A DNA stretch of 38,724 nucleotides, from positions 1 to 38,724 of the IMG/VR virus record IMGVR_UViG_3300027759_000191. One strand, given 5' to 3'. The notes beneath the pieces were generated by a model, which was given only the letters and a program-made list of their open reading frames with translations, made no database searches and was not told the origin of the DNA. Position 1 is the stretch's first letter, and each line of letters opens with the position of its first letter. Origin of the DNA: a virus. Both the position numbers and the translations under genes were made by a program. Below are positions 1-38,724 of the stretch, in pieces.

Positions 1-161
1 CCATCTTCTAACAGTTTTGGATCAATTGTTTTAGCTAAACGGGCAGCCAGTTCTTCTGAACCAGGCCAATCCATGTTTTTAACAAACAAATCGCCTGCAA
101 CTGACCACAACTGTGGGTTGCCTTGCAGAATTTGACTCATTGCGTCCATTGCTTCTTGACG
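1..161. repeat. Terminal overlap of the contig, left copy
   Basis: Bases 1-161 match 38564-38724 except for position 128 (G) against 38691 (A). The overlap sits inside the portal gene and keeps its frame. This is the expected product of assembling a circularly permuted, headful-packaged genome, and it sets the unit genome at about 38,563 bp. A true short direct terminal repeat lying within the portal gene is much less likely. Confidence 0.9.
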
Positions 162-1859
162 CTTAGTCATGTAGCTTGGGCCTGTGGTAACTACAACATC
201 ATAACGACCAACGCCAGGGTTATATATCTTTTCAATCAAAATGCCAGTGTTAACATCCCGAATCTCATTAACTGGATTGGGTTGTTGAGGGTTAATCTTG
301 ACCATATCCACTTCGCCATCTAAGCCAACAATGCGAGCGATGCGCTCGGTATCGTAAATTTTGGGGATTAAATCTACTAATTGACGGGTAATGTGACGGA
401 TCGCACGGGCGAGGTTGTCTACGTAATGATACGTACCAGTATCGCCTTGTTTCTCACGCGCTAAGATTGCACGGCCTGAACGTTCGTTGGATGTCGCACC
501 TAAACTAGAGTCATATTGCCCTGTGGTCGATTTAATGTCGTCACTAGCGCCCATTTTGGCTTGAATCAAGCCAGTTTGCGGTAATGGGGGAGACGCACGC
601 TGAGGCAAAGGCAAAACAGCACCCATACCATCGGTTACGTCGGGGTTAACTTCTAAATAAGGCCAATTGGTCGTATTAGCCGTTTTCCACTGCATTTCGT
701 AACCTTCAAACTGACCGCCATAACCAATAAACGGTGCTTTTGGAGCCAAAGCAAGCATTTCTGCTTCTTGTGATGTCCAGTAGTTGTACATCCGCTGCGC
801 GTCTTTAGCGTTGCGAACCAAGCCAGATATGTAAATCTGACCATCTACTTCAAATTCATTACCGATTACACGCACTACAGGGATGTATTTACCTGCCCAT
901 TCCCGTTCTTCTAGCACTTCGTAGCCATTAGTTTTCATCCACATAACTTGCTTGCGCTCAACAACACGGCTGCGAATAGGTTTTAAACCCATCGCTTTCA
1001 TATCTTTATCTTCCCGCGAGCCTTCAAAATGACTGACGTTGCCTGGATACAAGTTAAGAGTTTGATTTTTAACTTTGTAGTAAAAGTATTCTGCGATACG
1101 GATTGTATCTTCTGCAATCCATTGCGAAAGATTTTGATCGCCTACTCCGCTTGCCAATATGGAACTAATGGGCGCAGCGTCTGGGAACATCCGTTCGTAG
1201 TCGGTTTTGTAAATGTCCTCGGTAATGAACACATATTCGGCGTCTGCCCCTGTAGGGTCTTGCGCCATTGGATCCATGTACACACTAAAACTGTTGCGTA
1301 TGCGACCAATCCGTAAGTCTTGGTCAAAACTGTTCTCGTCACAATATTCTGTTAATACGCGAATATAACCTTCACCATAAGTAACTTGGTTCTCGCAGGC
1401 AGTATCGTAGGCAACATCAGCGTCGCTCATGTACTCAATATGACGAACCATGCCATCGTATATTTCAGCAACCTGCACATCGGCTTTATCGTCGGCGGGG
1501 ATAACTTTGCCCGATGGACGGTTCTGCCGTTGTTCGTTGGTGACTTGCCGAACGTGCTGTGGCAGCTTATTAATTGTTAGACATGGACGGGCATTGATTG
1601 TTTGGCCCTGTACCGAACCGCGAGTAGACAATACGTCGGCTGGCCATTGCCATTGGTTGTCAGGCGATCCCGCCATAAAGCGTAGATCGTCTAGTTCGTC
1701 CTCACGGCTGTCGCTGTACGCTGACACCGCAGAGGTGTAGCGGCTGCGCATTAACCCTAATACGTCACGATGATCAGGGCCATCAATTTCTGGGCCGCCT
1801 CGTTCTGCAACGATGCCGGCTTTATTAATGCCTGTTGGGTCTTGGTTGATTGTTGCCAT
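1..1859 (-). CDS. Portal protein, P22 gp1-like (N-terminal part; continues at the other end of the window)
   Basis: The reading frame opens with ATG at 1859 and stays open to base 1. Because bases 1-161 equal 38564-38724, it continues in the same frame at 38724 and stops at 38185, giving about 745 residues (P22 gp1 has 725). The product would form the dodecameric ring at the packaging vertex through which DNA is pumped and ejected, and on which the neck is built. The N-terminal region is acidic and the early residues (around GLMRSRYTSAVSAYSDSRED) match the style of P22-type portals. Its start overlaps the stop of the upstream small gene as TAATG, so translation is probably coupled. Identity is from sequence resemblance and position after terL; confidence is high. 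Confidence 0.9.
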   Translation of the reverse strand, partial: MATINQDPTGINKAGIVAERGGPEIDGPDHRDVLGLMRSRYTSAVSAYSDSREDELDDLRFMAGSPDNQWQWPADVLSTRGSVQGQTINARPCLTINKLPQHVRQVTNEQRQNRPSGKVIPADDKADVQVAEIYDGMVRHIEYMSDADVAYDTACENQVTYGEGYIRVLTEYCDENSFDQDLRIGRIRNSFSVYMDPMAQDPTGADAEYVFITEDIYKTDYERMFPDAAPISSILASGVGDQNLSQWIAEDTIRIAEYFYYKVKNQTLNLYPGNVSHFEGSREDKDMKAMGLKPIRSRVVERKQVMWMKTNGYEVLEEREWAGKYIPVVRVIGNEFEVDGQIYISGLVRNAKDAQRMYNYWTSQEAEMLALAPKAPFIGYGGQFEGYEMQWKTANTTNWPYLEVNPDVTDGMGAVLPLPQRASPPLPQTGLIQAKMGASDDIKSTTGQYDSSLGATSNERSGRAILAREKQGDTGTYHYVDNLARAIRHITRQLVDLIPKIYDTERIARIVGLDGEVDMVKINPQQPNPVNEIRDVNTGILIEKIYNPGVGRYDVVVTTGPSYMTKRQEAMDAMSQILQGNPQLWSVAGDLFVKNMDWPGSEELAARLAKTIDPKLLED

Positions 1860-2017
1860 TATCTGCCACGTCCACTCGCTCGTTTCATCGGTTTAGCTGC
1901 AGCGCGTTTAGTCGCATAGGCAATAGCCACGGCCTGTTTGACGGGTTTGCCTGATTTAATTTCAGCTTTTACGTTAGAACGAAAAGCCTCTTTGCTTGTT
2001 AATTTTTTCAATGGCAT
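1859..2017 (-). CDS. Small basic protein between terL and portal (52 aa)
   Basis: ATG at 2017, TAA at 1859-1861 overlapping the portal ATG (TAATG). The 52-residue product is rich in Lys, Ala and Arg; it has a central stretch SGKPVKQAVAIAYATKRAAA and ends in an Arg/Gly tail. Similar short proteins occur near terminase and portal genes of podoviruses and, as far as I know, have no proven role. Its charge suggests nucleic-acid or capsid contact, but that is inference. It is the third of three consecutive tiny basic proteins. Confidence 0.75.
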   Translation of the reverse strand: MPLKKLTSKEAFRSNVKAEIKSGKPVKQAVAIAYATKRAAAKPMKRASGRGR

Positions 2018-2019
2018 GA

Positions 2020-2184
2020 TTATTTCGCTTTCTTCATGGGCTTGGCTGTTTTAGCAGATTCCTTAAAATCCTTAGCAGTAGGCGCACCTTTAGCGCCTGC
2101 TTTGCGCATTTTTTCGCCTGATCCTGCAGCAATACGGGCGCGTTTAGCATGAATATTGGCGTACAAACCAGGTTTACTTGCCAT
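2020..2184 (-). CDS. Small basic phage protein (54 aa), GLYANIHAKR type
   Basis: Start chosen at ATG 2184 because it follows a strong ribosome binding site (AAAGGAG, 8 bases before); the frame is open to 2361, but that extension overlaps the upstream gene and has no such site. The product begins MASKPGLYANIHAKRARIAA and contains GSGEKMRKAG and KGAPTAKDF segments that I recognise as recurring in small phage proteins of unknown role. It is strongly positively charged and has no cysteines or membrane segment. It lies between a 93-residue basic protein and the 52-residue one. Confidence 0.8.
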   Translation of the reverse strand: MASKPGLYANIHAKRARIAAGSGEKMRKAGAKGAPTAKDFKESAKTAKPMKKAK

Positions 2185-2197
2185 TGTATTTCTCCTT

Positions 2198-2479
2198 TTA
2201 GCAGTTCCAGCTTTTGAGCGCGGCTTTCGCGCGCGGGGCGTCGCCTTTGGCGTGTTTAACAACTCCTGACATTCTTGCACAGAATGATTTTTTACGTCCT
2301 GCGTCCGCTTTAGTTTTAGGATTTGGAGCAGGCGCTTTAAGATTTGCATTATTTTTTGCATTATAGGCCTTTCGACCTGCTGCGGTCATGCCTGCACCTT
2401 CAGCAGTTGATTTGTAATTACGACTTTTGCCCGTAGTCGTGCGAGGGATAGGTTTGTCGTGTGATTTTTTTGTAGCCAT
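2198..2479 (-). CDS. Small basic protein downstream of terL (93 aa)
   Basis: ATG at 2479 immediately follows the terL stop (2480). The product is very Lys/Ala/Asn-rich, with a central segment ADAGRKKSFCARMSGVVKH and a C-terminal Cys. The KKSFCARMSG motif recurs in small proteins of podoviruses with unknown function. No membrane segment or known catalytic motif is visible. With the two following genes it forms a cassette of tiny basic proteins; a virion or packaging role is possible from location only. Confidence 0.75.
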   Translation of the reverse strand: MATKKSHDKPIPRTTTGKSRNYKSTAEGAGMTAAGRKAYNAKNNANLKAPAPNPKTKADAGRKKSFCARMSGVVKHAKGDAPRAKAALKSWNC

Positions 2480-4003
2480 TTACGCCCCCATCCAAGAGTT
2501 AACGATTCCCTGCTGAGAATAAGACCGAACGGGGCGCTTGTCAACATATTCACGGTGTGCTACAGGGTACGCAAACGTCAACGCAATCGCATCTGCCGCG
2601 TCGGGTGACGCTAGACCTCTTGCCTTCATGTCTTTTTTGCTTTCCAAAAATATTGCACCTTTACTGTCTGGCTTCATCAATGGGCTAATTAGGTCAGTTT
2701 TAAGCGATCTATCTTTAGGGATGCTAGCACTTCGCAACCACTCCTTCATGTCGCCCCACATTTCCGCCCGTTTGTTGCCATACATCATCATGTTTTTAGA
2801 CTTATTGGCAAAATTAACGCCCTTGACCTTGTAGCGCTGCTCTTTTAGCCGATCCACTACGCCAGCGCCTAACCCACCTTCATCAATGTTGACGAGTACT
2901 GGCTTGTATTCTTCCATGCACTCAATGATGCGCCCCACCGTTTCCATTGTATCGTCGCCTTTGTAGCGCTTAATCGCAATGATGTCGCGCCCTTGGCGTA
3001 CGGCGATTACGGTCGAGTCTGCCCCAAACCGTGCTGGGTCAACACCCAAAATGATGGGCGCGGATAGGTCTTTGTACTTGTCCCGTGTCATGGCTTCATC
3101 CACAATGTCTGAGCCAATAAACTGATCGTCGCTAGCGCTAGGAAATTCACCGAACACCTCAACGTGCGCCTGGGCAGAGTCGGCGCCATATTCATCAATA
3201 ATCTGCTGATACACCGCCTTATCCGTACCTTCTACGGTTCTAGCGTCCACAATCTTATTCTTCCAAAAGTCCCGCTTGGAGTGGAAAGATTCGTAAAAGT
3301 ACCCGCTATTGCGCCGTGGGTTAGAGAACGCTAACCAAAAGCGGTTGGGCGTATTTTCCGTAAAAAAGCCCGACGCTACTGACCAGATCGAGTCGTCAAT
3401 ACCTGACGCCTCATCAAATACGAGCATCACGCCTGAGAAGTTATGCACCCCTGCGTAGCTGTCTGGATTCTCCGCTGACCACAATCTACCCTCAACACCC
3501 CAGTAGCGAGTGCCTAGTTTTAGATCACGTTCGACCAGTTCCGTTAGCCATTTGGCTGGCATCACGCGGGTTGCGCTCACTTCAAACCAATGTGTGTTCA
3601 TGGCCATTGACAGCCACTTGGTAATCTCCGCCCAGGTGACTGAGCGCAGCTGCGCTTCTGAGTTAGCCGACACAATGGTGGTCGAGCCAATGCGGGTGGT
3701 CAACATCCAGATCACTAGCCAACTTACCAACGCCGACTTGCCAATACCACGGCCTGATGAGGTAGCCATGCGGAATGTATCAAAGTCCACCTTGCCGTTG
3801 TTCTGTTTGATATGCTCGGCAAGATCCTGCAAGACCTCACGCTGCCACTTGCGTGGGCCAGTAAAGTGTTCTAACGGTGTGCCTGGCTTGCCCCACGGAA
3901 AAGCGTACAGCACAAAGGCTAATGGATTGTCTTTAATAATGGGCGCCCACAATCGCGCCATTAACTCTTGTTCGTCTTGCGCACTATAAATTGTGGTTTG
4001 CAT
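2480..4003 (-). CDS. Terminase large subunit (TerL), ATPase-nuclease
   Basis: 507 residues (P22 gp2 has 499). The product is the packaging motor that cuts concatemeric DNA and pumps it through the portal. The N-terminal ATPase has Walker A GRGIGKS at about 84-90 and Walker B VMLVFDEA at 192-199, with the catalytic Glu after the Asp. The C-terminal RNase H-like nuclease has acidic residues at D322 (LGVDPARFG), D374 (VNIDEGG) and D468/D471 (SPDAADA). The start ATG overlaps the terS stop (TAATG, 4001-4005), so expression is coupled. It resembles large subunits of the headful type, consistent with the circularly permuted contig. Confidence 0.95.
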   Translation of the reverse strand: MQTTIYSAQDEQELMARLWAPIIKDNPLAFVLYAFPWGKPGTPLEHFTGPRKWQREVLQDLAEHIKQNNGKVDFDTFRMATSSGRGIGKSALVSWLVIWMLTTRIGSTTIVSANSEAQLRSVTWAEITKWLSMAMNTHWFEVSATRVMPAKWLTELVERDLKLGTRYWGVEGRLWSAENPDSYAGVHNFSGVMLVFDEASGIDDSIWSVASGFFTENTPNRFWLAFSNPRRNSGYFYESFHSKRDFWKNKIVDARTVEGTDKAVYQQIIDEYGADSAQAHVEVFGEFPSASDDQFIGSDIVDEAMTRDKYKDLSAPIILGVDPARFGADSTVIAVRQGRDIIAIKRYKGDDTMETVGRIIECMEEYKPVLVNIDEGGLGAGVVDRLKEQRYKVKGVNFANKSKNMMMYGNKRAEMWGDMKEWLRSASIPKDRSLKTDLISPLMKPDSKGAIFLESKKDMKARGLASPDAADAIALTFAYPVAHREYVDKRPVRSYSQQGIVNSWMGA

Positions 4004-4473
4004 TACGCTGCTTTTTGCTTTTGCTTGTTAGGTTCCACGTGGAACTCAGGGTTATTACTTAGTTCTTTGGGCGCGGTGACGTCAGTAAACACGCCTTCGA
4101 TGACTCGACGCTGTGCGTCCTCAAGAGCCTGCGTAATGCTAATTCGTTGTTCAATGTCGATTGAAAGTTGTTGCTTGGCGACCCATCCGTGCTGGTGCTG
4201 GAGGATGGCGAGGGCGGCTTTCGCATCACCGCTTGCTGCAGCAGCGTGCAGTTGTTGACTAGCTTCACGTTCACCTTCGGCTCTCCCTTGTAGTTCAGCA
4301 AACTCGGCAGCGGGGTCTAACTGGCACAACTGCCGGTATTCGGTAGGCAACATTCCAGCAGCGATCGCTAACGCGTCGCCTTTAAGACCGAGCTTGGCAG
4401 CTTCTCTAATGGCGTTAAGCCTAACTTCAGTTGCTTGGAGCTTACGGACTTCGTATGGATAGCTGTTAAACAT
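4003..4473 (-). CDS. Terminase small subunit (TerS)
   Basis: 156 residues (P22 gp3 has 162), directly upstream of and overlapping terL. An N-terminal helical, putative DNA-recognition segment (about 1-55) is followed by an Ala/Gln/Glu-rich helical middle (60-105) likely to oligomerise, and a polar C-terminal tail ending in Lys/Gln that would meet TerL. TerS selects the phage DNA (pac site) for packaging. No clear ribosome binding site precedes the ATG at 4473. It is the first gene of the leftward late block and faces the repeat-rich intergenic region. Function rests on position and size rather than a diagnostic motif. Confidence 0.82.
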   Translation of the reverse strand: MFNSYPYEVRKLQATEVRLNAIREAAKLGLKGDALAIAAGMLPTEYRQLCQLDPAAEFAELQGRAEGEREASQQLHAAAASGDAKAALAILQHQHGWVAKQQLSIDIEQRISITQALEDAQRRVIEGVFTDVTAPKELSNNPEFHVEPNKQKQKAA

Positions 4474-4593
4474 AGGGCTGAGTGTATCAAAATTTTTAAT
4501 AAAAGAAAAAAAATTGTTCGTAAAACCACCGGCGACACAAGGCCCTTGCCCCTCGGCCCTAGGGGGGTGCCTGCCTAATTTTTAAGCACCAAG

Positions 4594-4666
4594 CTGAAAG
4601 CCTTGTAGCATAAGGGCTGGCGGGTCATGCAAGCCTGAAAGCCTTATAGCATAAGGGTTTGCGGGT
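4594..4666. repeat. Pair of 32-bp direct repeats
   Basis: Copies at 4594-4625 and 4635-4666 share the pattern CTGAAAGCCTTRTAGCATAA followed by GGG, with a few mismatches near the end (GGCTGGCGGGT versus GGTTTGCGGGT). They start 41 bases apart, about four helical turns. The first copy can fold as an imperfect stem (AGCCTT with AAGGGCT). Role unknown; they flank the octamer array. Confidence 0.75.
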
Positions 4667-4798
4667 GTTAGTCATGTAGTCATGTAGTCATGCAGCTGGC
4701 GGGCGCGATACCCGGCAGCCGATCACCAGGGCGCAGCCGGGCGCGTGGCCATGCAGCCGATCAACTGGCGGGCGCGGGATCATGTAGTCATGTAGTCA
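4667..4798. repeat. TGTAGTCA octamer repeats, left group
   Basis: Two tandem runs of the octamer TGTAGTCA (reverse complement TGACTACA): 4667-4690, opening with GTTAGTCA and then two TGTAGTCA units, and 4781-4798. Units follow with an 8-bp period. Between the runs a GC-rich segment contains a repeated CTGGCGGGCGCG (4696-4707 and 4765-4776). Short tandem sites like these usually bind an initiator or regulator, but the protein is unknown. Confidence 0.75.
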
Positions 4799-4811
4799 AC
4801 CCTTTTTATTT

Positions 4812-5105
4812 TGACTACATGACTAACAACATGGGGGCGACAGTTTGCAAACTGGCGGCAGCGCGGGCGCGAAAGCAGCCATTTTGTTAGTCATGTAGTC
4901 ATTTTAGCCACCCGTTTTTAATCGCTACCCGTAATCGTTGCAGTGCAACATAATTGTAGATTTTAAGGTCTCATGAATAACAGTAAAAATATGACTACAT
5001 GACTAACACCCAGCTAAAAAGCCAGGTTTTATCAGGGTTGCGCCGTTAGTCATTCGCCCCCGTTTTATGACTACAAATTGACTACAAAATGACTACATGA
5101 CTAAC
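4812..5105. repeat. TGACTACATGACTAAC repeats, right group
   Basis: The 16-mer TGACTACATGACTAAC is present at 4812-4827, 4992-5007 and 5090-5105, and as its reverse complement at 4886-4901. A half site GTTAGTCAT lies at 5045-5053. At 5068-5105 TGACTACA is repeated at steps of 11, 11 and 8 bases, close to one DNA turn. The copies are the same to the base in independent contexts, which argues for a conserved protein binding site. Confidence 0.8.
4841..4854. promoter_or_regulatory. Perfect 14-bp palindrome, candidate operator
   Basis: CAGTTTGCAAACTG is its own reverse complement. Ten of its bases (TTGCAAACTG) recur at 5153-5162, where they overlap the -35 element of the early promoter. A dimeric regulator binding both places would be a simple explanation. 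A second inverted repeat, GTTGCA-G-TGCAAC, lies at 4937-4949. Confidence 0.5.
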
Positions 5106-5152
5106 GCCCTCTAGGTGTTTTCCCTAATTTTGCAATTATTTGATAAAACCCC

Positions 5153-5181
5153 TTGCAAACTGTAAAAGAATCGTTTACATT
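5153..5181 (+). promoter_or_regulatory. Candidate early rightward promoter with operator
   Basis: A -35-like TTGCAA (5153-5158) is followed after 17 bases by a -10-like TACATT (5176-5181). Each matches the sigma-70 consensus at four of six bases. An exact inverted repeat TGTAAA-N7-TTTACA (5161-5166 and 5174-5179) lies between and over the -10, so the promoter looks regulated. It would drive the early operon beginning at 5242, leaving a leader of about 55 bases. Confidence 0.45.
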
Positions 5182-5185
5182 ATCG

Positions 5186-5244
5186 AAACCGGCACAAAAC
5201 CGGCATTTAATCCACTAAACGAAACGAAAGAGAGTAAAAACATG
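5186..5244 (+). promoter_or_regulatory. Leader and ribosome binding cassette, copy 1
   Basis: The 36 bases 5209-5244 closely match 6265-6300: AATYCACTAA, then a purine-rich GAAAGAGAGTAAA and the ATG. Two copies of AAACCGGCA lie just upstream (5186-5206). The match between leaders of unrelated genes suggests a duplicated translation-initiation cassette. Confidence 0.55.
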
Positions 5245-5496
5245 AAAGCAAACTACAAAAAAGCCGAGGCAGCATTAAAAGCATTGGGCGTGCCTACATA
5301 TCAACGCGCCGATATGCAGCACTTTGCAATAAGCGCCGAGCATGAAAACAGCTGTAAATTTTGCGATTATTACGCCGATGGATATATTCCTAATTGGGAT
5401 TTTGGCGTTAATCCAATCGTTGAAAAAACCCTCGCTAAATACGGCCTTCATTCTGAATGGATCAACCCAGGCGAGTTAGGCGTTTACGAAAACTAA
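5242..5496 (+). CDS. Early phage protein of unknown function (84 aa)
   Basis: ATG at 5242 is chosen because GAAAGAGAG lies just upstream; the frame is open further back to 5140, but that would cover the promoter. The product has an N-terminal basic helix, a CKFC pair at about residues 36-39, an acidic-aromatic middle (YYADGYIPNWDFGV) and a C-terminal HSEWINPGELGVYEN. I recognise this ending from small phage and prophage proteins of unknown role. The two cysteines alone are too few for a confident zinc site. It is the first gene of the early operon. Confidence 0.8.
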   Translation: MKANYKKAEAALKALGVPTYQRADMQHFAISAEHENSCKFCDYYADGYIPNWDFGVNPIVEKTLAKYGLHSEWINPGELGVYEN

Positions 5497-5503
5497 TCAA
5501 CCC

Positions 5504-5549
5504 GCCAGGCCTAGCGCCTGGCATTTAATCACTTGAAAGGCAAACCATG
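5504..5549 (+). promoter_or_regulatory. Intercistronic hairpin plus ribosome binding leader for the clamp gene
   Basis: A stem GCCAGGC/GCCTGGC (5504-5510 and 5516-5522, loop CTAGC) is followed by ATTTAATCACTTGAAAGG and the ATG at 5547. The same hairpin-then-AATCACTTGAAAG arrangement occurs at 7037-7079, and a related one at 6243-6300. There is no long U run, so this looks like an RNA processing or stability element rather than a full terminator. Confidence 0.5.
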
Positions 5550-6224
5550 CAAAACCAATTTTTCATTAAACAATCAACCCTTGACGCCATGCTTTTATTG
5601 GCCGGCAAAAAGGATATTCGCTACTATTTAAACGGCCTCTATATCGAATACGCGCCCGCGTTTACGCGCGTTGTAGGTTGCGACGGCCACAAGCTCGGCA
5701 TATACCAGGCAGCTGCCGAAAACACCGGCAGCGGATTGTTAATAATCCCCCGCGACGTGATCGAAAACTTACCCAAAGACAATAAGGCATTTTTGCTAGG
5801 GTTTACCAAATTAGAGGCGGGCAGCCAATGGCAAATTATCACCGGCACGGCCTCTATTAACTTCGCGCCATGCGAAGGCACTTATCCCGATTTTAGGCGC
5901 GTGACGCAAGGCGTTAAAACAACTGGCGAGGCCGGCGGGTTTAATGTTGAGTATTTAAGCCAGTTTGAAAAGTGCGGTAATTTATTGGCCGGCAGCAAAT
6001 CGAAGGCCGGTAACCGCGCGCGTATCCATCATAACGGCACAAGTGGCGCGATGATCGTTTTTAATGGCGTTGAAAACTTCGCGGGTGTGCTTATGCCATT
6101 GCGCGACAGCGTAGGCAGCCAGGGCGCAACATTCCCGGCCGATTTGATAAGCGCAATTGAACCGGTAGCCGAGCATGAAACGGCAGTCGCCATTAAAAAT
6201 ATCCAAATAGTAAAAGCAGCCTAA
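5547..6224 (+). CDS. Truncated beta sliding clamp (DnaN-like) protein
   Basis: 225 residues, against about 366 for bacterial DnaN. From memory of E. coli beta, residues 23-53 (DIRYYLNG then CDGHKLGIY) match its domain 2 (DVRYYLNG, TDGHRL), IIPRDVIENL at 66-75 matches IVPRKGVIEL, and GTYPDFRRVTQ at 111-121 matches GRFPDYRRVLP. GFNVEYL (131-137) matches GFNVSYV of domain 3, and VLMPLR (181-186) matches the C-terminal VVMPMR. Domain 1 is absent and the first half of domain 3 is deleted; about 39 extra residues follow. DnaN tethers polymerases to DNA as a ring of six domains; how this short form could assemble is open. It could be a working mini-clamp, a decoy of the host clamp or a subunit mixing with it. 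A good ribosome binding site (GAAAGG) precedes the ATG. Confidence 0.82.
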   Translation: MQNQFFIKQSTLDAMLLLAGKKDIRYYLNGLYIEYAPAFTRVVGCDGHKLGIYQAAAENTGSGLLIIPRDVIENLPKDNKAFLLGFTKLEAGSQWQIITGTASINFAPCEGTYPDFRRVTQGVKTTGEAGGFNVEYLSQFEKCGNLLAGSKSKAGNRARIHHNGTSGAMIVFNGVENFAGVLMPLRDSVGSQGATFPADLISAIEPVAEHETAVAIKNIQIVKAA

Positions 6225-6242
6225 TTCTTAGTGGATCGCGCC

Positions 6243-6300
6243 GCCGCCCCGCGTAATGGGCGGCAATTCACTAATCTAAACTGAAAGAGAGTAAACCATG
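6243..6300 (+). promoter_or_regulatory. Intercistronic hairpin plus leader, copy of the 5209-5244 leader
   Basis: A 7-bp stem GCCGCCC/GGGCGGC (6243-6249 and 6258-6264) is followed directly by the 36-base leader (6265-6300) that resembles the one before the 84-residue gene. It lies between the clamp stop and the next ATG (6298). The lack of a U run argues against a strong terminator. Confidence 0.5.
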
Positions 6301-6618
6301 CAACGAATCACCGATAAGCAGCTAGATAGTTTATGCGAATATCTCAATAAATTAACCAACAGCCCGTTAGAATACTCAACCCGCGAGCCGCAGCCTGATG
6401 GATCAACCAAATTCAAGGCCAATATAGGCCATTACCATATTAGTCATGCCTACGGCGGCGTATGCTTACACCGCGTAGTAAACGAAGGCGGCGGGATCAA
6501 TACACCAATTATTAGTTATCACGCCCCAAAACGTGAGCTATATAACGCCATGCAAGCATTTATTCGCGGCCTTGAGGCCGTAAGGTATAGCGACGTAAAC
6601 ATAGAAAAAGCGGCCTAA
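6298..6618 (+). CDS. Early phage protein of unknown function (106 aa)
   Basis: ATG at 6298 after GAAAGAGAG. The product has an N-terminal helix, a segment KFKANIGHYHISHAYGGVCL (about 39-58) and HRVVNEGGG followed by an Ala-rich helical end. Proteins with the same GHYHIS-YGG-LHRVVNEGGG pattern are common in phages of many hosts and are uncharacterised as far as I know. The conserved His residues could bind metal, but no known catalytic set is complete. It lies in the early operon downstream of the clamp. Confidence 0.8.
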   Translation: MQRITDKQLDSLCEYLNKLTNSPLEYSTREPQPDGSTKFKANIGHYHISHAYGGVCLHRVVNEGGGINTPIISYHAPKRELYNAMQAFIRGLEAVRYSDVNIEKAA

Positions 6619-6621
6619 ACC

Positions 6622-6819
6622 ATGAAAAAACTATATATCGCTAAGGGTTATAACTCATGGGCCAATAAATCAGTAGTAAAAGCCTTCAATTCTGAAAAAA
6701 ACGCCGATCAATTTATTCAAGGTTTAACCGATCCGCACATTCAAATATTGGCCTATAAATCCACAACTCAATTAATTAATTACTTTTTAAAGGCAAACCA
6801 TGAAAGCAAAAATACTTGA
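6622..6819 (+). CDS. Small early protein of unknown function (65 aa)
   Basis: ATG at 6622 lies 3 bases after the previous stop, with no obvious ribosome binding site, so coupling is likely. The product starts MKKLYIAKGYNSWANKSVVK and contains GLTDPHIQIL, a pattern I have seen in small phage proteins. Basic, soluble, mixed alpha/beta character; no catalytic motif. Its last 20 bases overlap the next small gene. Confidence 0.7.
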   Translation: MKKLYIAKGYNSWANKSVVKAFNSEKNADQFIQGLTDPHIQILAYKSTTQLINYFLKANHESKNT

Positions 6820-6904
6820 TTTTCTAGCCATGATAGCCGCCGGCGTCGCCATTGGCTTACTTGTCGCCGAGTTTTTAACCGGCATAGATCCATTTTATAA
6901 ATAG
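6800..6904 (+). CDS. Small membrane peptide (34 aa)
   Basis: ATG at 6800 preceded by AAAGG with good spacing; TAG at 6902-6904. The peptide has a short basic start (MKAK) and one hydrophobic span of about 20 residues (ILDFLAMIAAGVAIGLLVAE), then a short polar end. It would insert in the inner membrane. Too short for family assignment. It overlaps the upstream gene, which supports it being translated. Confidence 0.6.
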   Translation: MKAKILDFLAMIAAGVAIGLLVAEFLTGIDPFYK

Positions 6905-6913
6905 GGGGCTGCC

Positions 6914-7057
6914 ATGCAAAAACTAACCTTTAACCGCGCCGGGTGGATTGTGTGCTGTATCGAGGTAAACAACTGGTTTAATTACACCCGTTTTGATACG
7001 AAGGCCGCAGCCAGGGCCTATTTGAAAGCAAACCCCGCCGCATGGTTTTGCGGCTAA
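6914..7057 (+). CDS. Small early protein (47 aa)
   Basis: ATG at 6914 with AGGGGG upstream (6903-6908), TAA at 7055-7057. The product is aromatic-rich (NRAGWIVCCIEVNNWFNYTR) with an Ala-rich helix and the end PAAWFCG; it has three cysteines. The pattern resembles small phage proteins with a WxVxxIExxxWFxYxRF core, function unknown. A hairpin overlaps its end (7037-7054). Confidence 0.6.
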   Translation: MQKLTFNRAGWIVCCIEVNNWFNYTRFDTKAAARAYLKANPAAWFCG

Positions 7058-7079
7058 TCACTTGAAAGCTAAAAACATG
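7037..7079 (+). promoter_or_regulatory. Hairpin plus ribosome binding leader, third early-operon copy
   Basis: A 6-bp stem GCCGCA/TGCGGC (7037-7042 and 7049-7054) lies over the end of the 47-residue gene and is followed by TAATCACTTGAAAG and the ATG at 7077. The leader AATCACTTGAAAG is identical to that at 5527-5539 before the clamp gene. Confidence 0.5.
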
Positions 7080-7262
7080 ATAATCCAAGAACATCAACAA
7101 TTAAAAAATGGCTGGGAATTGATCCGCGAATTACCGCACAATTCTAATAAATGGCCAAAAGCCGCCCGTTTTTATATCGATCATTTAATCGAGCATGGCA
7201 GCGAATACGTCAAGATCGGCGATACCATGTACACGCCATGTTATGACCAGGGGGCCGCATGA
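7077..7262 (+). CDS. Small early protein (61 aa)
   Basis: ATG at 7077 chosen over the in-frame TTG at 7062, because TTGAAAG at 7062-7068 belongs to the repeated leader that serves as the ribosome binding site. The product is charged with Trp residues (GWELIRELPHNSNKWPKAA) and a C-terminal GDTMYTPCYDQGAA. No known family was recognised. The stop overlaps the next ATG (ATGA). Confidence 0.65.
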   Translation: MIIQEHQQLKNGWELIRELPHNSNKWPKAARFYIDHLIEHGSEYVKIGDTMYTPCYDQGAA

Positions 7263-7396
7263 CAATCTATCGAGTTTATACCGCCGACAATAGGATAATC
7301 AGCGCGCACACTAGCGCGGGCGAGGCCATAAAACAAGCGCTAATTTATCAGCACAATACAGGCCGCCCGGCCTTTGTTGAAAGCGAGGCCGTATGA
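7259..7396 (+). CDS. Small early protein (45 aa)
   Basis: ATG at 7259 overlaps the previous stop and TGA at 7394-7396 overlaps the next ATG, so it sits in a chain of coupled genes. The product starts MTIYRVYTADNRIISAHTSA and continues with a helical GEAIKQALIYQ stretch. Family unknown. The coupled overlaps on both sides are the main support. Confidence 0.6.
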   Translation: MTIYRVYTADNRIISAHTSAGEAIKQALIYQHNTGRPAFVESEAV

Positions 7397-7455
7397 TAAT
7401 CGCATTATGCGCCGCGCTAATGGTTTGGTTATTGGTTTTATTATTTGATTTATAA
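7393..7455 (+). CDS. Very small hydrophobic peptide (20 aa)
   Basis: ATG at 7393 overlaps the preceding stop (ATGA), TAA at 7453-7455. The whole peptide is one hydrophobic span (MIIALCAALMVWLLVLLFDL), able to cross a membrane once. It is the last gene before a strong terminator. Support is limited to coupling and composition, so it may be a chance frame. Confidence 0.4.
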   Translation: MIIALCAALMVWLLVLLFDL

Positions 7456-7477
7456 CCCGCAGCCCGCGCCATAACAG

Positions 7478-7499
7478 CCCCGCCCTGGCGGGGTTTTTT
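7478..7499 (+). terminator. Intrinsic terminator of the early rightward operon
   Basis: Stem CCCCGC/GCGGGG (7478-7483 and 7488-7493) with loop CCTG, followed by six T. It ends rightward transcription just before the convergent primase-helicase gene (stop at 7501). On the other strand no U run follows the stem, so it is mainly one-directional. Confidence 0.85.
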
Positions 7500-7500
7500 A

Positions 7501-9801
7501 TTACTTAACGCGTACCAGGTGCGGCGCGGGATCAACTTCAACGGCCCGCCGCAGATCCGATTTACTTAATTCGATCATATCGGGCGCGCAAAATATATGC
7601 TTTTTACTAGGGTATTCGCGCGACATCAAGCGGCCACAATCAACCCAGCCGGCCTCTTTTAACGCGTGCAGCAGTGCGGCCTGTGGCACTTTCACGCCAG
7701 AGGGCGCAGCGCCCGCCAGGCGATCACATAGCGCATGAAAGGGCGAGCCGATAACACCCTTCGTAAACTCACCGGCACGCGTGCGCAGCATATCAACCAG
7801 GTATGACTCGGCCATGCTCATACCATGCTCAATTAGGTTTGCCTTAAATTCGGTCATAGCAGGCGGGGCGGCAGGATTGAATTTTGAAATGTTTCTATCA
7901 CGCAAAAAGCGACCGACACGCAAAAAGCCACCGGATCTATACCAATTCCACATGGTACGCGCCCGTTCAGGGTTCATTTTAGGGGCGCTTGACCACACGC
8001 AAAACCACCGGCGGTCTTGCGTAGCTAATGAAATTGGCACAGGATCATTACTAAACGCCAATACAAACAGGCGATTGGCCATCATGTACGGGTGCAAACC
8101 CTTGCGATTGATCGGCAGCATCTCAGGGGGCGCTGCGATAATAGGCTTGAGTTGATTAGCCAACTGCCTGCGAGTAGCTGCGTCAGGCTCTTTTAATTCG
8201 TTAATTAAAAGAATCTCAGACTCAAGCTGATAACCCCATTGGCTATTCACGCTGTTATTGTCCATAATGCCGCGGTTTTTTAAGTGTGGCCCACAGATTG
8301 CCCAAATGAACGGCGCCCAAAACGTATCTTTCCCGCAGCCCTCGTCCCCGCCATGCAGGATCGCATGATTCACTTTGATCTCAGGGTGCTGAACTTTGAA
8401 CGCCATGACGTCAAGCACATGGTTCAGTTCGTCAGGCTCAGGGATCAACAGTTTGGCGTGATTGAGCCACATAGAGATGTCGCCCACTTCCACGCCTGAT
8501 ACATCAGGGCGGGCGTCACGCCAGCGGTTGCCGTACAAATCGCCGTCACGCTCGACTACCACCGACTCACCGGCAGCATAGGTGATGCCGACAAGCGCCT
8601 GCGCGCCCATGGCCTGCCGGTTCTCGTCAAAGCAGACGGACGCCTCAATGCGACGCCCTGTATGCAAGGACTTGCATGAGATATGGCGATAAAGGGCGTT
8701 AAAGGTAGTTCTGCCGATCTCACGGCGGTCTTGCAGGTCAAAGAAACTCTCATCGTCTTGTACATACGCAAAACGCTTGTACCACTGTTCACGCTCAACA
8801 CGACCGAGTTGTTTACGCTCAACCTCATCAATAATTCGCTTGGCTTCATCAGGGAAGGCCTCGGTGGGCTTGATCTTATCAAGTACCATGTTCATGCGCT
8901 CGGCTAATAATTCATCACGCAAACCATGATCGACACTTGGGCCGCCGTTGGTAGCAACCCAATCTAAAAATTCACGGCTGCCTAAGTCTTGGCAATGGCC
9001 GTGGTAGCAACAAAATGACCGATCTAAGGGTTTATACCTAGCTTCAATCTCACCCGTTGTATGTTCAGCGCTGTTTGGGCAAACGACTGCTACCCAGCCC
9101 TCACGATTGACGGGCGACAATACTAAGCCCTGTTCATTGAGCCACGTCAGCACCTTATCTTTACCTGTGTCAACGAGCTTGACCGACTCCGCCGTAGCCG
9201 TGTCAGCTGCTTCAGGCACCACATTAAGCGCTGCGCAGATGTCCTCAAGGTTGTACTCACGTTCAGGATGGAACTCGACCAAGCGAGATGCGAAGTTACC
9301 GCGCCCAGGCTTGAGATTAATTGAGCCTGGCAGACGGAAATTGCGAACGGCGTTGGTGGCGCCTGGATCGGTGTAACCTGCTTTGGCAATCGCCTTGATT
9401 GCAGCGGTAAAGTCGCCTTTGGTGGGCTGTTCTTTAAACGCATAGCCCCATTGGAACGACCCTTCAGACGTTTCCATGATCCAAGTGGGCGCCAAAGGCG
9501 GCTCTTTAGACTTGGTGCCAATATCGTCAAGCATCATGACTAGCACGTACTCGCAATTAGCCGAGGATGCGCTAGGCTTGCCCTCAGTAAAGCGATCGAC
9601 AATAAATGAGCCAGTGTTGCCGTACCATGCTTCGTTATCACGCATTTTGTGACTAGGCAGGAAAGAAGGCCAAGTGCATTTAATCACGCCATCGGCATGA
9701 AATTGCAACTCGCCATCCTTTAACTGTGGTTTTTGGCGAACAATTAACGCAGTTTCACCTTCAGGGGCTAAACCTATGATATATTCTAAAAAGTTATTCA
9801 A
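7501..9801 (-). CDS. Primase-helicase (AEP-type primase plus DUF5906-like superfamily 3 helicase)
   Basis: Start taken as TTG at 9801, seven bases after AAGGAG; an upstream GTG at 9846 would lie in the intergenic hairpin and lacks a site. This gives 766 residues. The N-terminal half looks like a RepB/archaeo-eukaryotic primase: acidic pair in VMMLDDIGTK (about 89-97) and NFRLPGSINLKPGR (154-167). A Cys/His cluster follows (CPNSAEH 241-247 and CCYHGHC 264-270), probably zinc-binding. The C-terminal ATPase has Walker A GGDEGCGKDT (484-493), Walker B EILLINELK (529-537) and a sensor-like FSNDPVPI. The enzyme would open DNA and lay primers for the polymerase encoded just upstream. Confidence 0.9.
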   Translation of the reverse strand: MNNFLEYIIGLAPEGETALIVRQKPQLKDGELQFHADGVIKCTWPSFLPSHKMRDNEAWYGNTGSFIVDRFTEGKPSASSANCEYVLVMMLDDIGTKSKEPPLAPTWIMETSEGSFQWGYAFKEQPTKGDFTAAIKAIAKAGYTDPGATNAVRNFRLPGSINLKPGRGNFASRLVEFHPEREYNLEDICAALNVVPEAADTATAESVKLVDTGKDKVLTWLNEQGLVLSPVNREGWVAVVCPNSAEHTTGEIEARYKPLDRSFCCYHGHCQDLGSREFLDWVATNGGPSVDHGLRDELLAERMNMVLDKIKPTEAFPDEAKRIIDEVERKQLGRVEREQWYKRFAYVQDDESFFDLQDRREIGRTTFNALYRHISCKSLHTGRRIEASVCFDENRQAMGAQALVGITYAAGESVVVERDGDLYGNRWRDARPDVSGVEVGDISMWLNHAKLLIPEPDELNHVLDVMAFKVQHPEIKVNHAILHGGDEGCGKDTFWAPFIWAICGPHLKNRGIMDNNSVNSQWGYQLESEILLINELKEPDAATRRQLANQLKPIIAAPPEMLPINRKGLHPYMMANRLFVLAFSNDPVPISLATQDRRWFCVWSSAPKMNPERARTMWNWYRSGGFLRVGRFLRDRNISKFNPAAPPAMTEFKANLIEHGMSMAESYLVDMLRTRAGEFTKGVIGSPFHALCDRLAGAAPSGVKVPQAALLHALKEAGWVDCGRLMSREYPSKKHIFCAPDMIELSKSDLRRAVEVDPAPHLVRVK

Positions 9802-9830
9802 GTGATTCTCCTTTTTGCAGAGGGGGTTTG

Positions 9831-9868
9831 CCCCTACAAGTTTCACGTGCTTGTAGGGGTATTTTTTT
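9831..9868. promoter_or_regulatory. 10-bp perfect hairpin between polymerase and primase genes; terminator only for rightward RNA
   Basis: CCCCTACAAG (9831-9840) pairs with CTTGTAGGGG (9850-9859) around a 9-base loop; on the plus strand it is followed by TA and seven T. In the direction of the genes (leftward) no U run follows, and instead GGGGCAAACCCC offers a competing small stem near the primase ribosome binding site. It would stop antisense transcription entering the polymerase gene and may tune primase translation. Confidence 0.7.
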
Positions 9869-11828
9869 ACTTACCATAACGTGACATCACACCAACTTCT
9901 ACACTTAAAGGCAAACCTGTCGCCCAAGCGGGTGGTGTACACATCACGCGCTCCATTTCAATCTTTACTGCTTCGGGTTCATGCGTTTCGACCACAATCT
10001 CGTCATGCACATGAAGAACTACGTCGTCTAAATTTCGTAATGAGTAACGCAAAAGATCGTTGGCTACTGCTTGAGTTATGTTCTCGCAAGCTAATCCTTT
10101 CCATAAACGCGCCCTTGGCCACTCTTTAGCGTCTGCTGCGGGTTTCCATGACGCCTTAGCGTAAGTCACTCCATCAGCATCAATTTGGGCGAACGGATAG
10201 CATAGCACACGCCCACTCGGAAGTGCATACCATAGGTGTAAACCATCATACATATAGGTCGTTCTGCCTGCGGTAAATTCATGCTTAGGGTTACGCATAG
10301 CACGGGTGTAAGCGTCCTCAAGATCACTCCAGTACAACACCGCCCACGGGTTAGCCAGGCGCCATCCGTTAACCATGCGCTTGGCTTCAGGTTCGGTCAT
10401 CATCACGCCGTAAATGCGACCCATCGCAGCGAACGCGCCCACACCGCCGGCGAATCCGCAAGCCAACTCTTGCACCTTGCCGATCTGACGCTGATCTTTA
10501 TCGACCTTATGCAATGGCACATTAAAAGTTTTAGCTGCGTTGACCTTGTAGACGTCCTCGCCCGTGCGAAACAGGTCTAGCTTATCAATGCTACTGCGAT
10601 GCGCTGATATCCAAGGTGTTACGCGTGCTTCAATCGCTGACCAATCGGCTACGACGAGGGTCTTTCCCAAAGCGGGTACCAAAGCTGGCCGTAACATTCC
10701 TTTAAGGACATCGGTAACTCGTCGTCCAAAGGCAGGGACAATTGCGTGGCGTCTAACCATTGCCTGTCTAACGGCTTCAGGATCGCTAGCGCATTTCCTA
10801 GGGAAGTTATGTACTTGGAGTCCATAGCTTGAAGCTCGTCCAGTGGCACTGCCGCCAGCAAAGACAAAAGCTCCTCTAACTCGCCCGTCATCCTCGTCTG
10901 CCAAGTCTGCTGCTCGTTTGAACTTAGCGACTGAGGACGCCCAGAGGTCATCTGCGCATTGGATAACGTCAGCAACGTGGGGCGGGATTTCGTCATGGTT
11001 TTCCTCCGCTAAGATTAATAAATTTGCTCGTACGGTCTTGTCAATACTGTACTTCTTATCACCATCTTTATACGATTCCATCAACTTCTTGGCTTCGGGG
11101 CCAACGCGCTCTAGCACCCAATCCCTCATGCGAGGAGAGCGCACCGATGTAATCTCTCCGTTGGTCACTTCATCCACAATGGCTTCGATCTCACCTAGCT
11201 CATGGCTGGCGTATCGAATTGCGGACTCGGCTAATGGCTTATCCAGCAACACGCCGCGATCGTTAATGCGCTCATTGACATGGTAATCCAAGAGTTCTTC
11301 ATCTGACAAGTCACGCATGGCTTTGCTAATTGAGCGCATGGCTTTGACGTCTTGTTCGCAGTAGGCGACCATCTCGGCCATGAGCGTAGCATCGTTATTA
11401 AACGATCCATCAGAGCGTGGGATTGATAAGGCACGGATCAGTTGCTTGCCTCGGTGATCCTTCTTCATAGTGGCACCAGCAAAGCGGCCGACATCTTCCA
11501 ATGAGCCTGGAGCGCAGTTGGCACGGGCTTGCGTTGCCGTACAATAGAACTGTTCTAGCTTTGGTTCGGGGGTTCCCTTGTCTGCGCACAGGACATACCA
11601 CCAGATTAGACGTTCAAAAGCAGCGTTATGCGCTCGAATTTGACCTGTGTAATTTGCAACACGGGCAGGAAATGGTTGATCCGCAAGCCATGTAACGACA
11701 TCTTCATCGTCAAAGGCATAGCTCATGCACAGCACTTGCGTACTCGGATCTTGTGCATAGTTGTAAACGCCACGACTCGGTAGATCGCAACGGCTACGGG
11801 TTTCAAAGTCAAGCCAAAGAATAGTCAT
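9867..11828 (-). CDS. Family A DNA polymerase with 3'-5' exonuclease
   Basis: 653 residues. The proofreading domain has Exo I LDFET (D7, E9), an Exo II-like AHNAAFER (67-73) and Exo III YCEQD (Y156, D160). The polymerase domain has TGRASS (329-334), motif A VVADWSAIEARV (catalytic D395), motif B around RQIGKVQELACGFAGG (R447, K451) and motif C HVHDE (H608, D609, E610). The catalytic residues are all present, so it should be active as the replicative polymerase. It is second to last in the leftward replication arm, before the primase-helicase. Motif B departs from the usual bacterial Pol I pattern, as in other phage members of this group. Confidence 0.95.
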   Translation of the reverse strand: MTILWLDFETRSRCDLPSRGVYNYAQDPSTQVLCMSYAFDDEDVVTWLADQPFPARVANYTGQIRAHNAAFERLIWWYVLCADKGTPEPKLEQFYCTATQARANCAPGSLEDVGRFAGATMKKDHRGKQLIRALSIPRSDGSFNNDATLMAEMVAYCEQDVKAMRSISKAMRDLSDEELLDYHVNERINDRGVLLDKPLAESAIRYASHELGEIEAIVDEVTNGEITSVRSPRMRDWVLERVGPEAKKLMESYKDGDKKYSIDKTVRANLLILAEENHDEIPPHVADVIQCADDLWASSVAKFKRAADLADEDDGRVRGAFVFAGGSATGRASSYGLQVHNFPRKCASDPEAVRQAMVRRHAIVPAFGRRVTDVLKGMLRPALVPALGKTLVVADWSAIEARVTPWISAHRSSIDKLDLFRTGEDVYKVNAAKTFNVPLHKVDKDQRQIGKVQELACGFAGGVGAFAAMGRIYGVMMTEPEAKRMVNGWRLANPWAVLYWSDLEDAYTRAMRNPKHEFTAGRTTYMYDGLHLWYALPSGRVLCYPFAQIDADGVTYAKASWKPAADAKEWPRARLWKGLACENITQAVANDLLRYSLRNLDDVVLHVHDEIVVETHEPEAVKIEMERVMCTPPAWATGLPLSVEVGVMSRYGK

Positions 11829-11912
11829 ATTTATAGGTTGGAAATGGTTAGTCCTGTTAGCCGTACTTATATAGAAGCCTAGGCTGAACGGTGTCTAACC
11901 AAATCCAATTTT

Positions 11913-12566
11913 TTAGACTGCGCTACGGCGACGACGTGCTGGGGCTGCTTCGACTGCTTCAGGCGTTTCAATCTCTTTAGGCGCTGGGGCATCATCACCA
12001 TCCATACCAACCCACTCTTGAATATCAAAAACAGGGGTGTAGATGCGACCATAGCTCTTGTGCGTGTAATGCTCTTTACCAAGCATAACAATTGGCACAG
12101 GTTTGCTTTGATCCTTCTCAACTTGCGCTGCAATGGCTACAGCCAAGGTTTGTACGCTACGCTTACCGCCGACCGAGGTGGTGGTATAACGCGCTTCTAA
12201 ACCTTTATCCTCACCAGAGATGCACTTCATCGACATACCCACTTGCGTTTCCCAACCCTTCTTGGCATTGGGTGGCGCAGGCTCAAGCTCAGGCAATGGC
12301 TGTGATACAGAAACCATCTTTTCACCAAGAACTTCACCATCACCCCAAGCGATATAACCATGTACAAAAGACAATGGATTAATCGCCCAAGTGGATTCGT
12401 CCTCAATTTCAGTTTGATCTGCACCAAAAACCCAATGACCTGTCTTATCCATTTTGATAATGACTGTGCCTGCTGGCCCAATCTCAGCTTCGATGGAGCG
12501 TAAAGCGGTGGAAAGGTCTTTTACGGAAGGCAGGTTTGCACCTGCAAAAGTTACGATATTTGACAT
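11913..12566 (-). CDS. Replication-module protein of unknown function (217 aa)
   Basis: ATG at 12566 with AAAGGAA upstream. No known domain could be assigned. The N-terminal half has mixed strands and conserved-looking aromatic glycine patches (TGHWVFGAD, YIAWGDGEVLGEK); the middle contains KGWETQVGMSMKC and GLEARYTTTSVGGKRS; a basic SYGRIYTPVFDIQEW patch follows, then an acidic Pro/Glu/Ala tail ending in RRRRSAV. It sits between a DUF2800 nuclease and the polymerase, the place where related phage modules carry a DUF2815 single-strand-binding-like protein. A DNA-binding role is therefore a reasonable inference, not shown by motifs. Confidence 0.8.
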   Translation of the reverse strand: MSNIVTFAGANLPSVKDLSTALRSIEAEIGPAGTVIIKMDKTGHWVFGADQTEIEDESTWAINPLSFVHGYIAWGDGEVLGEKMVSVSQPLPELEPAPPNAKKGWETQVGMSMKCISGEDKGLEARYTTTSVGGKRSVQTLAVAIAAQVEKDQSKPVPIVMLGKEHYTHKSYGRIYTPVFDIQEWVGMDGDDAPAPKEIETPEAVEAAPARRRRSAV

Positions 12567-12576
12567 TACTGTTCCT

Positions 12577-13707
12577 TTATTGAAGTTTAGAAAAGGCAGC
12601 AGATAACTGCTTACCTAGTTGTAAAACCGCTGGTCTGGGATCGCTCTCAGGCGCCAACGTACTGCCACTGCTTACTGCTACTACTTGATCGGCAGGCAAT
12701 TGCTTGCCATGCTTTTTCAATATTTTTTCTGCCTGAGCAGGAGATATTACCTTACTTGTTGTTAATTCATCTTCGGGAATACCCTCATTCATCATGGCTA
12801 CTAAAGCTGTATCTTCGTCAACCCATTGACGTGTGGCACGTTTGGCAACGAGCTTCCAGCCTGGCACTACGGCGCCTGACTCTAGCATGGTAAAGGTCAA
12901 AGCACGCAGGTCATTGATCCACTGCTCTAGCATATCTGCTTTGCTTAAATAGTCGTTGATCTGCATTACATCAATGTCGCCAACAGCAATTGTCAAGGCA
13001 CGATCAACTGCGCCGGTCATTAACGGGCAAGTAGGCTTGGCAGCGCACCAACGGCAATGATCGCCTACTTTAAGAGGTGCATCGTCTTTTTTAGCTAATT
13101 TGACGGCCATCTTGAGTTCTTGTTCAAACTGCTTAATGCGCTCAGGCGTAGTCGTCCAACGCTTAATTTCAGGCGGTTGCACAATGATGCACTCAATTTC
13201 GGTAGCGCCTTCAAATACCCATTGCACTTCGGGGGTACGCATAGCAGCTGCCGCATAGAACATCAGCTGCGGGTTCTCCTCAGCTTCTACGGCTACCCCG
13301 TCACCAAACTTCCAATCCAAAACGATAGCGCGTTTCCCAATCCGACCAAGCAGATCAGTAAAACCAAAAACATCGCTAAGAAAATCCCCAAAACCCACTC
13401 TTGTTTCGACGGCAATATCCATTTGGCAGTCAGGATCAACCTGGTTAAGAAGATCAAGAGCAGGATATAACTTATCTTCCAAGAGAGCTTTAGTGAACGT
13501 GATTTCTTCATATGTGGTTCCCAAGAAGTCGGTTGGTTTCTTGTCATGTTCTAGCACCTCGGCAATGATGTTGTGTAAAAAAGTTCCTTCGTTAGCGTAT
13601 TTGCTTGAAGGCTGTGGGGGCATCTTGGCGCATAGCGCTACAGAGCCTGGGCAGTTGATTACGCGCTTGGCGGTTGATCCGCCGACGATCTGAGAGTGTG
13701 AAGCCAT
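12577..13707 (-). CDS. DUF2800 protein: RecB/Cas4-type nuclease with Fe-S cluster
   Basis: 376 residues. PD-(D/E)XK nuclease features: EGTFLH (E40, H45), GFTD with D118, LDWK (D131, K133) and NPQLMFYAAAA (Q147, Y151). Four cysteines are spaced as in AddB/Cas4-type iron-sulphur nucleases: C19 near the start, and C218, C221, C227 in CRWCAAKPTC. This predicts a 4Fe-4S staple closing the nuclease domain. Likely role is DNA end processing or recombination during phage replication. It is first in the leftward replication arm, with a good ribosome binding site (AAAGGAAAG). Confidence 0.9.
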   Translation of the reverse strand: MASHSQIVGGSTAKRVINCPGSVALCAKMPPQPSSKYANEGTFLHNIIAEVLEHDKKPTDFLGTTYEEITFTKALLEDKLYPALDLLNQVDPDCQMDIAVETRVGFGDFLSDVFGFTDLLGRIGKRAIVLDWKFGDGVAVEAEENPQLMFYAAAAMRTPEVQWVFEGATEIECIIVQPPEIKRWTTTPERIKQFEQELKMAVKLAKKDDAPLKVGDHCRWCAAKPTCPLMTGAVDRALTIAVGDIDVMQINDYLSKADMLEQWINDLRALTFTMLESGAVVPGWKLVAKRATRQWVDEDTALVAMMNEGIPEDELTTSKVISPAQAEKILKKHGKQLPADQVVAVSSGSTLAPESDPRPAVLQLGKQLSAAFSKLQ

Positions 13708-13729
13708 TTACTTTCCTTTACTTTAGTGA

Positions 13730-13763
13730 TTGAAACTTCACTGTACCACAAAAATAATTTGTG
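13730..13763. promoter_or_regulatory. Divergent control region: rightward sigma-70 promoter with overlapping operator
   Basis: Rightward promoter TTGAAA (13730-13735), 17-base spacer, AATAAT (13753-13758), both five of six to consensus. An exact inverted repeat CACAAA-N5-TTTGTG (13747-13752 and 13758-13763) covers the -10 box, as expected of a repressor site. On the leftward strand a weaker TTTAGC / TACAGT pair could serve the DUF2800 arm, and the operator would cover its spacer. One regulator could thus control both arms. Confidence 0.6.
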
Positions 13764-13779
13764 TGCTAAACTTTTTTAC

Positions 13780-14055
13780 ATGAAAGAAAAAGACATTGAA
13801 AAATATTTTGTTTGGGCCGTCAGCAAGATGGGCGGGATTGCGTACAAGTTCAAGTCGCCGAACCAGCGTGGCGTGGCCGACCGCATTGTTTGTTTGCCAG
13901 GCGGGATTGTATGGTTTGTAGAACTCAAGACCGAGGGTGGCAAGCTGTCTATGCTACAGAAGGTTCACGCTCATAACCTCAAGACCTTACATCAGAACTA
14001 CGCCTGCTTGTGGTCAATCGACCATATTGACATTTGGATGAAAGAGAACCAATGA
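13780..14055 (+). CDS. VRR-NUC domain nuclease
   Basis: Start set at ATG 13780, since the in-frame upstream ATG at 13726 would lie within the promoter; the leader is then only about 15 bases and has no clear ribosome binding site. 91 residues, the whole length of a stand-alone VRR-NUC domain. Nuclease motif residues: GVADR (D34), VELK (E48, K50) and Q60 in the following helix. Such proteins cut branched or flapped DNA and are usually paired with an SNF2 helicase in phage modules, as here, where the stop overlaps the helicase start. Confidence 0.9.
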   Translation: MKEKDIEKYFVWAVSKMGGIAYKFKSPNQRGVADRIVCLPGGIVWFVELKTEGGKLSMLQKVHAHNLKTLHQNYACLWSIDHIDIWMKENQ

Positions 14056-15386
14056 ATCTGCGCCCCTACCAAGAGCGTGCCGTTGACTTTTTGTATTCCA
14101 ACGATCGAGGCATGATCCTAGCCCCTGTAGGCGCTGGCAAGACCGCTATTACGCTTACGGGCATGGATGAGATGCTCAGGCACAAGATCGTCAAGCGGTG
14201 GCTCGTTTTAGCCCCTAAACGGGTCTGTACGGACGTATGGCCAATCGAGCAGCCTAAATGGGCGCCTGATATGCCACTAGCCGTAGCGGTCGGCACGGCT
14301 GCGCAACGCAGCCAAGCACTTCATTCGGGTTTTCCCGTAGTGGTAACTAATTACGACAATATCCAATGGTTAGCCCAAGAGCTATTAGACTTTGACGCCA
14401 TTGTGTTTGACGAACTGACGCGTCTTAAAAACCCAAGCGGGGCGCGATTTAAGGCACTTATCAAAATTATTGACAAGATCAAAGTACGGTGGGGCTTGAC
14501 CGGATCATTTACTAGCAACGGGCTTGAGGACGTGTTCGGGCAGTGCAAAATTGTCGATCAGTCTTTGCTAGGGCGTAGCAAGGGTGCGTTTATGCAACAG
14601 TATTTTGTGTGCATCAATAAGGATTTTGGCGAATGGGCGCCACGTGTAGGTTCTTTGGAGGCCGTAATGAAACAGATTAAACCCGCAACCTTTGTGCTAG
14701 AAGCTGGTGCGTATAAGGACAAGCTGCCTGACCTGCACATGGTTGAGATGCGCTGCGACATGGCAGACCGCGCCCCCTACGAAAAGATGAAAAAAAAGTT
14801 TGCCGTTGAGTTTGGCACCGAGCAGATTACCGCCATAAACGCCGCAGTCGTCACAGGTAAGCTACAACAAATGTCGTCAGGTTTTATTTACAAGAGCGAA
14901 ACAACGGCATCGGACACGCCAGGCAAGATGAATGTTAGCAACACGCCTGTGTGGTTTTCTAGCCACAAGTTTGATTTGTTAGACGAGTTGCTGGAAGAAA
15001 ACCAACACGCTAACACCATCGTGGTCTACAACTTTGTTGAGGAGTTGGCTGAACTCAAGCGCCGTTACCCACACGCCCAGACAATCAATGATCTCAAGGC
15101 CATTGAGCGTTGGAACGAGGGCAAGATTGAATTGTTGTTGATCCACCCCAAGTCGGCTGGACATGGGCTAAACCTACAGCATGGCGGTAGCAAGATCGTC
15201 TTTGTATCGTTGCCGTGGAGCCTAGAACTTTTTGAACAAACTGTTGGGCGCTTGCATCGCTCTGGGCAGACTGAGGACGTATGGTGTTACATTTTGTTAA
15301 CCAATAAATCCGTAGACGAACGGATTTGGGCGGCGTTGCATGACAAACGCGCTATTTCAGATATTGCATTAGAGGAGTTGAAATGA
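14052..15386 (+). CDS. SNF2/DEAD-type helicase
   Basis: ATG 14052 overlaps the VRR-NUC stop (ATGA) and gives MNLRPYQ, the normal start of the helicase Q-like motif; an upstream in-frame ATG at 14034 is less likely. 444 residues. Motif I APVGAGKT (24-31), motif II FDELT (119-123), motif III LTGSFTSN (149-156), and near the end IHPKSAGHGLNLQ (motif V) and QTVGRLHRSGQ (motif VI). It should be an ATP-driven DNA translocase or remodeller working with the neighbouring nuclease. It ends with another ATGA overlap. Confidence 0.93.
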   Translation: MNLRPYQERAVDFLYSNDRGMILAPVGAGKTAITLTGMDEMLRHKIVKRWLVLAPKRVCTDVWPIEQPKWAPDMPLAVAVGTAAQRSQALHSGFPVVVTNYDNIQWLAQELLDFDAIVFDELTRLKNPSGARFKALIKIIDKIKVRWGLTGSFTSNGLEDVFGQCKIVDQSLLGRSKGAFMQQYFVCINKDFGEWAPRVGSLEAVMKQIKPATFVLEAGAYKDKLPDLHMVEMRCDMADRAPYEKMKKKFAVEFGTEQITAINAAVVTGKLQQMSSGFIYKSETTASDTPGKMNVSNTPVWFSSHKFDLLDELLEENQHANTIVVYNFVEELAELKRRYPHAQTINDLKAIERWNEGKIELLLIHPKSAGHGLNLQHGGSKIVFVSLPWSLELFEQTVGRLHRSGQTEDVWCYILLTNKSVDERIWAALHDKRAISDIALEELK

Positions 15387-15532
15387 CCCTACGAGAAGAA
15401 GCGTTAAAACTAGCCGACGATATTGACGAGTATGCACCAAACACCAATATTGCCGATGTTATCCGCCGTCTGGTAGCCGAGATTGACCGGTTTAACGGCA
15501 AAGAAGATTTTGATATAGACGGGAGATGTTGA
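15383..15532 (+). CDS. Small acidic protein (49 aa)
   Basis: ATG 15383 overlaps the helicase stop (ATGA) and is preceded by AGAGGAG. The product is a short helical acidic protein (MTLREEALKLADDIDEYA, then VIRRLVAEIDRF) with a C-terminal Cys. The stop overlaps the next ATG (TGATG). Unknown family. Confidence 0.65.
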   Translation: MTLREEALKLADDIDEYAPNTNIADVIRRLVAEIDRFNGKEDFDIDGRC

Positions 15533-15705
15533 TGGATCGCTTACTGCATTACAAGGCAAAACTAAAGGCTGCGCAGGCCGAGGAGATTATTCGGGTGCGT
15601 GAATACAACCAGGCACAACGAGCGTTAGCCCGTACTGCGAAAGAGGTTATTGAATTACAAAAGAAAGTTGAACAGTATGCAAAAAGTAACTTGGCGAAAA
15701 CTTAA
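15532..15705 (+). CDS. Small coiled-coil protein (57 aa)
   Basis: ATG 15532 overlaps the previous stop, with GGGAG six bases upstream. The product is almost wholly helical with charged heptad-like spacing (YKAKLKAAQAEEIIRVREYN, then ELQKKVEQYAKS). No known family. It overlaps the next gene by 29 bases. Confidence 0.6.
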   Translation: MDRLLHYKAKLKAAQAEEIIRVREYNQAQRALARTAKEVIELQKKVEQYAKSNLAKT

Positions 15706-15871
15706 CGACATTTTGAGTCAGTTGACGGAACAAGAAGTCTTGGCTATGCTAAACGAAGAAAGGACTCATAGCCGTAGGGCGTCCGTATTACAACGCCTAC
15801 ACCAGCGCTACACCATGTTGCGGTGCGCCAGAGAGCGCATTGAACTGATGAAAGAAGCCACGCAACCATGA
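15677..15871 (+). CDS. Small helical basic protein (64 aa)
   Basis: ATG at 15677 preferred over the in-frame TTG at 15650, which would lengthen the overlap with the upstream gene. Product MQKVTWRKLNDILSQLTEQE and onward is helical with many Arg residues in the second half and one Cys. No known domain. Stop overlaps the next ATG (ATGA at 15868-15871). Confidence 0.6.
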   Translation: MQKVTWRKLNDILSQLTEQEVLAMLNEERTHSRRASVLQRLHQRYTMLRCARERIELMKEATQP

Positions 15872-16050
15872 CACCAGACTTTAAGACATGGAGCCGTGAG
15901 AATTTAGAGCAGTTTGCAAACGCTAGTTATCAAGAAATATTGCACTTGCAAGCTGATTTAAAGGCAGCACTAGAAGCGTATCGCGATTTAAACAAAAGGA
16001 GAAAAGATGACCAAATCGAACAGTCACATTTGGACACCCGTAGGAACTGA
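15868..16050 (+). CDS. Small helical protein (60 aa)
   Basis: ATG 15868 coupled to the previous gene. The product has an aromatic acidic N-terminus (MTPDFKTWSRENLEQF) and a helical heptad-like region, then a Lys/Arg/Asp-rich end. Its last 44 bases overlap the next gene, which carries its own strong ribosome binding site. Function unknown. Confidence 0.6.
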   Translation: MTPDFKTWSRENLEQFANASYQEILHLQADLKAALEAYRDLNKRRKDDQIEQSHLDTRRN

Positions 16051-16222
16051 TATTACTGAACGTTGGAAAACACAATACGGTTGGACACCGCCTTCTGAGT
16101 TAGTCGAATACCAACAAAAGTGGAAGTATTATCAGGAATTACCCTTACGCAAATTAGATGATAAGGCTAAAGAAGAATACGAGATGGTATTACGCAAAGC
16201 CAAAATAGCTAGAATACGATGA
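16007..16222 (+). CDS. Small protein (71 aa) of the right replication arm
   Basis: ATG 16007 follows AAAAGGAGAAAAG, one of the strongest ribosome binding sites in the window. The product begins MTKSNSHIWTPVGTDITERW, has YGWTPPSELVEYQQKW, and ends with a basic helix. The N-terminal IWTPVGTDITERWK pattern recalls small phage proteins of unknown function. The stop overlaps the next ATG (ATGA). Confidence 0.7.
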   Translation: MTKSNSHIWTPVGTDITERWKTQYGWTPPSELVEYQQKWKYYQELPLRKLDDKAKEEYEMVLRKAKIARIR

Positions 16223-16305
16223 GCAACGACGAAGCGCTACTTTTTGATGCGATCATAATTCTAGGGTTTATTGCGATTACTTTTTTCTTGTTTAACCAAG
16301 AATAG
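16219..16305 (+). CDS. Tiny membrane peptide (28 aa)
   Basis: ATG 16219 is coupled to the previous stop; TAG at 16303-16305. Acidic start (MSNDEALLFD), one hydrophobic span (AIIILGFIAITFFLF) and NQE end. Its last 14 bases overlap the end of the convergent endolysin gene. No family can be assigned; one transmembrane helix is the only clear property. Confidence 0.5.
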   Translation: MSNDEALLFDAIIILGFIAITFFLFNQE

Positions 16306-16879
16306 ACCGCACTTTATCAATCTTAGCTTTACGATCAGCTAGTCCAATATTGCCGCCGTTGATTCGTTTGGTCATGATGTCAATGTCGCCTTGATCGGCT
16401 AAAGCGTTCAAGCCCCGTTTATTCCAGAACCAACCCGCCGATAACGCAGCATAGCGGGGTTCTTCTAAAAGTTGGGGTGCAGATACCAAGTCGATGCCTA
16501 ACGCCTTACCACAGTGCGTATAGTTCTCTTTGCCTGTGGTTTGAATTAGCCCTCTGCCAATGTACTTGGCTCCGTCGCCATCTTCGGTATTGCCCATTCG
16601 ACCGCCATAGACCTTTTCGGCGATTTTTTCAGGCTGGCGTTCATACGCCGTAGCGGTGTCTAGGTCAGGAAAACGGGACGGCCATGTGGCCATTAACGCT
16701 TTAGCGCTGTAATTGAGGTTTTCACGCAAGAACTTAAACCCGCCTGATTCGTGCATACATTGCCCAAGAAAACACGCTTTGCGGTCATTCGTATTGATCT
16801 CGTATTTAGCAAAAGTTTCTTCTAACGGCTCTTTCCATTTGCCGTCAATGCCCATTGCCAACAACTGACTTTCCATCAT
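16292..16879 (-). CDS. Endolysin, GH19 (chitinase/lysozyme-like) family
   Basis: 195 residues from ATG 16879 (a second ATG follows at once at 16876). The GH19 fold is indicated by the catalytic Glu in MHESGGF (E44), by VYGGRMGNTEDGDGAKYIGR (90-109) and by GRGLIQTTGKENY (108-120). It would cut the glycan backbone of peptidoglycan at the end of infection. No signal peptide is seen, so it depends on the holin for export. Start overlaps the stop of the Rz gene (ATGATG). Confidence 0.92.
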   Translation of the reverse strand: MMESQLLAMGIDGKWKEPLEETFAKYEINTNDRKACFLGQCMHESGGFKFLRENLNYSAKALMATWPSRFPDLDTATAYERQPEKIAEKVYGGRMGNTEDGDGAKYIGRGLIQTTGKENYTHCGKALGIDLVSAPQLLEEPRYAALSAGWFWNKRGLNALADQGDIDIMTKRINGGNIGLADRKAKIDKVRSILG

Positions 16880-17289
16880 TTAACGGCTACCTGCTCTCGA
16901 ACCCAATCTTGTAGGCTGACTAATTGTTGCGTTGTATAGGCGCAAGCAAGTTCAAGGTTGGTGGCTTTTCCATCAATACCGATGGTGGTTGGGGGAATGG
17001 GGGACAAGGAACCGCTACTGGTGTTTGGGTTGCGCATCCGGTCAGCATAATAGTTGCGAATAGCAGCAATTTTAGCTTTGTATTCATTAGAAATCCCCTT
17101 GCTAATTAAGTCTTGTTGCTTTTTAACGCTGATATTTTCTGCTTCTTTTTGCGCCGCAACAACGGCAACTTGCTGTTTATAGGCCTGGAATTTGCGATGC
17201 TCATACTTATAACCAGTATAAGTGCCACTAAGAAAAACAGCAAAAACAACCCCAGCAGCGCCAAGTATGACATAAGGGTTTGGTATCAT
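16876..17289 (-). CDS. Rz-like inner-membrane spanin (i-spanin)
   Basis: 137 residues with an N-terminal signal anchor (about 7-25, VILGAAGVVFAVFLSGTYTG), a basic juxtamembrane segment and a periplasmic helical region rich in Lys, Gln and Glu, then a Pro/Ser linker. The Rz1 gene is fully nested in another frame, the classic arrangement. The pair would join and fuse the inner and outer membranes in the last step of lysis. Start overlaps the holin stop (ATGA at 17286-17289). Confidence 0.88.
   Translation of the reverse strand: MIPNPYVILGAAGVVFAVFLSGTYTGYKYEHRKFQAYKQQVAVVAAQKEAENISVKKQQDLISKGISNEYKAKIAAIRNYYADRMRNPNTSSGSLSPIPPTTIGIDGKATNLELACAYTTQQLVSLQDWVREQVAVK
16920..17087 (-). CDS. Rz1-like outer-membrane lipoprotein spanin (o-spanin), nested in Rz
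   Basis: ATG at 17087, TAG at 16920-16922, wholly inside the Rz gene in another frame. 55 residues: basic start MNTKLK, hydrophobic stretch LLLFATIML, then lipobox LTGC with the acylated Cys18. The mature part is proline-rich (VAVPCPPFPQPPS and EKPP), as in known Rz1 proteins, with a second Cys28. Lipidated, it would sit in the outer membrane facing the Rz protein. The lipobox plus Pro-rich short mature chain plus nesting make this a firm call although it is small. Confidence 0.92.
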   Translation of the reverse strand: MNTKLKLLLFATIMLTGCATQTPVAVPCPPFPQPPSVLMEKPPTLNLLAPIQRNN

Positions 17290-17477
17290 TTTTTATTAAG
17301 AGGCATGGTTGTAAAAACACGCAATACAGCTACAACCATGCTAATCAAAATGCTAAACCAGCCAAAGAATTCAGGTGATAGATAAGAGGCAAAGACTTTA
17401 AGGTTCATTTCAAGAACGCCAAAAATAGACAACGCCAAAGCAAACATTATGGTTTTAGATTTAAAAATGCGCATCAT
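17286..17477 (-). CDS. Holin candidate (63 aa, two membrane spans)
   Basis: Basic start (MMRIFKSK), first hydrophobic span about 9-28 (TIMFALALSIFGVLEMNLKV), second about 38-54 (FGWFSILISMVVAVLRV), then a short basic tail. It lies directly upstream of Rz/Rz1 and the endolysin, with overlapping stop/start codons on both sides. I recognise this type (KSKTIxFALxLxIFGVLE) as a common predicted holin of podoviruses. It would form the membrane holes that release the endolysin. Confidence 0.8.
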   Translation of the reverse strand: MMRIFKSKTIMFALALSIFGVLEMNLKVFASYLSPEFFGWFSILISMVVAVLRVFTTMPLNKK

Positions 17478-17620
17478 TTTGTAGTCAAAATATAAAGCCC
17501 TACGTTGCTAAACGCATACCCACTATATACAACTGCCATAGGTATGTTTCCTTTAAAGGATTGCTCTAAAGCAATATACGCATATATTAACCCAGTCAAA
17601 ATAATTAGCCAAGAACTCAT
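17474..17620 (-). CDS. Small membrane protein of the lysis block (48 aa)
   Basis: ATG at 17620 overlaps the preceding stop (ATGA), TGA at 17474-17476 overlaps the holin ATG. Two hydrophobic stretches (SSWLIILTGLIYAYIALE and MAVVYSGYAFSNVGLYIL) separated by the loop QSFKGNIP. Similar little proteins with a GxAxAxxNVGxI second helix occur beside phage lysis genes. It could be an antiholin or second holin component; unproven. Confidence 0.7.
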   Translation of the reverse strand: MSSWLIILTGLIYAYIALEQSFKGNIPMAVVYSGYAFSNVGLYILTTK

Positions 17621-17835
17621 TTCTTTTTGGGTACGATCTTACCCTTCTTGGGTACTTTTTTAGTCTTTTCTAGCATCTCTGGACTGACATAGGTTTTGCT
17701 CATTTTGAGGGCTTCTTTAAGCACAGCAATAAAACCCTCGCCAATTAACCAGTCTTTAGCTTCTACGTCCATTTCCATTGATACAATGGCAGAACCGTCA
17801 TTTAATTCTTTAATCAATTTGCATGAAATTTTCAT
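17617..17835 (-). CDS. Small protein of unknown function (72 aa)
   Basis: ATG at 17835; stop overlaps the next start. N-terminal part has mixed polar strands (MKISCKLIKELNDGSAIVSM), followed by a helix, and the C-terminal 20 residues are a Lys-rich tail with a repeated VPKKGKIVPKKK pattern. No known domain recognised. Lies in the leftward lysis-region operon. Confidence 0.65.
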   Translation of the reverse strand: MKISCKLIKELNDGSAIVSMEMDVEAKDWLIGEGFIAVLKEALKMSKTYVSPEMLEKTKKVPKKGKIVPKKK

Positions 17836-18056
17836 AATTTTCCTTCAAAGTCTTTGTGTCGTAATACAGGTTTGGTTGTCGCTTCTAATGCCCGATCTAA
17901 ATACTGGGTAATTTCTTCCATATTGTCCCCGCCTACGGTCGCACGGGCGTGACCAATTGGCTTACCCATTTCATCGTAAAAGACTTCTCGTAGCTCCATA
18001 TAAGGCTCTAAAGTCAATTCATCTTCTAAGATAACAAATCTAAGGTTCCAAGTCAT
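17832..18056 (-). CDS. Small acidic phage protein (74 aa)
   Basis: ATG at 18056. Product begins MTWNLRFVILEDELTLEPYM and continues with LREVFYDEMGKPIGHARATV, a pattern that I recognise in small phage proteins of unknown role; the C-terminal half is helical (MEEITQYLDRALEAT). Stop and next start overlap. No membrane segment. Confidence 0.7.
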   Translation of the reverse strand: MTWNLRFVILEDELTLEPYMELREVFYDEMGKPIGHARATVGGDNMEEITQYLDRALEATTKPVLRHKDFEGKL

Positions 18057-18102
18057 AATGTTTCATATTGTTTACATTAAATGCCTTTTGGTAACATTTA
18101 TG

Positions 18103-18456
18103 TTACAACTCAAGGGGGTCAAACCCTAACTCAGTTGCTACCATTTTTGCTCTGTTTTTAAAAGTTTTGTCGTGTTTTGTCCACGCCTGTGTAACGGTAT
18201 CCCAGCGACTGGCATGGATCATCTCATGAGCCATAGTCCTAATGACCGTATCTAAATGCCCGCATCTAGCGTCAGAGATGGTAATAATATGGGCGTGTTT
18301 TTCGCCATCATCATAGAGATAAGTACCCATTGTTTCAGGGTCACTATCTACAATAAACTTAATTTCTTCAGGTAAGGGTAAACCCCAATCAGAAAACGGT
18401 TCGCAGCAATACAGCATTGCGTAGATATTTTCAATAATTTTAGGGGTCAGCTTCAT
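18103..18456 (-). CDS. SprT-like zinc metallopeptidase
   Basis: 117 residues with the zinc-peptidase motif HEMIH (H77, E78, H81) preceded by a hydrophobic helix (LDTVIRTMA) and followed by KHDKTF with a likely third ligand H95. This set is that of SprT/Spartan-like minigluzincins. Members act on proteins crosslinked to DNA or have unknown substrates; here the substrate cannot be read from sequence. Its start overlaps the stop of the phosphoesterase gene (ATGA). A hairpin GTAACA-TTTA-TGTTAC covers its stop (18091-18106). Confidence 0.85.
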   Translation of the reverse strand: MKLTPKIIENIYAMLYCCEPFSDWGLPLPEEIKFIVDSDPETMGTYLYDDGEKHAHIITISDARCGHLDTVIRTMAHEMIHASRWDTVTQAWTKHDKTFKNRAKMVATELGFDPLEL

Positions 18457-19412
18457 ACTTTTATTAACTTACCACGGAAATAAATTAAACCCTCGTCCTC
18501 GTTAATAACTTCTGCCAGCTCAGGTGGCATCAACTTACCATTAATAAAGGTCAAGATTGCAAAACCTGCCCGCCAGTTAACTGGATTGTTCTCAGTATAC
18601 GCAAACTGATTATCCTTAATACAAGCCATTGTTCCAGTATCTACGCCATATCTTGTGCCTGTATAGTCTGTCCAAGGTGTTACTTTAAGGGAGTGCAGGT
18701 GTCCAGAAACAAAACTTGTACCTGATCGCATCGTGTTGTTATAAACTGCATGGATACCATTGTGCCAACGATGCTTAATCATGCAAGTTTCATTGACCAT
18801 GATTGACCAGTACCATTTCCAATGCGGGGTGTGGTCTGCAATATCAAAACCCTTGATGCCTTCGTAGGCTGGCAAGACATTACTAAGTTTGCCTGAGAAT
18901 CTTAAATCGTGATTACCAATCGTAATCATCAATTTGCAACCAGCTGGTCTTACCTTTTCAATGTCTCCTAATCTATCTTGGATCTCATCTAGCTCTTCTT
19001 TGACTGTGGGACTTTTCTGCCAGCCAATTCGATGATGTTGTGAAATACTAGCAAAATCAGCTATATCACCATTGAGAACAACAATTTTAGGTTTTAAATA
19101 CTTTACAAACTCAACAAATGCTCGGTGGGCTGTTGTAACGTACTCTGGGTTGTAGTGGCAATCAGAGCCAACCAATATGATGCCATTGTCAATCGTAACA
19201 TTGGCTTGCATCTGCTCATCGGGAATGTAAATCTTAGGCTGACCAGAGGGTGACAGAGCTTCTAGAACAATGTCATATTTATTTTCTATTATTCTGCGCC
19301 TCTTCATAACATTGCGATTGCTAAGACCAATAGCTAGGCTAACCTTTTCAGGGGATTGATGTTCTTTCCAAGCCGCAATAAATTCTTCATCGGTACACGC
19401 TTTTTTAACCAT
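18453..19412 (-). CDS. Calcineurin-like metallophosphoesterase with N-terminal HTH-like region
   Basis: 319 residues. Residues 1-60 are helical and resemble a small DNA-binding or adaptor region (ACTDEEFIAAWKEHQSPEKV, GLSNRNVMKRRRII). The catalytic domain has D84/H86 (GSDCHY), GD at 115-116 (LNGDIAD), GNHDLR (166-171) and GHLH (237-240), the full set of the two-metal phosphoesterase fold. The substrate could be DNA, RNA or nucleotides. It has its own promoter, so it is first of the lysis-region operon, a position also seen in other phages. Confidence 0.9.
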   Translation of the reverse strand: MVKKACTDEEFIAAWKEHQSPEKVSLAIGLSNRNVMKRRRIIENKYDIVLEALSPSGQPKIYIPDEQMQANVTIDNGIILVGSDCHYNPEYVTTAHRAFVEFVKYLKPKIVVLNGDIADFASISQHHRIGWQKSPTVKEELDEIQDRLGDIEKVRPAGCKLMITIGNHDLRFSGKLSNVLPAYEGIKGFDIADHTPHWKWYWSIMVNETCMIKHRWHNGIHAVYNNTMRSGTSFVSGHLHSLKVTPWTDYTGTRYGVDTGTMACIKDNQFAYTENNPVNWRAGFAILTFINGKLMPPELAEVINEDEGLIYFRGKLIKV

Positions 19413-19429
19413 AATATGTCCTTTGTGTG

Positions 19430-19457
19430 AATATAACTAAAAATTGTTTATATTCAA
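19430..19457 (-). promoter_or_regulatory. Leftward promoter before the metallophosphoesterase
   Basis: Reading leftward: TTGAAT (plus-strand 19452-19457), 16-base spacer, TATATT (19430-19435), each close to the sigma-70 consensus, then AAAGGA and the ATG at 19412. It lies just after the terminator of the late block, which makes an independent start necessary for the lysis-region genes. Confidence 0.6.
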
Positions 19458-19463
19458 CGGCAT

Positions 19464-19489
19464 AAAAAAACCCTCAGGTTAATGAGGGT
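19464..19489 (-). terminator. Terminator at the end of the late structural block
   Basis: Stem ACCCTCA/TGAGGGT (19470-19476 and 19483-19489) with a 6-base loop and a run of U on the left side in the leftward transcript (A run 19464-19470); T run also follows on the right side, so it may act in both directions. It separates the virion genes from the phosphoesterase/lysis operon. Confidence 0.88.
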
Positions 19490-19518
19490 ATTTTTTAATA
19501 TTTAAAAAATTTTAACGT

Positions 19519-19776
19519 TTAATCTTTCTCATCTAATTTTTTAAAAATTAGGCGTAGGGTAGCGTCAACAGAACTAAAGCCTGCTTTCATATCTTCTTTA
19601 ATCTCTTTAACTGCATCTTTAAAATCATCGCGGCGCACATAGACTTCGGGCAGATCACGCTCGATCTGACGGATGTCTTTCTTTAAGTCTTGAATAGCGT
19701 CCCACACCACTTTAAGCACCCAGCCAAAAGCCGCGCCACCGCCAGCAAAAATCCAGTTTATAAAAGTTTGTTCCAT
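19519..19776 (-). CDS. Small membrane-anchored coiled-coil protein (85 aa), XhlA-like in build
   Basis: ATG 19776 overlaps the stop of the ejection protein gene (TAATG). An N-terminal hydrophobic span (about 4-25, TFINWIFAGGGAAFGWVLKV) precedes a charged helical region with VRRDDFKDAVKEI. This resembles short phage membrane proteins annotated as hemolysin XhlA-like or holin-associated. It may be a lysis factor or a membrane-interacting ejection aid; location at the end of the ejection genes supports the latter. Confidence 0.7.
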   Translation of the reverse strand: MEQTFINWIFAGGGAAFGWVLKVVWDAIQDLKKDIRQIERDLPEVYVRRDDFKDAVKEIKEDMKAGFSSVDATLRLIFKKLDEKD

Positions 19777-22016
19777 TATCGAGCCAGTGCATTTTGATTT
19801 TGTTGGTCAGGTGCTAAGTTGTTAGCAGGTGGAATTGTGAGCATAATTGCGCCAGATGTTACAGCGCGGCTCCAATCTTTGCTTTTGGTCAAAAGGTCAA
19901 ACGCTTTAATACGTTCTTCGGCAGGGAGCGTGTCTAACACTTCATTCATGGCTTTGCCTGTTTTGGCTGCATCCGACAAAATGCCAATAGTCTTTTTGCT
20001 TACTTTGCCTTCTAGCGTTTGCAATACTTTTTTGGCAATTGCAGTCTTGTAACCTACGAAGCCTGGAATCTTCTCTGCCATGCTTTCTTTTTCAAGACCT
20101 AAAGCGCGGCGACCTGCTTTGACCTGCTCGCCAATCTTAGCGTCACGCAATAACTCGTCAGCGATCTGTTGCATGGGCTTAATGTCTGTACCCATCTCTT
20201 TAAAGATATTAAAACTGCCTGGGCCAAATACGGCTTCTACGGCATCTGGATTGTTGCCTTGCACCAAACGCGTAAATTCGTCAGGCGACTTGTTAAGCAT
20301 CTCAAGGGCTTTGCCTGCCAACTTACGGCGGTCAATTAACTGTGCGTTTGCAGCATAATCACGCAAGTATTGACCATAACCTGTACCGCCCGCTTCTTCA
20401 ACGGCGTTAATAATTGGCGTTTTAAGTTGAGCTAATACACCCGCAGCCAAGTTCTTTTTAGATGTTTGATCTAAGCCTGGGCGTAGTTTTTCAATGGCTG
20501 CATTGACTGAGTTCTTGCGTAGGCTATCCAAGGCAAAAGCATCAATAACCCCGCCTTGGTCAGTCCACTTAACCACATCGTCACCAAAGTTGCGGACTGC
20601 GCCTTCAATAACATCGTTACCAGCAAACTCAGGGTTACGCAAAATGCCACCTAAACGACTCAAAATAGAATCAGACGTCAAAGGTCTAAGGCCATAGGCT
20701 TCTAAACTGTCAACGGCAGCTTGTTTAAAGCGTGCCGCTTCACCAAACGCTAATGACGCGTTCGCCGCTTGCGACGCAACATCATCGGCTTTTTTAGCTA
20801 ACTCAGCAGGATAGTTATATAGCGCTGTTGCAGGCAGCCCTGTTTCAGCCACTTTACCTTTGGCTAGTGCTTCTGCACGGGGTATAGCGCCTACAAAACG
20901 GCGTACATCTTGAACTTTGCCTGTAGCAGCTTGCGCTAGCACGTTGGCTTCTTCTTGTAAACGTTTACCCGTAGTACCTGCAATATTAGCAGCTGCCAAC
21001 TCAGTTTCACGGATAGGGGTCATTAAATTGTTAAGCGCATTTTTAAACTGGCTAACCGAAGTTAAGTTTTCGGTCAAAGTTGGCCCACCGGCTAACTGCG
21101 CTAAACGATTTAGTTGATCTGCTTTTTGTGTGTCTTTTAACACGCGGAAATAGCTAGACTTGTCTTTACCTGCTGCAAAGTCTAAAAACGCTTGATACAC
21201 GTCATTGTCAATACCCGCCGCCGCTTGGGCTGCGCTAATGTCTAACGGGGCTAGTTTGTTAGCAGCGCGGATCTGATTGATCGTATCGCCTGCTATCTCA
21301 CGGGCAATTTTACCGGCTTCAACGTTGGCTAATTTACCTGTTACGGCGTCAATAAATTTACCGCCAGCAATAGCAATATATCTACCTGCGGTTGGCAATA
21401 CAAACGGCGCAGCAGCGCCTATAACCGTGCCTGTACCTGTTTCTTCAGGATTAATAAGAGCAGCAGATGTACCGCCTACAACCGCACCGCCGCCAGCGCG
21501 AGTTGCTATATCTGCAGCGCGTCCAGCCGTAGCGGGTAAACCAGTGCTAAAACCGCCTGTGCGGATTGATTGGGCTAATGGTGCAGATAACGGTTGAACG
21601 CCTTTGGCAATAACACCGCCAACAGGTAAGGTGCTGACTACTTCACCTGTAAGCTCACCCGCACCTGTCATGGTGGGTGCAACGGCTTTATAAGGGGCTA
21701 TAAACGCTTCTTGTTCGGCTTGACGACGTGCAGCGTCTGCAATTAACGCTTTTCCTGTTTCGGTAGCGCCTAAAGCTTCTAAACCTTTACCAACTAAACG
21801 CTGACCACCAAACATGACATTACCCACGCCTTTACTAAATCCAGCAAAAGGCGCGGCTGCGCTTCGCAATTCTGCTTCAACCATTTGACGGCGAGGGCTG
21901 ACTTGTTCTGCTACACCGCCACCAAATTGTTTGGCTAAGGCTTCATAGTCAATATTAGACGCAGGGGCGGCAGAACCACCAAACTGTTTTGCAAGAGCTT
22001 CGTAGTCGACGGCCAT
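19776..22016 (-). CDS. Large internal virion/ejection protein, P22 gp16 position (746 aa)
   Basis: The first 35 residues carry a repeated DYEALAKQFGG motif, a start seen in many podovirus internal proteins. A Gly/Ala-rich, membrane-interacting-looking segment lies near residues 60-220, then a long helical Ala/Leu/Lys-rich body, and a short hydrophobic stretch near the end. Position matches P22 gp16 (609 aa), which is ejected with DNA to pass the cell envelope. The start follows the previous stop by one base with no clear ribosome binding site, so coupling is likely. Assigned by context and build, not by a catalytic motif; no lytic transglycosylase motif was seen. Confidence 0.8.
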   Translation of the reverse strand: MAVDYEALAKQFGGSAAPASNIDYEALAKQFGGGVAEQVSPRRQMVEAELRSAAAPFAGFSKGVGNVMFGGQRLVGKGLEALGATETGKALIADAARRQAEQEAFIAPYKAVAPTMTGAGELTGEVVSTLPVGGVIAKGVQPLSAPLAQSIRTGGFSTGLPATAGRAADIATRAGGGAVVGGTSAALINPEETGTGTVIGAAAPFVLPTAGRYIAIAGGKFIDAVTGKLANVEAGKIAREIAGDTINQIRAANKLAPLDISAAQAAAGIDNDVYQAFLDFAAGKDKSSYFRVLKDTQKADQLNRLAQLAGGPTLTENLTSVSQFKNALNNLMTPIRETELAAANIAGTTGKRLQEEANVLAQAATGKVQDVRRFVGAIPRAEALAKGKVAETGLPATALYNYPAELAKKADDVASQAANASLAFGEAARFKQAAVDSLEAYGLRPLTSDSILSRLGGILRNPEFAGNDVIEGAVRNFGDDVVKWTDQGGVIDAFALDSLRKNSVNAAIEKLRPGLDQTSKKNLAAGVLAQLKTPIINAVEEAGGTGYGQYLRDYAANAQLIDRRKLAGKALEMLNKSPDEFTRLVQGNNPDAVEAVFGPGSFNIFKEMGTDIKPMQQIADELLRDAKIGEQVKAGRRALGLEKESMAEKIPGFVGYKTAIAKKVLQTLEGKVSKKTIGILSDAAKTGKAMNEVLDTLPAEERIKAFDLLTKSKDWSRAVTSGAIMLTIPPANNLAPDQQNQNALAR

Positions 22017-22017
22017 G

Positions 22018-23304
22018 TTATAGCCCCGCTGCTTTTTTGTACGCTGCTGCCGCTTCTGGCGTTGGGAACGTTAATACTTTACCGCCTGGAATAGTGACAG
22101 TATTACCGCTTGCGTTTGGCGTTGCTGGTGCTGGCGCAGCGCTAGGTGCAGAAGATGTAACTGGCGCAGCAGAACCTGGTTTATATTCATAAGTTAAATC
22201 AAACGCTTCACGAACCCTAGATTTAGATCCACGAATCGAATCAGCAATCCGATCTAATTCATTTTGTACGCTACCCTTTTCTTGTACACGTGATAAAGCA
22301 CCCGCAGCTTGACGTAACTGCGTACCTTCTTGGTTGGATACGTTACCTAACGCACCGCCTGTTGGTGACGCATTACGCATATCTTGAAGTTCTTTAAATT
22401 GCAAACCAGCCACAACTTTTTCATACAACTCCAACGCTTCACGTCCTGCAGCGGTAACGCCTGGCGCCCGACCCGCAACAATACCCGTAATGCTGCTAAG
22501 ACCTGGATGGTTGCGTAGCCGTTCAATGTCTTTAAGAACTGAATCCGATTTAGACTCAAACGACTTAACTGCCAAATTAGCTTGCGGAAACTTAGCTTCA
22601 CGCGCCTGTATTTCTTTTGGCGACAAGGTTGTAGTTGTTGGGCCGCCAGGAATCGGTTCAATTCCACCTGTATCGGTTTGGCGATAGCCAACAGGAATAC
22701 GCCCTAAATCTTGACCACGCAATGTGATGTCTTGACCACGTCTAGTCAAATCAGCCGTTTGTTGTTGCGCTGCGCTAATAGTGTTCATTTCATAGCGTTT
22801 GCCTACATCTACTGCCATCTGCGTAAAGTATTGTTTACGCTGTTCGGGATTCATTTTTGATATTTGCGCCCATTGTTGTTCAGCAGCACCGCGGGTTGTT
22901 TGACCACGCAAAATGCCGTCTTGCAAATGAGCTAATACGTTTTCATCAGACGGATTAAACGATAAATCAGCGGTACGTTTCTTAAAATCGTCGTAATCTT
23001 GTTTACTTATGTCGCCTCTTAATTTTTTAGTTTCAAGCCCCGCTTTTTCTTGTTCGGCTAATAATTTGCCGTAGCCTAAACCAGTTTTACCAAATTGCGA
23101 TAGTTGAGCGCGAGTTTCTGGTTTTGTTAAATCAGCGCTGCGTAAAAAATTGCGCACATCTTGTTCTTCTTGTATCCCCCGTTGAAGCTCTTGCATTTTA
23201 AGCGCGTTAACACCAATGTCTTGAGCGCGTGCAGTTGCTACAAGCGGGTCTTGTATTTGAGGTTGTTTAAAACCAAGCGCAATGGATGGGTCAATTTGTG
23301 CCAT
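22018..23304 (-). CDS. Internal virion/ejection protein, P22 gp20 position (428 aa)
   Basis: ATG 23304 with AAGGAAT upstream. Long helical, Gln/Lys/Glu-rich protein (about 20-200), followed by an Ala/Gly/Pro-rich linker and a C-terminal TPEAAAAYKKAAGL. Length (P22 gp20 has 471) and position between the gp7- and gp16-type genes fit an ejected protein that helps DNA cross the envelope. The segment TAAGREALELYEKVVAGLQF resembles sequences in other phage ejection proteins. Sequence identity to P22 itself is not obvious. Confidence 0.78.
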   Translation of the reverse strand: MAQIDPSIALGFKQPQIQDPLVATARAQDIGVNALKMQELQRGIQEEQDVRNFLRSADLTKPETRAQLSQFGKTGLGYGKLLAEQEKAGLETKKLRGDISKQDYDDFKKRTADLSFNPSDENVLAHLQDGILRGQTTRGAAEQQWAQISKMNPEQRKQYFTQMAVDVGKRYEMNTISAAQQQTADLTRRGQDITLRGQDLGRIPVGYRQTDTGGIEPIPGGPTTTTLSPKEIQAREAKFPQANLAVKSFESKSDSVLKDIERLRNHPGLSSITGIVAGRAPGVTAAGREALELYEKVVAGLQFKELQDMRNASPTGGALGNVSNQEGTQLRQAAGALSRVQEKGSVQNELDRIADSIRGSKSRVREAFDLTYEYKPGSAAPVTSSAPSAAPAPATPNASGNTVTIPGGKVLTFPTPEAAAAYKKAAGL

Positions 23305-23340
23305 AATTATTCCTTATACTACTAATTTAATAAAAACAAT

Positions 23341-24093
23341 TTAGGGAAAACCTGTGCCGCTCATATTAAAATCTTCTCCAGTGCCAGTACTCATTACACC
23401 GCCACCGCCACGAACGGGAAATAAACGATTCATAAGTTGTTGGTTTTGATAATAATTAATGCCTTGACCAACACCACCAGAAATTGCGTTTGCCTGACCC
23501 ATGTAGCCAGACGCTTGCGCGTTACCTGCGCCAATAATGTTAGACGCCATCGCGTTGCCGTATTGCCCTGCTTGCGTACCTAGCGTATTGGCGCTAGACT
23601 GCGCTACCCCAGCCAAACTAGCAAACGGATTTAATGTATTAGTACGTTGTGTTTGAAAGCGATTAAACGCATTTTGATACTCTTGCGAAGCAAGGTCTTG
23701 CCCAAAGCGCTGCGTATTTTTTAAATTTGCACCTGACAGCAAACCGCCACGGGCAGCTGCTGAACGTTCTAAAGCCTTCATACCTTCAGACATTCTAAAT
23801 GCGTATCCAGGGTCGGCTTGGAATTTATCCATACCAAATTCAGCCGTTGCGTACTTACCATACCCAGGCGCATTTACGTCCCCGCCAAGCCCTAAATATT
23901 CTAAAAGACGGTTTTGACCTTTAAGACCCGCTTCTCTAAACGGCTCTTGCAATTCAACTTGGCGCTCAAACATTGCAGTTTGCGCGTCTGTTGCACGATT
24001 AGCAGCAGAGGTTTGAGCGCCTGCGGCTTTATTTGAAGAATACGCGCCTATAGCGGCGCTAGCGACTACGGCTCCAGCTACCCATCCTGCCAT
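23341..24093 (-). CDS. DNA transfer/ejection protein, P22 gp7-like (250 aa)
   Basis: ATG 24093 with AAGGAG upstream. The N-terminus is a short hydrophobic Ala/Gly stretch (MAGWVAGAVVASAAIGAYSS), then a helical Ala/Gln-rich part, the family-typical FQADPGYAFRMSEG and ARGGLLSGANLKN (about 90-130), and a Gly/Asn/Gln-rich end. These features match DNA transfer protein p7-type proteins (P22 gp7 has 229 aa), carried in the head and ejected first. Well supported. Confidence 0.85.
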   Translation of the reverse strand: MAGWVAGAVVASAAIGAYSSNKAAGAQTSAANRATDAQTAMFERQVELQEPFREAGLKGQNRLLEYLGLGGDVNAPGYGKYATAEFGMDKFQADPGYAFRMSEGMKALERSAAARGGLLSGANLKNTQRFGQDLASQEYQNAFNRFQTQRTNTLNPFASLAGVAQSSANTLGTQAGQYGNAMASNIIGAGNAQASGYMGQANAISGGVGQGINYYQNQQLMNRLFPVRGGGGVMSTGTGEDFNMSGTGFP

Positions 24094-24095
24094 AA

Positions 24096-24632
24096 TTAAT
24101 CTCCTTGTAACGCTAGCACGTCTGCTTTTGCGTTAGTTAACTGTTTAACTCTATTTTCACCTAACCCACACGCAGGTACAACATACAACCGATCCTCTAA
24201 TACAGAAATATCCGTACAATTATCAGGATTGTCGTAAATATCTACCCAAACTACTTCTTCATCAAACACGCGGCCTACGCGTTGTTCTCCCGCGCAAGCG
24301 TCAAATTCGTAAGGCGCCGTCAATATTTTTACCTCGGCGCCTACATTTACTGCGATTGTACCCTTTTCAAGCCGGACTTTGTATGCTGTTTTATGGGGCG
24401 CGCCCGTCAAAACTGTCCAAGGCGGCACAATAATTTTACGTTCATAAACACCTGGCGTGAAACTATGCTCGGTCACAATATCAGCCTGTTCCATTTGCAA
24501 CAGTTCGTCTTGCAAACGGGTAATTTTTTCTGGGGTAACTTCAAGCGTGGCCACGCCCATATTGGCAAAATTAGCCACCAAAGCCTTTTGTTTTGGCTCA
24601 AACCCTTTTCCGTAGGTAACGGTTATTTGCAT
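24096..24632 (-). CDS. Virion-region protein of cupin-like build (178 aa), P22 gp14 position
   Basis: ATG 24632 overlaps the upstream stop (TAATG). The middle contains VPPWTVLTGAPHKTAYKVRL and EKGTIAVNVGAEVKIL, a pattern like a single-domain beta barrel (cupin type), with VWVDIYDNPDNCTDISVLED near the end. I recognise this protein type in phage head/tail clusters, unassigned in function. Location just before the gp7-like gene and length equal the P22 gp14 slot (172 aa), which is inference only. Confidence 0.78.
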   Translation of the reverse strand: MQITVTYGKGFEPKQKALVANFANMGVATLEVTPEKITRLQDELLQMEQADIVTEHSFTPGVYERKIIVPPWTVLTGAPHKTAYKVRLEKGTIAVNVGAEVKILTAPYEFDACAGEQRVGRVFDEEVVWVDIYDNPDNCTDISVLEDRLYVVPACGLGENRVKQLTNAKADVLALQGD

Positions 24633-24970
24633 TAGCTCGTAATCTCTCTGCCGTTCGATCGAATATTGATTGCCGAAGCCGTACCTGCAATGGTGGATAT
24701 AATCCCGCCTGGCGCTAGGGCTGCGCCTACAATCTCAGGAAACGTATATGTTTCAGCAGGTTGTAAGGACTTAGTCTTAACAATTAAGTTGTCGTTACCC
24801 GCTGATCCAGCCGCCGTTATTAGGTTTACGCTGATGGTTGCTGCCGTAGCGCTGTAATTAGTAGCCGTAAACTTGTCAATAATCGTAGTTACGTTATTAG
24901 CCGTATATTGCGTAGATTGGGTAGCTTCAGCCGTTTTAGCTGGGATTAATACTTTTACTGTGACGGTCAT
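24632..24970 (-). CDS. Small virion-region beta-rich protein (112 aa)
   Basis: ATG 24970 preceded by AAAGGAAT. The sequence is Thr/Ala/Ser-rich and strand-like throughout (TVTVKVLIPAKTAEATQS, later INIRSNGREI), with no Cys and no helical coil. It resembles small structural proteins found next to phage head completion genes, often predicted to be accessory head or tail proteins. Function not assignable. Confidence 0.72.
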   Translation of the reverse strand: MTVTVKVLIPAKTAEATQSTQYTANNVTTIIDKFTATNYSATAATISVNLITAAGSAGNDNLIVKTKSLQPAETYTFPEIVGAALAPGGIISTIAGTASAINIRSNGREITS

Positions 24971-24980
24971 GGGTATTCCT

Positions 24981-25691
24981 TTACGTATTTAAAATAAGCG
25001 ATTCATCATTTTCAGTAGTTATGCTTTCGTTGCTTTCCGTTACCAAAAACTCAAAATTGTTCGATGCGGCGATCATTACTACCCAATTTGTGCCGTCTGA
25101 CACTAAGGTAGCCCAATCGCCAGCCACATCGTTCAAAATGTCAACGCCTGCTGCACCACCAGATAAAGGCACTACATTACTTAAATTAGACACTAATAGC
25201 TGGTTTTGGTAGTTTTGAAACGTCAAACTACGTCCTACGTAAGATGATGCCGTAGGAAGCGTAACTGTGCAAGTAGAGCCTGCTTTATTGTTAATGATCC
25301 ATATATCTGTATCGGCTACCGTAAAATTGGCTGTTTTAGTAACTGGCGCTGAAGTAGCGCTAGACGTGCCTCCTGACGTAACTACTACGCTGGGGATGCT
25401 TAGTTCAACGGCTTGGATTTGTTTTTGTAGCTCGGCAATCTGAGAAACTAACGGCGAATCATTAGGAGCGCTAGGTATCTTCTCTTTATTCTGTTGTGTA
25501 ATTTCATCAATAGTGGCAAACGGTGGCCCTAACTGCAGTTCATCTAAAGACGTAGGATTAGTACCGCTGCCGGTCAAAACAAACAAATTTAAGAAAAACA
25601 GATACCATTCCCGTGCCATTAACCCTGTAGACGCATCAATAAGAGGCGTTCTGGGCGCGGGGATGTTGGTGACGTTTAATGGGCTAGGCAC
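24981..25691 (-). CDS. Tail/neck structural protein at the tail-needle position (236 aa)
   Basis: GTG start at 25691, overlapping the gp10-like stop, chosen because the N-terminal NIPAPRTPLIDASTGLMARE followed by WYLFFLNLF is typical of the family; a later Met at residue 25 would remove it. A helical stretch (about 83-101, VSQIAELQKQIQAVELSI) resembles a short trimeric coil, then beta-rich repeats and the C-terminal tail FLVTESNESITTENDESLIL. P22 places its needle gp26 (233 aa) here; similar size and coil support a needle or fibre-like trimer, but homology is not proven. Confidence 0.72.
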   Translation of the reverse strand: MPSPLNVTNIPAPRTPLIDASTGLMAREWYLFFLNLFVLTGSGTNPTSLDELQLGPPFATIDEITQQNKEKIPSAPNDSPLVSQIAELQKQIQAVELSIPSVVVTSGGTSSATSAPVTKTANFTVADTDIWIINNKAGSTCTVTLPTASSYVGRSLTFQNYQNQLLVSNLSNVVPLSGGAAGVDILNDVAGDWATLVSDGTNWVVMIAASNNFEFLVTESNESITTENDESLILNT

Positions 25692-27114
25692 GGGTTGGGC
25701 TTAATAAAAGTTCAGCACCAACAATGGCAATCTTAACAGGGTCAGTTCCCGACACCTCATATACACGATCACGCAATTTCATTGTCATGCCAAGTCTACG
25801 CCAAAACACCCGGCGGCCGTATTGCCCAATTTGACCCATCTTAGACCAATGTTCGTTTGACCAAGTGTGACCGCCGTCATCTGACCAACGCAACATAACT
25901 TCGGGGTCGCTGCCTTGACCAGTATTGATCCCAACGCCTGTTTCACAATCTAGTTGTAAGGTATGCTGGGCGGTACGGCGCAAGTTGTTTTGACTGCTTG
26001 GAATAGGACGCCAAGAACGCAACCATTTTTGGGGCGCACCGTTAATTGCATAAACTTCTAAGTCATAAGCGTATATGTTGCCGTTTTCATAATCACCTAA
26101 AAGCACTTTGTTATTAAACGCTGTTTGGCAGTTAGGGCGATATCGTACAAAGTCGCCGTTTAACCACCCCGCACGTTCATGCCACGATTGCGTAGCCACG
26201 TCATATACCCACGTTTTTTGTACAGTTGGGAATGTTAAAACATAAAAGCTGTGGCCGTCTTGTTGGTAGGTATAAGCAATTGCATTACTAATATCGCCGT
26301 ATTGTTGAATTTGCCATTCAATTGCATGATTAGACGCTCTGATGCCGCTGTAACCGTTATTGCGGTATACGATGCCACGTCCACGGGCGTCTTGCCCTAA
26401 CCAAAATACAGAGTTGTCCAGCTTGGCTACAGAAAATGCCGCTGCGCACCCAATCTCGTTAGACGCACCTTGAATACGGGCAAGCGGAAAATCTGGCGTC
26501 CCTGCGTCATACCAAACTTCAATTGAATTAGTGCCAAATAGCCACGCTTCACGATTATTGACTAATACGGCTACTAAACCGTCAGGAGAGCCTTCAGCGC
26601 TAGCAAAATCAAGAGGATCTACTTGCGTACCATCAAGTAAGCTAGTAACCCATATTTTTTGACTGTTTGGCTCGTTAAATACAAAATACCCATCTAAGTA
26701 ACTAACCGTAACGGCGCCAGGAAAATCAGGGTCTGTAATTTGTGCAAAAACGTTAGTGTTAGAGTTGTAAATGTAGCTAGGGCCATTGGCAGCAATAAAC
26801 AACTGCGTACCGTTATCAGACATGGACACAGGGCCAGTACTAGCAATTGTGCCTAGCAACGTGGCTGTGTACGCGCTATCAATCTTGTACAGGTTGTTAC
26901 CCGACACGGCGTACATATAGTTGTTAAAAGACCACAGTCCTCGGACGGGGCCTGTACCAACAGTGACAATTAAGGTTAATCCTGGGGCGCGGTTAAGAAA
27001 CCCCGCTTCTTTACCCTCATTAGGGATTGCTTCCGCAAACAAGTTAACCATGCGGTTGTCGGCTGCATTAACGCTACGGGCTACATACGCTTGCCCCAAG
27101 ATTGGGGTTTTCAT
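25684..27114 (-). CDS. P22 gp10-like packaged-DNA stabilisation/neck protein
   Basis: 476 residues, against 472 for P22 gp10. Start ATG 27114 overlaps the gp4-like stop (TAATG). The sequence shows the repeated beta-blade pattern of this family (FNNYMYAVSGNNLYKI, YLDGYFVFNEPNSQ, LFGTNSIEVWYDAG, KVLLGDYENGNIYAYDL) and MLRWSDDGGHTWSNEHW near the end. The protein binds under the portal and gp4 and seals the head after packaging, where the tail later docks. Sequence character, length and order make it secure. Confidence 0.9.
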   Translation of the reverse strand: MKTPILGQAYVARSVNAADNRMVNLFAEAIPNEGKEAGFLNRAPGLTLIVTVGTGPVRGLWSFNNYMYAVSGNNLYKIDSAYTATLLGTIASTGPVSMSDNGTQLFIAANGPSYIYNSNTNVFAQITDPDFPGAVTVSYLDGYFVFNEPNSQKIWVTSLLDGTQVDPLDFASAEGSPDGLVAVLVNNREAWLFGTNSIEVWYDAGTPDFPLARIQGASNEIGCAAAFSVAKLDNSVFWLGQDARGRGIVYRNNGYSGIRASNHAIEWQIQQYGDISNAIAYTYQQDGHSFYVLTFPTVQKTWVYDVATQSWHERAGWLNGDFVRYRPNCQTAFNNKVLLGDYENGNIYAYDLEVYAINGAPQKWLRSWRPIPSSQNNLRRTAQHTLQLDCETGVGINTGQGSDPEVMLRWSDDGGHTWSNEHWSKMGQIGQYGRRVFWRRLGMTMKLRDRVYEVSGTDPVKIAIVGAELLLSPTRA

Positions 27115-27842
27115 TAGTAATTACCCGCATAAATGTTATATCTCTGACGGGTGCCAATTAAGCTGTAAGGCAACGCCATAATGTCGTCAGGATTGTTAAT
27201 ACGTTTTAAATTGCGTTTAGAGGTCATAGCAACCCGCAAAACGTTAGGTGGGGGTTCTATACCAAATTCAGTAGCAATCTCACAGGCAAGGCTGTATTTA
27301 AACGCTCTAAGGTATCCTGGCGGCATTGTAATCTGCGTAGCCAATATAGGTATGCTCATCAATGGCTCTACAGACACGATATGAAACTCTAATGGCTTAA
27401 TGGGTACCGGGTATACATACATTTCAATGTCAGGGTAGGTCATGTTGACCCACAAAACTTGCGGATAGGTAGACGTTACGGTTTTAACGGCAATACCGTT
27501 GTACTGCTGCTGGTTAACTAACTTAATACCGTAGGATATGTTTGTCGCCGAATCCCTAAAATACGTAGAATCGTCAATCAATATTGGGCGCGTAGGTGTA
27601 CCAGCGTTGGCTAACGGCAACGTACCTGTTGGGCCAAAGGTTAAAGTGCGCGCGTTAGCAGGCCATGAAGCCACTTGATCTATTGTAGAAAACACCGACA
27701 AACGCTCGGTATTCCAGCTATCAATCATCTGGTTTAGTGCTGTCAATGCGTCTTGCGATGTAGCAGCAGACGGTGTTTCACCTTCGGCTAAAACCCCTAA
27801 TATGCGCAATGCGCCGTTAATTTGGTCGTTTGCCGTGGTCAT
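27114..27842 (-). CDS. P22 gp4-like head completion/tail accessory factor
   Basis: 242 residues, longer than P22 gp4 (166). ATG 27842 after AAGGAG. The N-terminal helices include ALTALNQMIDSWNTERLSVF, the hallmark of this neck family, followed by the beta-rich PDIEMYVYPVPIK and the helix YLRAFKYSLACEIATEFG. It joins the portal to gp10 in the neck. Some P22-type members also have peptidoglycan-cutting activity, but the extra length here is not obviously an enzyme domain. Confidence 0.88.
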   Translation of the reverse strand: MTTANDQINGALRILGVLAEGETPSAATSQDALTALNQMIDSWNTERLSVFSTIDQVASWPANARTLTFGPTGTLPLANAGTPTRPILIDDSTYFRDSATNISYGIKLVNQQQYNGIAVKTVTSTYPQVLWVNMTYPDIEMYVYPVPIKPLEFHIVSVEPLMSIPILATQITMPPGYLRAFKYSLACEIATEFGIEPPPNVLRVAMTSKRNLKRINNPDDIMALPYSLIGTRQRYNIYAGNY

Positions 27843-27853
27843 GGCTTAACTCC

Positions 27854-28066
27854 TTATGCGGTTGTTTTACGTCGTCTTGTCTTTACTTCCAGCACATTAG
27901 CAGGAGCCGCCTCAACTTCAGTTTCTTCTTCAACCACAGGTTCATCAACAACGGGCGTATCAACAGTATATATCTCCCAACCATTATTTTCATCTTGTTG
28001 CGCTTCAAAATCGCTACAAGCTACTTTATGGCCGTGGATAGGATGTTTTAAATAAATAACCGCCAT
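27854..28066 (-). CDS. Small acidic virion-region protein (70 aa)
   Basis: ATG 28066 after AAGGAAAA. The N-terminal half (MAVIYLKHPIHGHKVACSDF) is followed by a Val/Glu/Thr-rich acidic stretch and a basic KTRRRKTTA tail. The opening is typical of short phage proteins beside the head completion genes. Function unknown. Confidence 0.68.
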   Translation of the reverse strand: MAVIYLKHPIHGHKVACSDFEAQQDENNGWEIYTVDTPVVDEPVVEEETEVEAAPANVLEVKTRRRKTTA

Positions 28067-28083
28067 TTGTTTTCCTTATTAAA

Positions 28084-28101
28084 TAGGGGCCGAAGCCCCT
28101 A
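28084..28101 (-). terminator. UUCG-type hairpin between the 154-aa and 70-aa genes
   Basis: Leftward RNA forms TAGGGGC-TTCG-GCCCCTA (plus strand 28084-28101), followed by TTTAATAA. The tetraloop is the stable UUCG type, but the U tract is short, so it is probably a partial terminator or RNA stability element. Confidence 0.6.
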
Positions 28102-28105
28102 TAAA

Positions 28106-28570
28106 TTACACTAGACCGTGAATGGTTGCAAAATTAATAATTACTGCTTCAGATAACGCCCCACCAGTTAAATTACGCAAAGTAACAACAGCAGAACCAG
28201 TAGTCATGCTTGAAATATACGTTGTATAAGAACCCGCAGTACCGCCACCAGAAATATTTACAATAATCGTATCGTTTGCGCTAATTAATGAATTGTTTAG
28301 CGTAAATGACACAGCGGTATTAGCCGCCAATGCAGCATCGTTCATTGTGATACGACCCATGCTTTTATTAAGCGTAACAGCAGTGGATTTGCTAGTTGCT
28401 TGCGTTACTGTGCCTTGGGCTGCTGAAGTGTAGCCCATTTCACTAGTTACATAAATAGTCGTCCCGACTACAGAACTAGGGGTTGTTGCCCCAATAGGTG
28501 TGTTGTCAAGAGTACCGCCTGAAAGCTCAGGGTCGCTAAAAGCTACCCCTACAGGTTTAGTATTAGGCAT
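28106..28570 (-). CDS. Virion-region beta-rich protein (154 aa)
   Basis: ATG 28570 after AAAGGAAA. The sequence is Thr/Ser/Ala/Gly-rich with many alternating strand patterns (NDTIIVNISGGGTAGSYTTY, SAVVTLRNLTGGALSEAVII). Typical of phage head decoration or accessory proteins, yet no specific family was recognised. It sits between hairpins that could set its expression relative to the coat protein. Confidence 0.7.
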   Translation of the reverse strand: MPNTKPVGVAFSDPELSGGTLDNTPIGATTPSSVVGTTIYVTSEMGYTSAAQGTVTQATSKSTAVTLNKSMGRITMNDAALAANTAVSFTLNNSLISANDTIIVNISGGGTAGSYTTYISSMTTGSAVVTLRNLTGGALSEAVIINFATIHGLV

Positions 28571-28584
28571 AATTTTTCCTTTAT

Positions 28585-28607
28585 AAAAACCCGCCCCGAA
28601 GGGCGGG
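28585..28607 (-). terminator. Intrinsic terminator, UUCG type
   Basis: Leftward RNA: CCCGCCC-TTCG-GGGCGGG (plus strand 28590-28607) followed by a run of five U (A run 28585-28589). It lies between the 131- and 154-residue genes, so it would reduce transcription into the latter. Confidence 0.8.
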
Positions 28608-28615
28608 ATATTACA

Positions 28616-29011
28616 TTAACCAGCAATACGATAGAACACGTATGTAGCTTCGCCTGTTTTACGGACGCGCCACATTGCGGATGTAACTGCAGCGACTGCA
28701 GCGACACCAACTAACGTACAACCTGTATTGGCAGTTACAGTAGCGGCGTCAGACGCGTCTGTATTAATAATTACAAAATCAAAACTGCTGTCTACTTTCA
28801 TGCTAGGAAAAGCAATGTCTAAATCAGTACCGAGAGGTACCGTAAGAGCGCCTGCCGTACCGTTAAAGGTAATAATGCCAGTTGCTAATTCAGCAGCAGT
28901 TAATGTAGCTGCAGCAGCTTTAGCGGTTGGTGTTGTTTGAGTTCCTAGTACTACTTCGGTTAAATTACCGTCGCCTAATTGATAACCACCTGCACCATTT
29001 GGGAGAGCCAT
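28616..29011 (-). CDS. Head decoration-like/accessory virion protein (131 aa)
   Basis: Start at ATG 29011 after AAAGGAAT; an upstream TTG at 29026 is part of that binding site. Product MALPNGAGGYQLGDGNLTEV then Thr/Ala-rich strands (ATLTAAELATGIITFNGTAG, DASDAATVTANTGCTLVGVA). Such proteins just after the coat gene are often decoration or head-surface proteins in P22-like phages, but no family is certain. Confidence 0.75.
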   Translation of the reverse strand: MALPNGAGGYQLGDGNLTEVVLGTQTTPTAKAAAATLTAAELATGIITFNGTAGALTVPLGTDLDIAFPSMKVDSSFDFVIINTDASDAATVTANTGCTLVGVAAVAAVTSAMWRVRKTGEATYVFYRIAG

Positions 29012-29033
29012 AATAATTCCTTTCAAATAATTT

Positions 29034-29058
29034 AAAAAGCTCCCGCTTGCGCAGGAGC
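29034..29058 (-). terminator. Terminator after the coat gene
   Basis: Leftward RNA stem GCTCCTGC/GCGGGAGC (plus strand 29039-29058) with a GCAA tetraloop, followed by five U and AAATT. It lies just after the coat stop, so it may let coat message exceed that of the following genes. Confidence 0.75.
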
Positions 29059-29066
29059 CATTAGGT

Positions 29067-30275
29067 TTAACCCCACAAGCGAACGCCCATTTGTGGACGA
29101 ATCACGGAGTATCCATACAACACGTCAATACGGCATGGTAGACGGTCATTGTTAATGTCATATTGGCGAACAATACGCATTGAAATGCCGTTATGCACTT
29201 GACGTGAAGCCATGTCTACGCCCTGTGGCATCAACAAGTCAGCGGTCGCAAAAGTGATCGCGTCTTTGTGATAAACCAAGTTCTGTGGGTATTGGCTAGA
29301 AGCAGCGCCAACAAATGTAGTTACAGCACCGCTAGCAGGGAACGCATCGATTGTTGCGAGTGCGTGTGCAGAGGTATACATTGCTGGGCTAACGGTTACT
29401 GTTGCAGCGCCGCCGGCTGAAGAAGTAGTATCAGCTACTACAACGAACTGCTGGAGTGAACCAGTAGACTCACGGGTTTGTGGGTTAACAGCAAATACGC
29501 CAGCAACTGTAAATACATCACCAGCCTTAATGGTCAATGCGTTACCAACACCAGCTAATACGATAGTGTTAGAACCTTGAGCCGTTACAGTGGTGCCAAC
29601 AGTGCCAGTAGCGTTACGTGACCCTGTGGTGAACTGCTTGATAGATTGGCTCATGTTGATCTCGTCAAAGCCCAATACACCAGTACCCATCATGCCGTTC
29701 TTAAACTGCTTGGAGATGGTATCGGTGGGGTTAAACAGACCTTTCATGCCTTCTACTAAACCAGCGTTTGCAGCTGGGTTAACAGTTGCGTAACGTGGGG
29801 ACATTACAGCTGCTGCTTCGTTAAGTTTTTGTTGAGCAGCCAACAAAACAGCAGAAGTAGAAGGGGTAGAGCCTGGGGTACCTACAGATTGATAAATGTT
29901 TCTAAAGCTGTTAGCTACGTCAGCATCAATGGATGATGCCAATTGGCTAATACGAGGTTTAAGAACACGCTCTGCAAAGTCATCTAACTGCATGGTCATC
30001 TCAGCGGTGGTGAAGTTAACACCAATATGCTTTTGATTCGATACAGTCAAAGTGGTGAACTGCTCGTTGTCGTCCTGAACTTGCAGGGCGGCGCCGTCAG
30101 TAACCAAAGCGCGGTCTGGTAGACGAATACGCAATGTGGAGCCAATTTTTGCGCCTTCAACAGCAAAGCTGTCGTCATACGCACGATTTACGTTGCGGGT
30201 CAAAACAAGATTATTCTCAAGGATTTCAAGAGCCTTACGAGTAATCATGTCAATTGTTAATATTGAGTTTGCCAT
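29067..30275 (-). CDS. Major capsid (coat) protein, P22 gp5-like
   Basis: 402 residues (P22 coat has 430). ATG 30275 after AAAGGC. The N-terminus MANSILTIDMITRKALEILE, the ALVTDGAALQVQDDNEQFTT region and the domain with Thr/Ala/Gly-rich strands fit the P22 coat family of HK97 fold with an inserted domain. It forms the icosahedral shell on the scaffold encoded next to it. Flanked upstream by the scaffold gene and downstream by a terminator, as in P22-like phages. Confidence 0.93.
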   Translation of the reverse strand: MANSILTIDMITRKALEILENNLVLTRNVNRAYDDSFAVEGAKIGSTLRIRLPDRALVTDGAALQVQDDNEQFTTLTVSNQKHIGVNFTTAEMTMQLDDFAERVLKPRISQLASSIDADVANSFRNIYQSVGTPGSTPSTSAVLLAAQQKLNEAAAVMSPRYATVNPAANAGLVEGMKGLFNPTDTISKQFKNGMMGTGVLGFDEINMSQSIKQFTTGSRNATGTVGTTVTAQGSNTIVLAGVGNALTIKAGDVFTVAGVFAVNPQTRESTGSLQQFVVVADTTSSAGGAATVTVSPAMYTSAHALATIDAFPASGAVTTFVGAASSQYPQNLVYHKDAITFATADLLMPQGVDMASRQVHNGISMRIVRQYDINNDRLPCRIDVLYGYSVIRPQMGVRLWG

Positions 30276-30293
30276 GATAGCCTTTCAAAAAAG

Positions 30294-31100
30294 TTAGCGG
30301 TTTCTCATAGCCTCGTGCTTTTTGATCTGGCGTTGGCGTTCTGCTTCAATCCATTCTGAAGTACTCATCGACTTAATCGAACGAGGGTCAGTTGTATCGT
30401 ATGCAGGCGAACCAGAGGTTCGTGCCGTCACCGGAGCAATAGGCGCCGGGGCGTTTGAAGTCTTTTTAACTGGCGGATTGTCGCTTAATTTAGCTTCAAT
30501 TTTGCCAATCTCTTTTGCCTGCAAAAATGGCGGTAATTTGGAAATACGTTCTGCTTCTTTGGGGTTAGACCCTAGGTAATAAGCCATATCGGGGCCAACT
30601 TCTGAAGCCTGAATCGTTTGAGCCATCATGTCGGTAATTGGGAGCTTAGGGTTGTAAGCGACTTGTTCAAAATCGTCATACTTATTCCGAGCTTCTTCTT
30701 CCCGTTCGTGATATTGCTCAATAAGTTCAGCTTGCGCTCTAGCTTGTTCACGCCTCTCGATTAGTTCGTATGCCTTCTTTTCCGCTAGTACATCAGCGTA
30801 TGCTTCAGGCGACTCAAACGAATCGGCAGGCGGAAGTTCGGCAGGCACATTAGCCTTTAGCTTCGTTTCCTCAGCTTTTAGGCGCTGCTCTCTTTCCCAC
30901 TTACGTTGTTCTCTTGCAAGGCGTTTACCAATCGCGGCGTCTAGTTCTTCTTGTGTGAATACTTTAGCTGCCTGTTCAACTGGCTTTTCTTCCGGCGCAT
31001 CTATTACTTCGGGTTCTGGGGCTGCCGTAGCGTCCAGTTCCGGCGCGGGTACTTCAGGTATTTCCGCTTGTGTTATTTCTTGTTGACTTTCATCTAACAT
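30294..31100 (-). CDS. Scaffolding protein
   Basis: 268 residues (P22 gp8 has 303). ATG 31100 after AAAGGAA. Strongly acidic, Pro/Glu-rich start (1-45), then a long charged helical section (about 48-175) with KVFTQEELDAAIGKRLAREQ, a pattern widely seen in phage scaffolds, and a basic C-terminal helix (EAERQRQIKKHEAMRNR) expected to bind the coat protein. Placement directly before the coat gene settles the call. It assembles the procapsid and leaves during packaging. Confidence 0.88.
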   Translation of the reverse strand: MLDESQQEITQAEIPEVPAPELDATAAPEPEVIDAPEEKPVEQAAKVFTQEELDAAIGKRLAREQRKWEREQRLKAEETKLKANVPAELPPADSFESPEAYADVLAEKKAYELIERREQARAQAELIEQYHEREEEARNKYDDFEQVAYNPKLPITDMMAQTIQASEVGPDMAYYLGSNPKEAERISKLPPFLQAKEIGKIEAKLSDNPPVKKTSNAPAPIAPVTARTSGSPAYDTTDPRSIKSMSTSEWIEAERQRQIKKHEAMRNR

Positions 31101-31151
31101 TGTCGTTCCTTTGAGAACCCTAGCTAACGGCTAGTCGTTTTCAACACTATA

Positions 31152-34073
31152 CTACAAAGCTGAAATAATAAAAGCAAGTAGTTCGTCATATCGAATACCT
31201 AATTGCTCAGTTTGATCTTCTAAAACATCTAAACAAAATAAACCATATTCGGCAGCGTCTAACCCTTCACTTTCAAAAGCGCTAGCTACTTGTTGCGCTA
31301 TAACACCCACATGAATTCGGGCTTTATCGCCTTTTGCCGTAACAGCGTCTTTAAACTTAAACGCACGGATTAGTCCTTTAAGTTTAACGGCGACTCGTAA
31401 TTCAGCTTCATTTAATGGCCTAATATCTTGTTTTTGATTTTCATCAGATGTATTAATCGTACCTGTAACGGCGTAAACTGTGTTCCAACGTAATGACGCG
31501 CCACCCAAAAAGTAAGCCCCATCTACCGTCGGGGCAAAACCTACAGACGGCACTACGGCTACCGTGCTAGCTAAAGTTATGTTTCCACCATTAGCATTGA
31601 TGGTATTTGTCTGAACTGCGCTGCTAAATGTTTGTGTGGCTGACCAAGTATTAGAGTTACCTGTATTTAACGAAATAGTGCCTGAAGTGGTAATCGTACC
31701 GCCAGACAAGCCTGAACCCGCAGTAACACTAGTAACCGTTCCAGACCCGCCCGATATAGCAGCCCACGTACCGTCATTACGCAAAAACGTAGATGTACTA
31801 CCTGCAGGGGCGGGAATAGTGTAGCTATTCCAAACAAGGTTGGTTTTAAGGTATAAGTTATCCCAACGAACACCAGAAGAACCTAAGTTATTAGTGCCGT
31901 CACCAGATCCTGTCCAATTTGCACCGTTTAATACAACAGCGTTAGTAGAGTTTCCCAAACCAACGGTTGAACCTGTAGAAGTTACAGAAGGGATAGTACT
32001 AAACGTACCTATGTTTGCGCCGTTAATGTTTTGATTGGCGGTATAAGTGCCTGCAAAAGCGTAGTTAATCGATATTGTGCCTGTAGAGGTAATTGGGCCA
32101 CCTGTCAAGCCATTACCTGTAGCTACGCTAGTGACGGTGCCTAAACCAGAGCCTGCTGGGGTTTGCCAAGTACCGTCGTTTCGTAAAAACGTTGTGGTTG
32201 TGCCAGTGGGTGCGGGGATGTTGTATCCATTCCAAGCAAAAACGTCTTTAAGATATAGATTATTCCATCTAAAGCCTGACGCACCTAAATCGTTAGTAAA
32301 ATCGCCTGCGCCGCGCCAAGCTGCGCTAGACAAAACAACGGCGTTAGTAGAGTTAGCAAAACCAACGGTAGAGCCTGTGGTTGTTACAGCTGGAACACCA
32401 CTAAACGTGCCGATATTAGCGCCGTTAAACGTAGAGTTAACATTAGTTGTTGCGCCTAAAGTAGTAACCGACTGCAAATCTTGTGACCCACCACCACCGC
32501 CGGCGATATTGGTTACAACTGTAGGTGTTTCGGTAGGATCATTATAAAAATTGCCTAAACCGTAAATAGTTACTGCGCCTGCGTAGGCTCCAGAAGTTGC
32601 AATATAACGGCGAGATGCACTAGCTACATAAGGTGCATAGCCTTTAAATCCATTACCAATTGTGTTAACCGTTAATGTAGCGGTAGCGCTAGCATTAGCG
32701 ATCATAATGTTATTGGTGGTATACAGTGTAGCGTTATTACGCGCAAAGAAACAGTTATTAATGTTGCTTACAGACCTAGTAGCCGTAGATACAGGGGTAT
32801 TAACATAAATATCTGCATTACCGCGGTTACGCTCAAAATAAACCCCGTTAACATTTAATTGAGTAGTAATAAAGGCGCTAGTGCCGTAGAAAATACCTGC
32901 AGAAACGCCTTGCGAACCACCAGCCATATCGCCAACATCCGAAATAAGGCCTTGGTTAAATGATACGGGGCCACCGCCTGAAATTAAGAATCCAATAGAT
33001 TTACAAGCCGAAGCAGAGCAATTATTAAAAGTAAGAACAGTTGGCTCAGTATTAACCACAATCCCCGCCACTACTCCCAAATCGCACGTTGAAATCATTA
33101 AGTTATCAAACGTAAGCCCAAGGCAGTCTATTAACTGGACGCTTGCGTTATACCCAACGATGCGAATATTGTAAAAACTACCTAGCCCTGGAACACTATT
33201 CATGTACAAACCAGTACCCGTACCAATGGTGTAAGTATTAGTAGCAATATTGTAAGTCGTAGCGCTAACTTTTTTGACTAAAGTAAAGCCGCCCATTTCG
33301 CAGGTAAAGAACCGGCTGCCAAACACGGCGCTAAAATTAACAGTAATACAACCGTTTGTAGGTGTTCCTGGACGGTAATCGTAAATGTAAGTAATGTCTG
33401 CGCCGTCACCTTCAAGCGTTACGTGCGCAGGTGTATTAGCATCGCTACCATTAGGCCATGTAATGTTGATGTTACTAGTAACCTTGTATGTACCTGCAGG
33501 TAAACGGACTACGCCGCCTACACCCGCTTGGGACAGCGCGTCTACGGCTGCTTGAATAGCTGCGGTGTCATCAGTAGTACCGTTACCTACGGCACCAAAA
33601 TCTTTAACCGATACGGTGTCTTGTAATTTAGACTTGACAGTTCTAGTAACAGCACCCGTAGCCCCTTGGTTATATTTAATAATATTAGCGCCAGAGCTTG
33701 TAGCTAATTCATCCAAAGCACCTTGTACTGTAGTGGCAGTAAAGTTGCCTGTAGGGGTGTAGTTAACTGCGGCTGCTGAAGTGCTGCCGGGGATATTGTC
33801 GTTAGTCCAAATAAGTACGCCAGTGGAGTCACGCAAAATAAATTTATAGTTTGACCCACTATCTAACCAAATTTGCGCAGGGGTTCTGCCTGCCGAGTCT
33901 AAAACAATCGGATTAGAGTTTGCGGTAGAACCTGAACTAGAAGTGTACGTAGGTGCAGGTGTGGTAGTACCTGCGGCGTATGTGTATAACAATCCCCCAG
34001 CTAAAGGAACGCCGCTATTGTTAAAAAATTGCCAGCCAGCGCCAGCTAAAGGGGAATAGGTATACGTTGGCAT
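31152..34073 (-). CDS. Tail spike/fibre with pectate-lyase-like helix and S74 autocleaving chaperone
   Basis: 973 residues. N-terminal about 1-95 is a head-binding-type module. VKDFGAVGNGTTDDTAAIQA (about 155-175) marks a right-handed beta-helix (Pectate_lyase_3 family) that binds or cuts surface polysaccharide. The part after about 540 holds two copies of a 134-residue unit. The C-terminus is an intramolecular chaperone of the peptidase S74 family with the Ser-Lys dyad S876/K881 in TSDENQKQDI; self-cleavage would remove about 98 residues after trimer folding. The receptor is unknown. It is placed between portal and scaffold, not at the end as in P22. Confidence 0.9.
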   Translation of the reverse strand: MPTYTYSPLAGAGWQFFNNSGVPLAGGLLYTYAAGTTTPAPTYTSSSGSTANSNPIVLDSAGRTPAQIWLDSGSNYKFILRDSTGVLIWTNDNIPGSTSAAAVNYTPTGNFTATTVQGALDELATSSGANIIKYNQGATGAVTRTVKSKLQDTVSVKDFGAVGNGTTDDTAAIQAAVDALSQAGVGGVVRLPAGTYKVTSNINITWPNGSDANTPAHVTLEGDGADITYIYDYRPGTPTNGCITVNFSAVFGSRFFTCEMGGFTLVKKVSATTYNIATNTYTIGTGTGLYMNSVPGLGSFYNIRIVGYNASVQLIDCLGLTFDNLMISTCDLGVVAGIVVNTEPTVLTFNNCSASACKSIGFLISGGGPVSFNQGLISDVGDMAGGSQGVSAGIFYGTSAFITTQLNVNGVYFERNRGNADIYVNTPVSTATRSVSNINNCFFARNNATLYTTNNIMIANASATATLTVNTIGNGFKGYAPYVASASRRYIATSGAYAGAVTIYGLGNFYNDPTETPTVVTNIAGGGGGSQDLQSVTTLGATTNVNSTFNGANIGTFSGVPAVTTTGSTVGFANSTNAVVLSSAAWRGAGDFTNDLGASGFRWNNLYLKDVFAWNGYNIPAPTGTTTTFLRNDGTWQTPAGSGLGTVTSVATGNGLTGGPITSTGTISINYAFAGTYTANQNINGANIGTFSTIPSVTSTGSTVGLGNSTNAVVLNGANWTGSGDGTNNLGSSGVRWDNLYLKTNLVWNSYTIPAPAGSTSTFLRNDGTWAAISGGSGTVTSVTAGSGLSGGTITTSGTISLNTGNSNTWSATQTFSSAVQTNTINANGGNITLASTVAVVPSVGFAPTVDGAYFLGGASLRWNTVYAVTGTINTSDENQKQDIRPLNEAELRVAVKLKGLIRAFKFKDAVTAKGDKARIHVGVIAQQVASAFESEGLDAAEYGLFCLDVLEDQTEQLGIRYDELLAFIISAL
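31721..32440 (-). repeat. 402-bp tandem duplication within the tail spike gene
   Basis: Two diverged copies with a period of 402 bases (for example TACCGTCGTT at 32171 and TACCGTCATT at 31769) give two 134-residue units sharing NGANIGTF, TGSTVG, NSTNAVVL, RWxNLYLK and FLRNDGTW. The limits are approximate. They probably form repeated shaft or knob modules of the trimer. Confidence 0.8.
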
Positions 34074-34076
34074 AAA

Positions 34077-34562
34077 TTAACTGCTCCATTGTTCCGTAGG
34101 TGCGTCTGGAAATACTGCATCAAAGGTTGGATTTACAGCAATAGCCCTTACTGTACTACGATACGCAATAAACTCGGCTTGGTTTATTAGGTATGGGTTA
34201 GACTTTTCAGGGTCTGCTACATCCGCAATGGAAGTCCAGTCGGTTGCATTTAATATGTTAACTGCGGTCGTTTTGTTTTGTTGAGCTAATTCTTCGTTCT
34301 TGGCAGCAATCTGTTCTGCGTCCATGTCAACAACAGTAAATGATGTGTACCAAACACCATCTTGCTCAATTACTGGACCAGGAATAACATATTGATATGT
34401 CCCGCAAGTAGGGTATGGACCATTTAAAACGGGATCAGCCCCTAACTCATTAAGAATTTCAACAGTAGTTTGATTCCACGATGCACCCGTAGTTTCACTC
34501 ATATAAGTACGGAACTCAGGTTCATACATTACAGCGCCAGTACTACGAACTCGAATTAACAT
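34077..34562 (-). CDS. Tail fibre assembly chaperone-like protein (161 aa)
   Basis: ATG 34562 after AAGGAA. The C-terminal half TDWTSIADVADPEKSNPYL and INQAEFIAYRSTVRAI follows the pattern of the phage tail assembly chaperone family (Phage_tail_APC). It lies between the two large tail proteins, which suits a folding or attachment helper. The N-terminal half is beta-rich with no known domain. Confidence 0.78.
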   Translation of the reverse strand: MLIRVRSTGAVMYEPEFRTYMSETTGASWNQTTVEILNELGADPVLNGPYPTCGTYQYVIPGPVIEQDGVWYTSFTVVDMDAEQIAAKNEELAQQNKTTAVNILNATDWTSIADVADPEKSNPYLINQAEFIAYRSTVRAIAVNPTFDAVFPDAPTEQWSS

Positions 34563-34571
34563 GATTTTTCC

Positions 34572-36542
34572 TTATGCTATTGCTAAAAATATAAATGAGC
34601 CGCCATTGGCATTTATGGCTGCTGGAGCAGTAGAGCTTATCTCAAAACCTGTGGCGGCAGTGTCTACATAGTCTGTACCCGTTACTTCTGCAGCTGTTGA
34701 GTTCAGTAATAAGTAAGGGTCGTTACCAGCAATGATTCCTCTAGCCGAGTCCCATACATACCAATCACCAATAGGCGTAGAGTCTCCACCATCAGTACGC
34801 TTAATCAACACAAATCTAGCGCCAGCGGTAAACCCACAGTTAATAGTTTGGGTTGTGCCTGTTCCTGTGTAAGAACCGACCTTAGATACACCAGCGCAAG
34901 TAGCAAATAGGTAGGCTACAAATGTTTGTCCAGACGCATTATTTTGGAAATTTGTTCCGAGAGTAAAATAGGTTGATGTAGGCGCACCATTCCAAACACC
35001 AGCAAAATTAGAAGCAGCCATGTCTGCATTTAAATACAAGTACCCAGTACTGCTGTTAAGAGTTGTATTCCAAACAACCCAATTTGATGAACTACCGCTT
35101 CTAGTTTTACAAATTATTAACTCAGGAGCAACGCCTAAATTATGTGTAATATTTTGATTTGCCCCTGTTCCTGTATAGCAAACCTCATCAAAAAATCCTG
35201 GCGCTCTGCGGAAATGCCATCTTGCTTGATTGTTACTGTTATAAGAAAGTTGGAAACTGTTTTGTAAGTCAAATTGGCAAACACTTACTGTTTGCTCTGC
35301 GGCAGTTGATGCTGTTCCACCAAAATATTTGTCATTACCAGCTAAACGATAAACCACAACAGAATTAAGAGCATTTCCTGATTGGTCACCAGAAATACAA
35401 AGGTCAGTTGGAAACCCAACAGCGTAAGACGATGAGCCAGCATGAACTTTTGGATAAAACACACTAGTACCAGTAGTAGGCACTTTCATTGGTCCTCTAC
35501 GGATTGCCATATAGATGTAGGTTTCGCCTGAGCCGTTTGCACTTCCAGCAGTTGTTTTAAGCTGAAACCCTGTAGCGTTAATATTTAATATAGTGCCTAA
35601 ACCTGAACCTTCTGCAGCGGTTGTATTTGGTATTAAATAGCTAGTTGTGCCACCTACAGGCAAGCCTCTCATGTTATCAACCATAAACCAATTATTACCA
35701 GCAGAAGATGCTTGCTTATACATAATCCATTGTGGCTCATACCCAAGGGTCACCACTGGACCAGTAGTAGATCCATTACCAGTCCAAGAACCACAACTAA
35801 TTACATTATCTGTTCCGCTTGTACCAAATCCACCAGCGTTATGGGCGAATAGGTAGGCTACATAAGAATTACCATTATTATTAACTCCAGAACCGTCATC
35901 AGAAACAGAAAAAGTTGTGCTAGTTACGCTTGGAAACCAACTTGTAGCAGGTGAGCCAAAATCATCAGTTGTATTTAAATTGCCTACCCCAGCAGAACTG
36001 CCAGCATTTCCAAGTCTATGATAAACCTTCCAGTTTCCAGTTCCGCTAGTAGTTTTAACAATAATCATTCCTGGTGTTGACCCAAGATTATGGCTAATTG
36101 ATTGACCAGCTCCCGTAGCTCCATTACCAGTATAAGTAACTATATCAAAGAACTTAGCTTGTTCACGGAATGTCCAAGAGCAATAGTTAAACGATGAGTT
36201 GTTTACTCTGCCATTATTTCCTACAGTAAAGCCATTAGTATTAAATGCTGTTACATCTTGCGCATCTGTTCCCTGTGCGTCTGTTGTATTGCTAGATAAA
36301 AATTTACCTGTGCCTCTAATTGTGTCTGACAATATGTGGCTATACGCTGCGTTTCTAGCTTTAATCCAAACCAATCCACCTTTAGTCGATAGGTCTAATC
36401 CATTGTTAATCGTTTGAGAAGTATCGTTACCTGAATACAAATAAGTACTAAATACATCTTCAATGTAGTTAACAGCCGTTTGTTGAGAAAACTCCCCAAA
36501 GCCTTGAGCTGATGCCGCACCTCTAGTTTGTACTAATGGCAT
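34572..36542 (-). CDS. Large tail fibre-type protein with three DUF7483-like repeats
   Basis: 656 residues, ATG 36542 after AAGGGA. The chain is built from about three related units, each with a YTGTG-type strand (VTYTGNG, VCYTGTGANQ, GSYTGTGTTQ), a hydrophobic strand beginning with GMIIVK, ELIICK or RFVLIK, a Trp-rich strand (WKVYHR, WVVWN, WYVWD) and an Asn/Ser/Gly loop. The start (MPLVQTRGAASAQGFGEFSQ) is typical for fibre proteins of marine and freshwater phages. No cleavage motif seen. Probably a second adsorption organ or adaptor beside the spike. Confidence 0.85.
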   Translation of the reverse strand: MPLVQTRGAASAQGFGEFSQQTAVNYIEDVFSTYLYSGNDTSQTINNGLDLSTKGGLVWIKARNAAYSHILSDTIRGTGKFLSSNTTDAQGTDAQDVTAFNTNGFTVGNNGRVNNSSFNYCSWTFREQAKFFDIVTYTGNGATGAGQSISHNLGSTPGMIIVKTTSGTGNWKVYHRLGNAGSSAGVGNLNTTDDFGSPATSWFPSVTSTTFSVSDDGSGVNNNGNSYVAYLFAHNAGGFGTSGTDNVISCGSWTGNGSTTGPVVTLGYEPQWIMYKQASSAGNNWFMVDNMRGLPVGGTTSYLIPNTTAAEGSGLGTILNINATGFQLKTTAGSANGSGETYIYMAIRRGPMKVPTTGTSVFYPKVHAGSSSYAVGFPTDLCISGDQSGNALNSVVVYRLAGNDKYFGGTASTAAEQTVSVCQFDLQNSFQLSYNSNNQARWHFRRAPGFFDEVCYTGTGANQNITHNLGVAPELIICKTRSGSSSNWVVWNTTLNSSTGYLYLNADMAASNFAGVWNGAPTSTYFTLGTNFQNNASGQTFVAYLFATCAGVSKVGSYTGTGTTQTINCGFTAGARFVLIKRTDGGDSTPIGDWYVWDSARGIIAGNDPYLLLNSTAAEVTGTDYVDTAATGFEISSTAPAAINANGGSFIFLAIA

Positions 36543-36551
36543 GGGTGTCCC

Positions 36552-37346
36552 TTAAGCAAACTTAGTTTGTGAGGCAAACACAGTAAATGCGGCGTTACCT
36601 GTTTTAACAATGGTGTACATATAGACATCTACGCTAGACGCATTACCTGCTGCTGGCGCTGTACCGCCTTGGTATTTAGGAGTAACCGTTGATCCATCCA
36701 CTTGTACTACGTTGTTGTAATAAGCCGTAGCACCTTGAGTTACCAAGAACGCAGCCGTTACCGACTGACCTGTAGTCATAGCCGCATTTAAAGTTGTACC
36801 GCTAGACGCTCTAAAGTTAACTGTCCAGTTAGCACTGGCATTAGTTGTGTAATAAAGAACCGATTGAGTGGTTACATCGTAGTTAATCGTGCCTGTAGCG
36901 GCTGTAGCGGATATGGTTGCAACCTCGGCAGTGTCATTAAGAATCATCGCTAAAGTGCTAGCTGTTCCAGCAAACGTCTTTGTGCCTGTAATGGTCTGTA
37001 CGGTGGTTGTAGTTACGTCGCCTGTAGCGCCAGCAGCACTTGTCCACGTTGTGCCGTTAGAGGTTAATACATTACCGTTTGATCCTGGGGCTACAAAGGC
37101 GGGGGTAGATGTACCGTTGCCAAGAATGACGTTATTGGCTGTTAGGGTAGCAAGACCCGTACCGCCGTTGGCTACTGTTAACGCAGTAGTAGTTAAGGTC
37201 AAGCTAGCGGCTGATACCGCACGGCCTGCGGTTACGTTAGCAATAGATACTTGGTCAGTAACCCCACCTTGAACGATTGGAAGTACTTCAGTACCCGCTA
37301 GAGGGGTGGTTGCTGACGGTAAATTACTAATCTTTACATTAGCCAT
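36552..37346 (-). CDS. Tail fibre-related structural protein (264 aa)
   Basis: ATG 37346 after AGGGAA. The N-terminus MANVKISNLPSATTPLAGTE followed by VLPIVQ is a well-known opening of phage tail fibre and base proteins. The rest is Thr/Ala/Asn-rich, beta-structured (LTVANGGTGLATLTANNVIL, TSNGTTWTSA) and ends in a hydrophobic strand. Function is probably as a fibre or connector component. Upstream of the 656-residue tail protein. Confidence 0.8.
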   Translation of the reverse strand: MANVKISNLPSATTPLAGTEVLPIVQGGVTDQVSIANVTAGRAVSAASLTLTTTALTVANGGTGLATLTANNVILGNGTSTPAFVAPGSNGNVLTSNGTTWTSAAGATGDVTTTTVQTITGTKTFAGTASTLAMILNDTAEVATISATAATGTINYDVTTQSVLYYTTNASANWTVNFRASSGTTLNAAMTTGQSVTAAFLVTQGATAYYNNVVQVDGSTVTPKYQGGTAPAAGNASSVDVYMYTIVKTGNAAFTVFASQTKFA

Positions 37347-37355
37347 GATAATTCC

Positions 37356-37517
37356 CTAAATTAAGATAAAAAATCCATCTTCTTGTACTAAATTGTTGCT
37401 TGATTCGGTAAGTAAAACACCAGCGCTAGGAGTAGCGCCTGTACGGTTCGTAAAAAAGGCAACAATGTTGCCTAGCCCTAAAGCTACGCCCGTGCGAGTG
37501 CTAACTCCCCAACTCAT
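37356..37517 (-). CDS. Small virion-region protein (53 aa)
   Basis: ATG 37517 overlaps the upstream stop (ATGA), TAG at 37356-37358. Product MSWGVSTRTGVALGLGNIVA, then FFTNRTGATP and the end LLTESSNNLVQEDGFFILI. That end resembles the tail of the 236-residue protein at 24981 (LVTESNESITTENDESLIL). It is too short for a family call but the conserved ending and tight coupling make it a real gene. Confidence 0.65.
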   Translation of the reverse strand: MSWGVSTRTGVALGLGNIVAFFTNRTGATPSAGVLLTESSNNLVQEDGFFILI

Positions 37518-37816
37518 CTGAAATTAATCGGTTTAGCGTACACAATACCAGCGGTGCTGACCTGTAGCGCGCTAACGCGCCATTGACCCGTAATGGTTGT
37601 TGGTACAGTAAATGGAATTGGGGTCAATGCTGGGATCGGGGTGCTAGACGTAGTAGCAGTCACGCCTTCGCCAACAGTAATGTAAGCTGCTTCAGTACAC
37701 CAAACCAATACACCTTGTGGGCCTGGAGGCCAAGGGCCTAAAGTAACGGCTGAACCGCTTGTATTATCAGAATCGGCGGGGTAATTTGAATCTGCTAAAG
37801 GTCTTAAAAAATCCAT
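37514..37816 (-). CDS. Small virion-region protein (100 aa)
   Basis: ATG 37816 after AAGGAG. Pro/Gly/Thr-rich, beta-structured, with a GPWPPGPQGVLVW segment and PALTPIPFTVPT. Common type of short protein in podovirus tail clusters, unassigned. Stop overlaps the next start. Confidence 0.7.
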   Translation of the reverse strand: MDFLRPLADSNYPADSDNTSGSAVTLGPWPPGPQGVLVWCTEAAYITVGEGVTATTSSTPIPALTPIPFTVPTTITGQWRVSALQVSTAGIVYAKPINFR

Positions 37817-37825
37817 GCTGGCTCC

Positions 37826-38188
37826 TTATGCCAAAAACTTCAATTTATACAAAGTTGACAGATATAGCTCAATGATACTGTCAATTAAATTCTGTAATGG
37901 TGTATCAGCCTTATCGCATACATCGTAACGCATGATTTCAAGTTCGGCAAGTTGATCTTCTAAAAATTCAAGAACATTATTGGTTTTTTTTGCGGACGCT
38001 AATGCAATCGGGCCAATTAGACCTCTACGGCCTTGATAGGCTTCAGCAAACGCGTCTGCACGGTCAATAATATTCTCGTAAAACTTCTGTAACGCCTTGT
38101 GTTTAGAGTAGCTGCGGGTGTTCAAGTGCGCCGAATGGGTGACATCCCGTGCCAAAAACAACATTCCTATAAATTTTTCACAACTCAT
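37826..38188 (-). CDS. DUF5856-like protein (120 aa)
   Basis: ATG 38188 overlaps the portal stop (ATGA). All-helical with KFIGMLFLARDVTHSAHLNT, YSKHKALQKFYENIIDRADA and YQGRRGLIGPIA, the DUF5856 pattern, which has His and Glu/Asp residues arranged as in a ferritin-like four-helix bundle. Similar proteins are found in many marine phages near the head genes. The function is unknown. It follows the portal gene directly. Confidence 0.8.
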   Translation of the reverse strand: MSCEKFIGMLFLARDVTHSAHLNTRSYSKHKALQKFYENIIDRADAFAEAYQGRRGLIGPIALASAKKTNNVLEFLEDQLAELEIMRYDVCDKADTPLQNLIDSIIELYLSTLYKLKFLA

Positions 38189-38724
38189 GGCTGCATTCCT
38201 TGGGGTGGTATGGGTTGTTCAGGAGGCATCATCTCAGGTTGCATCGGCGCAAGCGCTTCGGGCGGTACTTGTATAGGTTCACGTTGTAATTCGTTACCAA
38301 CCAAGTCGCCTGTATCTAAAGCCGCAGCAATAGTACCCATCACAATGTCTTGAACTTGTTCGGGGGTCATGCCTGCTTGAACCGCGCTAATACGTTGGGT
38401 TTCAGCTTGGTATGCTTTAATTTCAGCTTCAAAATTCTTACGTTCTAAGTCTTGAACTTCAACCGATTTTTGAAAATTCTGCATCATTTGAGCCATTTGG
38501 TCTAGTTCGGCTCCCATTGCTTGCATTTGCTGTTCAGCAGCTTGCAAAGCAGGGTCTTTATCGCCATCTTCTAACAGTTTTGGATCAATTGTTTTAGCTA
38601 AACGGGCAGCCAGTTCTTCTGAACCAGGCCAATCCATGTTTTTAACAAACAAATCGCCTGCAACTGACCACAACTGTGGGTTGCCTTGCAAAATTTGACT
38701 CATTGCGTCCATTGCTTCTTGACG
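38185..38724 (-). CDS. Portal protein, P22 gp1-like (C-terminal part, joined to 1-1859)
   Basis: This is the C-terminal third of the portal frame that begins at 1859 and passes through the circular join. An internal ATG at 38712 is not the real start. The segment contains a long helical, Gln/Glu/Met-rich stretch (predicted barrel or coiled coil) and ends in a Pro/Met/Gln-rich tail, as in P22-type portals. The stop TGA overlaps the ATG of the next gene (ATGA at 38185-38188). At 38691 the Leu codon reads TTG, whereas the duplicate copy at 128 reads CTG, so the difference is silent. Confidence 0.88.
   Translation of the reverse strand, partial: RQEAMDAMSQILQGNPQLWSVAGDLFVKNMDWPGSEELAARLAKTIDPKLLEDGDKDPALQAAEQQMQAMGAELDQMAQMMQNFQKSVEVQDLERKNFEAEIKAYQAETQRISAVQAGMTPEQVQDIVMGTIAAALDTGDLVGNELQREPIQVPPEALAPMQPEMMPPEQPIPPQGMQP
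38564..38724. repeat. Terminal overlap of the contig, right copy
   Basis: Second copy of the 161-bp overlap (160 of 161 identical to 1-161). The single difference is a synonymous Leu codon change in the portal gene, which fits either a sequencing error or variation in the phage population. Confidence 0.9.

Follow-up and report, generated by a model that had tools for sequence, protein, structure and literature searches.

A widespread short phage protein related to the bacterial sliding clamp retains the client-binding pocket and lacks the known ring-closing residues

A short clamp gene and its surroundings

The window analyzed here is the whole of a 38,724-base virus record (IMGVR_UViG_3300027759_000191), 25 kb of which gave no match when compared with phage records by megablast. 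It contains a short plus-strand group (5242-6819) in which the gene for a short clamp-like protein is located, while the terminase, primase and family A DNA polymerase genes are encoded on the minus strand (Table 1). A first-pass annotation had placed the clamp gene in the first early operon, far from the polymerase gene. The distance is partly right, as the polymerase starts 3.6 kb off, past the primase gene; in BcepC6B and Acinetobacter 4316, however, the gene adjoins the polymerase. The assignment to an early operon is unproven, since promoter-like sites in the window were no commoner than expected by chance.

Between terS and the clamp-gene group lies an iteron-like array (window 4667-5105), in which TGACTACATGACTAAC occurs five times exactly and twice as a near copy, distributed over both strands, compared to 0.17 expected. 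The array is also present in loci L002, L021 and L025, and represents a candidate replication origin or operator.

Table 1. Position of the short clamp gene, its parts and its neighbors in the window
Feature	Position	Strand	Remarks
Terminase genes	2480-4473	-	
Likely ribosome-binding site, GAAAGG (AAAGG core)	5535..5540	+	Six bases 5' of the ATG; read from the sequence
Short clamp-like protein gene	5547..6224	+	Open frame, 225 aa, ATG start; PHROG 3007 at 4.7e-28; DnaN central domain
Residues 1-62, DnaN D2a (first half of domain 2)	5547..5732	+	hhalign E=3.1e-27; next best D1a, 1e-4
DIRYYLNG	5613..5636	+	Pocket residues R25 (R152) and L28 (L155)
CDGHKL	5679..5696	+	Pocket equivalents of T172, G174, H175, R176 and L177
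Residues 63-121, DnaN D2b (second half of domain 2)	5733..5909	+	hhalign E=4.9e-18
YPDFRRV	5883..5903	+	Pocket residues P114 (P242), R118 (R246) and V119 (V247)
Residues 122-188, DnaN D3b (second half of domain 3)	5910..6110	+	hhalign E=4.8e-11, versus 0.046 for D3a
GFNVEYL	5937..5957	+	Pocket residues N133 (N320) and Y136 (Y323)
GVLMPLR	6084..6104	+	Pocket residues V181, M183, P184, L185 and R186 (V360, M362, P363, M364, R365)
Residues 189-225, variable C-terminal tail	6111..6221	+	Ends in AA
Small gene, next after the clamp gene	6298..6618	+	106 aa; also downstream of the clamp gene in L020, L022, L048, L052 and L063
Primase and family A DNA polymerase	7501-11828	-	
Family A DNA polymerase of the same phage	9867..11828	-	Possible, non-obligatory partner of the short clamp

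Domain build and predicted fold

Taken singly, the 225-aa product matched the Pfam DnaN central domain with an E-value of 1.8e-4, which is below the gathering score, and NCBIfam dnaN at 1e-6, while its match to PHROG 3007 covered residues 5-187. When a profile of the family was compared with the PDB, E. coli beta was retrieved at 9e-31.

The build of the protein was determined by cutting 50 bacterial DnaN proteins into six half-domains, which were compared as profiles (hhalign) with an alignment of 59 phage proteins split into thirds. The host set served as a control and derived from a scan of genome contigs, in which all 50 loci extracted were bacterial DnaN of at least 340 aa each. The three thirds corresponded to D2a, D2b and D3b (Table 1), which bears out the earlier proposal of a domain 2 and the end of a domain 3 without domain 1. 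DnaN motifs were also located where they had been claimed, i.e. DIRYYLNG at residues 23-30, CDGHKL at 45-50, GTYPDFRRV at 111-119, GFNVEYL at 131-137 and VLMPLR at 181-186. The spacing between RRV and the N320 equivalent was 12-17 residues in all 59 phage members, in contrast with 71-73 in the 50 bacterial clamps, and therefore D3a, approximately 59 residues, is absent; the loss within domain 3 had been recognized previously, though its size had been put at about 50 residues. Further, the inner helix region of D2a is four residues shorter than the bacterial one in 58 of the 59 members. The domain 1 profile gave no match in the window, nor in ten other phage genomes carrying the short clamp gene. 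A split gene, with D1 or D3a encoded elsewhere, was rejected because of this lack of a D1 match and because the sole domain 3 matches were to the second half, inside the short gene. Thus, instead of the three complete domains and approximately 366 residues of full DnaN, only D2 and D3b were found. Judged from these profile comparisons, the 225-aa protein is a DnaN derivative in which D2 is joined straight to D3b, giving three half-domain repeats.

As the first-pass annotation had proposed, a search with DnaN profiles and a structure prediction of the monomer were carried out; the former found domain 2 and the latter yielded a clamp fold. The AlphaFold2 monomer model, built with 47 sequences, had a pLDDT of 90 and a pTM of 0.80, and its residues 1-187 superimposed (VIA-align) onto residues 124-366 of E. 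coli beta with a Z-score of 16.6 and 2.3 A over 175 residues. From this superposition, D2 and D3b keep their native mutual relation in the model. The distant member L084, also modeled as a monomer, reached a pLDDT of 91.5 and a Z-score of 17.6 on the same E. coli beta chain.

The C-terminal tail, described earlier as new and 39 residues long, is indeed present (38-39 residues) but variable across the family, and 9 of the 59 members have fewer than five residues from the L366-equivalent position onward. A P-x-W/F motif is found in many tails. Among 46 non-redundant members, 21 had a C-terminus ending in AA, compared to 21 of 463 ORFs other than the clamp gene in these loci, a difference whose significance is inflated by kinship; these endings are reminiscent, by analogy, of ssrA/ClpXP-type endings.

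Conserved pocket, lost interface residues and the phage family

The pocket of beta that receives the motifs of client proteins comprises R152, L155, T172, G174, H175, R176, L177, P242, R246, V247, N320, Y323, V344, V360, M362, P363, M364 and R365, according to a 2024 review (PMC11139829). The window protein has the bacterial consensus residue at 14 of these 18 positions and a conservative change at two (K49 and L185). Conservation within the family was 0.81 for the pocket versus 0.41 for other positions conserved at 80% or more in hosts (p=4e-5, closest relatives removed), with pocket residues nearly invariant among members that share only about 30% identity.

This was in contrast with the residues known to close the ring. 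The seven published dimer-interface residues of beta (I78, R103, F106, I272, L273, E298 and E304; PMC11139829) all fall, by number, in the deleted D1 or D3a, so that neither closure into a trimer by itself nor mixing with the host ring is likely. Consequently, neither the PCNA-like trimer ring nor the mixing with the host clamp put forward in the first-pass annotation finds support here, the more so for the trimer as the protein has three half-domains versus four per PCNA-type subunit. Taken together, the account of build, pocket and lost interface parts is well supported by the alignments and the predicted models.

Other positions have changed as well. K198, invariant in the 50 bacterial clamps, is replaced by D or E in 42 of the 59 phage members, and Q149 is mostly replaced in the family. 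The D3b positions 315, 317, 321, 325, 328 and 359 are hydrophobic in hosts and mostly polar or small in the phage proteins, as expected for a surface that formerly faced D3a and would now be exposed. In addition, the family has retained or acquired lysines at host positions 136, 148 and 329, and its core has an average net charge of +1.6, compared to -6.0 in the host counterpart, so that direct contact with DNA is possible.

By tblastn, 213 phage records were retrieved, the weaker matches including full-length phage clamps. In IMG/VR, a profile-based scan yielded 435 confirmed relatives; the 80 best were analyzed at the locus level. In these best 80 of 435, the gene call was complete in 78 cases, each encoding 182-232 residues when counted from the start codon closest to the match; in one of the 78 (L079), the frame extends upstream to 380 residues from the first start codon. 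A terS-like gene was located upstream on the opposite strand in 39 of the same 80 loci, a primase downstream on the opposite strand in 27, and a polymerase behind the primase in at least 16. The clamp gene runs against the structural-gene strand in Bcep781, EP23, SE1 and XY2; it directly follows the family A polymerase gene in BcepC6B, Acinetobacter 4316, L039 and L046. Phages that were isolated on laboratory E. coli K-12, Skarpretter among them, also carry members. All 59 aligned members share the same build, and dN/dS ranged from 0.06 to 0.22 in 11 informative pairs, which indicates purifying selection.

Several further features were observed in individual loci. A ParB-like gene lies near the short clamp gene in L010, L013, L016, L062 and L084, the first three of which correspond to D14E, AB4P2 and VLCpiS13c, where no polymerase match was obtained. 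The gene copy of a close relative (L003 5255-5786) is frame-broken near its end, be it real or an assembly error. BcepC6B gp31 (L005 9995-10591) is annotated from an internal start at 10076; the family match starts about 25 codons further upstream, at 10001 or earlier.

PHROG 3007 and 12598, as well as many records, carry the label 'RusA-like Holliday junction resolvase' (e.g., L008 7992-8573). However, each of the 47 aligned members matched the PHROG 3007 family, NCBIfam dnaN and the central domain of DnaN; RusA (PF05866) was absent from the Pfam matches of all 47. In Bcep781, the Pfam match to RusA belongs to a separate, genuine rusA (gp22), and gp15 is noted as 'DNA Pol III b subunit fragment'. 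An identity as RusA resolvase was rejected on these grounds, and the label most likely arose from an error in annotation.

Several records already name members 'beta clamp domain protein' or 'DNA polymerase III sliding clamp', and the Skarpretter 'beta_clamp superfamily' protein and the Acinetobacter 4316 'DNA polymerase III subunit beta' belong to the same family as the window protein. Proteins of PHROG 3007/12598, such as Bcep781 gp15 and BcepC6B gp31, resemble it in their full-length match, build and similar size, and those from isolate phages differ in having 24-36% identity to it and a variable tail. The first-pass annotation knew of no described clamp of this exact build; the build is shared by a widespread family that is already present in databases, often misnamed. 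The literature searched contained no account of the exact build, of a kept pocket with a lost interface, or of a function; a 2011 survey of viral replicases could mention the build.

Possible partners and functions

In record-wide searches of eleven genomes with the short clamp gene, a family A polymerase was found in six (the window, EP23, Bcep781, SE1, BcepC6B and Acinetobacter 4316), while no match to a family A, B or C polymerase was obtained in Skarpretter, D14E, AB4P2, USP_25 and VLCpiS13c. USP_25 showed one weak phrog_17 match, over 132 of 1445 profile positions, in a gene annotated as an exonuclease. The clamp-loader family PF13177 had no match in any of the eleven genomes. Consensus clamp-binding motifs gave scattered matches among the window's own proteins; such motifs vary. 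The five carriers without a polymerase match weaken the idea of an obligatory partner of the phage polymerase and indicate that the protein is not simply such a partner. Together with the lack of a clamp-loader match in all eleven genomes, they make host proteins likely partners in at least those five.

We tentatively favor, at somewhat less than even confidence, a ring-less protein that would bind clients of the host clamp, or the clamp loader, through its pocket and probably compete with the host clamp. Because D2 and D3b are predicted to keep their native mutual orientation, the groove for clamp-binding motifs would be left intact, and the parts that close two beta subunits around DNA would be lost. 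Such a soluble pocket without a ring may then bind the clamp loader and other clients, none of which would be placed on DNA. Monomeric beta (I272A/L273A) cannot support processive synthesis by Pol III, yet delta is reported to have an approximately 50-fold higher affinity for monomeric beta with a broken interface than for the dimer (PMC11139829), from which it follows that a pocket-bearing monomer could compete strongly. Thus, of the three options considered in the first-pass annotation, blocking of the host clamp appears to be the best, more likely by competition for its partners than by joining the ring. A wider proposal, in which this soluble decoy would sequester the clamp loader and polymerases of the host and stand for a widespread, unrecognized class of replication take-over proteins under the 'RusA-like' label, is possible, and we hold it with less confidence.

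As far as the alignments can tell, the decoy reading is favored by a pocket that is kept while other positions drift, and by the charge reversal at K198 combined with the lost dimer-interface residues; the absent clamp-loader match and the five genomes without a polymerase match also point to host partners. The superposition of both monomer models on D2-D3 of E. coli beta and the purifying selection speak for it as well. Conversely, contacts of delta with beta extend to a loop outside the pocket, which may count against a decoy. The polymerase-adjacent gene in BcepC6B, Acinetobacter 4316 and two IMG/VR loci suggests a polymerase role there, the lysines and the basic core make direct DNA binding possible, and the structure predictions, all of them of monomers, leave room for a possible unexpected oligomer.

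The main rival is a non-ring processivity or recruitment factor that, like UL42/UL44, binds DNA directly as a monomer or small oligomer and tethers a polymerase, of phage or host, or another enzyme to phage DNA via the pocket. We regard it as less likely; it is favored by the four loci where the gene directly follows a family A polymerase (BcepC6B, Acinetobacter 4316, L039 and L046) and by the conserved lysines and basic shift of the core. In line with it, UL42 and UL44 are non-ring clamps of viruses without clamp loaders (PMC9690074), and no loader match was obtained here. This is opposed by the five carrier genomes without a polymerase match, by a core that is weakly basic compared with the highly positive UL42 type, by the reversed charge of the inner lysine K198, invariant in hosts, and by the inability of monomeric beta to tether Pol III processively (PMC11139829). 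Occupation of the clamp-binding motifs of host repair or defence proteins (e.g., mismatch repair, RecBCD or Hda), instead of interference with replication itself, seems improbable. One pocket serves many such proteins (PMC11139829), an interaction of E. coli RecBCD with the clamp has been reported (PMC13254535), and the gene has an accessory position, against the structural-gene strand, in several phages; however, the analysis revealed no specific link to a defence or repair gene.

Equally improbable, in our estimation, is a closed ring of its own, formed via a new interface and acting as an ordinary sliding clamp. A tetramer of subunits with three half-domains each would total twelve half-domains, as in beta, and the models, being of monomers, leave room for it. 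Nevertheless, both known interface parts are absent, the D3b positions are mostly polar or small where a new partner surface is expected to be hydrophobic, K198 is reversed and a clamp-loader match is lacking. The idea of a poison subunit inserting into, or capping, the host beta ring is weaker still: the shared family origin allows contact with host beta in principle, but the phage protein lacks the surfaces through which beta subunits are joined. Finally, we give hardly any credence to a decaying, functionless remnant of a phage clamp. A truncated homologue, the deposition of Bcep781 gp15 as a 'fragment' and the frame-broken relative L003 might suggest it; this is strongly disfavored by the dN/dS values, and the near-invariant pocket at about 30% identity, the same build in 59 members and the conserved genome position are at variance with decay as well.

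Sliding clamps are known mainly as closed rings. The phage protein shares with bacterial DnaN domain 2, the second half of domain 3, the fold and the client-binding pocket, but is without domain 1, D3a and the known ring-closing residues, and the charge of the inner-channel K198 is reversed. The subunit of T4 gp45 is of similar size; however, gp45 and PCNA have two complete domains (four half-domains) and form a closed ring, unlike the three half-domains of DnaN type described here. The herpesvirus proteins UL42/UL44 likewise combine a clamp fold with neither a closed ring nor a clamp loader of their own, yet they are strongly basic and serve a dedicated viral polymerase, whereas the short clamp is weakly basic and several carriers gave no polymerase match. 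Gp168 of Staphylococcus phage Twort is aimed at the host clamp system, as the short clamp may be. Gp168 sits in the host clamp's DNA channel (PMC11139829), in contrast to the window protein, which is itself a clamp derivative.

The present analysis corrects a misnomer found in many records (PHROG 3007). A large phage family in which the partner-binding socket remains and the ring-closing parts are gone would show that reduction of a bacterial clamp to a protein-binding module is feasible. As the clamp pocket is an antibiotic target, such a family would also provide a competitor for it that is natural and tested by evolution.
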